Assembly (NCBI RefSeq): GCF_007754155.1
Contig: NZ_CP037423.1
Span: 8,242,938-8,306,937, forward strand
Direction of reading: 5' to 3'
Source of the DNA: Stieleria neptunia
GTDB lineage: Bacteria > Planctomycetota > Planctomycetia > Pirellulales > Pirellulaceae
DNA: 64,000 bases
Shown here piece after piece: positions 1 to 64,000 of the stretch. The notes beneath the pieces were generated by a model. The model saw only the letters and a list, made by a program, of their open reading frames with translations, made no database searches and was not told where the DNA came from. The stretch's first letter is position 1; each line of letters opens with the position of its first letter. A program made the position numbers and the translations under genes.

Positions 1-2
1 GC

Positions 3-728
3 CCCAGCGACCCCGGAGTCGGCTTGCCGGCGTTGGGACGGACCAACTACGCCGCTTGCCTGGGCGATTCAGCCGAACGGGCTCACCAGGGTGCGTGGGG
101 GAACGGTTCGGCACCGCTCGGCCGCCCGAACCAAACACTTTCGATCGAGATCAATGGGGCCGGACGCGGCGTGTTCGTGACCCACAAATCGACGAAGTTC
201 CGTGACATCCTTGACGGGCTTTCCAACACGGTCGCGGCCGGCGAGATCGCGACCGACCTGGGCGACAAAGACACTCGAACGATCGCGACCAACCGTGGGT
301 GGTCCTTCATCCGCAACTTCCCGCCGACCGATTGTGATTCATTGGTCGATCCCGAACGCCCGCGTTTTTGGGCACCGTCCACGGCGACCGTCGGCGCCAC
401 CAGCGGCCGCGGATTCCGCTGGGCTGAGCATATCCCCAACTCGTCCGGTTTCTTCACCGCGTCGCCTCCCAACGACCCGATCTGCACCGAGCAGAACTCC
501 GGCAATTCGGGTTGGTACACCGCGTCCAGCCGACACCAGGGCGGGGCTCATATCCTGATGGCCGACGGTGCGGTCATCTTCATGACCGACTCGGTCGAGT
601 CGGGGGACCAAAATGCGCTCGGCGTCAACGCGTACCGGAATCCAGGCAGCAAGAGTCCGTACGGCTTGTGGGGTGCACTCGGAACCCGCGCCGCAAACGA
701 GACGATTGAAGAGCAGCTGAATCAGTAA
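3..728 (+). CDS. DUF1559 domain protein, C-terminal part (5' truncated)
   Basis: The gene runs in from the left edge; an open frame begins at base 3 (PSDPGVGLPALGRTNYAA), so no start is visible. About 241 residues remain. The part seen is the DUF1559 (SBP_bac_10) C-terminal half: a CPSD-like start, the segment FRDILDGLSNTVAAGE (the domain's typical F-x-DI-DGLSNT motif) and the closing H-x-GGAHILMADGAV-FM block. In planctomycetes these proteins usually begin with a type IV pilin-like N-terminal helix and are exported; that part is outside the window. The function of the family is not established. Confidence in the family is high; the true length is unknown. Confidence 0.9.
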   Translation, partial: PSDPGVGLPALGRTNYAACLGDSAERAHQGAWGNGSAPLGRPNQTLSIEINGAGRGVFVTHKSTKFRDILDGLSNTVAAGEIATDLGDKDTRTIATNRGWSFIRNFPPTDCDSLVDPERPRFWAPSTATVGATSGRGFRWAEHIPNSSGFFTASPPNDPICTEQNSGNSGWYTASSRHQGGAHILMADGAVIFMTDSVESGDQNALGVNAYRNPGSKSPYGLWGALGTRAANETIEEQLNQ

Positions 729-864
729 CAGCGCGTTCGTGGATTGCCGCTCGCGTCCCGGGCGGCAATCTATTTTCTGTCAGATCAAATCAGATCAGAT
801 CAGCGCACGCGTCTGCCGCGTCGCTGCGATCCACGTTTCATTTTCAAACCTTACACCACGTATC

Positions 865-1065
865 ATGTCAAAACTTTTTTACGGACTGATCCTCGCGACT
901 TCGTGCTTGCTGGCCGTCGGATGCGGGAGCGAAGGCACCACCAGCGTCGTCGAGGGGGCCCAGCAATCGGATGTCGACGAGTACAACCGAATACTGCAGG
1001 AAGAGCAGGCCCAAATGAAGGCCGGAATGGAAGCGGCAGCCAAGGAAGGGATCAAGGACTACTAA
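865..1065 (+). CDS. Small predicted lipoprotein (66 aa)
   Basis: A 66-residue protein starting at the ATG at 865. It has a short basic start (MSKLFYG), a hydrophobic stretch and a lipobox-like LLAVGC at residues 15-20, giving a mature lipoprotein of about 47 residues. The mature part is charged and helical-looking (EEQAQMKAGMEAAAKEGIKDY). Small lipoproteins of this kind commonly follow DUF1559 genes in planctomycetes, and this one lies 136 bp after one and 25 bp before the next gene, so the three may be co-transcribed. No function can be given. Longer upstream starts in the same frame would bury the signal sequence and are unlikely. Confidence 0.75.
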   Translation: MSKLFYGLILATSCLLAVGCGSEGTTSVVEGAQQSDVDEYNRILQEEQAQMKAGMEAAAKEGIKDY

Positions 1066-1090
1066 GCACAGAGTGCGAAGAGGTCCTGTC

Positions 1091-4000
1091 ATGAGATCGA
1101 TCATCGAGACGCCCCCGGGCCTCGTCACACTGACGTTCGCGCTGCTGCTCTCGACGGGCTGCGGCGGACCGGGTGATCCTTTGTCACGCCAAGAGACGGA
1201 GGAGACAGAGTCGCCTGAAGCGATGGCGAAGGGCGACTCCCGAGACGCGGCGATCGATCGCATTCGGCATGCCATGGACAGGCGTGAACACGCGACGGCG
1301 GAAAAACTGTCCCGCGCCGCGTTGCTGCGGTATCCCAATGACGTCGCGATCCTTCGCCTGGCTGCCGACGTCGCGTTCGCCACCGGCCAGCCGGCCGTCG
1401 CCGCGGAGCTGGTGGCCGAAGCCGCCGTCGCGGACGGATTCGCCGATGAACAATTGGTCCAAAACGCCGTGCTGGCGTTTGTGGGAACGGGGCGGTTGTT
1501 CGAACTGATCGAGCTGCTGGATCAAGTCGTCGCCGCGTATCCCGAAAGGCATGAATCGCGACGGTTGCTGTTTGATTTTTTGGTCAACGCGGAAGACCAC
1601 CATCGCGCAACCCCGCATGGCAGAATCCTTGTTCGCGAGCGCCAGTTTGATCGCGTCCTGTTGTTTTCGCTCGCCACGATCGAGCAACGCAACATGGAAA
1701 CCCATTCGATGAAGGAGTTGCAAAATCGAAACCCGGACGACCCACGATTGAAAATTGCCGAGGTTCGTTCAAACGTCGACTTGGGGAAATGGAACGAAGT
1801 CGAAGAGACGATTCTCGAAATTCTGCGGCACAGCCCGAATTACACGCCCGCCCAAATTCTGTTCGGTCAGTACATCGTGTATTCGCATCAACTCGATCGG
1901 ATCGGCGAATGGCTGGAGTGCGTCACCGACGAAACCAAAGACCGCTGGCAATACTGGGCACTGCTTGGCGATGTCGCGGGACGAAGGGGAAACCGTGAAC
2001 AGGCCGCCAGGGCCTACCTGGAATCCGTTCGCAAGAACCCGGATGTCGGCGAGGTCCTGGCAAAGCTCGCGCGGACTCTTGAACAACTCCGCCGCAGCGG
2101 AGCGTCGATCGACAAAGCGACCATCACGGCGGTCAATCAACGCGCCCAACTGCTGAGCCGGTTCAGCCAAGAGAAGGAACGACTGTACAAACTCGGAAAT
2201 CGCTCCAACGCGATCATCATCCAAATGTCCAAGACGCTCGTCGAACTGGGACGCTTGTGGGAGGCGGAGGCTTGGACCGCGTACGCGATGACGATCCCAG
2301 ATGACGACGCCGCGTCCGTTCGCGCGATGCGGCAATCGATTGTCGATCGACTCACCGCGGACACCCCTTGGCGACAGGCCCCGCCCCCGCTGCTGGCAAA
2401 CCTGGACCTCCGTCACTATCCGATGCCGGAGACCGACCTGATCGCAAGTCCGACGTCGAACCGATCGGACGCACTGATCCGACCGTCGGTCAAACCGGTA
2501 TTGCGGGACGAGACGGAAGCATTGGGCTTGGTCACCGAAGCCAACGCCCGGTGGCATCGTCGCGAAGCGGACGGGGTTCCCTTGTATGCGCAGATGGAAT
2601 CGGGGGGCTGCGCCGTCGACTACGACCTCGACGGATGGCCCGATCTGTATGTCGCCGCCGCGGGCGGCACGCCCGGACAATTCGATTCGCCCAATAATTC
2701 GATGTTTCGCAATCTGGGGGGCCGCTTTGCCGACGTGACGCACACGACAGACGCCGGCGACACGGGTTTCGCCCAGGGAGTCACGTTCGGCGACGTCAAT
2801 GAGGATGGGTTCCCCGATTTGGCCGTCCTCAACTACGGGACGGATCGAATCCTGATCAACAACGGTGACGGCACGTTTTCCCCGCGAGACAACTGGCTTT
2901 CGACCGATCGCGAATCCCCGTGGTCGACCAGCGGGGCGATCGCCGATCTGGACGGCGACGGCATCTCGGACTTCATTTGCCTGAAGTATTGCGCGGGAAT
3001 GGATGCCGCCACCGTCACCTGTCGCAAGGAGGACGGCGCGGTCAGCCCCTGCCTGCCGACAAAATTTGCCGCCGATCGAGATGCGTTCTTTCGAGGGCGG
3101 CCGCGGGGAGGATTTGAGGAGGTCACGGACCGCTGGGCGGCGGCACCATTGCAGCCCGGACGCGGGTTGGGACTGGTCGTCGGTGATCTGGACGCGACGG
3201 ACGGCATCGATGTGTTTGTGGCCAATGACATGACCCATAACCATTTCTGGACCTTCAACCGGCAAGACGGAATGAAGGAGTCGGCCACGTTGCGTGGGCT
3301 GGCGGTCGACGCCCGCTTCCGACCGCAGGCTTGCATGGGTATCGCGACCGCGGATTTGGATACCGACGGCGACATCGATCTGTTCGTGACGAATTTTGAA
3401 CAGGAACACAACACCTTCTATGAACAAACCGAACGCGGAATTTGGGCCGACCGAACGGCGCTACGGGGACTGGTGGACGTCAGTTTTTCACAACTCGGGT
3501 TCGGCACCCAAGCGGTTGACTTTGACAACGATGCGAACCTTGAACTGGCGATCGCCAACGGGCATGTTTACCAAGACGCGGAACCGCCATCGAGCTACGC
3601 CCAGCAGATGCAAGTGCTCCACCGCGTGTCGGGTTCCCGCTTTGAGGCGTTTGAGTTTGATGCGTCGGAGGGCTACGTGGGGCGAGAGCATGTTGGCCGC
3701 GCGATGTGGACACTCGATGCCGATCGCGACGGCCGCAACGATTTGGCGATCACCCACCAGACCGAGCCGTTCACGGTCCTGATGAACCGGACCCCCGTCG
3801 ATCATCATTGGGTCCGATTTCGCCTGGTCGGTGTGGATTGCTCGCGTGATGCGGTCGGAGCGACGGTGACCATCCAAACCGATCACCTCACCCGACTGGC
3901 CCCGCTGGTTGCCGGTGACGGCTTTTACTGTGCGAATGAACGTTTGATTCACTTCGGTTTGGGGCCAGACCACCGGCATGACGACTCGATCAGCGTCTCG

Positions 4001-4129
4001 GTCAAGTGGCCGGACGCGAGCGAAGACCACTATCAACTGGGCCAAGATCAAACCTATCTGATCGTCCAGGGCGACGACCACGCGTTCGCGGTCGCACGGG
4101 AATCGCAGAGTCTCGGCTCTGGGATGTAG
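1091..4129 (+). CDS. Secreted TPR + VCBS (FG-GAP) + ASPIC/UnbV (CRTAC1-type) protein
   Basis: About 1012 residues. The ATG at 1091 is preferred over an in-frame GTG at 1073, because it has an AGAGG sequence about 7 bases upstream and puts the signal sequence (lipobox-like LLLSTGC) at the N-terminus. Residues ~40-400 are helical, TPR-like repeats. Residues ~490-880 hold VCBS/FG-GAP repeats with calcium-loop motifs (DYDLDGWPDLYVA, DVNEDGFPDLAV, DLDGDGISDF, DTDGDIDLFVTNF). Residues ~900-990 match the ASPIC/UnbV domain (GVDCSRDAVGATV, ERLIHFGLG, VKWPDAS). Such CRTAC1-like proteins are exported or surface-attached beta-propellers, frequent in planctomycetes; substrate unknown. The TPR region fused in front is the less usual part. 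Confidence 0.9.
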   Translation: MRSIIETPPGLVTLTFALLLSTGCGGPGDPLSRQETEETESPEAMAKGDSRDAAIDRIRHAMDRREHATAEKLSRAALLRYPNDVAILRLAADVAFATGQPAVAAELVAEAAVADGFADEQLVQNAVLAFVGTGRLFELIELLDQVVAAYPERHESRRLLFDFLVNAEDHHRATPHGRILVRERQFDRVLLFSLATIEQRNMETHSMKELQNRNPDDPRLKIAEVRSNVDLGKWNEVEETILEILRHSPNYTPAQILFGQYIVYSHQLDRIGEWLECVTDETKDRWQYWALLGDVAGRRGNREQAARAYLESVRKNPDVGEVLAKLARTLEQLRRSGASIDKATITAVNQRAQLLSRFSQEKERLYKLGNRSNAIIIQMSKTLVELGRLWEAEAWTAYAMTIPDDDAASVRAMRQSIVDRLTADTPWRQAPPPLLANLDLRHYPMPETDLIASPTSNRSDALIRPSVKPVLRDETEALGLVTEANARWHRREADGVPLYAQMESGGCAVDYDLDGWPDLYVAAAGGTPGQFDSPNNSMFRNLGGRFADVTHTTDAGDTGFAQGVTFGDVNEDGFPDLAVLNYGTDRILINNGDGTFSPRDNWLSTDRESPWSTSGAIADLDGDGISDFICLKYCAGMDAATVTCRKEDGAVSPCLPTKFAADRDAFFRGRPRGGFEEVTDRWAAAPLQPGRGLGLVVGDLDATDGIDVFVANDMTHNHFWTFNRQDGMKESATLRGLAVDARFRPQACMGIATADLDTDGDIDLFVTNFEQEHNTFYEQTERGIWADRTALRGLVDVSFSQLGFGTQAVDFDNDANLELAIANGHVYQDAEPPSSYAQQMQVLHRVSGSRFEAFEFDASEGYVGREHVGRAMWTLDADRDGRNDLAITHQTEPFTVLMNRTPVDHHWVRFRLVGVDCSRDAVGATVTIQTDHLTRLAPLVAGDGFYCANERLIHFGLGPDHRHDDSISVSVKWPDASEDHYQLGQDQTYLIVQGDDHAFAVARESQSLGSGM

Positions 4130-4231
4130 GTGCGTCATCGGTGTGGCAATGCCAACACAAGATGATTAGACGCTTGAGCCGATGACTTAGAAAATCCCCG
4201 ACTCTAACGTTTCCTATGTTTATTCGTGATC

Positions 4232-4606
4232 AGGCCCGGAGGGCTGGCACAATGTTTGCCGGTCGCGTCAGCCACCGGAAGAGAATGACTTCGATCACGG
4301 AGGCCTGAAAGGCCGGCACATTCCGTCAACTGAACCGCGGGATTAACCAGAAGCGGGGATCTTGTGTCGGCCCGCTGGGCCTCACAGACTCCTCGAAACC
4401 ATTTCCGGTGGCTCACGCCCAATGCCATCTACTTTGACGCCAAGCGGGGTGTCTTTGTTAGCGGTAGGGCGCGAGCCCTCCGGTCTTTCACGGTGTTTTT
4501 GAAGCGCAACCGGACGGCTCGCGCCGTTCCGCTAACACCTCTAGTGCCAAAGTAGATGACATTGGGCTCACGCCACCGGCATCCAGTCTGTCGACCCTCC
4601 GGGTCT
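4232..4606. repeat. Family C palindromic repeat, split by a nested element
   Basis: The left part (AGGCCCGGAGGGCTGGCACA followed by a GCGTCAGCCACCGG block) and the right part (CCACCGGCATCCAG... CCCTCCGGGTCT, ending near 4606) are arms of the same imperfect inverted repeat found intact at 45576-45789. The centre, CCGGTGGC-TCAC-GCCACCGG, is interrupted by the element at 4420-4564. No gene is seen from 4130 to 5052. Confidence 0.7.
4420..4564. mobile_element. MITE-like element (family A), 145 bp, with TIRs and a 10 bp direct repeat
   Basis: Seen directly: 17 bp terminal inverted repeats (CAATGCCATCTACTTTG at the left; the right end reads the same on the other strand with one mismatch). Inside are two more palindromic blocks (GCGGTAGGGCGCGAGCCC and GACGGCTCGCGCCGTTCCGC). 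The 10-mer GGCTCACGCC is present at 4410-4419 and again at 4565-4574, as expected of a target site duplication. It carries no gene, so movement would depend on a transposase elsewhere. Confidence 0.7.
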
Positions 4607-5052
4607 AACCGACTTCGCTCGAAAAGGGAACGGGCTCAAAAAGCAAACGCACCTCATTGGTGCACTACGAAACATCCAAAGGCGCACGACTCCCAAGCAT
4701 CGCCGCGTCGTGCGTTTGGTCGGATTCGTCTTTGAGTCAAAGAAAAACAATCTCGATCACACGACGCAAGTGACGGGGGAGTCGTGCGCCGGTGAATCAC
4801 CCGATGGGCCACAAGAGATCAAGACGGTTGTCGCACCAAAACGCTGACGACCTATGGCCAGGGGATAAAAGACTCTGGCGTCAGCCTTACGGCCCGCAGC
4901 CCCAAGTAACTTCAGCCCACCGCGAACGCAAGTCGACCATCGCAGCGGTTAACCATTCGATTATGTTCAACGCCCCCAGTTATCATTGCGATGAGCAATG
5001 CGCGACGGCCCGGAAGGGCCATCGTCCCCGGTTGCACCGACAGCACGGGCCA
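4607..5052. other. Intergenic stretch without a supported gene
   Basis: No reading frame here has a convincing start, composition or family motif. The stretch separates the end of the VCBS protein gene from the convergent DUF1559 gene. Short inverted pieces (CGCACGACTCCC near 4682 and GGGGAGTCGTGCGCC near 4779) look like decayed palindromic repeat. Confidence 0.5.
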
Positions 5053-6555
5053 TCACTCGTACGGTTCCTTTCCGTTTCGGGTGAACCGTCCCCAGAGTGA
5101 TTGGCCTAAGGACTGGGGTTTGATCCAGTGAACCGATCCGTCGCCGTGAACCACAACCGCCTCGTCGCCGAAGTGGCCTCCGAGCACTTCATCCAGGTTC
5201 GATTGCGACGGCGTCGGATTGGCAGGCTTAGTCCAGATCTCGGCGTGTTTGTCGGACGTTTCGAACACCATGATCGTGTTCGAGAGTCCGTCGATGATGT
5301 CGCGGAACTTGGGCTCGTCGCCGTCGAAAAACAGTCCCTCGCCGACAGGGATGGCAACGGTCGAACGGTTTCCATTTGCGGCGGATGCATCGACGGCAAA
5401 GACATCCGGCATTTGATCCGCAAGCGGACGGTTGTGTTCGCTGTCCCACGGTTCGTTCAGACGAAACGATTGATAAAGCTTGTATTCGGCTTTGCCCAGG
5501 AACGGCAACAACGCGACTCGCCAACTGAGTAGCGGTTTGCTGCTTTTGTCGGCGATCACGGGAGAAGGGAGTCGGCTATAGGCGGAGTGATAGTTGTGCA
5601 ATCCCAACGCAATCCGTCGCAGTCGCGCGTTTGCGATTTTCCGTCTCGCCTCCATCGACCAGGTCTGCAATTGGCGGCTCCCCGCATCGGCACCCAACTG
5701 TATTCGGAGGGTGCGATCATTGACATCGCTGCTTTTTTGGATCTCAAGCGGCGCGGAAATCCGCTCCTGGAGGCTTTTGCGAATCGCGGTTTTTGTCGCG
5801 CTGGCGTCTTCGCCGTCGGCGACGTGAAAGATGAATTCGATGCCCGCCGCTCCGGCCGGATAGGCAGCGCCGGAGATCCAATCCACTTCGGCAAGCTGAT
5901 TGGTATCGATGGGGAACAAGCGTTCCAGATCGGCAAGACCGAACTCCTTGATCGACCGTCGACGATCAGCATTGAGATAAACGGCAAACTGCAGAGGCGC
6001 CGGATCGAGAGCCGAGAAGGCGGCGCGGAAAACTTTCCGGGCTTCGGACGGCTTCCCTAAACGATCAAAGTTTAACCTCGCCAGATTGCCGGCGACCATG
6101 GCTGACCCGACCTTCTTGGTCTGCCCCAAGCCGTCGCCACCATCACCCACCGCCACCGTCTGATCCGTGTCTGCGGACATGACAACGATTGGATCGCGAG
6201 TGAATGGCACCTGGCTCGTCTCGGACGCACTGAACAGCAGATAGGCTTCCGTCAAATCCTTCATTTCCAAGACAGGATCGATCGCCTTCCGCGTGTGCTC
6301 GGGCAAGGAGTTTCCGGCCAACCGCAGATAAGCCGATTCGGCGTCCGGCAATTGGTGGAACGATTGGGGGTCGATGCGAACAATCGCGATCGCGTTTTCA
6401 TCGACGACGGAAAGTACGGTGGATGGATCCACCGCGTTGGCCGTCACTGCGATCGCGTTCAATGAGCAGACTGCACCGACAATCGCACCCATCCAACGGA
6501 CGCTTCGGCATGCCGCATGATCTTTCGGACTCCAACGACAAGATATTGAATGCAT
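5053..6555 (-). CDS. Secreted protein with C-terminal DUF1559 domain
   Basis: 500 residues. The start at 6555 has a strong AAGGAG site six bases upstream and overlaps the stop of the upstream gene by one base (TAATG), so the two are translationally coupled. The N-terminus holds a hydrophobic segment (MGAIVGAVCSLNAIAVTANA), consistent with export. Residues ~35-290 form an uncharacterised N-terminal region. Residues ~300-490 carry the DUF1559 signature: LRRIALGLHNYHSAYSRLP, LLSWRVALLPFL, FRLNEPWDSEHN, FRDIIDGLSNTIMVFE and a closing HFGDEAVVVHGDGSVHWI. It lacks the usual pilin-like methylation segment at the N-terminus; the DUF1559 part is joined to another module. Function unknown. Confidence 0.88.
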   Translation of the reverse strand: MHSISCRWSPKDHAACRSVRWMGAIVGAVCSLNAIAVTANAVDPSTVLSVVDENAIAIVRIDPQSFHQLPDAESAYLRLAGNSLPEHTRKAIDPVLEMKDLTEAYLLFSASETSQVPFTRDPIVVMSADTDQTVAVGDGGDGLGQTKKVGSAMVAGNLARLNFDRLGKPSEARKVFRAAFSALDPAPLQFAVYLNADRRRSIKEFGLADLERLFPIDTNQLAEVDWISGAAYPAGAAGIEFIFHVADGEDASATKTAIRKSLQERISAPLEIQKSSDVNDRTLRIQLGADAGSRQLQTWSMEARRKIANARLRRIALGLHNYHSAYSRLPSPVIADKSSKPLLSWRVALLPFLGKAEYKLYQSFRLNEPWDSEHNRPLADQMPDVFAVDASAANGNRSTVAIPVGEGLFFDGDEPKFRDIIDGLSNTIMVFETSDKHAEIWTKPANPTPSQSNLDEVLGGHFGDEAVVVHGDGSVHWIKPQSLGQSLWGRFTRNGKEPYE

Positions 6556-8063
6556 TATAAATCTCCTTGTGTGCGGATTTCGATTTCAATCGGACGGAAT
6601 GACAATTTGGCGGACGGTTCATCTTCGGTGGCAATTCGGATCGTCGATCCATCGCGAGAATACGTAAACGGTGTTCCAGTGGCGGGATCGTTGGGAACCG
6701 GCAGAACCTCGATTTCATCGATCGAGGCGGGCAGTTCGCCGCCGTGAGAAGCGGCGTGATCTCGGAGGGCTTCGATCACTCGCAACGCTGCAACCTTCCG
6801 TTGAACGTTTGCTTGCCGATGAACAACGGTTTGGATGGAACTGCCGAGCATTTCATCGACGGGTAGCGCCGGCGGAGTCGGCGCGTCCGCGTCGGATTCT
6901 TGCCGCAGACCTGCCAAGGCGATCGACGTCGGCTGGTAGGCCCAACGCACCATGTTCTGAATCTTTCGTTGATGCGCGTTGTAGCTCTGCACCGCGATCG
7001 CCTGAGCGACCGAGAACGCTTCGACTTGGGCTGCCGGATAGCCTGCCCGGATCAAACTTGCCTTTGCCTTGGGGTATGCCTCCATGACCAGAAGTCCCAA
7101 GGCGGGGCGTGAGCGATTGCGATTGCCGCCGAACAGATCGGATCGATCCCAGAAATCGCGCAGGGCATCGGTCCAATGATCCGTGGACCACTCGACGAAA
7201 CACCGGTTGTTTCGGCGTTTGAAAGTCGATTGAGATTCGTCCTGGGATGGATCATCGCGATCGGGTTGCCGCTGCACGATTTGCCTGGCCTGGGCAAACA
7301 GTGGATAAGTGGATTCAAGACCAATCAACTCGGCATCAAGCCCCGGACGTAGATCGACCAGCGGGTCCGGCAGTTCGGCTAATGCCCAGGCGAGATTAGG
7401 AGCGTTGGCTTGCTGCACCCAATCGAACAGACAATCAGCCATCATGTCTTCGATCCCGATTGCCACGAGTGTGCAAACCAACGTGTCTCCTTGAGCGACA
7501 TGTTTTGCCAACGCAAATCCCAGCTGCAGTGATTCCACCGCATCGTCGAAACGCCCTTCGGCGATTTGGTACTTGACCCGTAACACAATCAGCCGCGAGT
7601 ACGATCGTGCACGTTGAACTTCCGGCAGCAAAATTTCAAAGTACGGCTCGTCGGTATTGAGCAGTTGCCAGTCACAATGCCGTGAGCGGGCTGCTTTCTG
7701 GAGCGACCCGAACACGCCACGGTCGACGGGCTGACTGCCGAGCCATTTGAATTGTGAATGGTCTTCGGCCAATTCATTCGGGGACAAGTTGACCAGTTCA
7801 CCGATTTTGCTCCACAGATCATGGTTCTGCAGTAACGCTTGTTGCTCCGCGTAGACCTGTCCATACCAGACCACCGCATTGCCGGGGATCTGATCCCTGA
7901 GCTGCGGCAACAGTGAATGCGTCAGTGGCGGATCGGCGACTGCCATGGGGCGAACCACGAGCGTCTGCGAATCGACTTCTTGCGCATACGACTTGGTAGT
8001 CGTGGACAAGCAGGTCATACCAATCACGCAAACGAGCAGCCCGCGTATGAATCTCAATCTCAT
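6555..8063 (-). CDS. Secreted hypothetical protein, coupled to the DUF1559 protein
   Basis: About 502 residues. The ATG at 8063 is chosen because a GAAGGA site lies eight bases upstream; an in-frame ATG at 8078 has none. The N-terminus (MRLRFIRGLLVCVIGMTCLSTTTKSYAQE) is a clear signal peptide. The body is helical, with no motif I recognise. The last ~70 residues (RVIEALRDHAASHGGELPAS..., TGTPFTYSRDG) resemble the C-terminal pattern found in planctomycete proteins that carry pilin-like or DUF1559-like tails. Its stop overlaps the next start by one base, so the pair probably works together in the periplasm. Function unknown. Confidence 0.8.
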   Translation of the reverse strand: MRLRFIRGLLVCVIGMTCLSTTTKSYAQEVDSQTLVVRPMAVADPPLTHSLLPQLRDQIPGNAVVWYGQVYAEQQALLQNHDLWSKIGELVNLSPNELAEDHSQFKWLGSQPVDRGVFGSLQKAARSRHCDWQLLNTDEPYFEILLPEVQRARSYSRLIVLRVKYQIAEGRFDDAVESLQLGFALAKHVAQGDTLVCTLVAIGIEDMMADCLFDWVQQANAPNLAWALAELPDPLVDLRPGLDAELIGLESTYPLFAQARQIVQRQPDRDDPSQDESQSTFKRRNNRCFVEWSTDHWTDALRDFWDRSDLFGGNRNRSRPALGLLVMEAYPKAKASLIRAGYPAAQVEAFSVAQAIAVQSYNAHQRKIQNMVRWAYQPTSIALAGLRQESDADAPTPPALPVDEMLGSSIQTVVHRQANVQRKVAALRVIEALRDHAASHGGELPASIDEIEVLPVPNDPATGTPFTYSRDGSTIRIATEDEPSAKLSFRPIEIEIRTQGDL

Positions 8064-8118
8064 TGTGATGTCCTTCATTAAAAGTGGTTCAAGGCACTCG
8101 TGCTTTGTCTGTCTTTAG

Positions 8119-8188
8119 AAGTGGGGTAAGCTTCCAGCTTGCCGTCTCGTTTCACTCGTGAAACGCAAGCTGGAAGCTTACGCCACTT
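8119..8188. repeat. Family B inverted repeat (hairpin)
   Basis: Two 24 bp arms (8119-8142 and 8165-8188) read AAGTGGGGTAAGCTTCCAGC... and its complement, with an inner CGTTTCAC/GTGAAACG stem. Near-identical single arms occur near 14915, 14947, 21960, 22215 and 39101. The element lies between a gene start (8063) and a gene end (8224) on the minus strand, so it could also act as a transcript end. Confidence 0.75.
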
Positions 8189-8223
8189 TCTTGCTGACCC
8201 TAAAACTTAGCGTTGGCGCAGTA

Positions 8224-8862
8224 CTAGGAACTTCGCTCAACTTCACGGAGCAGCGCGTGGCGAAGTGGCAAAGAAACCTTCGCCGGCGGTGGTGGCCCGG
8301 CGGAACGTTCTCCCCCGTTGACCGAAACGGATTGAAAATCGTCGTCCACGCGGGGACGATAAAGCGAACGGGTGCCGAGCACGCCGCCCAACGACAGCGT
8401 CCGGTCGAGCGGATCGGTCGAGACCAACGCTCCCGCAGCAATCGGCTCGCTTCGAGATTTCGTCTTGGGGCGTGAATCCAACGACGGTTGGAGGCTCGTC
8501 TCGGCAGTCGGGGAAACCCGCGGACCGGCGGTTTGGGGCCCTCCCATGCCGTCGCGAGCGTCTCGCGTAGACATCAGGATGATCAGACTTGCCGCCAGTG
8601 CACCGACCATGCCGCCGACAACGGCGGAACCGCCACTGAGACGGCGCGATCGAGTTTGTCTTTCGCCAGCCTGCTCGGATGACGCAACGAGTGGTGTTGC
8701 TTGCCCCTGTCGGTATCCGTCCTGGAAACCGGCGCGATACACCAATTGATCCGTGTCGAATCCCTTGGGCGTCAATGACCGAAGCGAATCCTCGACACGC
8801 GTTTGCTCTCCGTCACCGACCTCGTTTTCGGTCGGATCCGGCAATGGGTCTGGAAGGGTCAT
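8224..8862 (-). CDS. One-pass membrane protein encoded beside an ECF sigma factor
   Basis: 212 residues. Residues 1-70 are acidic and contain LRSLTPKGFDTDQLVYRAGFQDGY, resembling the L-LTP...D.D-L-Y-AG motif found in planctomycete proteins encoded next to sigma factors. One transmembrane segment follows (GGSAVVGGMVGALAASLIIL, ~80-100), then a disordered tail. It starts six bases after the sigma gene stop, so the two form an operon. The arrangement (short cytoplasmic part, one membrane span) suggests an anti-sigma-like or anchoring role, but no zinc-binding or other anti-sigma motif is visible; that role is inferred from context only. Confidence 0.75.
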   Translation of the reverse strand: MTLPDPLPDPTENEVGDGEQTRVEDSLRSLTPKGFDTDQLVYRAGFQDGYRQGQATPLVASSEQAGERQTRSRRLSGGSAVVGGMVGALAASLIILMSTRDARDGMGGPQTAGPRVSPTAETSLQPSLDSRPKTKSRSEPIAAGALVSTDPLDRTLSLGGVLGTRSLYRPRVDDDFQSVSVNGGERSAGPPPPAKVSLPLRHALLREVERSS

Positions 8863-8868
8863 TTCGAA

Positions 8869-9381
8869 CTATCCCCTGGTGAAATCTTCGAGTTTGATGT
8901 TCAGTTGAGATCGAATGGCCTGAAGCCCTGATTGGTAGCGACGCGAGGCCGTCCGCGGCGAAATCCCGGCCAGCTCGGCGATTTCGTCGAACGAAAGTTC
9001 ATTCCACAATCGCAACACCAGAATCTCTCGAATCGGACCCGGTTGACTCTTCAAGGCGCGGGTTACCAATTCGCCATCGAGTGATTCTTCGATGCTGTCA
9101 CAAAACCAATTGACGCGTTCGCCACGACTGATCTGCTCGCGTCTTTTTCGGCGTGACTGGGAACGTGACGCGTTCAAGGCATCCCGACGAACGACTTTGA
9201 ACATCCAGGCACGTGGATTGTCCGGAAACGGTGTTTGATGAAACAGTTTGAGGAATGCTTCTTGCACGACGTCCTCCGGCACGGCGCACCATTGTTGCGC
9301 CAGCAGCGTCAAACCGGGACCCAAACTGCGCACCAACGCTGAGTATTCGAATTTCGGCGCCGAGTTCCCGTCTGGCTGCAT
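8869..9381 (-). CDS. RNA polymerase sigma factor, ECF subfamily
   Basis: 170 residues from the ATG at 9381; an in-frame TTG at 9462 would add 27 residues that do not look like sigma sequence. Region 2 is seen as PEDVVQEAFLKLF and NPRAWMFKVVRRDALN (core binding and -10 recognition). Region 4 is REILVLRLWNELSFDEIAELAGISPRTASRRYQSGL, a helix-turn-helix for -35 recognition. The length is usual for the family. The gene is followed at once by a one-pass membrane protein and faces away from the inverse-autotransporter-like gene at 9774, which could be a target; that link is only positional. Confidence 0.9.
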   Translation of the reverse strand: MQPDGNSAPKFEYSALVRSLGPGLTLLAQQWCAVPEDVVQEAFLKLFHQTPFPDNPRAWMFKVVRRDALNASRSQSRRKRREQISRGERVNWFCDSIEESLDGELVTRALKSQPGPIREILVLRLWNELSFDEIAELAGISPRTASRRYQSGLQAIRSQLNIKLEDFTRG

Positions 9382-9773
9382 GGATCTGTCTGGCAGGCAA
9401 GGCTGAAGTGAAAAGGAGTCGGCTGTCGGAAAGAAGACACCGCCGGAACGGGTTTGCGTCAAAGAATTTTAAAAACCGACGATGGGCGTGGCGTGTTGAG
9501 GCAACTCCCTCATTAAGACCTCGGCGAATGGCTCAAGCGAAAAGATGAATCGCACGCGGAGAGAAACCGGGCGAGTCGCCAGGGGCCGACGCCATGCCGA
9601 ACGCCCTACCACCGAACAACTCGCCGTCAAGGATTCAGATTTCTCTGCGAGATCGGATTCAATCGTCTTGGCCGGATTCCGATATTGACCATGTGAGCAC
9701 GTTTCCCAGCGTGCGGACCATGGAGGCGACACCAAGTTATCGATTCTCATTGATTGTCAACCAGGATAGTATC

Positions 9774-12125
9774 GTGAACGAACATGGACGTCTCAAGCTT
9801 CAAACGCTTTCGTCATGGATCGGCTGCCTGATCATCAACCTGATCTGTATCGCTGCGACGTCGTCTGCGACCGATTCGTTAGGCGTTGCCCCCTATGATG
9901 ACGATGTTTACCGACCGTATGTGGCGGCAGGGGTTCGCCCGAGTGACGAAGACGTGCGGTTGCACACCGACATGTTCCTCCCGTTGTTTTGGAATGACTC
10001 CAGCCTGCTGTTCGCCGACGTGCGGGGACAGTTTGCTGATGTGGGTGGTGGAGAAGGAAATTGGGGCCTGGCGATTCGACATCTGATGGACTGTGAGTGC
10101 ATTCTGGGCGCCTATGGCTTTTATGACTTGAAACAATCCGCCAATGGCAATTGGTTTCAACAGGGGACGATCGGTGCGGAACTGTTGACGCGGCGATTTG
10201 ATTTGCGGGTCAACGGCTACCTGCCCGAAGGCGGTTCTGAAACTGCGGTTGCGCCGACGGCCGTGATTTCAAACGGCAACCTGGTGGTCCAGAACAACGA
10301 AGAGCGAGCCTATCAGGGGTTTGACGGCGAAGTCGGTGCGTTGCTATGGCGAAAGCCGCAATGGTGCGACAGCGAAATCCGAGGGTTTGCCGGCTTTTTT
10401 CATTTCGACACCGATTCGGTTAACGCGCGTTCGGTGGCCGGACCGCGTCTGCGTGCCGAATGGCGCTGCTACGATTTGCCTTGGTTGGGGCTCGATTCTC
10501 GATTGACGCTGGGCGTCCAATACCAGCATGACGACGTCCGCGGCGATCAGTCCGCTGGCGTCATCGCCGTCCGTTTGCCGCTGGGGACCGATCGCGGACG
10601 ATCGCGACGCATGTGCGTGATGCAACGCCGGATGACGGACGTCATCGTCCGCGACATCGACGTGGTCACACAAGCGACGCCGACGCCGGGCGGTCAAGAA
10701 GCGGCATTGCACGCCGAACACGACTTCGCCATCGGTTCGGTCACAGTCCTGGATGCCGAGACGGACGATGTTCCCGACGCCGTCGCAACGTCGACGACCG
10801 ACACGGTCATTCTGGATGGTTCCGCCGGTGAACTGGAACTGGGCAACTCGATCGTCGTGCAAGACGGACAGAACTTGCTGGGCGGCGGGTTTATGGTCAA
10901 GGGTGCTGACACGGGCGCCGTGGCACGTTTCGGAACCCCGATCCATCTTCGCGGCAGCGACGAGACCCAATCGGTGATCGTTATGGCAAACAACGCCCGG
11001 GTCGGCCACTTCAGCATCGAGGGCGGACTGCACGGAATTTCCAGCGACAACGGCACGGGTTACGACGATCTGGTCAACGTCCATCTGTTTGACAACGAAG
11101 TCTCCGACGCGGCCGATGATGGGTTCCGTTTCGCGGTGCTGGACGCAGACAGTTCGTTGACGGGAAACCGCGCCTTTGACAACGCCGAAGCCGGCTTCTG
11201 GATCGACGACAACAACGGAATACTTGATCGAAACACGTCACAAGACAATCGCGCAGCGGGGTTCGTGATCGCATCCAACAGCGGTACGGTCACGGCGAAT
11301 CGCGCCACGGAAAACGGCGAACAGGGCTACCTGCTGGCCTACAACGACGGCTTGATCTTCCAGAACGAAGCGATCGAGAACACGATGTCCGGTTTCGTGG
11401 TGGGCTTCAACGACGGCGACATCAGCGAGAACGAATCGACCGACAACGCTTCGTCCGGGTTCGAAGTGGAAACCAACAACGGCCTGGTCAGCGACAACGT
11501 CGCCTTCGACAATTTCCTAGACGGTTTCTGGTTCGAAGACAACTACGACACGATCCAAGACAACGTGTCCGTTTTCAACTTTGGAAACGGATTTACACTC
11601 AACGATACCGCGGGCACGATCAGCGGAAACTATGCCGGATCGAACTCGTTCAACGGTTTCGAGTTCCGCAACAATTTCGGCGATTTCGAAGACAACATGG
11701 CTGAACAGAATGGATCCAATGGGTTTGATTTCAAGCACAATGCGGGAACGATTGCGCGAAACCAAGCGATCGGCAACGACGACGACGGATACGATTTCTC
11801 CTACAACCTTGACACGTTCAGCGACAACGAAGCGATCAGCAACTGGAACGATGGCTTTCAGTTCTATAGCAACGATCACCTGATGACGGGAAACCAAGCG
11901 ATCGGAAATGCCGAAGACGGTTTCTACTTCAATCAAAACAACGGCTTGTTCGACGACAACTATGCCGAGGGTAACTTTGACGACGGGGTCGATCTGGTCG
12001 AGAACTTTGGAACGGTTTCCAACAACGAGTCCAACGACAACGCCGACCAGGGCTACACGGGGATCAACAGCGGCACGTCGTCAGGCAACGTGGGAAGCGG
12101 CAACGCGGGTGGCGATGACTTCTGA
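9774..12125 (+). CDS. Inverse autotransporter-like protein with beta-helix passenger
   Basis: About 783 residues from the GTG at 9774, chosen for the upstream AGGA and because it places a signal sequence first (LKLQTLSSWIGCLIINLICI, then ATSSA). ATGs at 9720 and 9594 are alternatives. Residues ~35-280 match the inverse autotransporter (intimin-type) beta-barrel domain: LLFADVRGQF, GNWGLAIRH, ILGAYGFYDL, GNWFQQGTIGAEL, FDLRVNGYLP. Residues ~440-780 are about fifteen 22-residue repeats of the form N-x-A-x-x-N-x-x-x-GF-x-x-x-x-N-x-G, a right-handed parallel beta-helix pattern. The barrel would sit in the outer membrane and export the helix. Intimins usually carry Ig-like passengers; this one does not. 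Ligand unknown. Confidence 0.85.
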   Translation: MNEHGRLKLQTLSSWIGCLIINLICIAATSSATDSLGVAPYDDDVYRPYVAAGVRPSDEDVRLHTDMFLPLFWNDSSLLFADVRGQFADVGGGEGNWGLAIRHLMDCECILGAYGFYDLKQSANGNWFQQGTIGAELLTRRFDLRVNGYLPEGGSETAVAPTAVISNGNLVVQNNEERAYQGFDGEVGALLWRKPQWCDSEIRGFAGFFHFDTDSVNARSVAGPRLRAEWRCYDLPWLGLDSRLTLGVQYQHDDVRGDQSAGVIAVRLPLGTDRGRSRRMCVMQRRMTDVIVRDIDVVTQATPTPGGQEAALHAEHDFAIGSVTVLDAETDDVPDAVATSTTDTVILDGSAGELELGNSIVVQDGQNLLGGGFMVKGADTGAVARFGTPIHLRGSDETQSVIVMANNARVGHFSIEGGLHGISSDNGTGYDDLVNVHLFDNEVSDAADDGFRFAVLDADSSLTGNRAFDNAEAGFWIDDNNGILDRNTSQDNRAAGFVIASNSGTVTANRATENGEQGYLLAYNDGLIFQNEAIENTMSGFVVGFNDGDISENESTDNASSGFEVETNNGLVSDNVAFDNFLDGFWFEDNYDTIQDNVSVFNFGNGFTLNDTAGTISGNYAGSNSFNGFEFRNNFGDFEDNMAEQNGSNGFDFKHNAGTIARNQAIGNDDDGYDFSYNLDTFSDNEAISNWNDGFQFYSNDHLMTGNQAIGNAEDGFYFNQNNGLFDDNYAEGNFDDGVDLVENFGTVSNNESNDNADQGYTGINSGTSSGNVGSGNAGGDDF
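11094..12100 (+). repeat. Coding tandem repeat, about fifteen 66 bp (22-residue) units
   Basis: The units align without gaps at the protein level over most of the array (for example units starting NRAFDNAEAGF, NTSQDNRAAGF, NEAIENTMSGF, NYAGSNSFNGF, NQAIGNAEDGF). The conserved positions are Asn 1, Asn 6, Gly 10, an aromatic at 11 and Asn 16, as in Asn-ladder beta-helices. The DNA units are diverged, so the array is old and under selection on protein shape. Confidence 0.8.
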
Positions 12126-12160
12126 TCGCCGCGGGGCGTTTGCGGGCTGGGGACCGTCGT

Positions 12161-12228
12161 AGCGGAACGGCGCGAGCCGTCCGGTTGCATCGAGAAAGAC
12201 CGGAGGGCTTGCGTCCTGCCGCTAAACA
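12161..12228. repeat. Family A palindromic repeat (partial copy)
   Basis: AGCGGAACGGCGCGAGCCGT and its inverted partner GGAGGGCTTGCGTCCTGCCG face each other across about 20 bp. It carries the core palindrome of the elements at 4420 and 25788 but not their outer ends. It lies between two convergent genes. Confidence 0.6.
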
Positions 12229-12305
12229 ATCAGCGGATATTAGATGGTTCGTCAAGGCTGAAATGACAGGCTGGAAGCCTATCCCACTCGTTTTCAGCTC
12301 GCTGT

Positions 12306-14708
12306 TCAATACGTCAATTCCGCACCGGTATAGAATCCGATGCCGGGGCGAAACACTCCCAAGCCCGACCGATAGTCGAGGTGTTCGCGGTAGAATTTGT
12401 CGGTCACGTTTTCGATCCCGCTGGTGACCAGCAGAGCCCCGAAACGTCGATAGGTGCGGATGTTGTAAACGGTGAATCCCGGGGTCGCGACTTCTTCCAA
12501 CGTCGCCGCCACTTGGTCTTGATTGTCGACCACTCGGGCGAACAGTTCCACACCCCAGCGTCGCTGAGGGGACGGGTCTTGGATCAACACTCCCAATCGG
12601 CCTTCCAAGGGGGCGATGCCGGGCAACGGTTCCGCATCGACGGTATCGTTGGCACTACGGGAATCGAAGGCGGACAACCGGGCGGGGTCGAGACGACTGC
12701 GATCGCGGCCTTCCAAATAGGTGACGATCCCGAACACCGAGAACATCTGGGTCAGGTCGGTTTGCCCATAGGCCTCCATGCCCCACAACGTTGCCAAATC
12801 GGTGTTGACGAAACGGGCCCCGGTCTGGAACCCGTCGGTGGTTCCGGCCGGGTCAAGCAGGTCGTAGGTGATGTAATCTTCGATGTACGCATGATGGACA
12901 TGGGCACCGAGTTGAACGGATTCTTGTTGGTACTGAATGCCTAAGTCGTATTGGTACAACCGTTCGGGGTCCAAGTCGGGGTCACCGTCCAGGAACGTCA
13001 AGCCGCGTTGCAGGGAACCGATGTAGGTGTATTCGGAGTACATTTCCGTCAGCGTCGGCTGCCGCATGGCGAACCCCACACCTGCGTTGGCGGTCCATCC
13101 GCGTCCGAGTTGCCGTGTGGCGGTTAAGAAAGCCGCGCCGAGAAAGAAGTCCTTGTCGAGCGTCGTGTCTTCGAGTTCGCTCAAGGGATCCTCGACACCG
13201 ACGACCGTGTCTCGCGAATCGGTGAAGACACCATCCAGGCGAACGCCCCCGGTCACCAAGACGTCCTCGGTGACTTGGGACAGGTTCTCCAGATAGAGTC
13301 CGATGTCCAGCGAATCACTGCGTGGGATCGGGTAGTTGTTGTCGTTGGTGTCCGGGTCGTAGACGTCAAATTCGTTGAGTTCCTGGTTCAAATAGATCAG
13401 GTCGGTTCCCAACGCGATCTGGCCCGAATTCGTGTCAAAGGTGGATTCCAGCCGATAGCCGCCCGACAACGCGTCGCCATCGGTCACGGTCAGTCCGTCG
13501 TCGGCGCCGAAGGAAGACGGATAAAACGTCTGTCGCAGCAAGGGGATTTGGCGATGCTTTGCGGGACGACGGGTGTCGCCTTCGAATCGCGTCCGGTTGT
13601 ACCAGACCTCGGCGGTGAATCGATCGGCAAAGTGGGGCATGTCGTTGGTGTACGTGACCTCGTAGCCGTCGGTGACCAAGAAGTTCAGGTCGGTGACCAA
13701 TCCGGGAAACTCGACATCGGTTTGATCGAGCCGTAACAGGTTCAGCTCAAGTTTCTGGTGATCGGTCAAGTCAAAACCGAACGCCACGAACAGGTCACGC
13801 GACTTGTAGCTGGCGGGGATGAAGAAGTCGTCTTGGCCGGTTTCGTAGTCGTTGCCGGTCCGATGGCCGTAGCTGATATGGAATCCGTAGTCTTCGTTGC
13901 CGCCCCAGTACGACTGGCGGCCATAAAGTTGTTCGCCGTTGGTGTTGTACGTCACACTGGTTGATCCGTGTCCCTCGTACCCCTGTTCGAAACGAGGTGA
14001 TTGAAGAAATTCCAAGTCGACGAAGCGAAAGCCCGGCCCGTAGCGACTGGCGTACGGCCCTTTGATCAGAACGACGTCTTGGACCAGCCGCGAGTCGATC
14101 TTGCTCATCATCGTGTCCAGGTCCATCCGAGCGGGCGCCCAATAGGAGCCCGAGGCGAGCACCTGGCCGACGCGTTGACCGCGAACCCGTGTGTCGGTGA
14201 TGATCGGAGTTCGGTTTTGCACGGAGATCCCATGCGCGGATTTGGAGCGTCGTAGCAAGTCACCCAAGTCGGACGTGCGACGCCCCAACGCTTCGGCACG
14301 CAAGACGGCATCGGAGGCGGGCGAGTTGGCCAACACCTCTCGAGAAGGCGGCAGATCGTCCACTTGATTGACCGCGCCGAACAGTTTGCCGAGTCGCGCG
14401 TCGGCCGCCAAATCCGTCGTGTTGCCGCTTGGTTTCGCATCGGCGTTTGCGGCCCCTCGTCCCGGGGCGATCGGCTGTTGAAGCGATTCCTTCAACGCCT
14501 CCGCTTCGTCTGGCTGCGAAACGTCCTGTGACGCCCCGTCGGGTTCGGGAAAGGTCTGTCCGGACGCTTGTTGGTCCGCGAGCGGGCCGACGAATGCCGC
14601 CATCAGGAACAACGCAGATGACATCGCCAGCGGTCGTGCCGTGATCGGTTTTCGTCGATCGAAGCGAGAGAGAATTCTTGAGGTTCGACGCATCCGTGAT
14701 CGCAGCAT
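12306..14708 (-). CDS. TonB-dependent outer membrane receptor
   Basis: 800 residues. The N-terminal signal region (ITARPLAMSSALFLMAAFVGPLADQQASG) is followed by a low-complexity linker. A plug domain spans ~130-260 (ISVQNRTPIITDTRVRGQRV, DVVLIKGPYASRYGPGF; the V-x-x-IKGP motif is typical). A long beta-barrel follows, full of alternating aromatic strands, and the chain ends GIGFYTGAELTY with the C-terminal aromatic residue needed for outer-membrane insertion. Such receptors import chelated metals, vitamins or glycans with TonB/ExbBD energy. No TonB, ExbB or substrate-binding partner is encoded nearby, so the substrate cannot be inferred. The first residues before the signal (MLRSRMRRTSRILSRF) are basic and could be untranslated. 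Confidence 0.9.
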   Translation of the reverse strand: MLRSRMRRTSRILSRFDRRKPITARPLAMSSALFLMAAFVGPLADQQASGQTFPEPDGASQDVSQPDEAEALKESLQQPIAPGRGAANADAKPSGNTTDLAADARLGKLFGAVNQVDDLPPSREVLANSPASDAVLRAEALGRRTSDLGDLLRRSKSAHGISVQNRTPIITDTRVRGQRVGQVLASGSYWAPARMDLDTMMSKIDSRLVQDVVLIKGPYASRYGPGFRFVDLEFLQSPRFEQGYEGHGSTSVTYNTNGEQLYGRQSYWGGNEDYGFHISYGHRTGNDYETGQDDFFIPASYKSRDLFVAFGFDLTDHQKLELNLLRLDQTDVEFPGLVTDLNFLVTDGYEVTYTNDMPHFADRFTAEVWYNRTRFEGDTRRPAKHRQIPLLRQTFYPSSFGADDGLTVTDGDALSGGYRLESTFDTNSGQIALGTDLIYLNQELNEFDVYDPDTNDNNYPIPRSDSLDIGLYLENLSQVTEDVLVTGGVRLDGVFTDSRDTVVGVEDPLSELEDTTLDKDFFLGAAFLTATRQLGRGWTANAGVGFAMRQPTLTEMYSEYTYIGSLQRGLTFLDGDPDLDPERLYQYDLGIQYQQESVQLGAHVHHAYIEDYITYDLLDPAGTTDGFQTGARFVNTDLATLWGMEAYGQTDLTQMFSVFGIVTYLEGRDRSRLDPARLSAFDSRSANDTVDAEPLPGIAPLEGRLGVLIQDPSPQRRWGVELFARVVDNQDQVAATLEEVATPGFTVYNIRTYRRFGALLVTSGIENVTDKFYREHLDYRSGLGVFRPGIGFYTGAELTY

Positions 14709-14914
14709 CCTTGCTCGCGGTACTCACCATCCCTGTTTCGTGCACAGTCTTATGCAGATGTCGAAAAGACGACAGGGTCGGGTTGATGAAAGTTGTTTCG
14801 AACCGGCAGATTTGACGCAAACCGACTCGCGCAACGGAGAGGGTTTGCGGACAGGCCCAGTGGGCAGGGCTGGGGGCGAGTTGGAAGTGGTGGGACGACA
14901 GCGTTGCTGTCGGG

Positions 14915-14971
14915 ATCGCAAGCTGGAAGCTTACGCCACTTCGAGGGTCGCAAGCTGGAAGCTTAGGCCAC
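14915..14971. repeat. Family B repeat, two direct copies
   Basis: Two copies of GCAAGCTGGAAGCTTA followed by CGCCAC or GGCCAC, at about 14917-14940 and 14949-14971. The second copy touches the TAG stop of the HD-GYP gene on the minus strand. Confidence 0.65.
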
Positions 14972-16218
14972 TAGGAGTGTTGCTGTAGATTCGGCAGGCT
15001 GAGCAGGGTGTCGACGACGTCAGCGGCCCACTGGATGCCTCGTCCTTCGCGAAAGATCTTCACCACTTTTTCGATTTCCATGCCGGGTCGGTAAGGCCGA
15101 TCGCTGGACATCGCGTCGAAGGCGTCGGCAACGGCCACGATTTGGGCGTCACGCGGGATGTCGTTCCCGGCGAGTCCGTCGGGGTAGCCCGATCCGTCCC
15201 AAGACTCGTGGTGGTGTCGCACCGCCGGCAAGATTGGACGGAATTGTTCGATCCCTTTCAAGATGTCATAGCCCAACACGGGATGCCGTTTGATCTGTTC
15301 AAACTCTTCGTCGGTCAACCGCGTGGGCTTGCGCAACACCGAATCGTCGACTCCGATCTTTCCGATGTCGTGCAGGATGCCGCCCATCCGGATGTTCGCC
15401 AGGGCATGGTCGTCATAACCGAGGCGTGCGGCGAGTTGGAACGAGAGTTCTGCGACGCGATTGCTGTGTCCACAGGTGTAGGCGTCTTTCGCATCCAACG
15501 CCGAAGCGAGGGATTGAATCATGCTTTCGAACATGCCCTGCATCTGCTGGTACTGCTGTTGGTTCAGCAGATGGACGGCGAGCATGGTCGATGTCGACGA
15601 CATCATGTCGGCTTCGATCGTTCCGAATTCGGGCTGGTCCACCGTACGAATCGCAACCATTTGCCCCAACGAAGTCGTTCCGCGATGAATCGGAACCACG
15701 ACGGCGCGCAGACGGTTTCCGTTGCCCAGTTGCAAATCGTTGACCAGCGCGACGCCCTCCGAATCACCGGTGCGTTGCTTGGATTTCGCCCGCGTGGCCT
15801 GCACGATGGCGACCAGTTCGCTGTCGGCGATCGGGTGTCCGACGATTTCGAAAATCTCATCGGAATAACGCAGCGGCAGCATCGCCGATCGATCCGTGGT
15901 GCTTTCCTCCGGCCCCGCCCCTGGGAACAGATGGATCGCGAGAATCGACGAGGCGATGCAGGGCGCCAGTTCATCCAACAGCGAACGTGCGACTTGATTC
16001 GATTGCTCGGTCAGCGTCAAACTGCTGGCCAGGCGTTGAGTCAAACCATGGATCAGGGTCAATTCTTCGAACCGGGCCGCCAACGCATCGGCCAGTTGAT
16101 CGACTTCCGACGCCAGGACGTTGGGGCTGGCATCCGGGCCGGTTGAAACCGCTGATGGATCACCGCAAAACGTGATCGACGGCGTGGGGTCGGTCGATGG
16201 CGACGGTTGCGAAAACAT
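14971..16218 (-). CDS. HD-GYP domain phosphodiesterase with N-terminal GAF-like region
   Basis: 415 residues. The C-terminal half is a clear HD-GYP domain: HSNRVAEL at 251, the HD pair in ILHDIGKIGV (His283, Asp284, Lys287), RHP at 311-313, HHHESWDGSGYPDGL (the HHE-x-x-DG-x-GYP signature, ~335-349) and VADAFDAMSSDRPYR. These residues bind the metal pair that hydrolyses cyclic di-GMP in family members. Residues ~45-220 fit a GAF-type sensor. No transmembrane segment is present, so it should be cytoplasmic. All catalytic positions look intact. No GGDEF partner lies nearby. Confidence 0.92.
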   Translation of the reverse strand: MFSQPSPSTDPTPSITFCGDPSAVSTGPDASPNVLASEVDQLADALAARFEELTLIHGLTQRLASSLTLTEQSNQVARSLLDELAPCIASSILAIHLFPGAGPEESTTDRSAMLPLRYSDEIFEIVGHPIADSELVAIVQATRAKSKQRTGDSEGVALVNDLQLGNGNRLRAVVVPIHRGTTSLGQMVAIRTVDQPEFGTIEADMMSSTSTMLAVHLLNQQQYQQMQGMFESMIQSLASALDAKDAYTCGHSNRVAELSFQLAARLGYDDHALANIRMGGILHDIGKIGVDDSVLRKPTRLTDEEFEQIKRHPVLGYDILKGIEQFRPILPAVRHHHESWDGSGYPDGLAGNDIPRDAQIVAVADAFDAMSSDRPYRPGMEIEKVVKIFREGRGIQWAADVVDTLLSLPNLQQHS

Positions 16219-16413
16219 AGCGACACCGCGAACGGAGCTCGGGGGGCAGAGGGGTCGACGCGGCCGGCGGGAAGCAGATTCCCGACCACCCCGACGACAT
16301 GACTCTGAACGCTATGAGCGCATCGGCACGTCGGTCACCGTTCCCGCGATGCGTACCGAGAATCCCCCTGTCAGGCCGTCTGATTTTGCGACCTGAACGC
16401 ATTAGGACGACGG

Positions 16414-17997
16414 TCAATTTCCAAATGGATCACCGCCGAAGGGGTCGTTTCCGGCGTCGGCGGGTGCCCCAAACGGGTCGGCCATTTCGGCACCACCGGC
16501 ATTCCCCGCGCCGAAGGGGTCGGCCGCGCCGGCTCCGAAGGGGTCGCCCCCGGCGCCGAAGGGATCGGTTGCCGGAACGACCGGTGCCGCGGCTTCGGGT
16601 GCGTCGGTCCCTTCCTCGGCGTCCTCTGGATCACCGCTATCGGTGGCGCGTCGGATGGTCGGGCTGTTCGCGCCGGTCGCTCGCAGGCACTGTACCGTCC
16701 CGATGGAATTGACCAGGTACAACCGATCGGTGCTGCGATTGACGAGCAACTTGATCGGCTTGAGCGAGTTGTCGACGTCGACGATTTTGCCGGCTTCCAA
16801 ATCGATGGCGGCAAAGCTCTGGCTGAGAAGTCGGACGAAGAGCAAGTTGCCAAACCCGCCAATGATTTCGTCGACATTCGGGATCGCCCGATCCCAAACC
16901 CCCAAGCCGGTCTGTTCGTCGATGGCGAAGAGATTGCCGTAAGCGGAAGGCAAAAGCACGAGTCCGTTGACCAAAAATGGAGCCTTGTAGAAGGGTTCAC
17001 CGTAAGGTTGGCTCCACAACACACGCCCGGTTCGCGTCGCACGCACCCCGTAGACCTGCCCCGATTCGCTGCCGAAGAAAAATCGATCGCCGTCGGCCGA
17101 GGCGATGCGTCCGCTGACGATTCCGTCGGTGTTCAGACGGAACAGGACCGACGGTTCGCCGGAAAGCTCCATCACGTAGACGAATCCCCGATCGGTCGCC
17201 CATGCAATTTTCGATGACGTCGGCGATTTGGTCGGCGGCTCGAGCGCCAACCCGGAAACGATTTCCATGAACGGGTCCCGGGTGATGTCCCGCAGCGGGT
17301 AGCCTTCGACGCCGTTGCGGATGGTCGGCACCAAGGAAAAGTCGCCGGCATGGATCGCGCCGTAAAGCGGCATGCTGGTGGTCCGCACGGTGGTGATCGG
17401 TTCGCCGTTGGTGGCGTCGATCTTGATCAGATTGCCGCCGTTGGTGATCGTGACGAATGCGTCGTCGATTCCCATCCGTCCAAAGTTCAGCTGAGCGTCG
17501 CCGACCTGGGTCATCCAAATCGGGGTCCCGGTTTCGGCGTCGCGGCATTCCAGCGTCCCGTTGTTGGCCGCGGTGTAAAGCTTGATGCGCGGTACCGTTT
17601 TGGACGTGACCGACAGATCCGGGTACCGACGCTCCATCATCCTCACTTCGCGTCGGGCCAGTCGTTCGGCTTCCTCTTTACCGATCGGCATTCCATCGGA
17701 ACCGATTTGATCGGTCGGAATTTGAAACAGAACCGTCGGCTCCTGGCCCTCGGTCGCCTTGGTGACCACCTCGACAAACTCTTGCGGGTCGGCTTCGTGG
17801 ACGATGATCTGTTGATCGACGATGGACCCGGCACCGGCGGGAACTCGCATTTGCCGCCGCCAGACCTCTTCCAATCCCAATCGAACCGCGGTCCGGGGCG
17901 ACATCAATTCCTCGGCGTTGCACTCGACCGGCGCGCCGATCGGAGGCGCAAAGGCGAACAAGACCATTACTGAAAGAATGGTGTTTCGTTTCATCAT
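16414..17997 (-). CDS. Secreted PQQ-like beta-propeller protein with DPFG-repeat tail
   Basis: About 527 residues from the ATG at 17997 (an ATG at 17994 is equally possible). The signal peptide is NTILSVMVLFAFAPPIGAPVECNAEE. Residues ~150-450 have PQQ-like propeller strands: LYTAANNGTLECRDAETGTPIW, AWATDRGFVYVMEL, FFGSESGQVYGVRA and GNLFAIDEQTGLGVW. The last ~65 residues are a disordered tail with seven DPFG motifs (DPFGAGGDPFGAGAADPFG and on), ending GGDPFGN. Propellers of this kind scaffold envelope complexes or bind ligands; the role here is unknown. It probably acts in the periplasm or in the large planctomycete envelope compartment. Confidence 0.82.
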   Translation of the reverse strand: MMKRNTILSVMVLFAFAPPIGAPVECNAEELMSPRTAVRLGLEEVWRRQMRVPAGAGSIVDQQIIVHEADPQEFVEVVTKATEGQEPTVLFQIPTDQIGSDGMPIGKEEAERLARREVRMMERRYPDLSVTSKTVPRIKLYTAANNGTLECRDAETGTPIWMTQVGDAQLNFGRMGIDDAFVTITNGGNLIKIDATNGEPITTVRTTSMPLYGAIHAGDFSLVPTIRNGVEGYPLRDITRDPFMEIVSGLALEPPTKSPTSSKIAWATDRGFVYVMELSGEPSVLFRLNTDGIVSGRIASADGDRFFFGSESGQVYGVRATRTGRVLWSQPYGEPFYKAPFLVNGLVLLPSAYGNLFAIDEQTGLGVWDRAIPNVDEIIGGFGNLLFVRLLSQSFAAIDLEAGKIVDVDNSLKPIKLLVNRSTDRLYLVNSIGTVQCLRATGANSPTIRRATDSGDPEDAEEGTDAPEAAAPVVPATDPFGAGGDPFGAGAADPFGAGNAGGAEMADPFGAPADAGNDPFGGDPFGN

Positions 17998-18203
17998 TAA
18001 CAATGGAAGAAGAGGGTGGATCGGCTTTCAAAGCGTCGGCGATACCCGCCAAAACGGCTCTGCAGAGGGGTCGCCCGACGACGGTCGTGGCGCTCCCGTG
18101 CCTAAATTCTAGTCGATTCGTAACGCTTGGCCATCGAAAGCTTGCCTTTTGCACCGCGTTCTCCGGCCGCCGGAGCGATTCTGATGCCCGGCGAGGCGTT
18201 TTT

Positions 18204-19517
18204 TCAACGGCTCAGCGAGGCGTCTTCGTTCCAACAGGGAAACCCGAGCCGCTCCTGTTCGATCAACGCCGCCTTCAGTTTTTGAAACGTCCCCGAAGCG
18301 AGAACGGTGCCGGTATCGCCCCAGAGATACTCCGCGGCGCGCCCCCGCTGGGCGATCGAGAGGCGATAGACGCTGGTGCTCAGCGACATCCAATTGAGAA
18401 GCTCGGCCGCCAGCGCCTCGCTCGGGCAGCCGCGCTGGGCCGCAAGTTCCGCCAGCGTCTGACGCAACTCCGCTCCCCCAGCCGACGCCGTCCGATGGAG
18501 CAATCCGCCGAATCGCGGAGCCTGCGGTGCATAGCGGGCAGCCATCAAACGGACCAACAGCCGCGTGGCGCGCTTCCGCAACGACGCCGTGGTGACCGCC
18601 GATGCGACGCGTTCGTAGCGGGCCTGATCGTGGGGCAAATCCAATCGCTGAAGCACCACACAACGCTCCTCGGCGCCAAACCCCGCGCGTCGGATCGCGG
18701 CATGGATTTGCCGCAATTGGAACTCGCCTTCCTCCCGCTCATCGATCCAACCATCGTTGCCTGGGCCGGAAACGCTTTTTCCCTGACCGGCCGATGGTTC
18801 AAGCCATTCGTGACAGGTATCCAGCGACACATCACGGCGACCGCAGCGCATGACGTCGGCGATCCGTCGCATCGTTTCTCGGCCAAATTTCGAACGATGT
18901 TGCGTCAGAAAATCAATCACGGCGGCATCCGATTCTTCGGCCGACAATTGCCGCCCCGACTGCATCGCCGCCCGCTGTAGCACCCATTGCATCTGCGGCA
19001 CCAAACGGCCGGCTGACAAAGGCAAACCGAGCTGCCGGGCGTAGACTTCGCCACGCAGATTCTTGACCGATTCGCGCAGTGACTTTTCCAAGTAGGTCAC
19101 CCACTTGGTTCGCCGCGATGCGTCAAACAACAGCAGCGAACGCCCCAGGACCGGATCAAGCCGGTCGGCGTCCACGCCTGACGATTCGGCGACCGATTGC
19201 AACATCGGTTGAAAATCGGAATAAAGTTCCCAAAACGATTCGACCGCCCGTTCCTTGATCGACTCGTACGCTCGACGCCGTTTCTTTCCCAGCGACGCCA
19301 CCCTGGTTTCGAGAAACGGAAACACTTCGGGCAGATAATGAAACCGTTGCGACCGGGTTTCGCCGTCGTCATTGTGAACCGGTCGTGACGCCGTCCGCAG
19401 ATCGATTCCGAAGGAGTTCCGCAAACCGATCTTCAACACCTCCAGCCGATCAAGATGTTGCTCGAGCGGTGATCGGGGTTCATCGCCGGCCGGTTGGGCA
19501 TCGGATTGGTTGTGCAT
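18204..19517 (-). CDS. Diverged sigma-70-like protein (hypothetical)
   Basis: 437 residues from the ATG at 19517, which has GGAGG six bases upstream (an in-frame ATG at 19535 does not). I do not recognise it as a named family. Its order of motifs follows a group-1/2 sigma factor: residues ~120-155 (LLLFDASRRTKWVTYLEKSL then RESVKNL) match region 2.2-2.4; ~160-233 (LGLPLSAGRLVPQM..., SGRQLSAEESD..., RRDVSLD) match region 3 with its closing SLD; ~283-327 (EERCVVLQRLDL, YERVASAVTTASLRKRATRL) match the region 4 helix-turn-helix. The usual DLIQEG and the two melting tryptophans are absent. No signal peptide or membrane span is seen. The assignment is inference. Confidence 0.6.
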   Translation of the reverse strand: MHNQSDAQPAGDEPRSPLEQHLDRLEVLKIGLRNSFGIDLRTASRPVHNDDGETRSQRFHYLPEVFPFLETRVASLGKKRRRAYESIKERAVESFWELYSDFQPMLQSVAESSGVDADRLDPVLGRSLLLFDASRRTKWVTYLEKSLRESVKNLRGEVYARQLGLPLSAGRLVPQMQWVLQRAAMQSGRQLSAEESDAAVIDFLTQHRSKFGRETMRRIADVMRCGRRDVSLDTCHEWLEPSAGQGKSVSGPGNDGWIDEREEGEFQLRQIHAAIRRAGFGAEERCVVLQRLDLPHDQARYERVASAVTTASLRKRATRLLVRLMAARYAPQAPRFGGLLHRTASAGGAELRQTLAELAAQRGCPSEALAAELLNWMSLSTSVYRLSIAQRGRAAEYLWGDTGTVLASGTFQKLKAALIEQERLGFPCWNEDASLSR

Positions 19518-19664
19518 CGCAAGCCTCCAGACCATTCAGTCTAGACGACGCGCTGAACCGGTGGCAACCAACGGCCTGCGATGTTGCGGGCATCGGATCC
19601 GTTGTACGACGTCCCTTCTAGGTCGTCGGGGCGAGCCCTCCGGACGACGGCCCGGAAGGGCCAT

Positions 19665-19715
19665 CGTACCCGCGAAAAGCACGTACCCGCGAAAAGCACG
19701 TACCCGCGAAAAGCA
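19665..19715. repeat. Three 17 bp tandem repeats
   Basis: The unit CGTACCCGCGAAAAGCA is present three times without a mismatch (19665, 19682, 19699). Just upstream is a GTCGTCGGGGCGAGCCCTC palindrome with its partner CGGACGAC. The whole lies between the xseA stop side and the sigma-like gene start, with no coding potential. Confidence 0.85.
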
Positions 19716-19826
19716 GTCGCGTGAAGCTAGACGATCCCTGACGGCTAAACACCAACGGTTGCTGCATCCCCCGTTACTGATGCCCATCTCACCCGCGGCA
19801 CAATAAGTTCAAAGGGTGCCGGAGCA

Positions 19827-21071
19827 CTAGGCGGGATCGATCTTGTCCACGACGGATTCGAACGAGCCGCCCGCCAAACGCGTGGTGACGCGCTGTCCGA
19901 TCGTCAACTCAGAGGCATTGCTGATCGCGTTGCCGTCACGGTCGCTGGTCACGCTGTATCCCCTGGCCAGGGTGCTGAGCGGTGAGAGCGCATCCAGGCT
20001 TGCCGCGAGGGTTGCGACGTCGGATTTGGATTGCTGCAAACGCCGATCCATCGCCTGCTTGGCGCGTTGATCGAACTCATCGACCAACCGCGACCGCAGG
20101 TGCACCATTTCCATCGGCTTGGACATCGCCGGATGGCTGGCGAGCGATTCGAGTGCAACGTGTCGTCGCTCGAGTTCGTATTGCATCGCCCGTCCCAGGC
20201 GACGTGTCAAATCGTTGACGCGTTGAACGATCCCGGACCGATCGGCAAACACTTTCGTGGCCGCGTCGGTCGGTGTCAGGGCGCGGACGTCGGCGGCCAA
20301 GTCGGCCAGTGTCACGTCGACTTCGTGGCCCACCGCCGACACCGTGGGGACCGGGCACTGGGCGATCGCCCGCACGACCGGTTCTTCATTGAAACACCAC
20401 AGGTCTTCCAGGCTGCCGCCGCCGCGTGCGACGACGACGACGTCCAACTTGGGACGCATCATCGCCGCGGCCTCTAAACCGCGGACGATCGTTTCGGCGG
20501 CGCCGCTGCCTTGAACTTGCGCCGGGATCACAAAAATTTCCGCACCGATCATGCGGTTTTCCGCGGCGACCAGAAAGTCGTGAACCGCCGCGCCGCTGGG
20601 GCTGGTGATCACACCGATCCGTCGCGGATGACTCGGCAGTGGCTTTTTGCGTTCATAAGAAAACAGTCCTTCGGCGTTCAGGCGTGCTTTCAGTTTTTCA
20701 AACGCCAGCTGAAGTGTCCCGACGCCTTGCGGCTGGGCTTTGCGGACGACGATCTGATAGGTGCCGCGGACGGTGTAGATTTCCAGACCGCCGAAACACA
20801 GGATGGACTGGCCGTTTTCCAAATCGAACTTCAAACGCGATGCCACATTGCGCCACATCACGGCACGGATTTGCGAGTCGTCATCCTTGAGGGTGAAATA
20901 GACGTGTCCGCTGCGTGGCTTGGCCACGTCGGTCACTTCGCCGGCAACCCACATCATCGGGAACGTGCCTTCGACGACCGCCTTGAGCTGATGGTTCAGC
21001 TCGCTGACGGAAACGGCTTGCGTCAGCCCGTCCGATTCGGATTCAAAGCGTTCATTCAACGTGCCGGCCAC
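19827..21071 (-). CDS. xseA: Exodeoxyribonuclease VII large subunit
   Basis: 414 residues, the usual length. The N-terminal OB-fold ([26 protein letters not shown]..., [20 protein letters not shown]) is followed by the catalytic domain with signature blocks [40 protein letters not shown] and [20 protein letters not shown]. With XseB it degrades single-stranded DNA in the cytoplasm from both ends. The start overlaps the dapF end by 16 bp, so the two are one transcript. No xseB is visible next to it, although small xseB genes often follow xseA. Confidence 0.95.
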
Positions 21072-21919
21072 TCACCCGAGAAAACTTCCGTGGCCGGCCC
21101 CGTCATCATCACGTGATCGGATTGCTCGATCCACTCGAGCGTCAGGTCACCGCCGAGCAGATGATTCAAGATTTTGCGCTCCGTCCGCCCGGCCAACACG
21201 CCGGCGACACAGACCGCCGAGGCACCGGTTCCGCAGGCCCAGGTTTCGCCCGAACCGCGTTCCCAGGTCCGCTGACGCACTTCGGTCGGCGACAGGACTT
21301 CGACAAATTCGACGTTGATGCGGTTGGGGAATCGCGGGTCGGTTTCGATTTTCGGCCCCAACCCCAGGACCAACTCGTCGCTGGCTTCGTCGACGAAAAT
21401 CACGCAATGGGGATTCCCCATCGACACACAAGTCACTTCCAACGTTTGGCCGCCGAATTCGACCGGGACGGAAACGACACGCCGGTCATCGCGGTCGCTG
21501 GGGATCGTCGTGGGAACCTTGGGGCCGACCAATTCGGGGACGCCCATGTCGACGGTGACTTGATCGACCAGCCCGTCACTGCCGACATCCAGCGCCAGAT
21601 CCAGCACCCCGGCGCCGGTTTCGATTTTGAGAGCGTCCCGCTTGGCGATGCCGTGGTCGTAAACGAACTTGGCGACACAGCGAATTCCGTTGCCACACAT
21701 TTCGCTTTCGCTGCCGTCGGCATTGAACATCTGCATCCGCGCGTCGGCGGAATCGCTGGGGCGAATCAGGATCAACCCGTCGCCGCCGACACCGAAGTGT
21801 CGATGGGCGATCTGGCGGGCCAATTCGGGAGCGTTTTCGGGGACGGATTGCGAAAAGCAGTCGACGTAGACGTAGTCGTTGCCGGCGCCGTGCATTTTGG
21901 TGAATTTCATGCTCGTCAT
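21056..21919 (-). CDS. dapF: Diaminopimelate epimerase
   Basis: 287 residues. It converts LL- to meso-diaminopimelate for lysine and peptidoglycan. Both halves of the active site are present: MCGNGIRC with Cys75, and [11 protein letters not shown] with the second catalytic cysteine. The start [16 protein letters not shown] is characteristic. An ATG three codons downstream (21910) may be the real start. It lies upstream of xseA, overlapping by 16 bp. Confidence 0.96.
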
Positions 21920-21958
21920 GCTAAAACACCGACACCGAAAATCAAACCGGGGTTAACC

Positions 21959-22013
21959 CAAGTGGCGTAAGCTTCCAGCTTGCGAAGAGACTATCAGGAA
22001 GCTTACCAGCTTG
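21959..22013. repeat. Family B repeat copy
   Basis: AAGTGGCGTAAGCTTCCAGC followed by TTGCG, with a degenerate inverted partner (GGAAGCTTACCAGCTTG). It lies just upstream of dapF. Confidence 0.6.
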
Positions 22014-22026
22014 TCGATTTGATCGG

Positions 22027-22126
22027 GATCTGCGGAGTCAATGGTGAGCCGCTGGCCGTAAGGCCTCGGGCGGGCGCCGGAATGCCCGGCCGTTTACGCG
22101 TCGCGGCTCACGAAATCGACAGCCCG
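22027..22126. repeat. Family E repeat, copy 1
   Basis: About 100 bp, matched in the same orientation at 23055-23153. Shared blocks: GATCTGC-GAGTCA, GGTGAGCCGCTGGCCGTAAG, GCCTCGGGC, TGCCCGGCCG, TACGCGTCGCGGC, AAATCGAC. The two copies bracket the TVP38 gene as direct repeats. Confidence 0.7.
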
Positions 22127-22147
22127 TGACGCCACACGCGGTGCGCG

Positions 22148-22205
22148 GGTCGGAGGCGGGAGCCTCCGTGGCATCGTGTTTCCAGGCGGAGCCCGGGAAC
22201 AAGGA
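22148..22205. repeat. Family D palindromic repeat, copy 1
   Basis: GGAGGCGGGAGCCTCC is followed by TTCCAGGCGGAGCCCGGGAA: two short hairpins in tandem. The same pair is found at 60481-60536. Confidence 0.65.
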
Positions 22206-22234
22206 AAAAGCACGCGGAGTCGCAAGCTGGAAGC

Positions 22235-22984
22235 TTACGCCGCTTTGGGGCGTAGGGCCGACAGGATCTTGCGGACGGCGAGCGGAAAAAACCCCAGCAG
22301 GGCGAACGCGACCATCAGCTGCAGCAACTGGGTCGGCGCGATCACGGCACTGACGCCCTGTTCGGCCAGCACGCCTAGATTGGGGACGCGCGACCCGGCG
22401 TAAACGTAGACCACGGTTCCGGCCAACATCCCCAGCTGGCTGACCCACCAGAACGTTCGGACCCGGATCGGCGTCAGCCCCATCACCAGATTGATGACGA
22501 AAAACGGGACCGCGGGAATCAACCGCAGCGTGAACAGGTATAAGGCACCTTCTTCGGCGAGTCGTTTTTGAAAGGTTTTCATCGACGCCCCATACCGCGA
22601 CTGGACCGCATCGCGCAAAAGATAGCGGCTACTGAGAAACGCGGTCGTCGCTCCGGCCGTGGACGCGAAACTGACCAGAATCAGCGCGCGGGTGAATCCG
22701 AAATACCATCCATAAACCAGCGTCAGCGCCGCGGCCCCGGGCAATGACAATCCCGTGACCGCAACATAAACGCCAAACGCGATCGCATACACCGCAACCG
22801 GATGCTCGTCCTGAAACGCGCGGAGCTGGGATTCGCGTTGGGCGAGCGTCGCCAGCGAAATCACGTCACGATACAGGAAGCCGACCGACAGGATCGCGAC
22901 GGCCAAGATCACAAAGACGATCAATTTCCATTTCGATCCCGACGGTTGCTCGGGTGCGTCGGCTGGCGCGTCGGGTTGGTTCAT
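22235..22984 (-). CDS. TVP38/TMEM64 family inner membrane protein
   Basis: 249 residues with five or six membrane segments (LIVFVILAVAILSVGFLY, AVYAIAFGVYVAVTGL, AALTLVYGWYFGFTRALIL, and two near the end). The family signature is seen in SLPGAAALTLVYGWYFG and FTLRLIPAVPFFVINLVMGL. Related DedA/VTT proteins are implicated in lipid scrambling or transport. The stop codon and last residues (RPKAA) are encoded inside a family B repeat (22213-22245), so the repeat seems to have replaced the original 3' end. Direct repeats bracket the gene. Confidence 0.9.
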   Translation of the reverse strand: MNQPDAPADAPEQPSGSKWKLIVFVILAVAILSVGFLYRDVISLATLAQRESQLRAFQDEHPVAVYAIAFGVYVAVTGLSLPGAAALTLVYGWYFGFTRALILVSFASTAGATTAFLSSRYLLRDAVQSRYGASMKTFQKRLAEEGALYLFTLRLIPAVPFFVINLVMGLTPIRVRTFWWVSQLGMLAGTVVYVYAGSRVPNLGVLAEQGVSAVIAPTQLLQLMVAFALLGFFPLAVRKILSALRPKAA

Positions 22985-23054
22985 GGAGATCTGCGTCGGG
23001 GAGATGGTGCTGGTTGTTCGCGGCAGGACGCGAGCAGGCTGTCGGTTTAGTCTG

Positions 23055-23153
23055 GATCTGCTGAGTCATCGGTGAGCCGCTGGCCGTAAGGCCTCGGGCA
23101 ACGTCGCAGTGCCCGGCCGCTCACGCGTCGCGGCGCACAAAATCGACTGCCCG
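23055..23153. repeat. Family E repeat, copy 2
   Basis: Direct-repeat partner of 22027-22126. Both start with GATCTGC or GATCTGCT and run to AAATCGAC-GCCCG. They are colinear with small differences in the middle (GGCGCCGGAA against AACGTCGCAG). Confidence 0.7.
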
Positions 23154-23380
23154 CTCGCACCGTTCCGCTATCACCAGCGGTTGTTTGTGCGCGGCCGGCC
23201 GCGATAAACAGAGCCTATCCCACTCGAAACCGGAGATGTGTGTTGGCCTCGCTCGCCCGCCAATTCGATCCGATTGCCTGCAGCTGGCGGAGCATGACGG
23301 CCGGTGGGCATTGGCCACTGTAGCCGGCCCGGAGCCCCACCCGCTACAATCAAGCTTCCCTTGTTCGGAATCCTTTGCCA

Positions 23381-24226
23381 ATGAATCGTCACGTTCCAAC
23401 CGCAATGACACTTGCCGCGGTCCTCGTCTTCGGCATCGCGGCAGCCGAGCAGGCCGTCGCGGGAACGCCGGTCTACGTCGGTGATGCCAAGGCCGCGTTG
23501 GTCCCGATGCACACCATCGATCACTCGCTCTGGCACACGTTGCTGGCCAAGTATGTCGATTCGGACGGGCGAGTCGACTACAAGGGTTGGCACGCCAGCG
23601 GGCCAGACCAAGCGTTGCTGGACGATTACCTGAACCATCTTTCCACCGCCTCGATCGCCGCGGATGTCAACACCACGCAAGCGCACCGGTTGGCGTTCTG
23701 GATCAACGCCTACAACGCGTTGACCATCAAGGGCATTTTGCGCGAATACCCGACGACCAGCATTCGCAACCACACGCCCAAGCTTTGGGGGTACCACATC
23801 TGGCACGACTTGAAATTGCACGTCGGTCAGCAATCGTTTTCGCTGGATGAAATCGAACACCAGGTATTGCGCAAGATGGGCGAACCAAGGATCCACTTTG
23901 CGATCGTTTGTGCTTCGATCGGCTGTCCCCGGCTGCTCAATGAAGCCTACCTGCCCGATCGTGTTGACGAACAGTTGACGGCCAACGCGAAAGACTTTTT
24001 CTCACGCAGCCAAAACTTTCGCCACGACGTTTCGGGGAAACGTTTTTATTTGTCGGCCATCTTGAAGTGGTTCGGCGAAGATTTCGGCGACGGACACTCG
24101 GAAGTGCTGCGACGGATCGCCGGCTGGTTGCCCGACTCGACGGCCGAGCGCGCCGCTTTGGGCAATGCCGTCAGCATTTCTTACCTGGACTACAATTGGC
24201 AGCTGAATGCTCAATCGGCTCAATGA
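23381..24226 (+). CDS. Secreted DUF547 domain protein
   Basis: 281 residues from the ATG at 23381 (a TTG two codons earlier is also open). The signal peptide is HVPTAMTLAAVLVFGIAAAE then QAVAG. The DUF547 domain fills most of the rest: VDSDGRVDYKGW, FWINAYNALTIKGIL, SLDEIEHQVLRKMGEPRIHF, IVCASIGCPRL and LSAILKWFGEDFG. The family is widespread and uncharacterised; the conserved Cys/His residues (CASIGCP) are present. It is likely periplasmic. Confidence 0.92.
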   Translation: MNRHVPTAMTLAAVLVFGIAAAEQAVAGTPVYVGDAKAALVPMHTIDHSLWHTLLAKYVDSDGRVDYKGWHASGPDQALLDDYLNHLSTASIAADVNTTQAHRLAFWINAYNALTIKGILREYPTTSIRNHTPKLWGYHIWHDLKLHVGQQSFSLDEIEHQVLRKMGEPRIHFAIVCASIGCPRLLNEAYLPDRVDEQLTANAKDFFSRSQNFRHDVSGKRFYLSAILKWFGEDFGDGHSEVLRRIAGWLPDSTAERAALGNAVSISYLDYNWQLNAQSAQ

Positions 24227-24371
24227 CGATCCCCGCCTCGCGGTACAGTCGATTGAACTCTTTGATGAACGCCGCCGGATCTTTCATCGGTAACCGCATC
24301 GGGCCGACGGGGTGATCGTTGCGATAGACCGCCGCTTCACAAGGGATCGCGGTTCGATTGCTGCTGCTCAT
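24171..24371 (-). CDS. Possible small protein (66 aa), convergent with the DUF547 gene
   Basis: This frame overlaps the last 56 bp of the DUF547 gene on the other strand. It has a protein-like composition in its unshared part (AAVYRNDHPVGPMRLPMKD, AAFIKEFNRLYREAGIVIEP), with an amphipathic helix. It lies 116 bp downstream of the dehydrogenase gene in the same direction and could share its transcript. No ribosome binding site is visible and no family is recognised. It may be spurious. Confidence 0.4.
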   Translation of the reverse strand: MSSSNRTAIPCEAAVYRNDHPVGPMRLPMKDPAAFIKEFNRLYREAGIVIEPIEHSAANCSPGKKC

Positions 24372-24487
24372 GATGGACGCGGTGGGCTATTCACGCAGTG
24401 GTCAATGGTGGCGGTGAGAATCGGGCGGAAAAACGTGTCGGAATCGACGAGCCTGGCAGTCTCGCCCACCGATTCACGGCTCGTTCA

Positions 24488-25474
24488 TCAATCGGATTGA
24501 CCGCGATAGACCGACGACGGATGCGGGAATCCCAGTTGTTTGTCGACGCGATTGTAGACGGGCAGGCCCGACTGATAGCGTCTTAAGTTGATGACGGCCA
24601 GAGCAGTCGAATCGTCCACGCGGCGAGCGGACTGGGCCCCCACGTGAGGCGAGATCATGACTTTCGGGTCATCCCACAACAGACTCTCCGGCGGCAACGG
24701 CTCCACCTCCGTCACGTCCAATCCCGCGCCGGCCAGGTGACCGCTGGCCAGCGCCTCGCACAAGGCTTTTTCTTGGACCACCGATCCGCGCGCGACGTTG
24801 ATCAAATAGGAACCGCGCTTCATCGTCGCAAACCGTTCGGCATCGAACACCCCCTTGGTGTCCCCGTTGAGCGGCAGCGTCAGAATCACGACATCGCTTT
24901 CGCCGAGCAGCCGATCGAGTTGATCGGCCGGCCAAAGCTGTGACACTTCCGCGGGACAATCGACGGGGAAGTAATCGGTGGCGATGATTCGAACGTCCCA
25001 GGGCGCCAACACCCGCGCCAGAAAGCGACCGTTGCCGCCCAGGCCGACGATCCCGACGGTTTTGCCACGCAGGTCATCGGTGGGCAACCGCACAAATTCT
25101 CGTTTCGCTTCGGCACGAAAAAACAGCGGTGCGCGGCGGAGTACACCGAACAGCAACGAAAACGTTTGCTCGGCGACTTGGGGGGCAAACAAACCCGACG
25201 CGCTGCTGACGATGATGTCATCCGATTCGATCACGCCGGGGACCAGACAGTGATCCAACCCGGCCGCCGACGACTGAATCCAACGCAGTTTCCCGGCCTC
25301 GAGCACGCGATCCCAATTCACCGGGACTTTGGCGTGACCGATCAAGATGTCGGCCGTCGGCAGCAACTCGTCGATCCGTTCTTGGCCGGCGTTGACCACT
25401 TCAAAATCCGGCGCGGCGGCTTGAATCTGGTCGATATGTTTTTTGCCGACGGGATAACACAGGACGATTCGCAT
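24488..25474 (-). CDS. D-isomer-specific 2-hydroxyacid dehydrogenase
   Basis: 328 residues. It has the two-domain layout of the family. The NAD-binding signature GIVGLGGNGRFLARVL (GxGxxG with Gly at each position) is followed by Asp in IIATDYFP, LTLPLNGDTKG, LINVARGSVVQEKAL with the substrate-binding Arg, LDVTEVEPLPPESLLWDDP with the catalytic Glu, and SPHVGAQSARR with the catalytic His. Family members reduce 2-ketoacids such as glyoxylate, hydroxypyruvate or 3-phosphoglycerate derivatives; the substrate here cannot be told. It is cytoplasmic. Confidence 0.93.
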   Translation of the reverse strand: MRIVLCYPVGKKHIDQIQAAAPDFEVVNAGQERIDELLPTADILIGHAKVPVNWDRVLEAGKLRWIQSSAAGLDHCLVPGVIESDDIIVSSASGLFAPQVAEQTFSLLFGVLRRAPLFFRAEAKREFVRLPTDDLRGKTVGIVGLGGNGRFLARVLAPWDVRIIATDYFPVDCPAEVSQLWPADQLDRLLGESDVVILTLPLNGDTKGVFDAERFATMKRGSYLINVARGSVVQEKALCEALASGHLAGAGLDVTEVEPLPPESLLWDDPKVMISPHVGAQSARRVDDSTALAVINLRRYQSGLPVYNRVDKQLGFPHPSSVYRGQSD

Positions 25475-25758
25475 GGGGCGGGTCCGAAGAGAGGCGTTCG
25501 CGTGAGCTGCGATTATCTACCAGTCGATCCGTTTGCTCAATCCGACGCGATGGCTTGTGAAGTGAACGCCGGGATCCAGCGTTCGACCTCCCCTCGCTTC
25601 GCTCGACCCTCCTGCCAGGAGGGTGACTTTAAAAACTGCACGACCTCCTGGACGTCGAGCCAACGAGGCGGCGGGACGGGAAGGTCCGGTCACGTCGCCG
25701 ACACGTCGGTGGTACAATGATGTTCCCTCCCTCCTCCCCCACCTCGCAACGATCGCCC

Positions 25759-28700
25759 ATGAATCGACGATTCGCTACGCTGCTGGCTAACGCCGCGAAG
25801 CATTTTCCCCCTGTGTTTCTTGAGGTCTTAGCGGCAGGGCGCGAGCCCTCCGGTTCTTCATCTCTGCCACAACACCGGAGGGCTCGCGCCCTACCGCTAA
25901 AAAATGCTTCACAGCGTTGCCTGCTGGCCTGGTTGTGCTGCTGCGGCATGTCCGTTGCTCAAGAAAACGCGACCGATGGCGACATCGATTTTGCCAGCCA
26001 GGTCCGCCCGATCTTGTCCGATGCCTGTTTCGCCTGCCACGGGCCGGACGAAGAATCGCGCGAGGCGGATTTGCGTTTGGACGATCCCGATTCCGCCGGT
26101 GCCGTGATCGAACCGGGCGACGCGGCGGCCAGTGAGCTGTACGCCAGGTTGGTGGAAACCGATCCCGAGTTGAAAATGCCTCCGCCGGAATCGGGCAAGC
26201 AACTCGACGCGTCGCAGATCGACGTTTTGAAACGCTGGATCGATCAGGGCGCCGAATTCGAAAAACACTGGGCGTTTGTCGCGCCGACTCGGCCAGAAAT
26301 CCCCACGGTTCAGCAAGGCGATTGGGTCAAGAATCCGATCGACGCGTTTGTCGCGCGAAAACTGGAGTCCGAAGGCCTGTCGCCTGCGCCGGCCGCCGAC
26401 CACCGCACGCTCATCCGCCGGCTTTCGTTGGACTTGACGGGGCTGCCCCCGGAGCCGGACTTTGTCGCGACCTGGAATAAACGTCTTCAAGCGAACGGCG
26501 AAACGGCTTATCAGAATCTGGTCAGCCGACTGCTGCAGTCGAGTCATTATGGCGAGCATTGGGGGCGACTTTGGCTGGACGCGGCGCGCTACGCCGATTC
26601 CGACGGGTACGAAAAAGACAAACCCCGCCAAGCCTGGTTTTACCGTGACTGGGTCGTCGATTCGTTCAATGACGATCGCCCCTACGATGATTTTATCGTG
26701 CGTCAAATCGCCGGCGACCTGCTGCCCGATGCCACACAAGCCGATCATGTCGCCACCGGGTTCTTGCGGAATTCGATGGTCAATGAGGAAGGCGGTGCCG
26801 ACCCCGAGCAGTTTCGCATGGAAGCGATGTTCGACCGGATGGACGCGATCGGCAAATCCATCCTGGGGCTGACGATTCAATGTGCCCAGTGCCACACGCA
26901 CAAGTACGACCCGATCGAACATCACGAATACTATGGAATGTTCGCGTTCCTCAATAACACGCACGATGCGATCCTTCCCGTCTATACCGACGGTGAACTC
27001 GAACGCCGCCACCAAGTGCTGCGGCAGATCGAGGAACAGGAACGTTTGATCAAGCAAGCGCTGCCCGACTGGCGCGAACGGATGCACCGCTGGGCGAAAG
27101 AAGTGGCGTCACGTCACCAGCCGAACTGGACGACGACCGAGTTGTCGTTTTTAGACACCGCGTTGAGCGGATCGAAGTTCCAACCGCAAGGCGACGGATC
27201 GTATTTGTGCCAAAGCTATGCGCCGACAAATTTCAAGCCGCAGGGCACCGGCAGCTATCACGGCCAACGGTTGACGGGGATGCAATTGGAATTGTTGACG
27301 CACCCGAATTTGCCGCGGGGTGGACCGGGACGCAGTATCGACGGGACGTGGGCGCTGAGCGAGTTGGCGGCCGAAGTCGCGTTGTCGGGCACCCCCGAAC
27401 AATCGACTCGAATCCATTTCAGCCGCGCCGTCGCCGATCGCTCCCCGGCGGTCGCCGAGTTGAAACCGCGCTACGACAACAAGAAGAACCAGAAACGCAT
27501 CACCGGTGGCATCGACTTTGCCATCGACGGCGACGAGAAGACCGCCTGGACCAACGAGGTCGACACGCCACAAAGCAACGTCTCGCAAACCGCCTGGTTT
27601 GAATTCGATCAGCCGATCGACATCCCCGACGGGCAACACGCCATCGTCACCGTCCATCTGGCCCAACGACACGGCGGATGGAACAGTGACGACAACCAGA
27701 CGTTCAACATCGGACGCTTTCGCGTGTCACTGACCGGAGACACGATCCCCGAATTTGATCCGCTGCCCCAGGCGGTCGCCGCGTTGATCCAACAACCGGC
27801 CGACCAATGGACGCCCGCGGAGGAAGCGACGGTGTTTGCTCATTGGCGGACCACCGTGGCCGAAGCACAACCGCACAACGAAGCGATCGAGCAGGCATGG
27901 CAATCGCATCCCCGGGGAACCACGCAATTGGCCTTGTCGCGGCGCGACCGGCCGCGGACGACATCATTGTTGGCGCGGGGTGATTTCTTGAGCCCCGTTG
28001 AGGAAGTCCAACCGCACGTTCCGGCGTTTTTGCATCAGCTGAAAACCGACAACGCGCCGAGCGTCACCGAGCCGCAGCGATTGCAGTTCGCGCGGTGGCT
28101 GGCCTCGGACGACTCCCCGACCACGGCCCGATCGATCGTCAACCGAATTTGGCAAGCGTATTTCGGAATCGGCTTGGTCGAAACCAGCGACGACCTGGGG
28201 ACACAAAGTGCGCCGCCGTCGCATCCCGAGCTGATGGATTTTTTGGCGGTCGAACTGATCGAGAACGATTGGAGTTTAAAACACTTGCACCGCTTGATCG
28301 TCGGTTCGGCGACCTACCGCCAGTCATCCCATCTGACGCCCGAACTGGCCCGGCGCGATCCCTACAACCGACTGCTTGCGCGGGGAGCACGCTTTCGGGT
28401 CCCCGCCGAAACGGTGCGAGACATCACGTTGGCGGCCAGCGGATTGCTCAACCGCAGCCTGGGCGGACCGAGTGTTTACCCGCCGGCGCCGGAGTTCTTG
28501 TTCACGCCACCGGTCAGCTACGGCCCCAAGGTCTGGGAGGTCGCCCAAGACGACGGGCGTTACCGAAGGGCGTTGTACACGTTTCGGTTTCGCAGCGTCC
28601 CCTATCCGATGCTGGAAAACTTTGACGCCGTCCCCGGCAACCTATCCTGCGTCCGTCGCAGCACGTCCAATACGCCGATGCAAGCGCTCACGTCGCTGAA

Positions 28701-29049
28701 CGAACCGATGTTTCTGGAGTGTTCGATCGCGCTGGCGGCCAAGACGATTCGCGAAGGCGGTGCTGACGAAGATGCGGGTGCAGAAGCAACGGCCAGCGAC
28801 CGCCGACGCATCCGGTTCGCATTCCGACGTTGTGTCGGACGCCTACCGAGCGACGAAGAGCAACGTGTCTTGACCGACTACCTGGTGCGTCAACGCGAAC
28901 GGATGGATTCGAACGAACTGTCCGCGAAAACCATCCTGTCCTCGGGCCCGCTGCTGGATCTGGGCGACTTGGATGCGACAGAGTTGGCGGCCTGGTCGCT
29001 GGTTTGTCGCGTGATGCTGAACTTGGATGAAACGATCACACGAGAATAA
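25759..29049 (+). CDS. PSD1-type protein: cytochrome-like PSCyt1 + DUF1549 + DUF1553
   Basis: 1096 residues from the ATG at 25759; an upstream in-frame ATG at 25717 is less likely. Domains: PSCyt1 near ~75-170 with a CFACHG haem-binding motif; DUF1549 near ~185-400 (PIDAFVARKL, RRLSLDLTGLPP, DAARYADSDGYE, a second CAQCHTHKYDP); an intermediate region; DUF1553 near ~770-1080 (NRIWQAYFGIGLVET, HPELMDFLAVE, ATYRQSS). These large exported proteins are very numerous in planctomycetes and nearly always precede a DUF1501 gene, as here (6 bp gap). The signal peptide is interrupted by a palindromic element (25788-25920), which adds 47 codons including the target duplication. Confidence 0.93.
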   Translation: MNRRFATLLANAAKHFPPVFLEVLAAGREPSGSSSLPQHRRARALPLKNASQRCLLAWLCCCGMSVAQENATDGDIDFASQVRPILSDACFACHGPDEESREADLRLDDPDSAGAVIEPGDAAASELYARLVETDPELKMPPPESGKQLDASQIDVLKRWIDQGAEFEKHWAFVAPTRPEIPTVQQGDWVKNPIDAFVARKLESEGLSPAPAADHRTLIRRLSLDLTGLPPEPDFVATWNKRLQANGETAYQNLVSRLLQSSHYGEHWGRLWLDAARYADSDGYEKDKPRQAWFYRDWVVDSFNDDRPYDDFIVRQIAGDLLPDATQADHVATGFLRNSMVNEEGGADPEQFRMEAMFDRMDAIGKSILGLTIQCAQCHTHKYDPIEHHEYYGMFAFLNNTHDAILPVYTDGELERRHQVLRQIEEQERLIKQALPDWRERMHRWAKEVASRHQPNWTTTELSFLDTALSGSKFQPQGDGSYLCQSYAPTNFKPQGTGSYHGQRLTGMQLELLTHPNLPRGGPGRSIDGTWALSELAAEVALSGTPEQSTRIHFSRAVADRSPAVAELKPRYDNKKNQKRITGGIDFAIDGDEKTAWTNEVDTPQSNVSQTAWFEFDQPIDIPDGQHAIVTVHLAQRHGGWNSDDNQTFNIGRFRVSLTGDTIPEFDPLPQAVAALIQQPADQWTPAEEATVFAHWRTTVAEAQPHNEAIEQAWQSHPRGTTQLALSRRDRPRTTSLLARGDFLSPVEEVQPHVPAFLHQLKTDNAPSVTEPQRLQFARWLASDDSPTTARSIVNRIWQAYFGIGLVETSDDLGTQSAPPSHPELMDFLAVELIENDWSLKHLHRLIVGSATYRQSSHLTPELARRDPYNRLLARGARFRVPAETVRDITLAASGLLNRSLGGPSVYPPAPEFLFTPPVSYGPKVWEVAQDDGRYRRALYTFRFRSVPYPMLENFDAVPGNLSCVRRSTSNTPMQALTSLNEPMFLECSIALAAKTIREGGADEDAGAEATASDRRRIRFAFRRCVGRLPSDEEQRVLTDYLVRQRERMDSNELSAKTILSSGPLLDLGDLDATELAAWSLVCRVMLNLDETITRE
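25788..25920. mobile_element. Family A palindromic element inserted in a coding sequence
   Basis: 133 bp. The outer ends are inverted repeats (AACGCCGCGAAGCATTTT against its complement AAAATGCTTCACAGCGTT). Inner inverted arms are TTAGCGGCAGGGCGCGAGCC and GGCTCGCGCCCTACCGCTAA. The 8-mer CTGCTGGC flanks it at 25780-25787 and 25921-25928. Insertion plus duplication is 141 bp, a multiple of three, and the frame stays open through it. Confidence 0.8.
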
Positions 29050-29055
29050 ATATAG

Positions 29056-30465
29056 ATGATGAACAACCTGAATCGATCGCGGCGCTGGTTCATGAAAGAC
29101 TGTGGCGTCGGGCTGGGCGCCATCGCGGCGGCGCAGCTGATGGCCGAAGAATCGGGTGCCGCTTCGACGGCCGATCCGCTTGCCGTGCGCCGGCCGCACT
29201 TTCCCGGCAAAGTCAAGAACGTGATTTTTCTGTTCATGGCCGGGGCGCCCAGTCATTTGGAATTGTTTGACAACAAGCCACAGCTGGCCAAGTTCGATGG
29301 CACGCTGCCGCCGGCGGAGTTGCTCAAGGGTTATCGGGCGGCGTTCATCGACCCGAATTCAAAACTGCTGGGGCCGAAATTCAAATTCGCCCGGCACGGA
29401 GAGAGCGGTGCGGAGATCAGCGAGATCCTGCCGCACACCGCGCAGGTCGCCGATGAATTGACGATCGTGAAATCGATGACCACCGACGCGTTCAACCACG
29501 CACCGGCTCAGATCATGATGAACACCGGGTCGCAATTGTTCGGCAAGCCCAGCCTGGGTGCCTGGACGCTGTACGGATTGGGCAGCGAGTCGAAAGATCT
29601 GCCGGGGTTCGTCGTGTTCAGCAGCGGCAGCAAGGGCCCCAGCGGGGGAAACAGCAACTGGGGCAGCGGTTTTTTGCCGACCATGTATTCCGGCGTGCAG
29701 CTCCGCAGCGTCGGCGATCCGGTGCTGTATCTGTCCAATCCGCCGGGTGTGGATGCACGTGCCCAGCGAGACGCGTTGGATGCGATCACGGCACTCAATC
29801 AGCAGCATCTGGCACTGACCGGTGACCCCGAGATCGCGACGCGGATCAATTCCTTCGAGATGGCGTACCGCATGCAATCGTCGGCACCGGAATTGATGGA
29901 CATCCAATCGGAAACGCAGCAGACGCTGGACCTGTACGGTGCCGACCCGGAAAAACCGTCGTTCGCCAAAAATTGTTTGTTGGCGCGGCGGCTGGTCGAG
30001 CGTGGGGTTCGGTTTGTCCAGCTGTTCCACGAAGCGTGGGACCAGCACGGCAACCTGGTCGGCGGATTGAAGACCAATTGCAAGAACACCGACCAAGCGT
30101 GTGCGGCGTTGATTCAAGATTTGAAGCAGCGCGGGATGCTGGACGAGACGTTGGTGATTTGGGGTGGCGAATTTGGACGCACGCCGATGGTTCAGGGCGG
30201 CGGCAATGATGGCCGGGACCATCACCCCAACGCGTTCACGATGTGGATGGCCGGTGGCGGAATGAAAGCCGGGACGACGCTCGGCGAGAGCGATGCATTC
30301 GGGTTCAATGTGACGCGTGATCGCGTCCATGTCCGCGACTTGCATGCCACGATCTTGAACCAACTGGGGTTCGACCACAGGCGCTTGAGCGTCAAATTTC
30401 AGGGGCTCGATCAGCGACTGACCGGCGTCGAACCGGCCCGAGTGGTCCACGAACTCCTCGCCTGA
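29056..30465 (+). CDS. DUF1501 domain protein, Tat-type signal
   Basis: 469 residues. The N-terminus has a twin-arginine motif (SRRWFMKDCGVGLGAIAAA), so the protein is probably exported folded. The DUF1501 body shows FLFMAGAPSHLELFDNKP, ILPHTAQVADELTIVKSM, FNHAPAQIMMNTG, TLVIWGGEFGRTPM and GGNDGRDHHPNAF, as in the sulfatase/alkaline-phosphatase-like fold. It follows the PSD1 gene by six bases. The two gene families are paired throughout planctomycetes and may form an envelope complex; its activity has not been established. Metal-site residues (Asp/His) look intact. Confidence 0.93.
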   Translation: MMNNLNRSRRWFMKDCGVGLGAIAAAQLMAEESGAASTADPLAVRRPHFPGKVKNVIFLFMAGAPSHLELFDNKPQLAKFDGTLPPAELLKGYRAAFIDPNSKLLGPKFKFARHGESGAEISEILPHTAQVADELTIVKSMTTDAFNHAPAQIMMNTGSQLFGKPSLGAWTLYGLGSESKDLPGFVVFSSGSKGPSGGNSNWGSGFLPTMYSGVQLRSVGDPVLYLSNPPGVDARAQRDALDAITALNQQHLALTGDPEIATRINSFEMAYRMQSSAPELMDIQSETQQTLDLYGADPEKPSFAKNCLLARRLVERGVRFVQLFHEAWDQHGNLVGGLKTNCKNTDQACAALIQDLKQRGMLDETLVIWGGEFGRTPMVQGGGNDGRDHHPNAFTMWMAGGGMKAGTTLGESDAFGFNVTRDRVHVRDLHATILNQLGFDHRRLSVKFQGLDQRLTGVEPARVVHELLA

Positions 30466-30470
30466 CCCAC

Positions 30471-30544
30471 CAAGTGGCCTAAGCTTCCCGCCCGCGATCG
30501 CCCCGGTTTTCCGTCGCAATGGCAAGCAAGATGCTTACCCCACC
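30471..30544. repeat. Diverged family B-like inverted repeat
   Basis: CAAGTGGCCTAAGCTTCCCG and the inverted partner CAAGATGCTTACCCCACC resemble family B arms with several changes. It lies between the DUF1501 and DapA-family genes. Confidence 0.4.
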
Positions 30545-30603
30545 GCCTAGCGCTGAACTATTCTTTCGAAAGACAATTTCCTCCTCGAATTCGCTGCGTT
30601 TTG

Positions 30604-31584
30604 ATGCCCACGCCAATCACCGGAATCCTGACCCCCAACATCACGCCTGTCGATCGTGACGGTCGTGTCGACGAAGACACGTTGCGTCGTTACGTGGATT
30701 GGTTGATCGAAAAGGGCGTCGACGGGTTGTACCCCAACGGCAGCACGGGCGAATTCATTCGATTCACCGCCGAAGAACGGCGTCGGATCGTCGAGGTGGT
30801 GATCGACCAGACCGCCGGGCGGGTGCCCGTGCTGGCCGGTGCCGCCGAGGCAAACGCCAAGGAGACGATTGCGGCGTGTGAAGCGTATGGTGCGATGGGC
30901 GTGCGGGCGGTCGCGATCGTCGCCCCGTTCTATTATCGGCTTTCCGACCAAGGCGTTTACGCGTATTTCCGCGAGATCGCCGAGGCCGTGTCGGTGGACG
31001 TGACGCTGTACAACATTCCCCTGTTTGCATCGCCGATTTCCGTCGACACCGTGGTGCGTTTGGCGTCGGAATGCCCGCGTGTGGTCGGCATCAAAGACAG
31101 CTCGGGTGACTTGCCGAACATGATGCGGATGATCTCGCAGATCCGTCCGATCCGTGACGATTTTTGTTTCCTCACCGGCTGGGATGCGGCGTTGGTGCCG
31201 ATGCTGGTGGTGGGTGCCAACGGCGGGACCAACGCGACCAGTGGTGTCGTCCCCGAATTGACCCGTGCGATCCACCGCAGCGTGGTCGCCGGCGACATCG
31301 ACCAGGCGATGAAATTGCAGTACCAGTTGCTGCCGTTGTTCGACGCGATGATCTCCATCAGCGAGTTCCCCGAAGGGTTTCGTGCCGGCGCCCGCTCGCG
31401 CGGCTGGGATCTCGGTCCGGGACGCGTCCCGATTTCGGATCGGCAAAAGGAGGCCATTGCCGAGGCCCAGCGACAGATCGATGATCTATTGAGAGAATTC
31501 GTCGACGCCCCAACGCCCGGGGTTTCCAACCGAGTGATCGAGAAAATCGTGCAACAGGTGATGTCGCAGCTCAAGTCACAGTAA
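30604..31584 (+). CDS. DapA/N-acetylneuraminate lyase family aldolase
   Basis: 326 residues from the ATG at 30604. It has the class I aldolase signature: [10 protein letters not shown] (equivalent of GTTGE), Tyr in VTLYNIPLF, and the Schiff-base lysine in [10 protein letters not shown]. The C-terminal extension of ~25 residues ([20 protein letters not shown]) is slightly longer than in DapA. A real DapA is expected to have stricter motifs and to sit with lysine genes, so a lyase or aldolase for a 2-keto-3-deoxy sugar acid or a related compound is as likely. In E. coli the homologue YjhH acts with YjhG, whose likely orthologue is at 45973 here. Confidence 0.88.
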
Positions 31585-31652
31585 ATTAATCGCTTCCGGT
31601 GAGGCCACTGCCTCGCGTCGGAGTGGACACGGAAACAACAGCAAGCTGATTC

Positions 31653-32582
31653 ATGCAACGGCGCACGATGCTACGTCGACTCCCCTCCACCTGCACCTTC
31701 GCACTGCTGGTCGCAGCGGTCGCGGGGTTCCACGGCCTGACGCCGCCTAGCGCCAACGGCTGGGAACCGAAGAACGCAGCCGTCCTGGCGGGGCATGCGT
31801 TTCTGGAGCTGGACACACCCTCGCTAACCGAAAGCAGCGGTCTGGCGTTCTCCCACGTTTCCCCCCACTGCGTTTGGTCGCACAACGATTCCGGCGACAA
31901 AGCGAGGCTGTACGCGTTCACCAACAACGGCAAATATTGTGGACGTATGGTGCTGCGTGGGGTCAATGCGAGTGACTGGGAGGACATGGCATCGTTCGAC
32001 GACGATGGGGCGCGTTTGCTGGTCGCCGATGTGGGCGACAACGATGCCCAACGCAAATCGGTGTCACTGTACCTGTTCGACGAACCGGATCCGAGAAGAC
32101 GATCGTTCGTCGATTCGTATCAGCACCTGGTGATTCGCTACCCCAGGGGACCCCAGAATTGTGAATCCGTCGCGGTCGACGTTCGCCGGCGACGAATTTT
32201 GATGCTCGGCAAGTCGCCGTTGCTGGCGACCATGTACGAGGTGCCGTTGCCCAAACGCCCGAAAGGGGATCCGTCGGCCGCGGGTGTCACGGTGATCGAG
32301 TTGGACGCAAAACCGATCCAGTCCCTCGCGATCCCGCTTGCCACCGGCATGGACCTTTGTCCCACGACGGGAGACCTCTGGATTTCGAATTATCTCCAAG
32401 CCTATCGCTTCCCCGCTTCGAAACGGATCCCGCTGGAAACGCGTCTGCGGCAGATGCCCGAGATCGTCGACCTGCCAAAGTTAAAACAAGTCGAAGCGAT
32501 CGCGGTCGACGACCAGGGACGGGTCTGGGTCACCAGCGAAGGCATCCCGGCGAAGATGCAGCGGATCGTGTTCGCGCCGTAG
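31653..32582 (+). CDS. Secreted propeller-like protein
   Basis: 309 residues. The signal peptide (RRLPSTCTFALLVAAVAGFH) is followed by repeats typical of a six-bladed propeller: SSGLAFSHVSPHCVWSHNDSG, DWEDMASFDDDGARLLVADVGDN, NCESVAVDVRRRRILMLGK, ATGMDLCPTTGDLWISNY and QVEAIAVDDQGRVWVTSEG. The blade endings (WSHNDSG, VADVGDN) resemble SMP-30/NHL or SdiA-regulated-type propellers. No catalytic set can be named. It stands alone between unrelated genes. Confidence 0.78.
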   Translation: MQRRTMLRRLPSTCTFALLVAAVAGFHGLTPPSANGWEPKNAAVLAGHAFLELDTPSLTESSGLAFSHVSPHCVWSHNDSGDKARLYAFTNNGKYCGRMVLRGVNASDWEDMASFDDDGARLLVADVGDNDAQRKSVSLYLFDEPDPRRRSFVDSYQHLVIRYPRGPQNCESVAVDVRRRRILMLGKSPLLATMYEVPLPKRPKGDPSAAGVTVIELDAKPIQSLAIPLATGMDLCPTTGDLWISNYLQAYRFPASKRIPLETRLRQMPEIVDLPKLKQVEAIAVDDQGRVWVTSEGIPAKMQRIVFAP

Positions 32583-32607
32583 AGCTTGGGCAGCGTGTCG
32601 CTTGAAC

Positions 32608-32740
32608 AAGCCGTGCAGCATTTGTTAGCGGAAGGGCGCGAGCCCTCCGGTCGCGTTTCAAAAACACCGCGAAAGACCGGAGGGCTTGCGCCCTGCCGTT
32701 AAAACCTCGTAAAACACGAAAGCCAAATGCTTCACAACGC
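32608..32740. repeat. Family A element, intergenic copy
   Basis: It has the same outer ends as the copy at 25788: GTGCAGCATTTGTTAGCGG at the left, AAATGCTTCACAACGCTG at the right, with inner palindromic arms GGGCGCGAGCCCTCCGGT and ACCGGAGGGCTTGCGCCC. It lies about 70 bp upstream of the methyltransferase gene. Confidence 0.75.
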
Positions 32741-32806
32741 TGCCGAAACGGCCGCTCATCGATTGCCGCCAGCCGCCTGACTCGACGCCATCCTCCCTGC
32801 CAGCCA

Positions 32807-33697
32807 ATGCCCCACCGCGATTCCATCCAGCCGATCCCGATCGATTCGGTCGACGATCACCGCCTGTCGGACTTTCGCGACTTGAAACGTCGACCGACCG
32901 GACGCGTGTTGAACGCGACACATTTCGTCGTCGAGGGGCAGCTGATCACGGGCCGATTGATCGCCAGCGATTTTGAGGTGCGATCGGTGGTGGTCGAACG
33001 AGGCCGCGATTTGGCCGCGCTGGGCGAGGTTGCGGCCGGGACGCCGGTGTATGCGGTGTCCCGCGACCAGATGCGTCAGCTGGCCGGGTTCGATTTCCAC
33101 CGCGGCTTCCTCGCCAGTGCGGCGCGAAAACCGCTCGGCGGGATCGACGCGTTTCGCCCCGATTCGGTTTCGTTGGCGCTCGTGCGCACGACCGACATGG
33201 AAAATTTAGGCAGCATGGTGCGTTCGGCGGCGGCGCTCGGGATCCGTCAGATTTTGATCGATCACCGCTCGGTCGACCCGTTCTCGCGACGGGCGATGCG
33301 GGTCAGCATGGGGGCGGTGCTGGGCATGCGTTGGCTGGTGATGAACGATCCGGCCGACGATTTACGGTCCCTGGCCGAGCGGGGCGTGGTCAGCCTGGCG
33401 TCGACGCTGGCGGCCGGTGCGATTCCGATCGGCGACGTGTCCATCGACGCGCGGCCGAGGGTGCTGGTGATGGGCAATGAAGCCGAGGGGTTGCCGGTGG
33501 AGGTCCAGCGTGCGGCGACCGAACGGGTGACGATTCCCATGCCCAGCGAACCCATGCCCAGCGAACCCATGCCCAGCGAACCCGGATGCGGGCCGCTGGT
33601 CGACAGCCTGAACGTCTCGGTGGCGGCCGCGGTCCTGCTGTACGAGCTGACACGGGCGGAGAGGCTGACACGGGTGGCGATGAAACGGGGGCAGTGA
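32807..33697 (+). CDS. TrmH/SpoU-family RNA 2'-O-methyltransferase
   Basis: 296 residues. An N-terminal substrate-binding region (LKRRPTGRVLNATHFVVEG) precedes the SPOUT knot: motif 1 RTTDMENLGSMVRSAAALGI with Asn and Arg, motif 2 RVLVMGNEAEGLP, and motif 3 VTIPM...DSLNVSVAAAVLLYEL. It methylates ribose in tRNA or rRNA; which site is unknown. Between IPM and DSLN, residues 245-259 are three exact MPSEP repeats, a 15 bp tandem duplication that lengthens the loop of the trefoil knot. Confidence 0.9.
   Translation: MPHRDSIQPIPIDSVDDHRLSDFRDLKRRPTGRVLNATHFVVEGQLITGRLIASDFEVRSVVVERGRDLAALGEVAAGTPVYAVSRDQMRQLAGFDFHRGFLASAARKPLGGIDAFRPDSVSLALVRTTDMENLGSMVRSAAALGIRQILIDHRSVDPFSRRAMRVSMGAVLGMRWLVMNDPADDLRSLAERGVVSLASTLAAGAIPIGDVSIDARPRVLVMGNEAEGLPVEVQRAATERVTIPMPSEPMPSEPMPSEPGCGPLVDSLNVSVAAAVLLYELTRAERLTRVAMKRGQ
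33539..33583 (+). repeat. Three exact 15 bp repeats inside the methyltransferase gene
   Basis: The unit ATGCCCAGCGAACCC occurs at 33539, 33554 and 33569. Fifteen bases keep the frame, so changes in copy number only alter the number of MPSEP units. Confidence 0.95.
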
Positions 33698-33779
33698 TAG
33701 CGAAGCGGGCGTCGCTTGCACTACAATTGACGCCGACGCCAGCCTTTTTCGCTCTCCCGAACCGCCAGCACAGTCGATC

Positions 33780-34541
33780 ATGCAACTGCATTGCCTCGGA
33801 ACTGCCGGGTATCACCCCAACGAGGATCGGCACACGAGCTGTTACTTTTTGCCCGAGAGCGGGATCGTTCTGGACGCCGGCACGGGGCTGTTCCGGTTGG
33901 CCGAACTGATTGCCACGCCGACGCTGGACATCCTGCTCAGCCACGCCCACTTGGATCACGTCGCCGGGCTGACGTTTTTACTGGACGTGCTGTACCGGCG
34001 GCCCGTCGATCGGCTGCGAATCTGGGGCGAGAAAGACAAGCTGGCGGCGATTCAGCGGCACCTGTTTTCCGACCTGTTGTTTCCGGTCCCGATCCAGGCG
34101 GAATATCGAGAAATCGACGCGTTGCCGGAGTTCACGATCGGCGACTGCACGATCCGTTGGCGGCGCCAACAGCACCCGGGAATGTCCGTCGGCTATCGCC
34201 TGGACTGGGACGATGGGACGCGGCTGCTGTATTTGACCGACACGACGGGGGACGACGGCGTGGAGGCGATGGAGTGGAACGCCGGGGCGGACCTGTTGAT
34301 GCACGAATGTTATTTCCCCGACGCCAGCTCGGAATGGGCGACGAAAACGGGGCACACTTGGAGCAGCCGGCTGGCAAGAATCGCCCAGGGGTCGGCCCCC
34401 AAGCACTTGATGCTGACGCACGTCAACCCGATCGACGCCGAGCCGGAATTGATGCTCCGGGAGGTCAGCGAGACGCTCCGGGGGCGACAAACCCGCGTCA
34501 GTTTGGCCGCGGATCGCGAGGTCGTTGAATTTGGCCGATAG
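33780..34541 (+). CDS. MBL-fold metal-dependent hydrolase
   Basis: 253 residues. The metal-binding motif LSHAHLDHVAGL gives His55, His57, Asp59 and His60. Further ligands are likely in LYLTDTTGD and LMHECYFP, and His in LMLTHVNP. The closest broad grouping is ribonuclease Z-like or PhnP-like phosphodiesterases, which have the same His pattern. No exosite or other marker allows a substrate call. It is cytoplasmic and upstream of the tRNA cluster, with ~300 bp between. Confidence 0.88.
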   Translation: MQLHCLGTAGYHPNEDRHTSCYFLPESGIVLDAGTGLFRLAELIATPTLDILLSHAHLDHVAGLTFLLDVLYRRPVDRLRIWGEKDKLAAIQRHLFSDLLFPVPIQAEYREIDALPEFTIGDCTIRWRRQQHPGMSVGYRLDWDDGTRLLYLTDTTGDDGVEAMEWNAGADLLMHECYFPDASSEWATKTGHTWSSRLARIAQGSAPKHLMLTHVNPIDAEPELMLREVSETLRGRQTRVSLAADREVVEFGR

Positions 34542-34719
34542 AAGCGGCGGATTGCCTCATGATCGGCGATCCGGATGGCCGAAAGAGTGCTTCACGCAGC
34601 GAACCAAACCGCCCAGCGGACTGTCCAGATGCCGGTGCGCCGGGGCCCACGGGAACCCGTCGCGGTCAGGCGAATCAGGTCGATCTGGGCGTTTGGGGAC
34701 TGGAGAGGCCAAATCCGGC

Positions 34720-34747
34720 TTGCCCCAGAACGATCGATTGCTAAACT
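34720..34747 (+). promoter_or_regulatory. Possible promoter for the tRNA-tuf cluster
   Basis: TTGCCC at 34720 and TAAACT at 34742 are 16 bp apart, each four of six bases from the sigma-70 consensus. They lie about 100 bp before the first tRNA. Planctomycete promoters are poorly defined, so this is a weak candidate. Confidence 0.3.
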
Positions 34748-34844
34748 CTGCCGTCTCCCAGCGTTTGATGCCTGGCATCCGACGCGGGGAAAAGGAAAAA
34801 AGACAGTGCCGGGGAGATCAACCTGGCGGCAGGGCGGTCGAGTC

Positions 34845-34917
34845 GCCAGCGTAGCTCAGTTGGCAGAGCAGCTGATTTGTAATCAGCCGGTCGTGGGTTC
34901 GAATCCCTCCGCTGGCT
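34845..34917 (+). tRNA. tRNA-Thr (anticodon TGT)
   Basis: 73 bases. The acceptor arm GCCAGCG pairs with CGCTGGC, the D-arm is GTAGCTCAGTTGGCAGAGC, the anticodon loop TTTGTAA sits in a GCTGA/TCAGC stem, and the T-arm has GGTTCGAATCC. First of four tRNAs before tuf, matching thrU in the E. coli order. Confidence 0.97.
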
Positions 34918-35096
34918 CTGGCGCGGGAATCACCGGCCCGAGTGCCGACATCCAAACGACTCGGAACCTGGATGCAAACTTCAGGCCACCTTGCCACCGA
35001 CGGCTCCAAACGACAAACTTCGCGACGAAGACGCCAGACAACCTTTTACGGAAACCGGACGAGCAGCAAGATCAAGACAACACGATAGACGTTGAG

Positions 35097-35178
35097 GGGG
35101 GTTTGCCCGAGTGGTTAAAGGGGGCGGACTGTAAATCCGCTGGCTACGCCTACATTGGTTCGAATCCAATAGCCCCCA
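35097..35178 (+). tRNA. tRNA-Tyr (anticodon GTA)
   Basis: 82 bases with the long variable arm of class II tRNAs. The acceptor GGGGGTT pairs with AGCCCCC (one G-T pair), the anticodon loop is CTGTAAA, and the T-arm is GGTTCGAATCC. Confidence 0.97.
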
Positions 35179-35250
35179 CTGAAAAAATTTGAGATTGGAG
35201 ATCTCAAAGCTGAGAGTCGCACCCGGGCAGACCACGCCTGGGCACGAAAA

Positions 35251-35321
35251 GCGGGTGTAGCACAATGGTAGTGCAGCAGCCTTCCAAGCTGAATACGAGG
35301 GTTCGATTCCCTTCACCCGCT
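35251..35321 (+). tRNA. tRNA-Gly (anticodon TCC)
   Basis: 71 bases. The acceptor GCGGGTG pairs with CACCCGC, the anticodon loop is CTTCCAA, and the T-arm is GGTTCGATTCC. Third in the cluster. Confidence 0.97.
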
Positions 35322-35330
35322 CTGAGCGTC

Positions 35331-35744
<414 letters not shown>

Positions 35745-36941
35745 ATGGCCAAGGCAACATTTGAACGGACCAAGCCCCACGTTAACGTCGGCACGATTGG
35801 GCACATTGACCACGGTAAAACAACGACCACGGGTGCAATCCTGGCAGTCCAAGCCGCCAAAGGCTTGGCAGAGGCGAAGGGGTATTCGGATATCGCCAAG
35901 GGCGGTACCGTGCGTGACGCAACCAAGACGGTGACCATCGCGGTCGCCCACGTCGAGTACGAATCGGACAATCGTCACTACGCCCACATCGACTGCCCGG
36001 GCCACGCTGACTTTGTCAAGAACATGATCACCGGTGCCGCCCAAATGGACGGTGCGATCCTGGTCGTGTCGGCCGCGGACGGCCCGATGCCGCAAACCAA
36101 GGAACACGTGCTCCTGGCCCGTCAGGTCGGCGTTCCTTACATCGTCATCTTCCTCAACAAGTGCGACTTGGTCGACGACGAAGAGTTGTTGGAACTGGTC
36201 GAACTGGAAGCCCGCGAGTTGCTCAGCAAGTACGACTTCCCGGGCGACGACGTCCCCGTGATCCGCGGATCGGCTCTGCCGGCTTACAACAGCCCTGCCG
36301 ATCCCGAAGCCAGCAAGTGCATCACCGAACTGATGGAAGCGCTTGATGAGTACATCCCCGAGCCCGTCCGCGAAGACGACAAGCCATTCCTGATGGCCAT
36401 CGAAGACGTGTTCTCGATCGAAGGTCGTGGAACGGTCGCCACCGGTCGAATCGAGCGTGGCGTGATCAAGGTCGGCGAAGAAGTCGAAATCGTCGGCCTC
36501 GGCCCGAACTCGGCCAAGACGACCTGCACCGGCGTCGAAATGTTCCGCAAGGAAATGACCGAAGGACGTGCCGGAGACAACGTCGGCTGCCTGCTCCGCG
36601 GCATCAAGCGTGAAGAAATCCAACGCGGTCAAGTGTTGGCCAAGCCGGGATCGATCACCCCGCACACCAAGTTCGAAGCCGAAGTCTACTGCTTGAGCAA
36701 AGACGAAGGCGGCCGACACACGCCGTTCTTCAGCGGTTACCGTCCCCAGTTCTACTTCCGAACCACCGACGTGACCGGCACCGCCAACCTGGAAGGTGCC
36801 GAAATGTGCATGCCCGGCGACAACGTCAAAGTCACCGTCGAACTGCACAAGCCGATCGCCATGGACGATGGCGTCCGATTCGCCATCCGCGAAGGTGGCC
36901 GAACGGTCGGTTCGGGCGTTGTGACCAAAATCGTCGAGTAG
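35745..36941 (+). CDS. tuf: Elongation factor Tu
   Basis: 398 residues, the usual length. It delivers aminoacyl-tRNA to the ribosome as a GTPase. G1 is GHIDHGKTT; the effector loop, [12 protein letters not shown] and [18 protein letters not shown] follow; domains 2 and 3 are complete ([36 protein letters not shown]) and the chain ends [18 protein letters not shown] rho-independent terminator follows at 37002. The gene sits in the tRNA-tuf-secE-nusG-rplK order shared by many bacteria. Confidence 0.98.
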
Positions 36942-37001
36942 TCCCCAAACCGGGACCGTTTGGCAGCTGTTTTGACGCCAAACTCGATGAAAATGAACGC
37001 G

Positions 37002-37043
37002 AGAACCAACGAACCGTCTGTCGGGTCGTTGGTTCTTTGCTTT
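37002..37043 (+). terminator. Rho-independent terminator after tuf
   Basis: A perfect 11 bp stem, AGAACCAACGA (37002-37012) with TCGTTGGTTCT (37026-37036), encloses a 13-base loop and runs into TTTGCTTT. It lies 60 bp after the tuf stop and 39 bp before tRNA-Trp, so tRNA-Trp and secE would need a new promoter or read-through. Confidence 0.85.
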
Positions 37044-37081
37044 AAACTACGCGAAGCCGGATTTCGGTCCGGCCGCAGCGA

Positions 37082-37154
37082 AGGAGTGTAGCTCAATTGG
37101 CAGAGCACTGGTTTCCAAAACCAGCGGTTGCGGGTTCAAGTCCCTCCACTCCTG
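37082..37154 (+). tRNA. tRNA-Trp (anticodon CCA)
   Basis: 73 bases. The acceptor AGGAGTG pairs with CACTCCT, the anticodon loop TTCCAAA sits in a CTGGT/ACCAG stem, and the T-arm is GGTTCAAGTCC. Placed just before secE, as in many bacteria. Confidence 0.97.
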
Positions 37155-37307
37155 CTTTGATTTTCGGCTTTTCACGCTGCTCTGGTGCCAAGACCGGGGG
37201 CAGATGTACGATGAGCCTTTCCGCGGAGGCAAACGGGTCCTCCGTCCACACTGGCTGACAAACGCCGGCCCGAATGAGCCGGCCGATCCGAACGTAAGGA
37301 CAATCGA

Positions 37308-37766
37308 GTGTCTCGAGACATCGCCGGGAGCAAAGCGAGTACCGCCCCGAGTGGAGGTTCGCTGTCAAGCGAACTGTTCCACGCTGCCGTATACAAACCG
37401 AACCAAGGCCGCATCGTCCGCCAATTGACCGTTCTGGCAATCTGGCTGATCGTTGCCCTCGGAGCATGGCGGCTTTACGCCACCCTGGATGGATCGACGT
37501 CCAACAAAGCGATCGCCGTCGGGATCCCCGCGGGCATCCTGCTGGCCGGGCTGTGGATCGGTTTTCGGCTGATCAACTGGCCACGTTTTGCGGATTTTCT
37601 GATCGCCGTCGAAGCGGAGATGAAGAAGGTGACGTGGCCCAGCCGCGACGAGGTCAAACGCGCTTCGGTCGTCGTGATCGTGACGATCGCGATCCTGGCG
37701 ATCTCGTTGTTCCTGTTCGACGTCTTCTGGCAAGCTTTCTTCGATGCCCTGTGGGCCACCGCCTAG
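37308..37766 (+). CDS. secE: Preprotein translocase subunit SecE
   Basis: 152 residues from a GTG with AGGA eight bases upstream. SecE stabilises SecY in the translocon. The family signature is in VEAEMKKVTWPSRDEVKRAS, followed by the conserved last membrane span (VVVIVTIAILAISLFLFDVF). Two more spans precede it (LTVLAIWLIVALGAWRLY and AVGIPAGILLAGLWIGF), so this is a three-span SecE, longer than the one-span form of many bacteria. It lies upstream of nusG, 108 bp apart. Confidence 0.95.
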   Translation: MSRDIAGSKASTAPSGGSLSSELFHAAVYKPNQGRIVRQLTVLAIWLIVALGAWRLYATLDGSTSNKAIAVGIPAGILLAGLWIGFRLINWPRFADFLIAVEAEMKKVTWPSRDEVKRASVVVIVTIAILAISLFLFDVFWQAFFDALWATA

Positions 37767-37874
37767 CCGATTGCCCTGAGGCGATTTGCTGGTAGATTTG
37801 CAATCCGATCGGTCGCCGCACCTCTCGCCTGCCGCTTTTCACGTTCTACGCTCCCAGCCGTTTCCAGTGTTCCA

Positions 37875-38618
37875 ATGACCGACGAATCCAAATCTCCCAA
37901 CACCGATGACGCTGACTTGATGGACGAGTCCAGCGAAGTGCTTGAGGAAAATGATTCCGCGGAGGGTGGATCCGAGGAAATCGAAGCGTCCGAAGCCGCC
38001 GAAACGACCAGCGAGTCGACCGGCGAGGTGTTTCTGGACAGCGACGAGGATGATGACGATGCTCCCAGCGGCGACATCGAAATGGATTGGTACATCCTGA
38101 AGGTCGCGTTCAACCGCGAAGATTCCATCGCCGACGCGCTGCGAAAGAAAATCGCAATGGAAGGCATGGAAGAATACTTCGGCGACGTGGTCGTCCCCAG
38201 CGAAGACGTTGCCACGTTTACCCGTGACGGGAAGAAGCGGATCACCAAACGCAAGCTGTTGCCCGGATACATCATGGCCCGCATGGCCATCAACGACGAC
38301 ACCTGGTTCCTGGTCCGCGAAACCGGCGGGATCAGCGATTTTACCGGCTCGGCGGGCAAGCCGATGCCGATGGATCCGGCGGACGTGGATCGGTTCATCA
38401 ACCGGCCGATCGCCGAGGACGAAGAAGAAGCCCCGATCAAAACCGCAATCCCGTTCAAAGTCGGTGATCGCGTGCGGGTCAAGGAAGGGAATTTTGAAAA
38501 CCAAGAAGGTGATGTCGACGCCGTCGATGAAGCCAACGGCCGCATCACTGTGATCATCAATATTTTCGGCCGCAGCGTTCCTATGGAATTGGATCACTGG
38601 CAAGTCGAACCGGTGTAG
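37875..38618 (+). CDS. nusG: Transcription factor NusG with acidic N-terminal extension
   Basis: 247 residues, about 65 longer than usual. Residues 1-69 are a low-complexity acidic extension (EENDSAEGGSEE, DSDEDDDDAPSGD). The NGN domain starts at MDWYILKVAFN (70) and includes KRKLLPGYIMARM and LVRETGGISDF. The C-terminal KOW domain is complete (IPFKVGDRVRVKEGNFENQE then GDVDAVDE...). It binds RNA polymerase to control elongation and Rho termination. The extension is the unusual part and may be a lineage feature. Confidence 0.95.
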   Translation: MTDESKSPNTDDADLMDESSEVLEENDSAEGGSEEIEASEAAETTSESTGEVFLDSDEDDDDAPSGDIEMDWYILKVAFNREDSIADALRKKIAMEGMEEYFGDVVVPSEDVATFTRDGKKRITKRKLLPGYIMARMAINDDTWFLVRETGGISDFTGSAGKPMPMDPADVDRFINRPIAEDEEEAPIKTAIPFKVGDRVRVKEGNFENQEGDVDAVDEANGRITVIINIFGRSVPMELDHWQVEPV

Positions 38619-38672
38619 TTAACCTAACGCCGAACCACTCAGTCAACTCAAAATCATACCAATCATCCGATC

Positions 38673-39098
38673 ATGGCAAAGCAAGTAACAGGACAGGCAA
38701 AGTTTCAAGTTCCCGGCGGTCAAGCCACTCCGGCCCCTCCCGTCGGTACCTCGCTGGGTAAGTTCGGCGTGAACCTGGGACAATTCGTCCAAGCGTTCAA
38801 CGATCGCACCAAAGAGTACAACGGAACCCCGATCCCGGTCATCGTCACGGTTTACAACGACCGCAGCTTTGACTTCATCACCAAGAGCCCGCCGGCAGCC
38901 TCGCTGCTGAAACAGGCCGCGGGAATCGCCAAGGGAAGCGGTGTGCCGAACGTCAACAAAGTCGCCAAGGTGACCCGCGCCCAGTGCGAAGACATCGCCA
39001 CCAAGAAGATGGCCGACCTGAACGCCCGCAGCATGGACCAAGCGGTCCGAATGATCGAAGGCACCGCCCGCAGCATGGGCATCGACGTCGAAGGCTGA
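38673..39098 (+). CDS. rplK: 50S ribosomal protein L11
   Basis: 141 residues, the normal length. The N-terminal domain has QATPAPPVGTSLGKFGVNL and the RNA-binding domain has SPPAASLLKQAAGIAKGSG and KVTRAQCEDIATKKMADLNA. It binds the GTPase centre of 23S rRNA. Downstream, where rplA, rplJ, rplL and rpoB are usual, there is a repeat array instead, so this is the last gene of the cluster here. Confidence 0.97.
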   Translation: MAKQVTGQAKFQVPGGQATPAPPVGTSLGKFGVNLGQFVQAFNDRTKEYNGTPIPVIVTVYNDRSFDFITKSPPAASLLKQAAGIAKGSGVPNVNKVAKVTRAQCEDIATKKMADLNARSMDQAVRMIEGTARSMGIDVEG

Positions 39099-39100
39099 AC

Positions 39101-39123
39101 GTGGCGTAAGCTTCCAGCTTGCG
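39101..39123. repeat. Family B repeat, single arm
   Basis: GTGGCGTAAGCTTCCAGCTT followed by GCG starts two bases after the rplK stop, the same position relative to a gene end as the copies at 14971 and 22235. Confidence 0.7.
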
Positions 39124-39253
39124 TCCTCCTATCGCCCGCCACATCTCTCCAATCGCTACTGGTCGCAGTGCCCCACGTCGACGAGTGAACGTCCGCGTGT
39201 GACTCAAGCCGGCGTGCCGCAGTGTGGCCGCCATGGTGATTCCAAAGGATTAG

Positions 39254-39950
39254 CCGCGAAAGAGCACAGAGGACGCAAAAGAAGAAGGCCCCCGCGCGTT
39301 CGCAGAGCGTCCTGCCATCACTCTTCCGCGCGGGAATTCAAACCAGTGCTCAAACACGACCTATTGCGTTCTTTGCGCTCTTTTGTGTCCCCAGCCGAAA
39401 TCCACTCGCACAAGCCGCGAACGACTCCCCGGAACCGTTGAGGCCGCGAAAGAGCGCAAAGAGCACAAAAGAAGAAGGCGCCGACCGTTCGTAGAGTGTG
39501 TCGTCGCCATTCTCCCCGGCACCAATTCGAGCCAGTTTTCACGCTCACTCTTTTGCGTTCTTTGCGCTCTTTTGTGGCTCCCCTAAATCCACACGCACAA
39601 GCCGCGGACGACTCCCCGGAACCGTTGAGGCCGCGAAAGAGCGCAAAGAGCACAAAAGAAGAAGGCGCCGACCGTTCGTAGAGCGTGTCGTCGCCATTCT
39701 CTCCCGCGCCAATTGGATCCAGTTTTCACGCTCACTCTTTTGCGTTCTTTGCGCGCTTTTGTGGCTCCCCTAAATCCACACGCTCAAGCCGCGGACGACT
39801 CTCCAGAACCGTTGAGGCCGCGAAAGAGCGCAAAAGAAGAAGGCGCTGACCGTTCGTAGGGCGTGCCGTCGCCATTTCTCCCCGCCGCCAATTCGATCCA
39901 GTTTTCACGCTCACCCTTTTGCGTTCTTTCGTGGCGTTCCTCCATACTGC
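39254..39950. repeat. Inverted-repeat tandem array 1 (four units, 187-190 bp)
   Basis: Units start at 39254, 39444, 39631 and 39818. Each opens with CCGCGAAAGAGC then CAAAAGAAGAAGGC, and later has the opposite arm TTTTGCGTTCTTTGCGCTCT then TTTGTG. The spacers share ACTCCCCGGAACCGTTGAGG. The last unit is shortened and ends before the GxxExxY gene. The long reading frames in the array are open only because the repeat has few stops. Confidence 0.9.
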
Positions 39951-39997
39951 CGTTTCAGCGTCGAGGAGATTCGATCCTTCTATTTCACAGAGAAATC

Positions 39998-40390
39998 ATG
40001 GCATTTGAGACCACCGATGAAATCATGCGGCTTTGCGACGTCGTCCGGCAAACTGGATTTGAACTCCGGAAATATCATGGCAGCGGGCACCTCGAAAAGA
40101 TCTATGAAAATGGCTTAGCGCATCGACTTCGAAAGCAAGGTTTCGCGGTTCAGCAGCAGGTACCAATCACAGTTTTCGATGAAGACGGTACGCCACTGGG
40201 TGACTACTTTGCAGATCTACTCATCGAGGGCGTTCTCATCGTGGAGCTCAAAGCATGCAAGACAACCACCGACGAACACATCGCGCAGATACTTGGTTAC
40301 CTGCGAGCCACACGAATCGAACACGGCCTGCTCATCAATTTCGGCGCGAAGAAATTTGAAGTCAAGAAGTATGTTCAATCAGATTGTTGA
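39998..40390 (+). CDS. GxxExxY protein (PD-(D/E)XK nuclease-like)
   Basis: 130 residues from the ATG at 39998, the normal family length; the frame is open further upstream only into repeat sequence. The naming motif is GHLEKIY (Gly30, Glu33, Tyr36). The PD-(D/E)XK-like core is visible: Asp73 in YFADLLIEG and Glu83-Leu-Lys85 in IVELKACK, then HIAQILGYLRAT and LLINFGAKKFEVKK. The biochemical role of this small family is not established. It lies between two arrays of inverted repeats, with array half-units touching it on both sides, and shares no operon with other genes. Confidence 0.9.
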   Translation: MAFETTDEIMRLCDVVRQTGFELRKYHGSGHLEKIYENGLAHRLRKQGFAVQQQVPITVFDEDGTPLGDYFADLLIEGVLIVELKACKTTTDEHIAQILGYLRATRIEHGLLINFGAKKFEVKKYVQSDC

Positions 40391-40419
40391 ACGAAGCAAA
40401 CCATGATCGAACGGAGGGC

Positions 40420-42271
40420 TACGAAAGATCGAAGCGAGCGCGAAGAAAACCACGTCGTTTTTCGATGCTCCTGACAACGTCAACCGGGTCACCATGAGCC
40501 GCTTGCGCTCGCTCGTGGTTCCCCCAAAGTCCTACGCAGAAACCGGGAAAGCCTGTTTGGACCGATTAGCCGCGAAAGAGCACAGAGAACGCAAAAGAAG
40601 AAGGCCAGCGCGTTCACGGAACGTCTTGCCACCACTCTTTCGCGCGTCAATTCGGTCCTGTGCTCACTCTCGACCTTTTGCGTTCTTTGCGCTCTTTTGT
40701 GGCCCCCTCAAATCCCCACGCACAAGCCGAGGGGCCCGTCCTCGCCTGGAACGATTAGCCGCGAAAGAGCACAGAGAACGCAAAAGAAGCAGGCCAGCGC
40801 GTTCACGGAACGTCTTGCCACCACTCTTCCGCGCGTCAATTCGGTCCTGTGCTCACTCTCGACCTTTTGCGTACTTTGCGCTCTTTTGTGGCCCCCTCAA
40901 ATCCCCACGCATGAGCCGAGGGAACCGGCCCTCGCTCGGAACGATTGGCCGCGAAAGAGCACAGAGAACGCAAAAGAAGAAGGCCAGCGCGTTCACGGAA
41001 CGTCTTGCCACCACTCTTTCGCGCGTCAATTCGGTCCTGTACTCACTCTCGACCTTCGGCGTTCTTTGCGCTCTTTTGTGGCCCCCTCAAATCCCCACGC
41101 ACGAGCCGAGGGAACCGGTCCTCGCTCGGACCGATTAGCCGCGAAAGAGCACAGAGAACGCAAAAGAAGAAGGCCAGCGCGTTCACGGAACGTCTTGCCA
41201 CCACTCTTTCGCGCGTCAATTCGGTCCTGTACTCACTCTCGACCTTTTGCGTACTTTGCGCTCTTTTGTGGCCCCCTCAAATCCCCACGCATGAGCCGAG
41301 GGAACCGGTCCTCGCTCGGAACGATTGGCCGCGAAAGAGCACAGAGAACGCAAAAGAAGAAGGCCCGCGCGTTCACGGAACGTCTTGCCACCACTCTTTC
41401 GCGCGTCAATTCGGTCCTGTGCTCACTCTCGACCTTTTGCGTTCTTTGCGCTCTTTCGTGGCTCTCTCAAATCCCCACGCATGAGCCGAGGGAACCGGTC
41501 CTCGCTCGGAACGATTGGCCGCGAAAGAGCACAGAGAACGCAAAAGAAGAAGGCCCGCGCGTTCATAGAACGTCTTGCCACCACTCTTCCGCGCGTCAAT
41601 TCGGTCCTGTACTCACTCTCGACCTTTTGCGTACTTTGCGCTCTTTTGTGGCCCCCTCAAATCCCCACGCATGAGCCGAGGGAACCGGTCCTCGCTCGGA
41701 ACGATTGGCCGCGAAAGAGCACAGAGAACGCAAAAGAAGAAGGCCAGCGCGTTCATAGAACGTCTTGCCACCACTCTTCCGCGCGTCAATTCGGTCCTGT
41801 GCTCACTCTCGACCTTTTGCGTTCTTTGCGCTCTTTCGTGGCTCTCTCAAATCCCCACGCACGAGCCGAGGGAACCGGTCCTCGCTCGGAACGATTGGCC
41901 GCGAAAGAGCACAGAGAACGCAAAAGAAGAAGGCCAGCGCGTTCATAGAACGTCTTGCCACCACTCTTCCGCGCGTCAATTCGGTCCTGTGCTCACTCTC
42001 GACCTTTTGCGTTCTTTGCGCTCTTTCGTGGCTCTCTCAAATCCCCACGCACGAGCCGAGGGAACCGGTCCTCGCTCGGAACGATTGGCCGCGAAAGAGC
42101 ACAGAGAACGCAAAAAAGAAGGCCCGCGCGTTCATGGAACGTCTTGCCACCACTGTTCCGCGCGCCAGTTCGGTCCTGTGCTCACGCGCGACCTTTTGCG
42201 TTCTTTGCGCTCTTTTGTGGCTCCCCTAAATCCACACGCACAAGCCGGGAAAGCCAGTCCTCAACAGGAAC
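40420..42271. repeat. Inverted-repeat tandem array 2 (nine 189-190 bp units plus a decayed one)
   Basis: Units start at 40563, 40752, 40942, 41132, 41322, 41512, 41702, 41892 and 42082. Each has arm A (CCGCGAAAGAGCACAGAGAA, then CGCAAAAGAAGAAGGC), a spacer, arm B (CCTTTTGCGTTCTTTGCGCT, then CTTTTGTGGC) inverted to arm A, and a second spacer (GAGCCGAGGGAACCGGTCCT). Units are almost identical, with a few alternating variants (AGGCCAGCGCG or AGGCCCGCGCG; TTTTGTGGCCCC or TTTCGTGGCTCT). A diverged unit spans ~40420-40562. No gene is in it. Confidence 0.95.
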
Positions 42272-42273
42272 GA

Positions 42274-42702
42274 TTAGTTGGTCGGCCACAGCGGCCGGCG
42301 TTGGTTCTCCGGCAGAATCACGCGGTTGACACGCTCGGGGTCTTCTTGACTCCACGTCTCGCGCATCGTCTTGGCGCGCACCTGGCGCGTGATCGATTTG
42401 TCTTGCCAGCGAATCAGGTACGTCGATGACTGGTCGACCTGACGTGGCAGTTGCGAGGGATGCTTGACCAACCGCCAGGCTCGGACTTCGAACTGACGGT
42501 TCTTTCGGGACCAGTCAAAGAAGACGACTTGGCGGAACACTTCGCGGCCATGGTCGTCCAGAAAGTGATTCAACTCGACCAGATCTACTTCCGCCACGGT
42601 CGTGTTGGAATCGCGGCCGCCCGGCAAAATCCCACTCGCCGAGAAGGTAGCCGCCGACAGCGACGCGGCGGTCCACGCCGCGATGTAGATCATCAAGTTC
42701 AT
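42274..42702 (-). CDS. Small membrane-anchored or secreted hypothetical protein
   Basis: 142 residues. It starts with a hydrophobic segment (MNLMIYIAAWTAASLSAATF) and continues as a folded-looking domain (VDLVELNHFLDDHGREVFRQ, VVFFDWSRKNRQFEVRAWR, TYLIRWQDKSITRQVRA). No family is recognised. It starts eight bases after the stop of the upstream lipoprotein gene, so both share a transcript. Its stop codon lies at the very end of the repeat array. Confidence 0.65.
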   Translation of the reverse strand: MNLMIYIAAWTAASLSAATFSASGILPGGRDSNTTVAEVDLVELNHFLDDHGREVFRQVVFFDWSRKNRQFEVRAWRLVKHPSQLPRQVDQSSTYLIRWQDKSITRQVRAKTMRETWSQEDPERVNRVILPENQRRPLWPTN

Positions 42703-42710
42703 CGGTCGTA

Positions 42711-43811
42711 TTACCGGTAAAAGCTTCCGTCGGTCCCCGTGCTGGGATAACCACTGGTCGTCGGGTAAGAGCCGGATCCGGAGGTACTTCCGGGGGCATA
42801 TCCGCTGCTGGAATTCGTTCGGAACGATTCATTGGCAGACGGCGCCAGCGACGCGCTGGCTGTCGAAAACGAGGGTGCCGACGCACCGTTGGACGCGCCG
42901 GACGATGGCGGGCTACCACCGGGCAGACTGAACCCCGAGTTGCCCGCGGGGCCGGCGATCGAATCGGTCGCAGGACCGCTGGTCGCCGCAGGCTTGGGCG
43001 TGAACGGCTGGGGGTTGGTGGGGCTGGTCGTATTGGCGGCGGACGCGGCGGCCTTGACCGTGTTGAGCATCGAATCCGGCAGCGCAAACCCGCCCGCCGA
43101 CGTCGTCGGCTTGGTTGTCCCGGCCGATGGGAAACCGATACCGCTGGAATCCGAAGAAGAAGCCGAGTTCCCACCGGGACTTGAGCTGCCCGGCAGTGTG
43201 TAGCCGCTTGCCGAGCCCGATCCGGATTCAGGGACTCCGGGCGCCGGGTACGACGACGGCATCGAATAGCGACTGCTGGCTGCCGCCTCGGGCCGTGCGG
43301 CCGACTTGCTATTGGTACCGAATTGGTATCCGGCGGGGATCGCCGGAACGGACGAATGATTGCCCGGCGCAGCGGCATCGGGATTGGGATAGCCGGGCAA
43401 TTTGGCGGCGGAAACTCCGCCGGTCGATGGGGCGGTTGCGATGTTGAAGCCGTTGGCTTGGGCGGCGGCCCGGCTGGTGGCCGATGCGGTCCGGTTGGCG
43501 GCAACCGCCGCATCAAATCCAGTCCCGGGCGAATTCGGCGTCTGGGCGGAGGCGGCGACCACGTTTCGCGTTGCCGGTCCACCGGTTCCACCGGCGGCCG
43601 ATGCGATCGCCTCGGGCGTCGCCGATTCGCCGGGGGGTGTGGGGTAGGTGATGGTTGGACCGTTGCCGGCAAGCGCTTCGGCCGACGGTGCACTACGCCA
43701 ACTGAACATGTTCCATTTGGGCATCGCGCTGCGGCACCCGGTGAACGTGACCATCATGCCGGCGCAACCGGCGATCAATAATTGTTGCTTGAGCTTCGTT
43801 CGTTTCTGCAT
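42711..43811 (-). CDS. Predicted lipoprotein, Ser/Gly/Pro-rich
   Basis: 366 residues from the ATG at 43811, chosen because it puts a lipoprotein signal at the front (KLKQQLLIAGCAGMMVTFTGC; lipobox FTGC). In-frame starts upstream (43889, 43856) would give a long basic leader. The mature protein is almost entirely low-complexity Ser, Gly, Pro, Ala and Thr, with SGYPSTGTDGSFYR at the end, and looks disordered, as in surface or cell-wall-like linkers. It is followed by the 142-residue protein in the same operon. Function unknown. Confidence 0.7.
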   Translation of the reverse strand: MQKRTKLKQQLLIAGCAGMMVTFTGCRSAMPKWNMFSWRSAPSAEALAGNGPTITYPTPPGESATPEAIASAAGGTGGPATRNVVAASAQTPNSPGTGFDAAVAANRTASATSRAAAQANGFNIATAPSTGGVSAAKLPGYPNPDAAAPGNHSSVPAIPAGYQFGTNSKSAARPEAAASSRYSMPSSYPAPGVPESGSGSASGYTLPGSSSPGGNSASSSDSSGIGFPSAGTTKPTTSAGGFALPDSMLNTVKAAASAANTTSPTNPQPFTPKPAATSGPATDSIAGPAGNSGFSLPGGSPPSSGASNGASAPSFSTASASLAPSANESFRTNSSSGYAPGSTSGSGSYPTTSGYPSTGTDGSFYR

Positions 43812-44015
43812 CCTTGCAGCCTTTTTTCGGGCGTATTGGTTGGCGCATGCCGACATTCCTTCATCGGCTATCGGTTTACCCTCTGGCAATCATCACCCTA
43901 AAATGGGTGGAGAAATCAGGTCAAGAGCAGTTCAACGCCCTTTGGCAAGATTCGATTCGGTAAAACACACTCCCTCCCGTCTCGATACCGATTCCCCCTT
44001 CCGCACGAGGTCACC

Positions 44016-45497
44016 ATGAGCACCACACTCTCCCCAGCACCGAAATCGGCCAATGAAGTCGACGTGAAACACACCGAGTGCTTTATTGATGGCAAATGGG
44101 TCCCCGCGGCCAGCGGAAAGACCTTTGCCACGCTGAACCCCGCAACGGAGCAGGAAATCGCTCAGATTGCCGAAGGCGACGCGGCCGATGTGGACGCCGC
44201 CGCCAAGGCCGCCCGGCACGCCTTTGATGCCGGCGATTGGCCCAAGATGGACGCCCGAGATCGCGGGCGTTTGCTGTACAAGTTGGCCGATCGGATGGAA
44301 CAGGAAATCCATGCCTTAGCGGCACTGGAAACACTCGATAACGGCAAACCGCTCAACGACAGCCTGGCGGCCGATCTGCCGCTGGCGATCGACGCGATCC
44401 GCTACTACGCCGGCTATGCGGATAAATTGCACGGCAGCACGATTCCGATTCGCGGCAACTATTTGTGCTACACGCGACGCGAACCGATCGGTGTGGCGGG
44501 CCAAATCATTCCTTGGAATTTTCCGCTCTTGATGCTGGCCTGGAAATGGGGCCCCGCCCTGGCCGCCGGATGCACCGTGGTGATGAAGCCGGCCGAACAG
44601 ACACCGCTGACATGTTTGCGAATGGCTCAACTGGCCAAAGAGGTCGGATTCCCAGACGGTGTGATCAACATCGTGCCCGGTTTCGGTCCGACCGCCGGAG
44701 CGGCCTGCGTGAAACATCCGCTGATCGACAAGATCGCCTTCACCGGCGAACATCGCACGGCGCAGATCATCACCCGCGATTCGGCCGAGACGCTGAAACG
44801 ATTGACGTTTGAACTCGGCGGCAAAAGCCCCAACGTCGTCTTCGCCGATGCCGACATGGACGCCGCCGTCGAAGGTGCCTACATCGGTCTGTTCCTCAAC
44901 CAAGGCCAATGCTGTTGTGCGGGTAGCCGCGTCTTCGTCGAAAAGAGTTGCCACGATGAGTTCGTCGAAAAACTGACGGCGCTGACGATGAAACGAAAAG
45001 TCGGCGACCCGTTCGCCGAGGACACCCAACAGGGGCCACAAGTCGACAAGGCACAATTCGACAAGATCATGTCCTACATCGACAAGGGCAAAGGCGAAGG
45101 CGCCGAGTGCGTCACCGGTGGCGATCGCGTCGGCGACACCGGCTACTTCATCGCACCGACGATCTTTGACAACGTGCAGGACGACATGTCGATCGCGACC
45201 GATGAGATTTTCGGACCGGTGATGAGCGTGCTGACGTTTGACGACAAAGAAGACATGATCCGCCGAGCGAACAACACGTTCTACGGTTTGGCCGCCGCCG
45301 TCTGGACGCGCGACATCTCCAACGCCCACGACTTCGCTGCCCGCGTGCGAGCCGGCACGATCTGGGTCAATTGCTACGACGTGTTCGACGCCGCCGCCCC
45401 CTTCGGCGGGTTCAAGATGAGCGGCTACGGTCGTGAACTCGGCGAAGAAGGACTGAAACCGTACACCGAAAGCAAAACCGTGACGGTGAAGCTTTAG
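44016..45497 (+). CDS. NAD(P)-dependent aldehyde dehydrogenase
   Basis: 493 residues, the usual length. It oxidises an aldehyde to the acid. Cofactor-binding and catalytic motifs are present: [20 protein letters not shown], the Lys in [21 protein letters not shown] with the general base Glu, and the nucleophile Cys in [11 protein letters not shown]. The loop after FTG reads EHRTAQ instead of the usual STEVGK, probably a lineage variant. The next gene on the same strand is a sugar-acid dehydratase (after 475 bp), which suggests a role with glycolaldehyde or 2-oxoglutarate semialdehyde from pentose acid breakdown; this is inference. Confidence 0.93.
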
Positions 45498-45575
45498 GGG
45501 AGGTTGGAGCGTTAAGAGTTCCTGATTCGACCGGAATCGATGTGCAGTATTCACGGTGTCCGGGAGTGGTTTTCT

Positions 45576-45789
45576 AGGCCCGGAGGGCCGGCAGAGTGTC
45601 TGCCGGTGGCGTCAGCCACCGGAGGTGATTTCAAGGAATGTGCAAGGCCCAACGGGCCGACACAGTGCCCCGGGTTTCACGCCCAGGGTTCAGTGCCCGA
45701 TTGTGCCGGCCCTTCAGGCCTTCGTCTTCTAGCATCCTAGCACCGGTGGCTGACGCCACCGGCAAGCATTGTGCCAGCCCTCCGGGCCT
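45576..45789. repeat. Family C inverted repeat, intact copy
   Basis: The left arm AGGCCCGGAGGGCCGGCAGA runs through GCGTCAGCCACCGG, and the right arm CCGGTGGCTGACGCC runs to CCCTCCGGGCCT. The arms are about 45 bp, with a central part that is itself palindromic (CAACGGGCCG). It occupies most of the gap between the aldehyde dehydrogenase and the dehydratase. Confidence 0.75.
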
Positions 45790-45972
45790 CATCGTTGCGA
45801 CACATCGAAATTGCTAGAGTCAGAAGATTTCAGATTTCAGATTTGGGGTTTGGGGAATCGATGTGCGTGGCGGTTGCGCGGTTGCCTGCATCGTGAGACT
45901 CTGTCGGGGCTGGTATATTGCCCGTCCTTCGGCCCCCGTTCTTCACCCCCCCGCTTTCCCGTCAGAGTCTCC

Positions 45973-47943
45973 GTGCCCAGTTTCTTCGACACCCCTCCCG
46001 ATCCCGATTCGCTTGTCACCCACGCCGATGGGCCGGCCGGGACGCTACCGCTGACCGACGACATTTTGCGGACGTGGTCTTCCGGTGATCTGTTCGGGTT
46101 GACGCAAAGTGTGGGGATGGGATTTGACCCCCGACGCGTGCTGGGCGATCAATACTTGATCCTCAGCACACAGGGCGGTTTGCGAGAGAACGACGGGACG
46201 CCGCTGGCGCTCGGCTACCACACCGGGCACTGGGAAATCGGCTTGTTGGTGCGGGCAGCGGCCGAGCAGCTGACCGAGCGGGGTGCGGTGCCGTTTTCGG
46301 CCTACTGCAGCGATCCCTGTGACGGCCGCAGCCAAGGCACCCATGGGATGTTTGATTCGCTGCCGTACCGTAACGATGCGGCGATCATTTTTCGGCGGCT
46401 GATCCGATCACTGCCGCGGCGCAAGGCCGTGATCGGGATCGCGACCTGCGACAAGGGTCTGCCGGCGATGATGATGGCCTTGGCCGGGGCAAAGGACTTG
46501 CCCAGCGTGTTGGTTCCCGGCGGCGTCACCTTGCCCGCGACCGTCGGCGAAGATGCGGGAAAGGTCCAATCGATCGGCGCCCGTTACGCCAAAGGCGAAA
46601 TGACGCTCGAGCAAGCGTCGCTGGAAGGCTGTCGGGCCTGCGGCACTCCCGGCGGCGGCTGCCAATTCCTCGGCACCGCCGCGACCAGCCAGGTGGTCGC
46701 CGAAGCATTGGGGATGACGGTTCCGCATGCGGCGCTCGGTCCCAGCGGCGGTCCGATCTGGACCCAGATGGCGCGTGACTCGGCCGATGTTGCCATGGAA
46801 CAGGTTGCCGCCGGTGCCACGCTGGGCGAGATCCTGACCGAGGACGCGCTGTACAACGCGATGTTGATTCACGCCGCCGTCGGAGGCAGCACGAACCTGT
46901 TGCTGCACATCCCCGCGATCGCCGCCGCCGCGGGATTGAAACGTCCGGATGCAGAGATGTTTCGCCGGATCAATCGATCGGTCCCACGCTTTGTCGACTG
47001 TTTGCCCAACGGCCCGGTCGGGCATCCGACGATTCGGTTTTTCCTGGCCGGCGGTGTTCCCGAAGTCGCCTGGCATCTTCGCGAACTGGGATTGTTGAAA
47101 TCCAACGCGCGGACGGTTGCCGGAATGACGTGGGACGAAATTTTGGATCAGTGGCGATCCAGCGATCGCCGAGCGTTTTGTCGTGCACGACTGGCTGAGT
47201 CCGACGCCGTGGATCCGGATGACGTGATCGTTCCACCGGCCAAAGCGGCTGCCAAGGGGCTGACCCCGACGGTCAGTTTTCCGGTCGGCAATCTGTGTCC
47301 GGAAGGATCGGTCATCAAAGCGACGTCCATCGACCCCAGCGTGATCGACGACGACGACGTCTATCGCAAACGGGGTCCGGCGCGGGTCTTCACCAGCGAA
47401 CGCGATGCGATCGCCGCGGTCAAGGGACAGCAAGGCAAACCGATCGTCGCCGGGGACGTCATCGTGTTGATCGGCCGCGGACCGCTCGGATGCGGCATGG
47501 AGGAAACCTATCAAATCACATCGGCGCTGAAGTACCTGTCGTTCGGCAAAGAGGTCGCGTTGGTCACCGACGCCCGATTCTCCGGTGTCAGCACGGGAGC
47601 CTGTGTCGGTCATGTCGGGCCGGAAGCGTTGGCCGGCGGCCCGATCGCCAAGGTCCGCGACGGCGATGTGATCGAAATCGAAATCGACCGCAACAGCCTG
47701 GACGGTCGGGTCGAGTTGATCGAATCAGCCGACGGCACCCCGGCGGCGACCTTGCTGGCAGAACGCCCACCGCATCCCGAATTGGCAGTCGAATCGGCGA
47801 TGCCCGAGGACACGCGTTTGTGGGCCGCACTGCAACAGGTCGGCGGCGGAGCCTGGGGCGGCTGCGTCTATGACGTCGACGAGATTATCGAGACGCTCAA
47901 GGCGGGCATAAAAGCTCGGGGGCAATCAACTTTGGAACCATAA
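45973..47943 (+). CDS. yjhG: YjhG/YagF-type D-xylonate dehydratase (IlvD/Edd family)
   Basis: 656 residues from the GTG at 45973, which gives the family start ([14 protein letters not shown]). The match to YjhG runs along the whole protein: [110 protein letters not shown] and DTRLWAALQ. The cysteines for the Fe-S cluster are present. It dehydrates D-xylonate or a similar sugar acid to the 2-keto-3-deoxy acid in the cytoplasm. An aldehyde dehydrogenase gene lies upstream and a DapA-like aldolase gene 14 kb away. Confidence 0.93.
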
Positions 47944-47980
47944 AAAAGGGCATCTGGCGTTGCCCCATCGCCAGATGCCC
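47942..47980 (-). terminator. Terminator shared by convergent genes
   Basis: A perfect 12 bp stem, GGGCATCTGGCG (47948-47959) with CGCCAGATGCCC (47969-47980), has a 9-base loop. On the minus strand it is followed by six T, as expected after the gene ending at 48006. On the plus strand it starts right after the dehydratase stop and lacks a T-run. Confidence 0.8.
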
Positions 47981-48005
47981 AACTTCGATGCTGCGGTGCA
48001 GTCGC

Positions 48006-48491
48006 TTAGACGTCCGCTTCTTCGTCCTCGAACTCATCCGCTTCGACAGAGCCGTCGGCTTCGACAGCTTCGTCATCGGCCTCTCCCAAGCCGAGCAGGT
48101 CGATTTGCTGATCGGTCAAACGAAAGTAGCCGAGGTCACGGACGACTTCCAAGACTTCGCTGCACGTCGGGAACATGCGTCCGCTCTTTCGCTTGTAATC
48201 ATCCATCGCACGCATGAACTCGATCTCCGGATCGGAATAGTCTCGTTCGCAGGTGGTCGGATCGATGTGCCGGCGACGCTGTTTTTTTCGCCGCGGGTTT
48301 TTCATCACGCCGACGTCCAGGGCGTCCGGATCACCGCCGCGGCGTTCCGAGATGGGGCGTCGGCGATCAAGCGTGACGATCTGCTCGGCCGCCGCACTCG
48401 TGTCCGCACCGGCGGTATCGTCGGGTTTGCTTTTCGAAGATGCGTTGCGGCTTTCAGTGCGTTGAGACGTGTCGGCTTTCGAAGAAGGCAT
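48006..48491 (-). CDS. Conserved-looking hypothetical protein
   Basis: 161 residues from the ATG at 48491, which has AAGGA about nine bases upstream (an in-frame GTG at 48554 is also open). A disordered basic N-terminal half (SSKSKPDD..., [11 protein letters not shown]) precedes a compact region, residues ~75-125: [20 protein letters not shown] then [20 protein letters not shown] and RDLGY. The tail is very acidic ([20 protein letters not shown]). I know the core as a pattern seen in planctomycetes but no function. It looks cytoplasmic. It ends just before a perfect hairpin terminator. Confidence 0.72.
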
Positions 48492-48777
48492 GCGTTGGAT
48501 TCCTTGGGAAACAGTCGAACCATCCGGCCCCGTGCGTTGCGTTGCGACCGTCACCGTCAGCGACCTGGATCACAGACTGGGACGGTTAGCGTTGGCGATG
48601 GTTCTCGCTGGAAGTTTGCTGAACGCTGGGCCAAAAAAACCTAGCACGCTGATTAGGTAAAGGAGTCCGTCTAGGGAGCAGAATCGGGCAAGAGAAACTC
48701 TAACGACTCGCGAATCTGGCCGATGGTGCCGATTGTGCGGATCAGTACAACTCCAACCGCTCTGCGGTCAGAGAGTG

Positions 48778-49098
48778 TCATCGAAGAGGCGACGATGCCA
48801 AGGCCGTCAAACGCTCGATCGCCTCGGCCGCGGCCGATCCGCTGACCTCGATCGATTTCACCCGCACGGTCTCTCCGGCCACGATCACGACTCGGCTTTT
48901 GCTGATCCCGAGTTGCTTGGCGATCGCTTTGACGACCGCCTGGTTGGCTTTCCCGTTTTCGGGTGCCTGGTGAACGGCAACCTTCAGCGCCCCGTCGTGG
49001 CTGCCGCCGACGCCGGCCTTCTTGGCCCCCGGGGTGACGCGAACGCGGAACCGCAACGTCTCCGCATCGATCTGTTTGTAATCCAACCGCTCGTTCAC
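48778..49098 (-). CDS. DUF167 (YggU-like) protein
   Basis: 106 residues from the GTG at 49098, which overlaps the TGA of the upstream gene as GTGA. DUF167 core: LRFRVRVTPGAKKAGVGGSH, LKVAVHQAPENGKANQAVVK and LGISKSRVVIVAGETVRVKS. The family is small, basic and of unknown role. It is the last gene of the moxR-DUF58-transglutaminase operon. Longer starts in the same frame would run into the upstream gene. Confidence 0.88.
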   Translation of the reverse strand: MNERLDYKQIDAETLRFRVRVTPGAKKAGVGGSHDGALKVAVHQAPENGKANQAVVKAIAKQLGISKSRVVIVAGETVRVKSIEVSGSAAAEAIERLTALASSPLR

Positions 49099-51479
49099 CG
49101 GCCCACCACATCCATGGGGGTTGGCATTCTGCCGCGGTAGCGAGCCGCGGCGTAGGCTCGATACCACTGAGCAGCAGTGGTCAAAAAACTCGCCGCTTCG
49201 CGCCGCTCGCCGGCAACCGCTTCGACCCTGGCGGCGAACTGATGCAGGGTTTCGGATCGATCACGAATCAGGGCATGTTTGCGTAGCTTTCGATCCACCC
49301 GATGCAGCATTTGTCGACTTTCGAATTCCATCGGATCGCTGCCGGCCTTCTGTTTTTGCCGGTGACGAATCCAGAGCAGTGCCACGACGATGCAAAACAG
49401 TGGCAACTGGGCGATGCGAAACAGAAAGGTCAACGAATCGGTCGCGCGGAACGACAACAGCCGACCCACGATCATCCCAAACAGTGATTGGTCCTCCTCG
49501 CCGGCCAAGAAACCGTCTTGGGCACCGTCGGTCGTGCTCATCAAACTTTCTTCGGTCAGCAAGGTTCGGTACGTCCGCCCGACCGTAGCCTCGACGGGAA
49601 ACCATTGCTGGCTGATTTCATCGTAGGCTTCGACCCAAGCGTGGGCGTCGCGATTCCTCGCCAGCCAATAGTCGTCGCCCTCGCTCCGTTCGGTCACGAC
49701 GTACCCGGTCACGTAGCGCGTCGGGACGCCTTCGGTCCGCAGCATGATGGCGGCGGCGCTGGCAAAAAACTCGCAGTGCGCCGGGTGCCGAGTACTCAAG
49801 AAGTGTTCGATCGGATCAAGATCTGTGGGTGTCGTGACACCACTGAGGGAATAGCGGAAGTTGGCCTGGAAGTAGTCTTCGATGGCACGCGCTTTGGATC
49901 GGGCGGTCAATCGTCCGTCACAGACCGATTGCGTGACCGCACCGATGGGCCTCCGCAATTGGTTCGGCACGTCGAGCAGGATGGCTCCGCGCAACGGGTC
50001 TAGTGCTTCACGCGGCGCATCGGTGCTGACCCCCAACACATAGGGCTGTCGAGAGTCCACGCCGTTGATCACCATGTCATGATGCGAGAGCATGGCGCCG
50101 GACGTTGCCGCTTCGATCCAATCCGTCGAGAGTGCTGTAAAAACAACCTGGCCTTTCAGCGGCACGTTGTGGACTTCGATCGTCCCCAACAGGTTTTCGT
50201 CCGCGTCTGCTTCCGTCCAGTTCTTTCGCACGTGAAAACGATCCAAGCGGACACCTCTGCTGACGACCAGTTCCGTTTCACCCGGACCATCGACCTTGGC
50301 CGCGCGCGGCAAAATCGACGCGATCTCGGAACCGCGTCTGAAATTTCGATGGGACGCCAAAGACCACCGGCCATCGCGATAAAAATCAAACACGGTGCCA
50401 CGCAGATATCCGGGCGCGGTGACCGCGAAAGCGCGGACGGCGGGTTCGCCCGGATCTCCGATCATGTGATTCCGGACGGACCCCAATTTGCTGCCCCTGA
50501 CATAGCGGGAACCGCCGATGATGGAGTTGGCCGTCACCGCTTCGAGCGATTGAGAGAGGCGATCGAAAAAATCCAACTGCAACCCCGGCACGATCCGGTT
50601 GACCAAATGCCCGGCGGCGCTGGTGGACATCAGCAACACCGAGAGTGCCAACACCGAATAGATCAGCGTGCTGCGGCCGGCGGTCGCCTGATCGGAATGG
50701 CTTGAGATCGAGACCGTGGATCGGGGCAGGGGTGTCGGCTTGGGAAAGGGTCTTTGCGGCGGCAACTTGCGCCGGCCCGCTGATCCATCACGCTGCCAAC
50801 GCCGCAGAATGTGGTCGGCGGCAAACGCAAATGCGATCACCGTCGCCAGCGCGGCGACCAATTGGCCGGTGATCGTTTGGCTGACACCACCGCCGGTCAC
50901 GGTCGTCAGGACCAGTAACAGGCCAAAGCCCAACATGGCCGGATGCCCGCGACGTGGGTAGAAAACCCATAGCGTCGCAATCACCAAAAATGCGACGTGC
51001 GACGAGGAATCGACAACCATCGCGACCGGATTCAGATTGCCCGACATGTGGTGCACGATTCGCAGGGACACGCCCAGTCCGCTGACGAGCAGCAGGACCG
51101 GCAACATCGCAAATTTGCGCAGCAACATCAAATGATCGCTGCCGGAAGTCGCCCCGGCGTGATCCTTGTGGCGTGAGTCGGATGAAATTGCCGGCGCGAC
51201 CGATTGAGACGGCCCCGATGTATGTTTCGGCGAACGGTTCGGTGACAAGGGCTTGGCCCGAGCGGCAGCGCGCTGCCCGATTCCCTGGAGAAAAAAACCG
51301 ACCACGAGCAATGCGAACGCAAACGCGCCCAACGTCATCGCTTTGGTTTCGAACGCCGACCCCACAAAGATCGCCTGGATCAGCAACACCCCCGGCAACA
51401 ACCAAAACGTTGCCGGCGATTCGTTCCCTTGATCGGCGGCGACCAGCGAACTGCGTCGATGGATCGGTTTATCGATCAT
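49095..51479 (-). CDS. TgpA-type transglutaminase-like membrane protein
   Basis: 794 residues. The N-terminal part has several membrane spans (PATFWLLPGVLLIQAIFVGS and others up to ~290) as in TgpA/DUF3488. Residues ~330-530 form a periplasmic domain. The transglutaminase-like core is near 560-640: Cys569 in HPAHCEFFASAAA, His613 in RDAHAWVEAYD. The third position, usually Asp in W-x-x-DPT, is Glu630 in WFPVEATVG. One more membrane span lies at ~690. In this gene neighbourhood (AAA MoxR, DUF58) such proteins are thought to act at the envelope. It overlaps the DUF58 gene by 11 bp. Confidence 0.9.
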   Translation of the reverse strand: MIDKPIHRRSSLVAADQGNESPATFWLLPGVLLIQAIFVGSAFETKAMTLGAFAFALLVVGFFLQGIGQRAAARAKPLSPNRSPKHTSGPSQSVAPAISSDSRHKDHAGATSGSDHLMLLRKFAMLPVLLLVSGLGVSLRIVHHMSGNLNPVAMVVDSSSHVAFLVIATLWVFYPRRGHPAMLGFGLLLVLTTVTGGGVSQTITGQLVAALATVIAFAFAADHILRRWQRDGSAGRRKLPPQRPFPKPTPLPRSTVSISSHSDQATAGRSTLIYSVLALSVLLMSTSAAGHLVNRIVPGLQLDFFDRLSQSLEAVTANSIIGGSRYVRGSKLGSVRNHMIGDPGEPAVRAFAVTAPGYLRGTVFDFYRDGRWSLASHRNFRRGSEIASILPRAAKVDGPGETELVVSRGVRLDRFHVRKNWTEADADENLLGTIEVHNVPLKGQVVFTALSTDWIEAATSGAMLSHHDMVINGVDSRQPYVLGVSTDAPREALDPLRGAILLDVPNQLRRPIGAVTQSVCDGRLTARSKARAIEDYFQANFRYSLSGVTTPTDLDPIEHFLSTRHPAHCEFFASAAAIMLRTEGVPTRYVTGYVVTERSEGDDYWLARNRDAHAWVEAYDEISQQWFPVEATVGRTYRTLLTEESLMSTTDGAQDGFLAGEEDQSLFGMIVGRLLSFRATDSLTFLFRIAQLPLFCIVVALLWIRHRQKQKAGSDPMEFESRQMLHRVDRKLRKHALIRDRSETLHQFAARVEAVAGERREAASFLTTAAQWYRAYAAARYRGRMPTPMDVVGR

Positions 51480-52860
51480 CCGTGTCTCCCGAACCCGCGC
51501 CGCGGCCCTCGTGTTTTGGGGGTCGGATCGGCATGTAGGTCACATGACCGGGCAGCGTGCCGGCCAATCCGACACGCTCCGGATCGCCGAGATCCAGCAT
51601 CGAAAAAATCAACGTCGGTTGCGTCCCGAGCGTTTGGATCGCCTCGCCCAGACGTTCTTGTCCCGTGAGTGGATCGACCGGCGTGGCAGCCGCCAGGCGG
51701 ACGAGCATCAACTCGACTCCGTCGGTCGGCTGGGTCAGCGAGCGCGTGGGCAGTTCGACGATCGGCTCATGGGTCAAACAAAGATTCAGCTGCACCCGTC
51801 GACTGGTGATCTCGGCGATCGCGGTCGCGGTGACCGACATCAATCGTTCGAACCATTCCTCCGCCTCGCGCGTCCGCTGCTTCAGCTGGGCGCGTGAGGC
51901 GGAACGATCATCGACCGGCCGCTGCGACGTGTCGACGATCAGCGTCACAGCCTGGATGGACGGCGATTGATACTCGCGAACGATCGGACGCCCCAGCCGC
52001 GCCCAGGAGGCAAAGTCCCAACGCCGCACCGGGACACCGACTTCATACTCCCGGTTCCCGACGTACTCCACCGGGGCTCCGGCGACGAGCTGATGTGCCC
52101 AGTCGCCGATCGCGGCGAGCAACGCACGTGTCGTCGAATCGTCGTCGTCGCAGGCCGGCGCCGGCGTGATCGCGATCTGGGTATCGGTTGCCATGGCGCG
52201 GCGGCAATGAAACAAGTAAAACGGAAAGGTGGATGCGACTTGAAAGTCGGGCAACTCGTGAAGGCCTCGACCGTCAAATCGCATCGCCCCGTGCCATTGC
52301 ATCTGGTCGCCGCTGCGCAACAGGTCCAGCGACACCGACGGTGAGGCGTCCCATGCCGTCACGCTGCGCCGAGGGTAGATGTCGCGGACCCCTTCACGGT
52401 GCCAGCCCACACGTAGATTCAACGCCGGCAACATCCTGGCATTGGTCAGCCGAACGTTGACCGAGAACGGGTGTCCGGCGACGGCGGATCGGGGCAGCGA
52501 AACGCTCAGTTTCAAACGCGGACACATGATTCGATTGATGGCGAATCCGACCGCCAGCAGCCCCACGGCGGCACCCATCATGCCGTTCCAGGGAAAACCC
52601 CAGATCACGTTGAGCGTCATGAACAACGCCAACAACACCGACACCGAGGCGACGGTCATGCTACGGCGAAGCGACAAATAAGCTCGAATCGGAGCGGTCA
52701 GAAGGCGCGCCAAACCCTGCAACACGCGCCCCGCCACCCGCCTCCAGTTCCACCCCACCGCGACGCCGAAGCGGTTGCCCCGTTCACGGCTGCCAAGATT
52801 CTGGCCGCCACGTTGCTGGCTTGGGGCGGCAGACGGATCGACCGACACCTCCACACTCAC
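51469..52860 (-). CDS. DUF58 domain protein
   Basis: 463 residues. Two hydrophobic spans lie at ~65-105 (TVASVSVLLALFMTLNVIWG and NGMMGAAVGLLAVGFAINRI). The DUF58 signature is at ~270-320: EYEVGVPVRRWDFASWARLG, then REYQSPSIQAVTLIVDTSQRP. A von Willebrand A-like fold usually follows. The start overlaps the moxR stop by 4 bp. In many bacteria DUF58 proteins are partners of MoxR ATPases. Confidence 0.92.
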   Translation of the reverse strand: MSVEVSVDPSAAPSQQRGGQNLGSRERGNRFGVAVGWNWRRVAGRVLQGLARLLTAPIRAYLSLRRSMTVASVSVLLALFMTLNVIWGFPWNGMMGAAVGLLAVGFAINRIMCPRLKLSVSLPRSAVAGHPFSVNVRLTNARMLPALNLRVGWHREGVRDIYPRRSVTAWDASPSVSLDLLRSGDQMQWHGAMRFDGRGLHELPDFQVASTFPFYLFHCRRAMATDTQIAITPAPACDDDDSTTRALLAAIGDWAHQLVAGAPVEYVGNREYEVGVPVRRWDFASWARLGRPIVREYQSPSIQAVTLIVDTSQRPVDDRSASRAQLKQRTREAEEWFERLMSVTATAIAEITSRRVQLNLCLTHEPIVELPTRSLTQPTDGVELMLVRLAAATPVDPLTGQERLGEAIQTLGTQPTLIFSMLDLGDPERVGLAGTLPGHVTYMPIRPPKHEGRGAGSGDTDDR

Positions 52861-53924
52861 ACCACCACCTCCGTTTGCCGCATCAGTTCGTCGATCACGG
52901 ACGCCGCGTCATTCCACGACGTGGACATCGATCGCATCGAGACCCGGTGGGCGAGCACGGCGACCGCGACTTCTTGTATGTCGTCGGGCAACACGTAATC
53001 CCGCTGGTCCAGCACCGCCCGAGCCTGGGCCGCGCGCAATAACATCTTCGATCCCCGGGGACTGCAACCGACCCGCAACCGTGTGTCCTGACGGGTCGCG
53101 TTGACCAGCGCCACCAGATAGCGAACCACCTTTCGATCCACCGTGACTTCGCGAACAAATCGCTGCAGCGTCGCCAGGTCGTCTCGATGCATCACCGGCG
53201 TCAGCTCGCTCGATGGATCGTGCGATGCTTGATCGAGCAACAAATCGATTTCGCTTTCTTGATCGGGGTAATCCATCGACAATCGGAACAGGAAACGATC
53301 CAGTTGCGATTCCGGCAGGGGATAGGTGCCCTCGAAACCGACCGGGTTTTGAGTCGCGATGACGATAAACGGTTTTTCCAACCGATACAGCGTCGAATCG
53401 ATCGTCACCTGAGACTCGGCCATCGCCTCCAACAGGGCGCTCTGGGTTCGCGGCGAGGCGCGGTTGATTTCGTCGGCGATCAACAGGTTGCAAAAAATCG
53501 GGCCGCGACGAAAGTGAAACTCGCCGCTGGCCGGCTGGAAGATGGCGCTGCCCAAGATGTCCGATGGCAGCAGGTCGGGCGTGCACTGGATCCGCTGGAA
53601 ATCCAGGTCGATCAGGGCCGCGATGGATTTGGCCAGCGTGGTCTTGCCGACTCCCGGCACATCCTCGACCAGCACCGATCCCTCGGCCAAGATGCACGTC
53701 AACACCGAATCGATGACGTCCGCTTTGCCGCGGATCACGCTCTGCAATTGCGTCCGGACCGTCTCGATGTTTTCCAACAGCGCCCGGGCGACCTCGGGAT
53801 CGGTTGGCGGCCGGCCGACCGGAGAGGGGGAATCACGCCGTTCCCGCTGGTCGATCGCCGGGACATCGGGAGACGACTCGGCGTCGTTTTCTGACTGTCG
53901 CGATTCGTTTCCGTGGGTGAACAT
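52857..53924 (-). CDS. MoxR-family AAA+ ATPase
   Basis: 355 residues from the ATG at 53924, which has GGAGG five bases upstream (the ATG at 53939 is less supported). Motifs: Walker A GVGKTTLAKSIA, Walker B LLIADEINRASPRTQSALLE, sensor FIVIATQNPVGFEGTYPLPE and the arginine-finger block QLDRFLFRLSMDYP. MoxR ATPases remodel partner proteins, typically with vWA-like DUF58 proteins; the next gene is DUF58. First gene of a four-gene overlapping operon. Confidence 0.94.
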   Translation of the reverse strand: MFTHGNESRQSENDAESSPDVPAIDQRERRDSPSPVGRPPTDPEVARALLENIETVRTQLQSVIRGKADVIDSVLTCILAEGSVLVEDVPGVGKTTLAKSIAALIDLDFQRIQCTPDLLPSDILGSAIFQPASGEFHFRRGPIFCNLLIADEINRASPRTQSALLEAMAESQVTIDSTLYRLEKPFIVIATQNPVGFEGTYPLPESQLDRFLFRLSMDYPDQESEIDLLLDQASHDPSSELTPVMHRDDLATLQRFVREVTVDRKVVRYLVALVNATRQDTRLRVGCSPRGSKMLLRAAQARAVLDQRDYVLPDDIQEVAVAVLAHRVSMRSMSTSWNDAASVIDELMRQTEVVV

Positions 53925-54091
53925 GCGGGCCTCCAGCAATTGCCGAAATCATCTGAGAAGAGTCGTCAGCAGTGGATCGCCATCTCCCGCAGTCGGGAAC
54001 GCGACGGAACCGCCTTCACACAATAGGGCATCAACAACCCATTGCTCTAATGTACCCTGACCCGCACCACTCCGCCGCCATCGGCGCCGGT

Positions 54092-54430
54092 TTAATAACG
54101 CGGAACCGCGCTGTCGACCTGCAGGCTCCAGGCGTCGATCCCGCCGGCCATGTTTTGGGTTTTGTCAAAACCACGCGACCGCAAGGCCTCGGTCACCTGC
54201 ATGCTCCGCCCGCCGTGGTGGCAATGCACCACGATCCGTTGATCCTTGTGCGGCTCCAATTCATCCAGGCGTTGGCCCAGCTCCCCCATCGGAATCAGCA
54301 CGCTGCCGTCGATCTTTGCGGTCGCATACTCTTCGTCTTGTCGCACATCGAGCAACAGAAAGGATTCGTCCGAATCCTGGAGTGCTTTGACGGTTTGAAC
54401 ATCAATTTCGATCGGATAGTCGTCAGACAT
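54092..54430 (-). CDS. Rhodanese-like domain protein
   Basis: 112 residues, a single rhodanese domain. Key motifs are LLDVRQDEEYATAKIDGSV and the active-site loop VVHCHHGGRSMQV with Cys70. The six-residue loop (CHHGGR) fits a sulphurtransferase of the GlpE/thiosulphate type. It lies 14 bp downstream of hisG on the same strand and may share its transcript. Confidence 0.9.
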   Translation of the reverse strand: MSDDYPIEIDVQTVKALQDSDESFLLLDVRQDEEYATAKIDGSVLIPMGELGQRLDELEPHKDQRIVVHCHHGGRSMQVTEALRSRGFDKTQNMAGGIDAWSLQVDSAVPRY

Positions 54431-54444
54431 GAATTTAAGGGCCG

Positions 54445-55308
54445 CTAAAGGCGACAGTTGGAGATGGTGGTTTGGAAGATTGCCGAGGCGCCGAGTCGTT
54501 CGAGTTTTTCCATCACATCGATCACCTCGCTGCTCCGCACCATCACGCGGACGCTCCGCCAGGCTTCATCTTCGAGCGTTCCGATGGTTGGCGAATTGAA
54601 TCCCGGCGTGATCTTCTCCGCTTCGCCCAGCTTGGCGGTCGGAATGTTGTATTCCAGCAGCGAGTAATCGCGCGCGATCACCACGCCTTCCAACCGTCGC
54701 ACCACACGATCGGCCATCTCCGAATCGCGACAGGCATCGTTCTGAATCAAAATCGTTTCGTAGGAACCGATTTCTTCCAGGATTCGCAATCGGTTGGCCG
54801 CCAACGTGCTGCCGGTTTCCACCAGATCCACGATCGCGTCGGCCACCCCCAATTGGATCATCACTTCGACGCTGCCGGAGAGCGAAACCATGTGCGCCAG
54901 CGCATTGTGTTGTCCCAAGTAGGCTTTGGTGATGTGGGGAAAACTGGTCGCGATGCGTTTTCCGTCAAGCTCGTTGGCCGATCGGATCGTGCTGTCATCG
55001 GGAATGCAAATCGCCAGACGGCAGCGGCCGACGCCCAATCGCATCCGGGTCGTCACGTTGGCATTGGCTTCTTCCACCAAATCGCTGCCGGTGAATCCCA
55101 TGTCGATGGCGCCCTCGGCCACCAGGGTCGGGATGTCATCGGTCCGCAAGAAGACCAAATCGATCGGCAGCCCCTTGACCTTGGCGAACAGACCGCGGTT
55201 CTGGCGGCGAAAATTGAGCCCGGCTTGCAGCAGCAGTTCGCCGGACAACTCACTCAGTCGTCCCTTGCTGGGAAGCCCGATTCTCAAATTGTTACTCAGT
55301 TGTCCCAT
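54445..55308 (-). CDS. hisG: ATP phosphoribosyltransferase (long form)
   Basis: 287 residues from the ATG at 55308 (an upstream frame extension is not sigma-like or family-like and is left out). It catalyses the first step of histidine synthesis. Motifs: IGLPSKGRLSE, FLRTDDIPTLVAEGAIDMGF, TGSDLVEE and VADAIVDLVETGSTLAANRL. The last ~75 residues (GFNSPTIGTLEDEAWRSVRV, then RLGASAIFQT) are the HisG_C regulatory domain, so this is the HisZ-independent form with likely feedback inhibition by histidine. It is 16 bp after hisE. Confidence 0.95.
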   Translation of the reverse strand: MGQLSNNLRIGLPSKGRLSELSGELLLQAGLNFRRQNRGLFAKVKGLPIDLVFLRTDDIPTLVAEGAIDMGFTGSDLVEEANANVTTRMRLGVGRCRLAICIPDDSTIRSANELDGKRIATSFPHITKAYLGQHNALAHMVSLSGSVEVMIQLGVADAIVDLVETGSTLAANRLRILEEIGSYETILIQNDACRDSEMADRVVRRLEGVVIARDYSLLEYNIPTAKLGEAEKITPGFNSPTIGTLEDEAWRSVRVMVRSSEVIDVMEKLERLGASAIFQTTISNCRL

Positions 55309-55324
55309 GGTGGATCGCTTGCGT

Positions 55325-55675
55325 CTATTCGTCTGTTTTCGTTTGGCTTCGATTGGCTTTTTCGACCAGTCCGGACGTCCCTTCGCGACGCCCCAGTTCC
55401 GCGGCGACCTCGTCCAGATCGACACCGCGATAGGCTAACATCACCAGGGTGTGATAAATCAGATCCCCGGCCTCATAGATGAAGTGCTCGCGGCCGCCCT
55501 CGCCCGGTTCGTCGGCCGCCTCAATCAATTCGCGCGCCTCTTCCAAGATTTTCTCGCCGATCTTGGCGGTTCCGGCCTCCATCAACTTCGTCGTGTAGGA
55601 CCCCTCCGGACGCGTCTGGGCTCGCTCGGTCAAGGTTTGCATCAGTCGCCGCAGCGGCAGGAGCGAGTCAGACAT
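55325..55675 (-). CDS. hisE: Phosphoribosyl-ATP pyrophosphatase
   Basis: 116 residues from the ATG at 55675. It carries out the second step of histidine synthesis. Motifs: KLMEAGTAKIGEKILEEARE and the Asp/Glu set in HFIYEAGDLIYHTLVMLAYRG. It is a separate HisE, not fused to HisI. It is transcribed away from hisH, with 310 bp between. Confidence 0.94.
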   Translation of the reverse strand: MSDSLLPLRRLMQTLTERAQTRPEGSYTTKLMEAGTAKIGEKILEEARELIEAADEPGEGGREHFIYEAGDLIYHTLVMLAYRGVDLDEVAAELGRREGTSGLVEKANRSQTKTDE

Positions 55676-55835
55676 CGAAAACAATGGTTTCGTGAAGCGG
55701 ATGGAGTGCCAACAATTCCCGGCAGAAAAATCCCGACCGTCGGAGCGGGGATCGTAGATCAGACGTTTGCCGACGTCCACTCCGCCACCAATTGAGAGCA
55801 GCACCGGCACCCTTGCGGCGGGGCCTGGGAGACCA

Positions 55836-55870
55836 CAACGCCGCGTTTTACCGCAACGCCGCGTTTTCAC
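55836..55870. repeat. Two 18 bp tandem repeats in the hisE-hisH gap
   Basis: The unit CAACGCCGCGTTTTACCG is at 55836 and, with one change, at 55854. A second pair, CCACTGCGCCGTTT and CCACTGCGCTGTCT, lies at 55932 and 55946. Both pairs are between two divergent his genes, where an operator would be expected. Confidence 0.7.
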
Positions 55871-55985
55871 GTGATGCGGTGGGGATTTGCAGCGAACGCG
55901 ATTCCCATTAGTGTGTCGCTTCGGTTGCCATTCCACTGCGCCGTTTCCACTGCGCTGTCTCAGCCCAAACCCGTCGTTTTTTGCC

Positions 55986-56615
55986 ATGATCACGATCGTC
56001 GACTACCAAATGGGGAATTTGCGGAGTGTCCAAAAAGCGATCGAGCGGGTCGGCGGCCAAGCTGTCTTTTCGTCCGATCCGCACGAGATCGCCACCGCGG
56101 AACAATTGATCCTGCCCGGTGTCGGGGCGTTCGGGGATGCGATGGCCGAAATCAACCGACGCGACCTGGCCCAACCGATTCACGATTTTGTCCAGACCGG
56201 GCGTCCCTTCCTGGGGATCTGCCTGGGGTTGCAGTTGCTGTTCGAACAAAGTTACGAGCACGGAACGCACCGTGGGCTCGGCATTCTGCCCGGCGACGTC
56301 GTTCGCTTTGACCTGCCCGACAGCTTCAAAGTCCCACACATGGGCTGGAATACCGTCCGCAAGACGTCTGAATCGGCGCTGCTGAACGATCTGGCCGACG
56401 CAACCCACTTTTACTTCGTCCACTCGTATTACGTCCGCCCGGAAGACCCGTCGCTGATGGCGCTGGCCTGTGATTACGGACACGAGTTTTGTGCGATGGT
56501 GTCACGCGAGAACTTGTTCGCGACGCAGTTTCACCCCGAAAAAAGCCAGGCGAACGGGCTGCAACTGCTGCGATCGTTCCACCAACTTGCCGGCCGCACC
56601 CAGCCCCACACCTAG
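55986..56615 (+). CDS. hisH: Imidazole glycerol phosphate synthase, glutamine amidotransferase subunit
   Basis: 209 residues from the ATG at 55986. The class I glutaminase triad is visible: Cys in PFLGICLGLQLLFEQS, and His/Glu in ATQFHPEKSQANGL. With HisF it makes imidazole glycerol phosphate. hisF is not in the window. It is divergent from hisE-hisG. Confidence 0.95.
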   Translation: MITIVDYQMGNLRSVQKAIERVGGQAVFSSDPHEIATAEQLILPGVGAFGDAMAEINRRDLAQPIHDFVQTGRPFLGICLGLQLLFEQSYEHGTHRGLGILPGDVVRFDLPDSFKVPHMGWNTVRKTSESALLNDLADATHFYFVHSYYVRPEDPSLMALACDYGHEFCAMVSRENLFATQFHPEKSQANGLQLLRSFHQLAGRTQPHT

Positions 56616-56618
56616 CCT

Positions 56619-56694
56619 CGGAAAAGGGGTCAGGTACCAAAAATGCGAAGCACCCTGCGGGCCATTTGGTTTTTGGTACCTGCCCCCCTTTTCC
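56619..56694. repeat. REP-like inverted repeat with GGTACC
   Basis: GGAAAAGGGGTCAGGTACCA (then AAAA) faces TTTTTGGTACCTGCCCCCCT, with a 20 bp loop. It starts four bases after the hisH stop. Similar GGTACC palindromes occur next to Y1-type transposases elsewhere; none is in this window. Confidence 0.75.
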
Positions 56695-56750
56695 GCTCGA
56701 CAAACGTAGCCCAACAATTTCAAGCTGACGAAGCACAAGCCGAGCCCATC

Positions 56751-57230
56751 GTGTCCACCTCCACCGCGCCGCTCTCGCTGTCACACCCGCAGGGCCTCGG
56801 CAGCGTCCACTTTGTCTGGGCCCACGACCGCTTCGATCACACGATCGATTTCGACGGCCGGCAGCTCGCCTGCCGCAACGGCTGCGGCGAACAGGCTTGG
56901 CCGGAATCGCCGCCGATCCAACAGCTGTCGATCGAATCGATCGACGGACACGACGTCGCCCTCGGTGTCGGATGTGCAGGCACGAGCCACTGGAGCTTGA
57001 GTGTCGAGCCGACGGCGGACGGATTCCGTTTCGATTGGGCCTGCCGCGCGAAAGAAACGCCCGCGCAACTCGGAACGACCTACCAGGACTCGGCCGCGAT
57101 CGAGATCGATCCGGCGGCCGCTTCGCTGGTTGCGGCCGACGACGCGTCCAAGCGAATCCAACCCGACGGCGCCTCCTCCGGTGGCGGCACGTATCGCTGG
57201 TGCTACACCGTTCGCTGCCGGTCGGAGTGA
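56751..57230 (+). CDS. Small hypothetical protein
   Basis: 159 residues from the GTG at 56751; earlier in-frame starts lie inside the REP-like repeat. The composition is protein-like, with alternating hydrophobics (GLGSVHFVWAHDRFDHTIDF, IESIDGHDVALGVGCAG, ALFRFDWACRA-like strands) and several Cys (CRNGCGEQ, WCYTVRCRSE). It suggests a small beta-sandwich. No family recognised. It could be co-transcribed with hisH only if the repeat does not stop transcription. Confidence 0.55.
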   Translation: MSTSTAPLSLSHPQGLGSVHFVWAHDRFDHTIDFDGRQLACRNGCGEQAWPESPPIQQLSIESIDGHDVALGVGCAGTSHWSLSVEPTADGFRFDWACRAKETPAQLGTTYQDSAAIEIDPAAASLVAADDASKRIQPDGASSGGGTYRWCYTVRCRSE

Positions 57231-57631
57231 ATCGGTGCCGGCTCCGCCACATCGATGCGGTGCGGCAGCCGCTGCACAGAACCTCCTATTTAACGCATTC
57301 CTCCTGGCCTGACAGTCTGCCAAAATTTTTTGCCGGGACCGCTCGTCGCCGCAAGCCCTTGGTGCGATTCGATTACGGGCGTGCCAAAGAAACGCAGGCC
57401 GCAAAACTTTCGCATTCTCCCCACCCTGCCCCTTCCGCAATCTCGAACGATCGAGAAGCTTTGCGGCCAATTCACTCGTGGCGGCCAGATGTCGGCCGCC
57501 ACGACTAGCGTTTTGCCACTGCGTGGGTCTTGGGGTAGCGGTACTCGACGAGAGTGCCGGTCGGCACAAGAACCCTCCTTCTCAACGGTGGCGGAGCACT
57601 AGAAGAGTCCTTTTCGTGGGAGAAAACCAAC
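57231..57631. other. Intergenic stretch without a supported gene
   Basis: 400 bp. Frames here have poor composition and no starts with support. A GGCGGCCAGATG / CGGCCGCCACGAC palindrome is near 57480. The block TGGCGGAGCACTAG near 57590 resembles a piece before 19827 (TGCCGGAGCACTAG). Confidence 0.45.
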
Positions 57632-58234
57632 GTGCGTTCATCCGCAATTTCTCGTTTTAGCGTTCACGCCATTTTGGCGTTTCTGTGCCCCGTTCTGATG
57701 ACCAGCCTGTCTGGTGCTCAGGCGACCGCCCAATCGACGGCGCCCTCCACAACGGCCCCATCCGCATCGGGCGCGGTGACCACCGCGTCGAGTTACGTCT
57801 GCCCGAAATGCGGGCGGATCCACGCGACCCCGCAGGCGACCACCACCACCACCACCTCGGCGCCCAAGGCCGCAGCAGCGACCCCGGTCCGATCGGTTGC
57901 CCAAGTCGCGTACCAGAAAGCCAGCGGAGGCGTTCAGAACGTTTTGAGCATGCTGAACAACCAGCGCTCTCGACAAGGACTGCGGACCCTGCGATATGAC
58001 GCAACACTGCAATCGGTTGCCGAACGTCGCGCACAACAGATGGCCAGCATGGGTCTGAAGTCGCATCCGCCGGGATCGTTTGCCCCCGGCCGCTACGAAG
58101 GCGTCGGCTGGTCCAGCTCCTTTTCGCCTCGTGGGGTCTCCGCGTGCTACACCAGCGATCCAAGAATGACCGCCGCCGGCGCCGCCATGGTCACCGGTCG
58201 CGACGGCGTTTACTTCGCAGTGGTCTATCGCTAG
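57632..58234 (+). CDS. Secreted CAP-domain-like protein
   Basis: 200 residues from the GTG at 57632 (GGGAG about 12 bases upstream). The signal region is HAILAFLCPVLMTSLSGAQA. A CPKCGRIHAT segment (one CxxC) and a Thr/Ser-rich linker follow. Residues ~105-200 resemble a CAP/SCP domain: VLSMLNNQRSRQGLRTLRYD, TLQSVAERRAQQMAS and the closing GAAMVTGRDGVYFAVVY. The usual catalytic-looking His of CAP domains is not certain. The same strand continues with another secreted protein 38 bp on. Confidence 0.7.
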   Translation: MRSSAISRFSVHAILAFLCPVLMTSLSGAQATAQSTAPSTTAPSASGAVTTASSYVCPKCGRIHATPQATTTTTTSAPKAAAATPVRSVAQVAYQKASGGVQNVLSMLNNQRSRQGLRTLRYDATLQSVAERRAQQMASMGLKSHPPGSFAPGRYEGVGWSSSFSPRGVSACYTSDPRMTAAGAAMVTGRDGVYFAVVYR

Positions 58235-58272
58235 ACGCATTCAGTCGACGAAGCCGCCGCGCGGTCGGCTGT

Positions 58273-59121
58273 ATGCTAGCAACCGTCATGCTGCTGCTTG
58301 TCGCTCCACAAGGTGTTCAGGCGCAAGCTCAGCTGTCGGACAACCAGCGATCGGACAACGGGCCGAACGGAGTCGGCTCGATGATGACCTCCGATGAAGC
58401 CCGAGCGACGGTCCAGTCGCTCGTGGACTTGGCGATCGGCAAGACGCCGCACCGGTACGACGGCAAGAAGAACTGGGAAAAGACGAAAAAGATCTGGGCG
58501 GGGGTGCGATTCCGCCGCGACGGTTTGAAGCTTTCCACGCATCGCCGCTGGCGCGACGTCCGTCACGGGTTGCAAACGCGCTACCACGTGCAGTTCCCCG
58601 GCCAGGCATCGGCGCCTCGTCCCATCCTCGCGACGGTGCGCAACGTCACCCATTCCAGCGGCGACTCCGCGGAGCGCGCCGGCTGGATGATCGAATGTGA
58701 CTTGGCGACGCCGCTGGACTTTACCGCTCGCATCGAGCGTTGGAATCTGGGCGTCCAGTGGTACAGCGTCGAAGTCAGCGGGCACATGGAAATTCGACTG
58801 ACCGTGCACGGCCGGCTGAGCAGCTATCCGGATTACTCGGTGCTTCCACCGGCGATCGTGATCGACCCCACGGTGACCTCGGCGTCGTTGCATCTGGCTG
58901 CCTTGCACGTCGACCGGATCAGTAAAGTCGGCGGTGAAGTGGCGGAAACGTGGGGCGAGATCGTCGAAAAGATTGTCAACGAAATCCTGATCGACGACAT
59001 CAACAAAAAGCTTCACGCCAAGCTGAACAAGGCGATCGACAAGAAACGCGATGAGCTGCGGTTTTCCGCCAGCGATTGGATGTCGGGTTTGACCGCGACG
59101 GGCGACCAGCCGGCGCCCTAG
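58273..59121 (+). CDS. Secreted hypothetical protein
   Basis: 282 residues from the ATG at 58273, which opens a signal peptide (MLATVMLLLVAPQGVQAQAQ). The mature protein is a beta-rich domain (RYHVQFPGQASAPRPILATV, ATPLDFTARIERWNLGVQW, VEVSGHMEIRLTVHGRLSSY) with a basic, helical C-terminus (KKLHAKLNKAIDKKRDELRF). No family is recognised. It lies 38 bp after the CAP-like gene. Just after its stop a family A repeat starts. Confidence 0.7.
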   Translation: MLATVMLLLVAPQGVQAQAQLSDNQRSDNGPNGVGSMMTSDEARATVQSLVDLAIGKTPHRYDGKKNWEKTKKIWAGVRFRRDGLKLSTHRRWRDVRHGLQTRYHVQFPGQASAPRPILATVRNVTHSSGDSAERAGWMIECDLATPLDFTARIERWNLGVQWYSVEVSGHMEIRLTVHGRLSSYPDYSVLPPAIVIDPTVTSASLHLAALHVDRISKVGGEVAETWGEIVEKIVNEILIDDINKKLHAKLNKAIDKKRDELRFSASDWMSGLTATGDQPAP

Positions 59122-59126
59122 TGGTC

Positions 59127-59240
59127 AACGCGGTGAAGCATTTGTTAGCGGTAGGGCGCGAGCCCTCCGGTCTTTCACGGTGCTTTTGAAGCGCGACCGG
59201 ACGGCTCGCGCCGTTCCGCTAACACCTTCAGAGCCAAAGT
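59127..59240. repeat. Family A element, copy with mixed ends
   Basis: The left end AACGCGGTGAAGCATTTGTT is that of the copy at 25788; the right end (CCGCTAACACCTTCAGAGCC, then AAAGTA) is close to that of the copy at 4420. The core palindromes are the same in all. It lies six bases after a stop codon. Confidence 0.7.
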
Positions 59241-59293
59241 AAGTGGCGTCGGGCGCGAGCCGTCCGGTCTCGCCGCTCACGCCCTTCACGATC

Positions 59294-60106
59294 TCAGCAC
59301 AACTGACCGAGCGTTTGATCGAGATAGCGTTTGGTGTGATCGAGCAGATGATCGTAGCTGATCGATTCGACGTCTTCTCCGATCAACTCCACCTCCCAGG
59401 ACCCGCAGTACCCGTTTTCGTGCAGCACTTCGATCAGTTCGGGCAAGGGCACGCAGCCGTCACCGAGCAGACAACGATTCATCTCGCCGTGGGGGCAATG
59501 CCGTCCGTCACCGAGTTGAACCAGATGCAGGTGGCGCGCCACATCGGGCAGCCAACGCATCGCGTCACGATCCATGCCGACGTGGTAGGTATCCAGCACC
59601 ATGCCGAGGGACGGGTTATCAACGCGTTCGATGATATCCAGCGTTGATTGCAGATCATGGACGAAGGACCATTCGTCACCACACCCGGGGTGAAACGGTT
59701 CCAGCGCCAATTTGATCCCGTGTTCCGACGCGACCGCGGCGACGCGAACGAGTGCTTGGCAAAGCGTCCGGCGAAGATGTGTTTTGATGTGATTGTTCTT
59801 GCCACCGGCCAACACGATCAACGTGCCGGCGCGCAACCGCGCGGCTTGGATCACGGCGCTGACCGCATCCGAAACGGCATCTTCAAACGGTCGTCCGTCG
59901 CTGCCGGTGAACCCGCCGCCCCAAGACAGCGATGTCGCCACCATCGAATGTTCTTCGAGCAATTCGATCGTTCGCTCGACACCGTAATCTTCGACCTTGG
60001 GACGATACAGTCCGATGCCACCAAACCCGCGTTGGGCATAGGCGTTGACGTCCGACTCCAGATCCCAACGCAGTGTTGAGAGCTGGCTAACAGAAAGCGT
60101 GTTCAT
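59294..60106 (-). CDS. Sugar phosphate isomerase/epimerase (xylose isomerase-like TIM barrel)
   Basis: 270 residues from the ATG at 60106; 60121 is an alternative. The TIM-barrel AP-endonuclease-2-type fold shows the metal-binding set: Glu in LALEPFHPG, Asp/His in MVLDTYHVGMDRDAM, His in HLHLVQLGDG, and Glu in GSWEVELIGEDVES. Members isomerise sugars or inositols, or act on related compounds; substrate unknown. It is cytoplasmic and stands alone, with repeats on both sides. Confidence 0.88.
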   Translation of the reverse strand: MNTLSVSQLSTLRWDLESDVNAYAQRGFGGIGLYRPKVEDYGVERTIELLEEHSMVATSLSWGGGFTGSDGRPFEDAVSDAVSAVIQAARLRAGTLIVLAGGKNNHIKTHLRRTLCQALVRVAAVASEHGIKLALEPFHPGCGDEWSFVHDLQSTLDIIERVDNPSLGMVLDTYHVGMDRDAMRWLPDVARHLHLVQLGDGRHCPHGEMNRCLLGDGCVPLPELIEVLHENGYCGSWEVELIGEDVESISYDHLLDHTKRYLDQTLGQLC

Positions 60107-60282
60107 CCGTGCTTCGGCCATGGAGAAAATTTCGATCGGTGAGCCCCAAGCGTCAACGTGGCGCCCGGGCTGGATTGTACTGCATCCCCTGAACCATCGA
60201 TGCGCGAACTGTTTGATGGCAAAACACTTTTTGGGCAAAAGGTTTTTGTCGCCTGCAACTCGTTCTGTGTTGTACTCGGTTG

Positions 60283-60381
60283 TAGCGGCAGGGCGCGAGC
60301 CCTCCGGTCTTTCACGGTGATTTGAAGCTCGACCGGACGGCTCGCGCCGTTCCGCTAACACCTTTAGAGCCAAAGTAGATG
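60283..60381. repeat. Family A element, partial copy
   Basis: TAGCGGCAGGGCGCGAGCCC at the left and CCGGACGGCTCGCGCCGTTC at the right, then AACACCTTTAGAGCCAAAGT and AGATGGCAT. The left outer end is missing; the right end matches the copy at 4420. Confidence 0.7.
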
Positions 60382-60480
60382 GCATGGGGCTTGCGTCCTG
60401 TCGCTGAAAAATCGTTCACGGCGTAGGGCTCCGCCTGGGGACGCAAGGCCGGTGTGACCGCTCGCCACATGCGGTTCACC

Positions 60481-60572
60481 GGTAGGAGGCGAGAGCCTCC
60501 ATGGCAGTGTGTTCCCAGGCGGAGCCTGGGAACAAGAAAAACGCCGGAGGGCTCGCGCCCTGCCGCTAACAA
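60481..60572. repeat. Family D copy followed by half of a family A element
   Basis: GGAGGCGAGAGCCTCC and TTCCCAGGCGGAGCCTGGGA (60481-60536) repeat the pair at 22148. The stretch 60541-60572 (CCGGAGGGCTCGCGCCCTGC, then CGCTAAC) is the right half of a family A core. It ends 13 bp before the sucA stop. Confidence 0.65.
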
Positions 60573-60584
60573 ACGCGGCTGCGA

Positions 60585-63425
60585 CTACAGTCCCGCAAAG
60601 GCGGCTTCGATCAATTCCTTTTGTTCCATCAAGTGCGCCGCCATGCTTCCCGTGCTGGGGCTGGCCGACTCGGCGCGCGTGATGGGAATCAGTGTCCAGC
60701 CGGCGCTGTTGAAATCATCGCCGAAGTTCAGCTTCAGATATGGCCACGTCCCCATGTTCCGCGGTTCGTCTTGGACGAAGAACAGTTCGGCATTGCGGGG
60801 CACCCCATCCAGGGCCGCGATCAGTTCATCGCTTTCGAGCGGATACAGCTGTTCCAGGCGAATCAACGCCACATCATCGAGTTCGCGCTCTTGGCGACTC
60901 TTTTTCAGGTCGTAGTAAATCTTTCCGGTGCACAGCATGACACGACGGACCTTGGTCATGTCGACGTCCTTGTCGATCAGGATTCGCTCAAACGTTCCCT
61001 CGGCGAGTTCCTTGCGATCGCTGACCACTTCGGGGTGCCGGAGCAGGCTTTTGGGCGTCAGCACGATCAGTGGTTTTCGCCACTTGCGAATCACTTGACG
61101 ACGCAGCAGGTGAAAGTACTGTGCCGGTGTGGTCGGCTGGCAGACTTGAATGTTGTGTTCGGCGGTCATGGCCAAGAACCGTTCCACCCGGGCGCTGCAG
61201 TGTTCGGGGCCTTGCCCCTCGAACCCGTGCGGCAGCAACATCACCAGACCGCTCAGACGATTCCATTTGTCTTCGGCACTGGCGATGAACTGATCGACGA
61301 TGACTTGTGCGCAGTTCCAAAAATCACCGAACTGGGCTTCCCACAACACCAAACTGTCGGGCGCGTCGAGCGAATAGCCCCATTCGAATCCGAGCACACC
61401 GGCTTCGCTGAGCGGGCTATTGTGCAGTTCGACGCGGGCCCGGTTGGTGGCCAGGTGCTCCAGCGGCATGTAGGTCTGGCCGGACTTGACGTCATGCTGG
61501 ACGGCGTGACGTTGGCTGAACGTCCCACGTTGGCAATCTTGGCCGGTCAACCGGATCGAATGCCCGTTTGACAGCAGTGTCGCGAAGGCGGCCAGTTCCG
61601 CGGTCGCCCAATCGAACGGTTTTTCGCCCGATGCCATCCCACGACGGTTGGCGATCAACCGCTTCAGTTTCTTGTGCTGCGCGAACCCTTCGGGCAATCG
61701 GGTCGACGCATCGACCAGTTCGCCCAGCGTGGTTTCGTCAAACGTCGTGTCGGTCGGTTCCATCGGCTCGGGGCCACCGAAGTAATCACTCCAACCGGCG
61801 GCGAGCGTCTGCGTGTCGGGGACGAATTGGTGATGCTTGCTGGCGTCGAATTCCGACTCCAACTTCTCGGTTCGTTCCTTCTGAATTTCCTCGGCTTCCT
61901 CTTCGGAAATTTTGCCGAGTGCTTTGAGTCGATTGAGGTACTGTTCGCGGACGCCGGCTCGACGATCGATTTCGGCATACATCCGCGGCTGCGTGAACCG
62001 CGGCTCGTCGCCTTCGTTGTGCCCCCAACGACGAAACGCGTACAGATCGATGACGACGTCGCGTTGGAATTCGTTGCGAAAATCCATCGCCAGGGCGACG
62101 ACTTGCGCGACCGCCTCGGGATCCTCGCCGTTGACGTGAAAGATCGGGATTTGCAGCATCTTCGCGACGTCGGTCGCGTAGGTGGTGCTGCGGCCTTGCT
62201 CCGGCTCGGTCGTGAACCCGACCTGGTTGTTGATGATGATGTGCAGCGTCCCGCCGACTCGGTAGCCGTCTAACTGGCTCAGGTTCAACGTTTCTTGAAC
62301 GACCCCTTCGCCGGCGAACGCGGCATCGCCGTGGATCAGCACGTTCATCACCTGCCGGCGGTCGCCATCCCCCCGATGATCCTGCTTGCAACGCGTGCGT
62401 CCCATCGCCACCGTGTTGACGTATTCCAGGTGGCTGGGGTTGAAGCACAACGAGATATGGAGATGATCCCCCCGCGCGGTTTTCCAGTCGCTGCTGTATC
62501 CCAAGTGATAGCGGACATCGCCGCCGCCGCGGCTGAGTTCCGGATTGGGATCATCGAACGACCAGAAAATGTTCATCGCCCGTTTTTTCAGGATGTTGGC
62601 CATCACGTTCAAACGGCCGCGGTGGGCCATCCCCATGACGACTTCCTGCACCCCGTGCTCGCCCGCCTTCTCCAGCGCCAAGTCGATCAGCGGGATCAGG
62701 GTCTCGGCACCTTCGAGCGAAAACGTTTTCGCGCCGACAAACTTGCGGCGGACAAATTCTTCAAAGATCGAAGCATCGGCCAGCCGCGCATAGATCCGTC
62801 GTTGGGTCTCGTGGGGCAGGTCCAACCGATTCTCGGTGCTCTCCATCCGCTGCTGCAACCAATCGCGAATGTTGCGATCGTCGATGTGCATGAACTGCGC
62901 GCCGATGGACCGACAGTAGGTGTTGCGCAGCTTCGTCAAAATGACGTCAAGCGTATCGCCCTTGACGTGCTCGACCGCCGAAGAATCCAGGCGGCGTTGC
63001 ATGTCGGTTTCGCTGAGGCCATAGCGTTGGGGGGTCAACTCCGGCCGGTCGCCACGGTCGATGCCCAACGGATCGAGCTGCGCCTTGAGGTGTCCGCGGA
63101 CGCGATACTCGCGGACCAACTGATTGACGCGGTCTTGCATCCGCGACATCCACAGCGCCTGGTCGGTCGCCTCGTCGCCGGTGGACCCCCGGCGCTCGGC
63201 GACGGCCAGGGCGGAACCGTTTCCGCCGGACCTGCCGGCGGCAGCGGATTTCGACACAGACGCGCGACGGCTTTGTGAAACGCCGGCGTTGCGTTTCCTT
63301 GCCGTTGCGGGAGAGCTCACCATGAACTGCTCAAAATACTGCCGCCAGGTCTCCGAGACACTCTCAGGATCCTGAATATATTGGACGTACAAATCGTCGA
63401 TGTAGTCCAAGCTAAAGCTATTCAT
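60585..63425 (-). CDS. sucA: 2-Oxoglutarate dehydrogenase E1 component
   Basis: 946 residues, the usual length. A thiamine diphosphate-dependent decarboxylase of the TCA cycle. Motifs: the N-terminal E2-binding FSLDYIDDLYVQYIQDPESV; HRGRLNVMANILKK; the ThDP/metal-binding GDAAFAGEGVVQETLN with NNQVGFTTEP; and in the second half RGTFSQRHAVQHDV, EWGYSLDAPDSLVLWEAQFG and HGFEGQGPEHCSARVERFL. The ending EQKELIEAAFAGL is typical. The E2 (sucB) and E3 genes are not in this window; sucA stands alone. Confidence 0.97.
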   Translation of the reverse strand: MNSFSLDYIDDLYVQYIQDPESVSETWRQYFEQFMVSSPATARKRNAGVSQSRRASVSKSAAAGRSGGNGSALAVAERRGSTGDEATDQALWMSRMQDRVNQLVREYRVRGHLKAQLDPLGIDRGDRPELTPQRYGLSETDMQRRLDSSAVEHVKGDTLDVILTKLRNTYCRSIGAQFMHIDDRNIRDWLQQRMESTENRLDLPHETQRRIYARLADASIFEEFVRRKFVGAKTFSLEGAETLIPLIDLALEKAGEHGVQEVVMGMAHRGRLNVMANILKKRAMNIFWSFDDPNPELSRGGGDVRYHLGYSSDWKTARGDHLHISLCFNPSHLEYVNTVAMGRTRCKQDHRGDGDRRQVMNVLIHGDAAFAGEGVVQETLNLSQLDGYRVGGTLHIIINNQVGFTTEPEQGRSTTYATDVAKMLQIPIFHVNGEDPEAVAQVVALAMDFRNEFQRDVVIDLYAFRRWGHNEGDEPRFTQPRMYAEIDRRAGVREQYLNRLKALGKISEEEAEEIQKERTEKLESEFDASKHHQFVPDTQTLAAGWSDYFGGPEPMEPTDTTFDETTLGELVDASTRLPEGFAQHKKLKRLIANRRGMASGEKPFDWATAELAAFATLLSNGHSIRLTGQDCQRGTFSQRHAVQHDVKSGQTYMPLEHLATNRARVELHNSPLSEAGVLGFEWGYSLDAPDSLVLWEAQFGDFWNCAQVIVDQFIASAEDKWNRLSGLVMLLPHGFEGQGPEHCSARVERFLAMTAEHNIQVCQPTTPAQYFHLLRRQVIRKWRKPLIVLTPKSLLRHPEVVSDRKELAEGTFERILIDKDVDMTKVRRVMLCTGKIYYDLKKSRQERELDDVALIRLEQLYPLESDELIAALDGVPRNAELFFVQDEPRNMGTWPYLKLNFGDDFNSAGWTLIPITRAESASPSTGSMAAHLMEQKELIEAAFAGL

Positions 63426-63711
63426 ATCAACCGATGCCGATCACGGGCCTGGTCTGTTGGAAGCGTTCAAGCGTTTATTGGTGGGCGGCCGAAGCGGGTT
63501 CATCGCATTGCTGAACCGTCGCCGAGATTCCACCATCATCCTCAACACAGTCTAGATTTTGGACGATCAACCGCCACCCTCGCTCTGCCAAAGCCAGAAC
63601 GATTTTCAAAAAAACATTCGTCAGATTGGGGGCCTTCTTGGGACCAAATTGTTGTTGGCCCGCAACCGCGTCACAGGCTATCCTGCCCGGCCGGACGACC
63701 TCTCACCACCA

Positions 63712-64000
63712 ATGGATTTGACGATGACCACGTTGCCAGCGCGCCCCGCTCTCCGGTCTCGCGCTTCGGGCGAGTTCCTGCTGCACCACTTCCTGTTGCA
63801 CTGCGTCCCGCTTGCCGGCCTGCTGACCAGCCTGCTGGCGTTCCCGTTTGCCGGCTCGCTTGCCGCCCAGCCACCCAAACACATCCTCCCGCTTCCCGAC
63901 GTCCCCTTGCCGCGAGACGCCCAACCGCAGGATAACCCGGCCGCCCGCGAGGCGCTGTCTCGGGCACTGCAAGGCGATCGCGATGCCGCCCCCCTGTTAC
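63712..64000 (+). CDS. Start of a secreted protein (3' truncated)
   Basis: The frame opens at the ATG at 63712 (or the ATG at 63724) and runs off the window edge, 96 codons later. The start has a long leader and hydrophobic stretch (HHFLLHCVPLAGLLTSLLAF, then PFAGSLAAQP), as a signal peptide. The mature start is proline-rich (PKHILPLPDVPLPRD...). It is divergent from sucA, 286 bp away. No domain is visible in the part seen. Confidence 0.65.
   Translation, partial: MDLTMTTLPARPALRSRASGEFLLHHFLLHCVPLAGLLTSLLAFPFAGSLAAQPPKHILPLPDVPLPRDAQPQDNPAAREALSRALQGDRDAAPLL

Follow-up and report, generated by a model that had tools for sequence, protein, structure and literature searches.

An in-frame MITE inside the signal peptide of a PSD1-family gene in Stieleria neptunia

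Palindromic elements that lie in frame within genes are a known kind of sequence, of which the Rickettsia palindromic elements (RPE) are the standing example. RPE and their Wolbachia counterparts are about 100–150 bp long, and some of them sit in protein genes with the frame unbroken, according to excerpts of two papers (PMC10969869, PMC3767692). The Correia elements of Neisseria (NEMIS) are stem-loop MITEs, and in their 107-bp form open frames are joined to genes, as stated in part of a review (PMC2229807). Gene fusions with open frames are also found for the enterobacterial ERIC/RU-1 and the Yersinia YPAL/RU-2, which are MITEs as well. For planctomycetes, a search of the open-access literature by title found no report of an in-frame palindromic element.

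Here we describe such a case from a 64,000-nucleotide stretch of the Stieleria neptunia genome (the window, to which all positions refer unless a locus is named). Like RPE, the Stieleria element is short and palindromic and lies in frame in genes, namely in the window and in five further accepted events. The likeness to RPE is one of description, and the host belongs to another phylum, is marine and has a large genome. The Stieleria family also differs in having a 9-bp target duplication with a CC..GG preference and in its placement. By a simple self-trained codon score, which misses cases, 83 of 120 copies have no coding signal on either flank and 33 have it on one flank only, and several of the in-frame copies lie in or adjoin signal peptides. 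The 155-bp form of NEMIS has stops in all frames, whereas the main Stieleria form has three open frames. In ERIC/RU-1 and YPAL/RU-2 the initial 30 residues of a putative protein come from the repeat, whereas the Stieleria element interrupts a signal peptide that was already there, and the site is empty in orthologues. REP sequences are palindromes of 20–40 bp that have a tagged end but lack inverted-repeat ends and a fixed target duplication. The Stieleria element, with its 132 bp, inverted ends and 9-bp duplication, is thus not a REP (GTAG/CGTC) with RAYT (definition partly from an excerpt of PMC3733652).

The insertion and its host gene

The original prediction placed a palindromic element at 25788–25920, flanked by an 8-bp duplication. 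The inverted ends and the membership of a repeat family stand, and CTGCTGGC is present on both sides (25780–25787 and 25921–25928). These 8 bp form the inner part of a duplication whose length is now 9 bp, as derived from 45 family copies. Because the family duplications are 9 bp, the right border of the element moves to 25919 (Table 1). The first base of the duplication is G on the left and C on the right, and C is also the base in five aligned orthologues. The flanks agree at at least 7 of 9 positions in 35 of the 45 own-genome copies, compared with 68 of 1980 cross-copy flank pairs that served as the control. The family duplications mostly start with CC and end with GG, giving an CCNNNNNGG-like target.

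Table 1. Features of the insertion and the host gene, in window positions
Feature	Position	Strand	Basis or remark
PSD1/PSCyt2/PSCyt1 gene carrying the insert	25759..29049	+	1096 aa from ATG 25759; stop included
Original signal-peptide start MNRRFATLL	25759..25785	+	Sequence and orthologue alignment
Left target-site duplication GCTGCTGGC	25779..25787	+	8/9 identical to right copy
132-bp MITE, stop-free in gene frame	25788..25919	+	Genome copies, duplication boundaries
Left terminal inverted repeat TAACGCCGCGAAGCATTTT	25788..25806	+	Sequence, end-pattern search
Internal hairpin, left arm	25828..25854	+	RNA folding
Internal hairpin, right arm	25874..25900	+	RNA folding
Right terminal inverted repeat (AAAATGCTTCACAGCGTTG on + strand)	25901..25919	-	Sequence, end-pattern search
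Right target-site duplication CCTGCTGGC	25920..25928	+	Sequence, family duplication length
Rebuilt hydrophobic core and presumed cleavage region LLAWLCCCGMSVAQ	25921..25962	+	Sequence, hydropathy

The element lies behind codon 9 of the PSD1-family gene. Its 132 bp and the 9 bp of the duplication add up to 141 bp, or 47 codons without a stop, exactly as predicted. A search of 40 genomes for relatives of the protein gave matches at E 1e-250 or better in 22, the own genome included. An alignment of orthologous N-termini had been proposed as a check, and it bears out an insertion into a signal peptide. When the DNA upstream was aligned for the five closest orthologues (L035–L039; 83–91% identical, all from the same genus), the 47 codons proved absent in 5 of 5, with the same start codon. 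The element was also unseen in the translated N-termini of 16 more distant relatives (L040–L055). Two of the relatives with an empty site (G013 and G001) are more distant than the other three, and the window insert is known from one genome. It is a true insertion inside a signal peptide.

The host gene runs from the ATG to a stop codon at 29047–29049, and its 3.3-kb frame, with the Pfam domains PSCyt1, PSCyt2 and PSD1, is intact. Omega is 0.117–0.143 against each of the five relatives, so the gene is under purifying selection. The changes found only in the host genome are 28 synonymous and 8 nonsynonymous, compared with 11/3, 17/5 and 19/2 in three relatives; the counts for the host span its whole branch, including the time before the insertion. 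The position of ATG 25759 is conserved in L035–L039. In L036 and L037 the reading frame closes 12 codons upstream of this shared ATG, which supports it as the start.

The original prediction also held that the duplication had rebuilt the hydrophobic core and that the insert had brought new basic residues in front of it. Both points are borne out. The rebuilt core, LLAWLCCCG, has a mean hydropathy of 2.19, within the range of 1.94–2.27 in the five orthologues. The basic stretch HRRARALPLKNASQR, from the last codons of the element, now lies ahead of this core, and the net charge there is +5 over 15 residues. Sec signal-peptide features of the lengthened leader were judged by two properties, charge and hydropathy. 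An n-region of 53 residues is unusually long.

As RNA, the element has a folding energy of −75.1 kcal mol−1 (z −9.8). A scan of the + strand of 25500–26100 returned no terminator-like site, and a plasmid collection gave no match at E 1e-5. An Rfam identity was rejected. All eight matches were below the gathering scores and six were to microRNA families, as expected of a long hairpin.

A MITE family with open frames

The element belongs to a high-copy MITE family of the Stieleria genome. It has terminal inverted repeats (about 19 bp in the family) and a fixed 9-bp duplication, and it is short, free of a transposase and present in many copies. A 16-base pattern of its ends occurs at 215 places in the genome with at most one mismatch, compared with 2 for the reversed control. 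A first look at the host genome (10,975,817 bp) gave 487 candidates, out of which 40 copies were scored; the closest other copy matches at 95% over 132 bp. Close full-length copies were found in 3 of 39 other genomes, all of the same genus (best identity 96% in G005, 95% in G002 and 87% in G012). Of the remaining 36, four match weakly and in part, and 32 do not match.

Two sets of copies were used. The own-genome set holds 45 unique copies from 48 BLAST rows, three having been dropped as duplicate or partial, and 35 of the 45 are 132 bp long. The wider set holds 120 distinct full-length copies in four genomes, obtained from 304 BLAST rows by keeping those of near-full length that had 300 bp of flank and differed in their flanks. 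In this set, 96 copies are exactly 132 bp.

Three of the six frames of the family consensus have no stop. Among the 45 own-genome copies, 3 have no open frame, 4 have one, 15 have two, 19 have three and 4 have four. Open frames alone are not unusual, since 259 of 2000 shuffled versions of the window element have three or more. The three open consensus frames end ...RRARALPLKNASQR, ...KTSRNTWEKCFTAL and ...KPQETHGKNASQR, so that basic residues lie near the end of each. Such endings can stand in for an n-region ahead of a hydrophobic core. In-frame entry is a property of the family, since 80% of the wider set (96/120) has the exact length and half of the consensus frames are open. The hairpin, too, belongs to the family consensus.

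More relatives of the family, full or partial, lie in the window at 4441–4574, 12142–12191, 32608–32657, 59128–59261 and 60265–60397, and they share the hairpin half TAGCGG..GGCGCGAGCC.TCCGGT. The window also holds other repeats. About 13 copies of a unit of about 190 bp form two blocks of a tandem array at 39245–42275, and other dispersed GC-rich repeats, with two copies each in the window, lie at 22007–22223, 23035–23153 and 60463–60556.

A parent transposon was sought at the 29 DDE_Tnp_1 (PF01609) loci of the genome, and no inverted pair of the element ends was found there at up to 4/19 mismatches; end matches at 5–6 mismatches occur, as chance would give. No inverted pair at the spacing of an insertion sequence was found among about 100 listed places of the 16-base end pattern (all zero-mismatch; 215 in total). 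Three ends with a different inner sequence were considered as the parent and led to related short elements instead. In Haloquadratum, a working transposase is no longer present in the genome for some MITEs, according to part of a published account (PMC3119063).

Two related structures were seen. One is a 324-bp element (L134:4737-5059) with the ends of the MITE family, a perfect 9-bp duplication and an unrelated interior. This interior also occurs elsewhere without the MITE ends, and the element is possibly a case of end-swapping between MITE families. The other is an insertion sequence (L231:1214-2816) that matches DDE_Tnp_1 weakly and has inverted ends, GAGGCTGTGAATTATT, similar to a portion of the MITE ends. 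By reading, it lies inside a copy of the hairpin repeat.

Other in-frame events in the genus

Sibling events were found by reading frames through the 120 copies, and five further in-frame events were accepted. In event B (L261 in the own genome; L314/L294; L315) the element lies in a signal peptide, between MMARFFSSTRS and the core. It is present in three species, free of stops and gaps, and the site is empty in G001, where the start is conserved. The protein has a weak TPR match only, below the curated cut-off. In event G (L253, L329), found in two species and empty in G005 and G007, the element is in frame just behind the leader of an FAD oxidoreductase (PF12831). The leader ahead of the element has an omega of 0.39 over 61 codons, which suits translation through the element. 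In event I (L238) the element follows a leader-like stretch of a protein with a TonB-receptor barrel match. Events J (L279) and K (L304) are internal, in a protein without a Pfam match and in an O-antigen-ligase-like protein (PF04932), respectively. I, J and K were accepted on a two-sided coding signal and the duplication (8, 9 and 9 of 9 positions).

Two more signal-peptide cases are probable. Case C (L165, L296, L322) occurs in three species and is empty in G001. In its G005 copy (L322), ACG replaces the upstream ATG and a TTG follows two codons on, with the frame through the element open. Case H (L295) is in a WD40 protein, with the element between MSKRTVSLDAPS and SRRWIL, a stretch that we take to be twin-arginine-like.

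The original prediction had suggested that the element is tolerated, or selected, because it is stop-free. Tolerance is supported at the level of the family. There is no sign of selection for the inserted residues, as the element codons in three sibling events evolve near neutrality. Their omega is 0.93/1.53/0.88 in B, 0.81/0.90/0.37 in C and 1.86 in G, values that rest on 7–16 differences per pair; the rest of these genes has an omega of 0.08–0.26. As a descriptive observation, the elements in B, C and G have no stop and no gap between species while their codons drift.

Copies in genes are not always in frame. When the flanks of the 120 copies were joined, 29 frames that span the junction remained after filtering, and they came from 26 copies. 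Of these frames, 16 stay open and in frame with the element, 9 run into a stop within it and 4 are shifted by its length. By eye, most of the stopped or shifted frames were set aside as antisense shadows or as genes that start after the element; L167 and L239 look like real cut 3' gene ends. This filter missed case C (L165, L296), case H and one copy of B (L261), and the other copy of B passed. With at least 60 codons and a coding score required on both flanks, 11 rows were left, 5 with different phases and 6 with the same phase. Five of the latter are open (L279, L238, L253, L304, L246) and one has a stop (L289); L246 and L289 are probably shadows. Only 2 of the 120 copies (L279, L278) reached the threshold for coding on both flanks in one and the same frame. 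L278 was rejected as an in-frame event: there the element lies between a gene end and a lipoprotein-like frame, and it has no duplication. L265/L011 and L258 were set aside as doubtful on account of ambiguous start codons, and in L156, L163, L002, L003 and L005/L031 the gene probably starts after the element.

Four of the six accepted events, that of the window included, lie in the first 65 residues. A uniform model gives about 0.0007 for this, in a post hoc test on hand-picked events with approximate positions and lengths, and we take the N-terminal enrichment as a hint only.

Reading of the insertion

In our reading, a non-autonomous DNA transposon (MITE) inserted with a 9-bp duplication at the border between n-region and core of a PSD1-family signal peptide. 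The gene would still be read from its old start, through the element, since the added length is a whole number of codons (132 + 9 bp) and the element was entered in one of the three frames that are open in the family. The duplication rebuilds the core, and the last codons of the element supply the basic HRRARALPLKNASQR ahead of it. The resulting signal peptide, with its 53-residue n-region, would probably still work, and the inserted residues would be a neutral passenger and not an adaptation. We give this reading a probability of about 0.75; most likely the element is tolerated as a passenger and restores a basic n-region. A point against it is the very stable mRNA hairpin, which could lower expression.

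The insertion may instead have ruined export, leaving a protein that is made but cytoplasmic and a gene on its way to a pseudogene. In favour of this, the lengthened leader greatly exceeds those of the five orthologues compared, and the insert is missing from every orthologue whose N-terminus was read. The intact frame, the low omega with no nonsynonymous excess on the host branch and the retention of the parallel event B in three species argue against such a loss, and we consider it unlikely.

Translation from a start downstream of ATG 25759, in or after the element, would turn the element mostly into leader RNA. There is an in-frame GTG within it and a TTG or ATG just after it, and case C in G005 has an altered upstream ATG with a TTG nearby. 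Many REP repeats at predicted N-termini may be extragenic on this account, as noted in part of PMC3733652. Against this stand the conserved ATG, the loss of the basic n-region or of part of the core that a start after the element would entail, and events G, I, J and K, in which the element is behind coding sequence. A downstream start thus seems improbable.

There is even less to be said for the element being kept as an RNA hairpin that regulates the stability or processing of the transcript, with the coding effect incidental. The folding energy would suit such a role, and a Neisseria MITE transcript is processed by RNase III (part of the review PMC2229807). The hairpin is a feature of the family consensus, so the host gene is not singled out, and the scan for terminator-like sites was negative; we regard this role as very unlikely. 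An ancestral segment lost from the relatives by precise deletion would account for its presence in one genome only, but is hardly conceivable for a member of a mobile high-copy family with a duplicated target, empty in five relatives, two of which are more distant than the others.

Beyond the tolerated passenger in this one gene, the family as a whole might act as a portable signal-peptide n-region and linker. Genes, those for exported proteins above all, would then be a habitat to which the element is fitted, and leaders would have been lengthened repeatedly across Stieleria. The length of the element, the three open frames and the basic residues near all three of their ends would make entry at the border of n-region and core harmless. 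We offer this wider view as tentative and rather doubtful.

In-frame palindromic elements have been described for Rickettsia, Wolbachia, Neisseria and enterobacteria, and a large-genome marine planctomycete now joins them. The clean duplications, the empty sites and a signal-peptide insertion retained in frame by three species make the case open to direct tests. Two questions become testable: whether a 53-residue n-region still functions in export, and whether proteins gain peptide segments from mobile repeats through neutral tolerance. For annotation, the finding is a warning that transposon sequence makes up some of the long leaders in Stieleria proteins.
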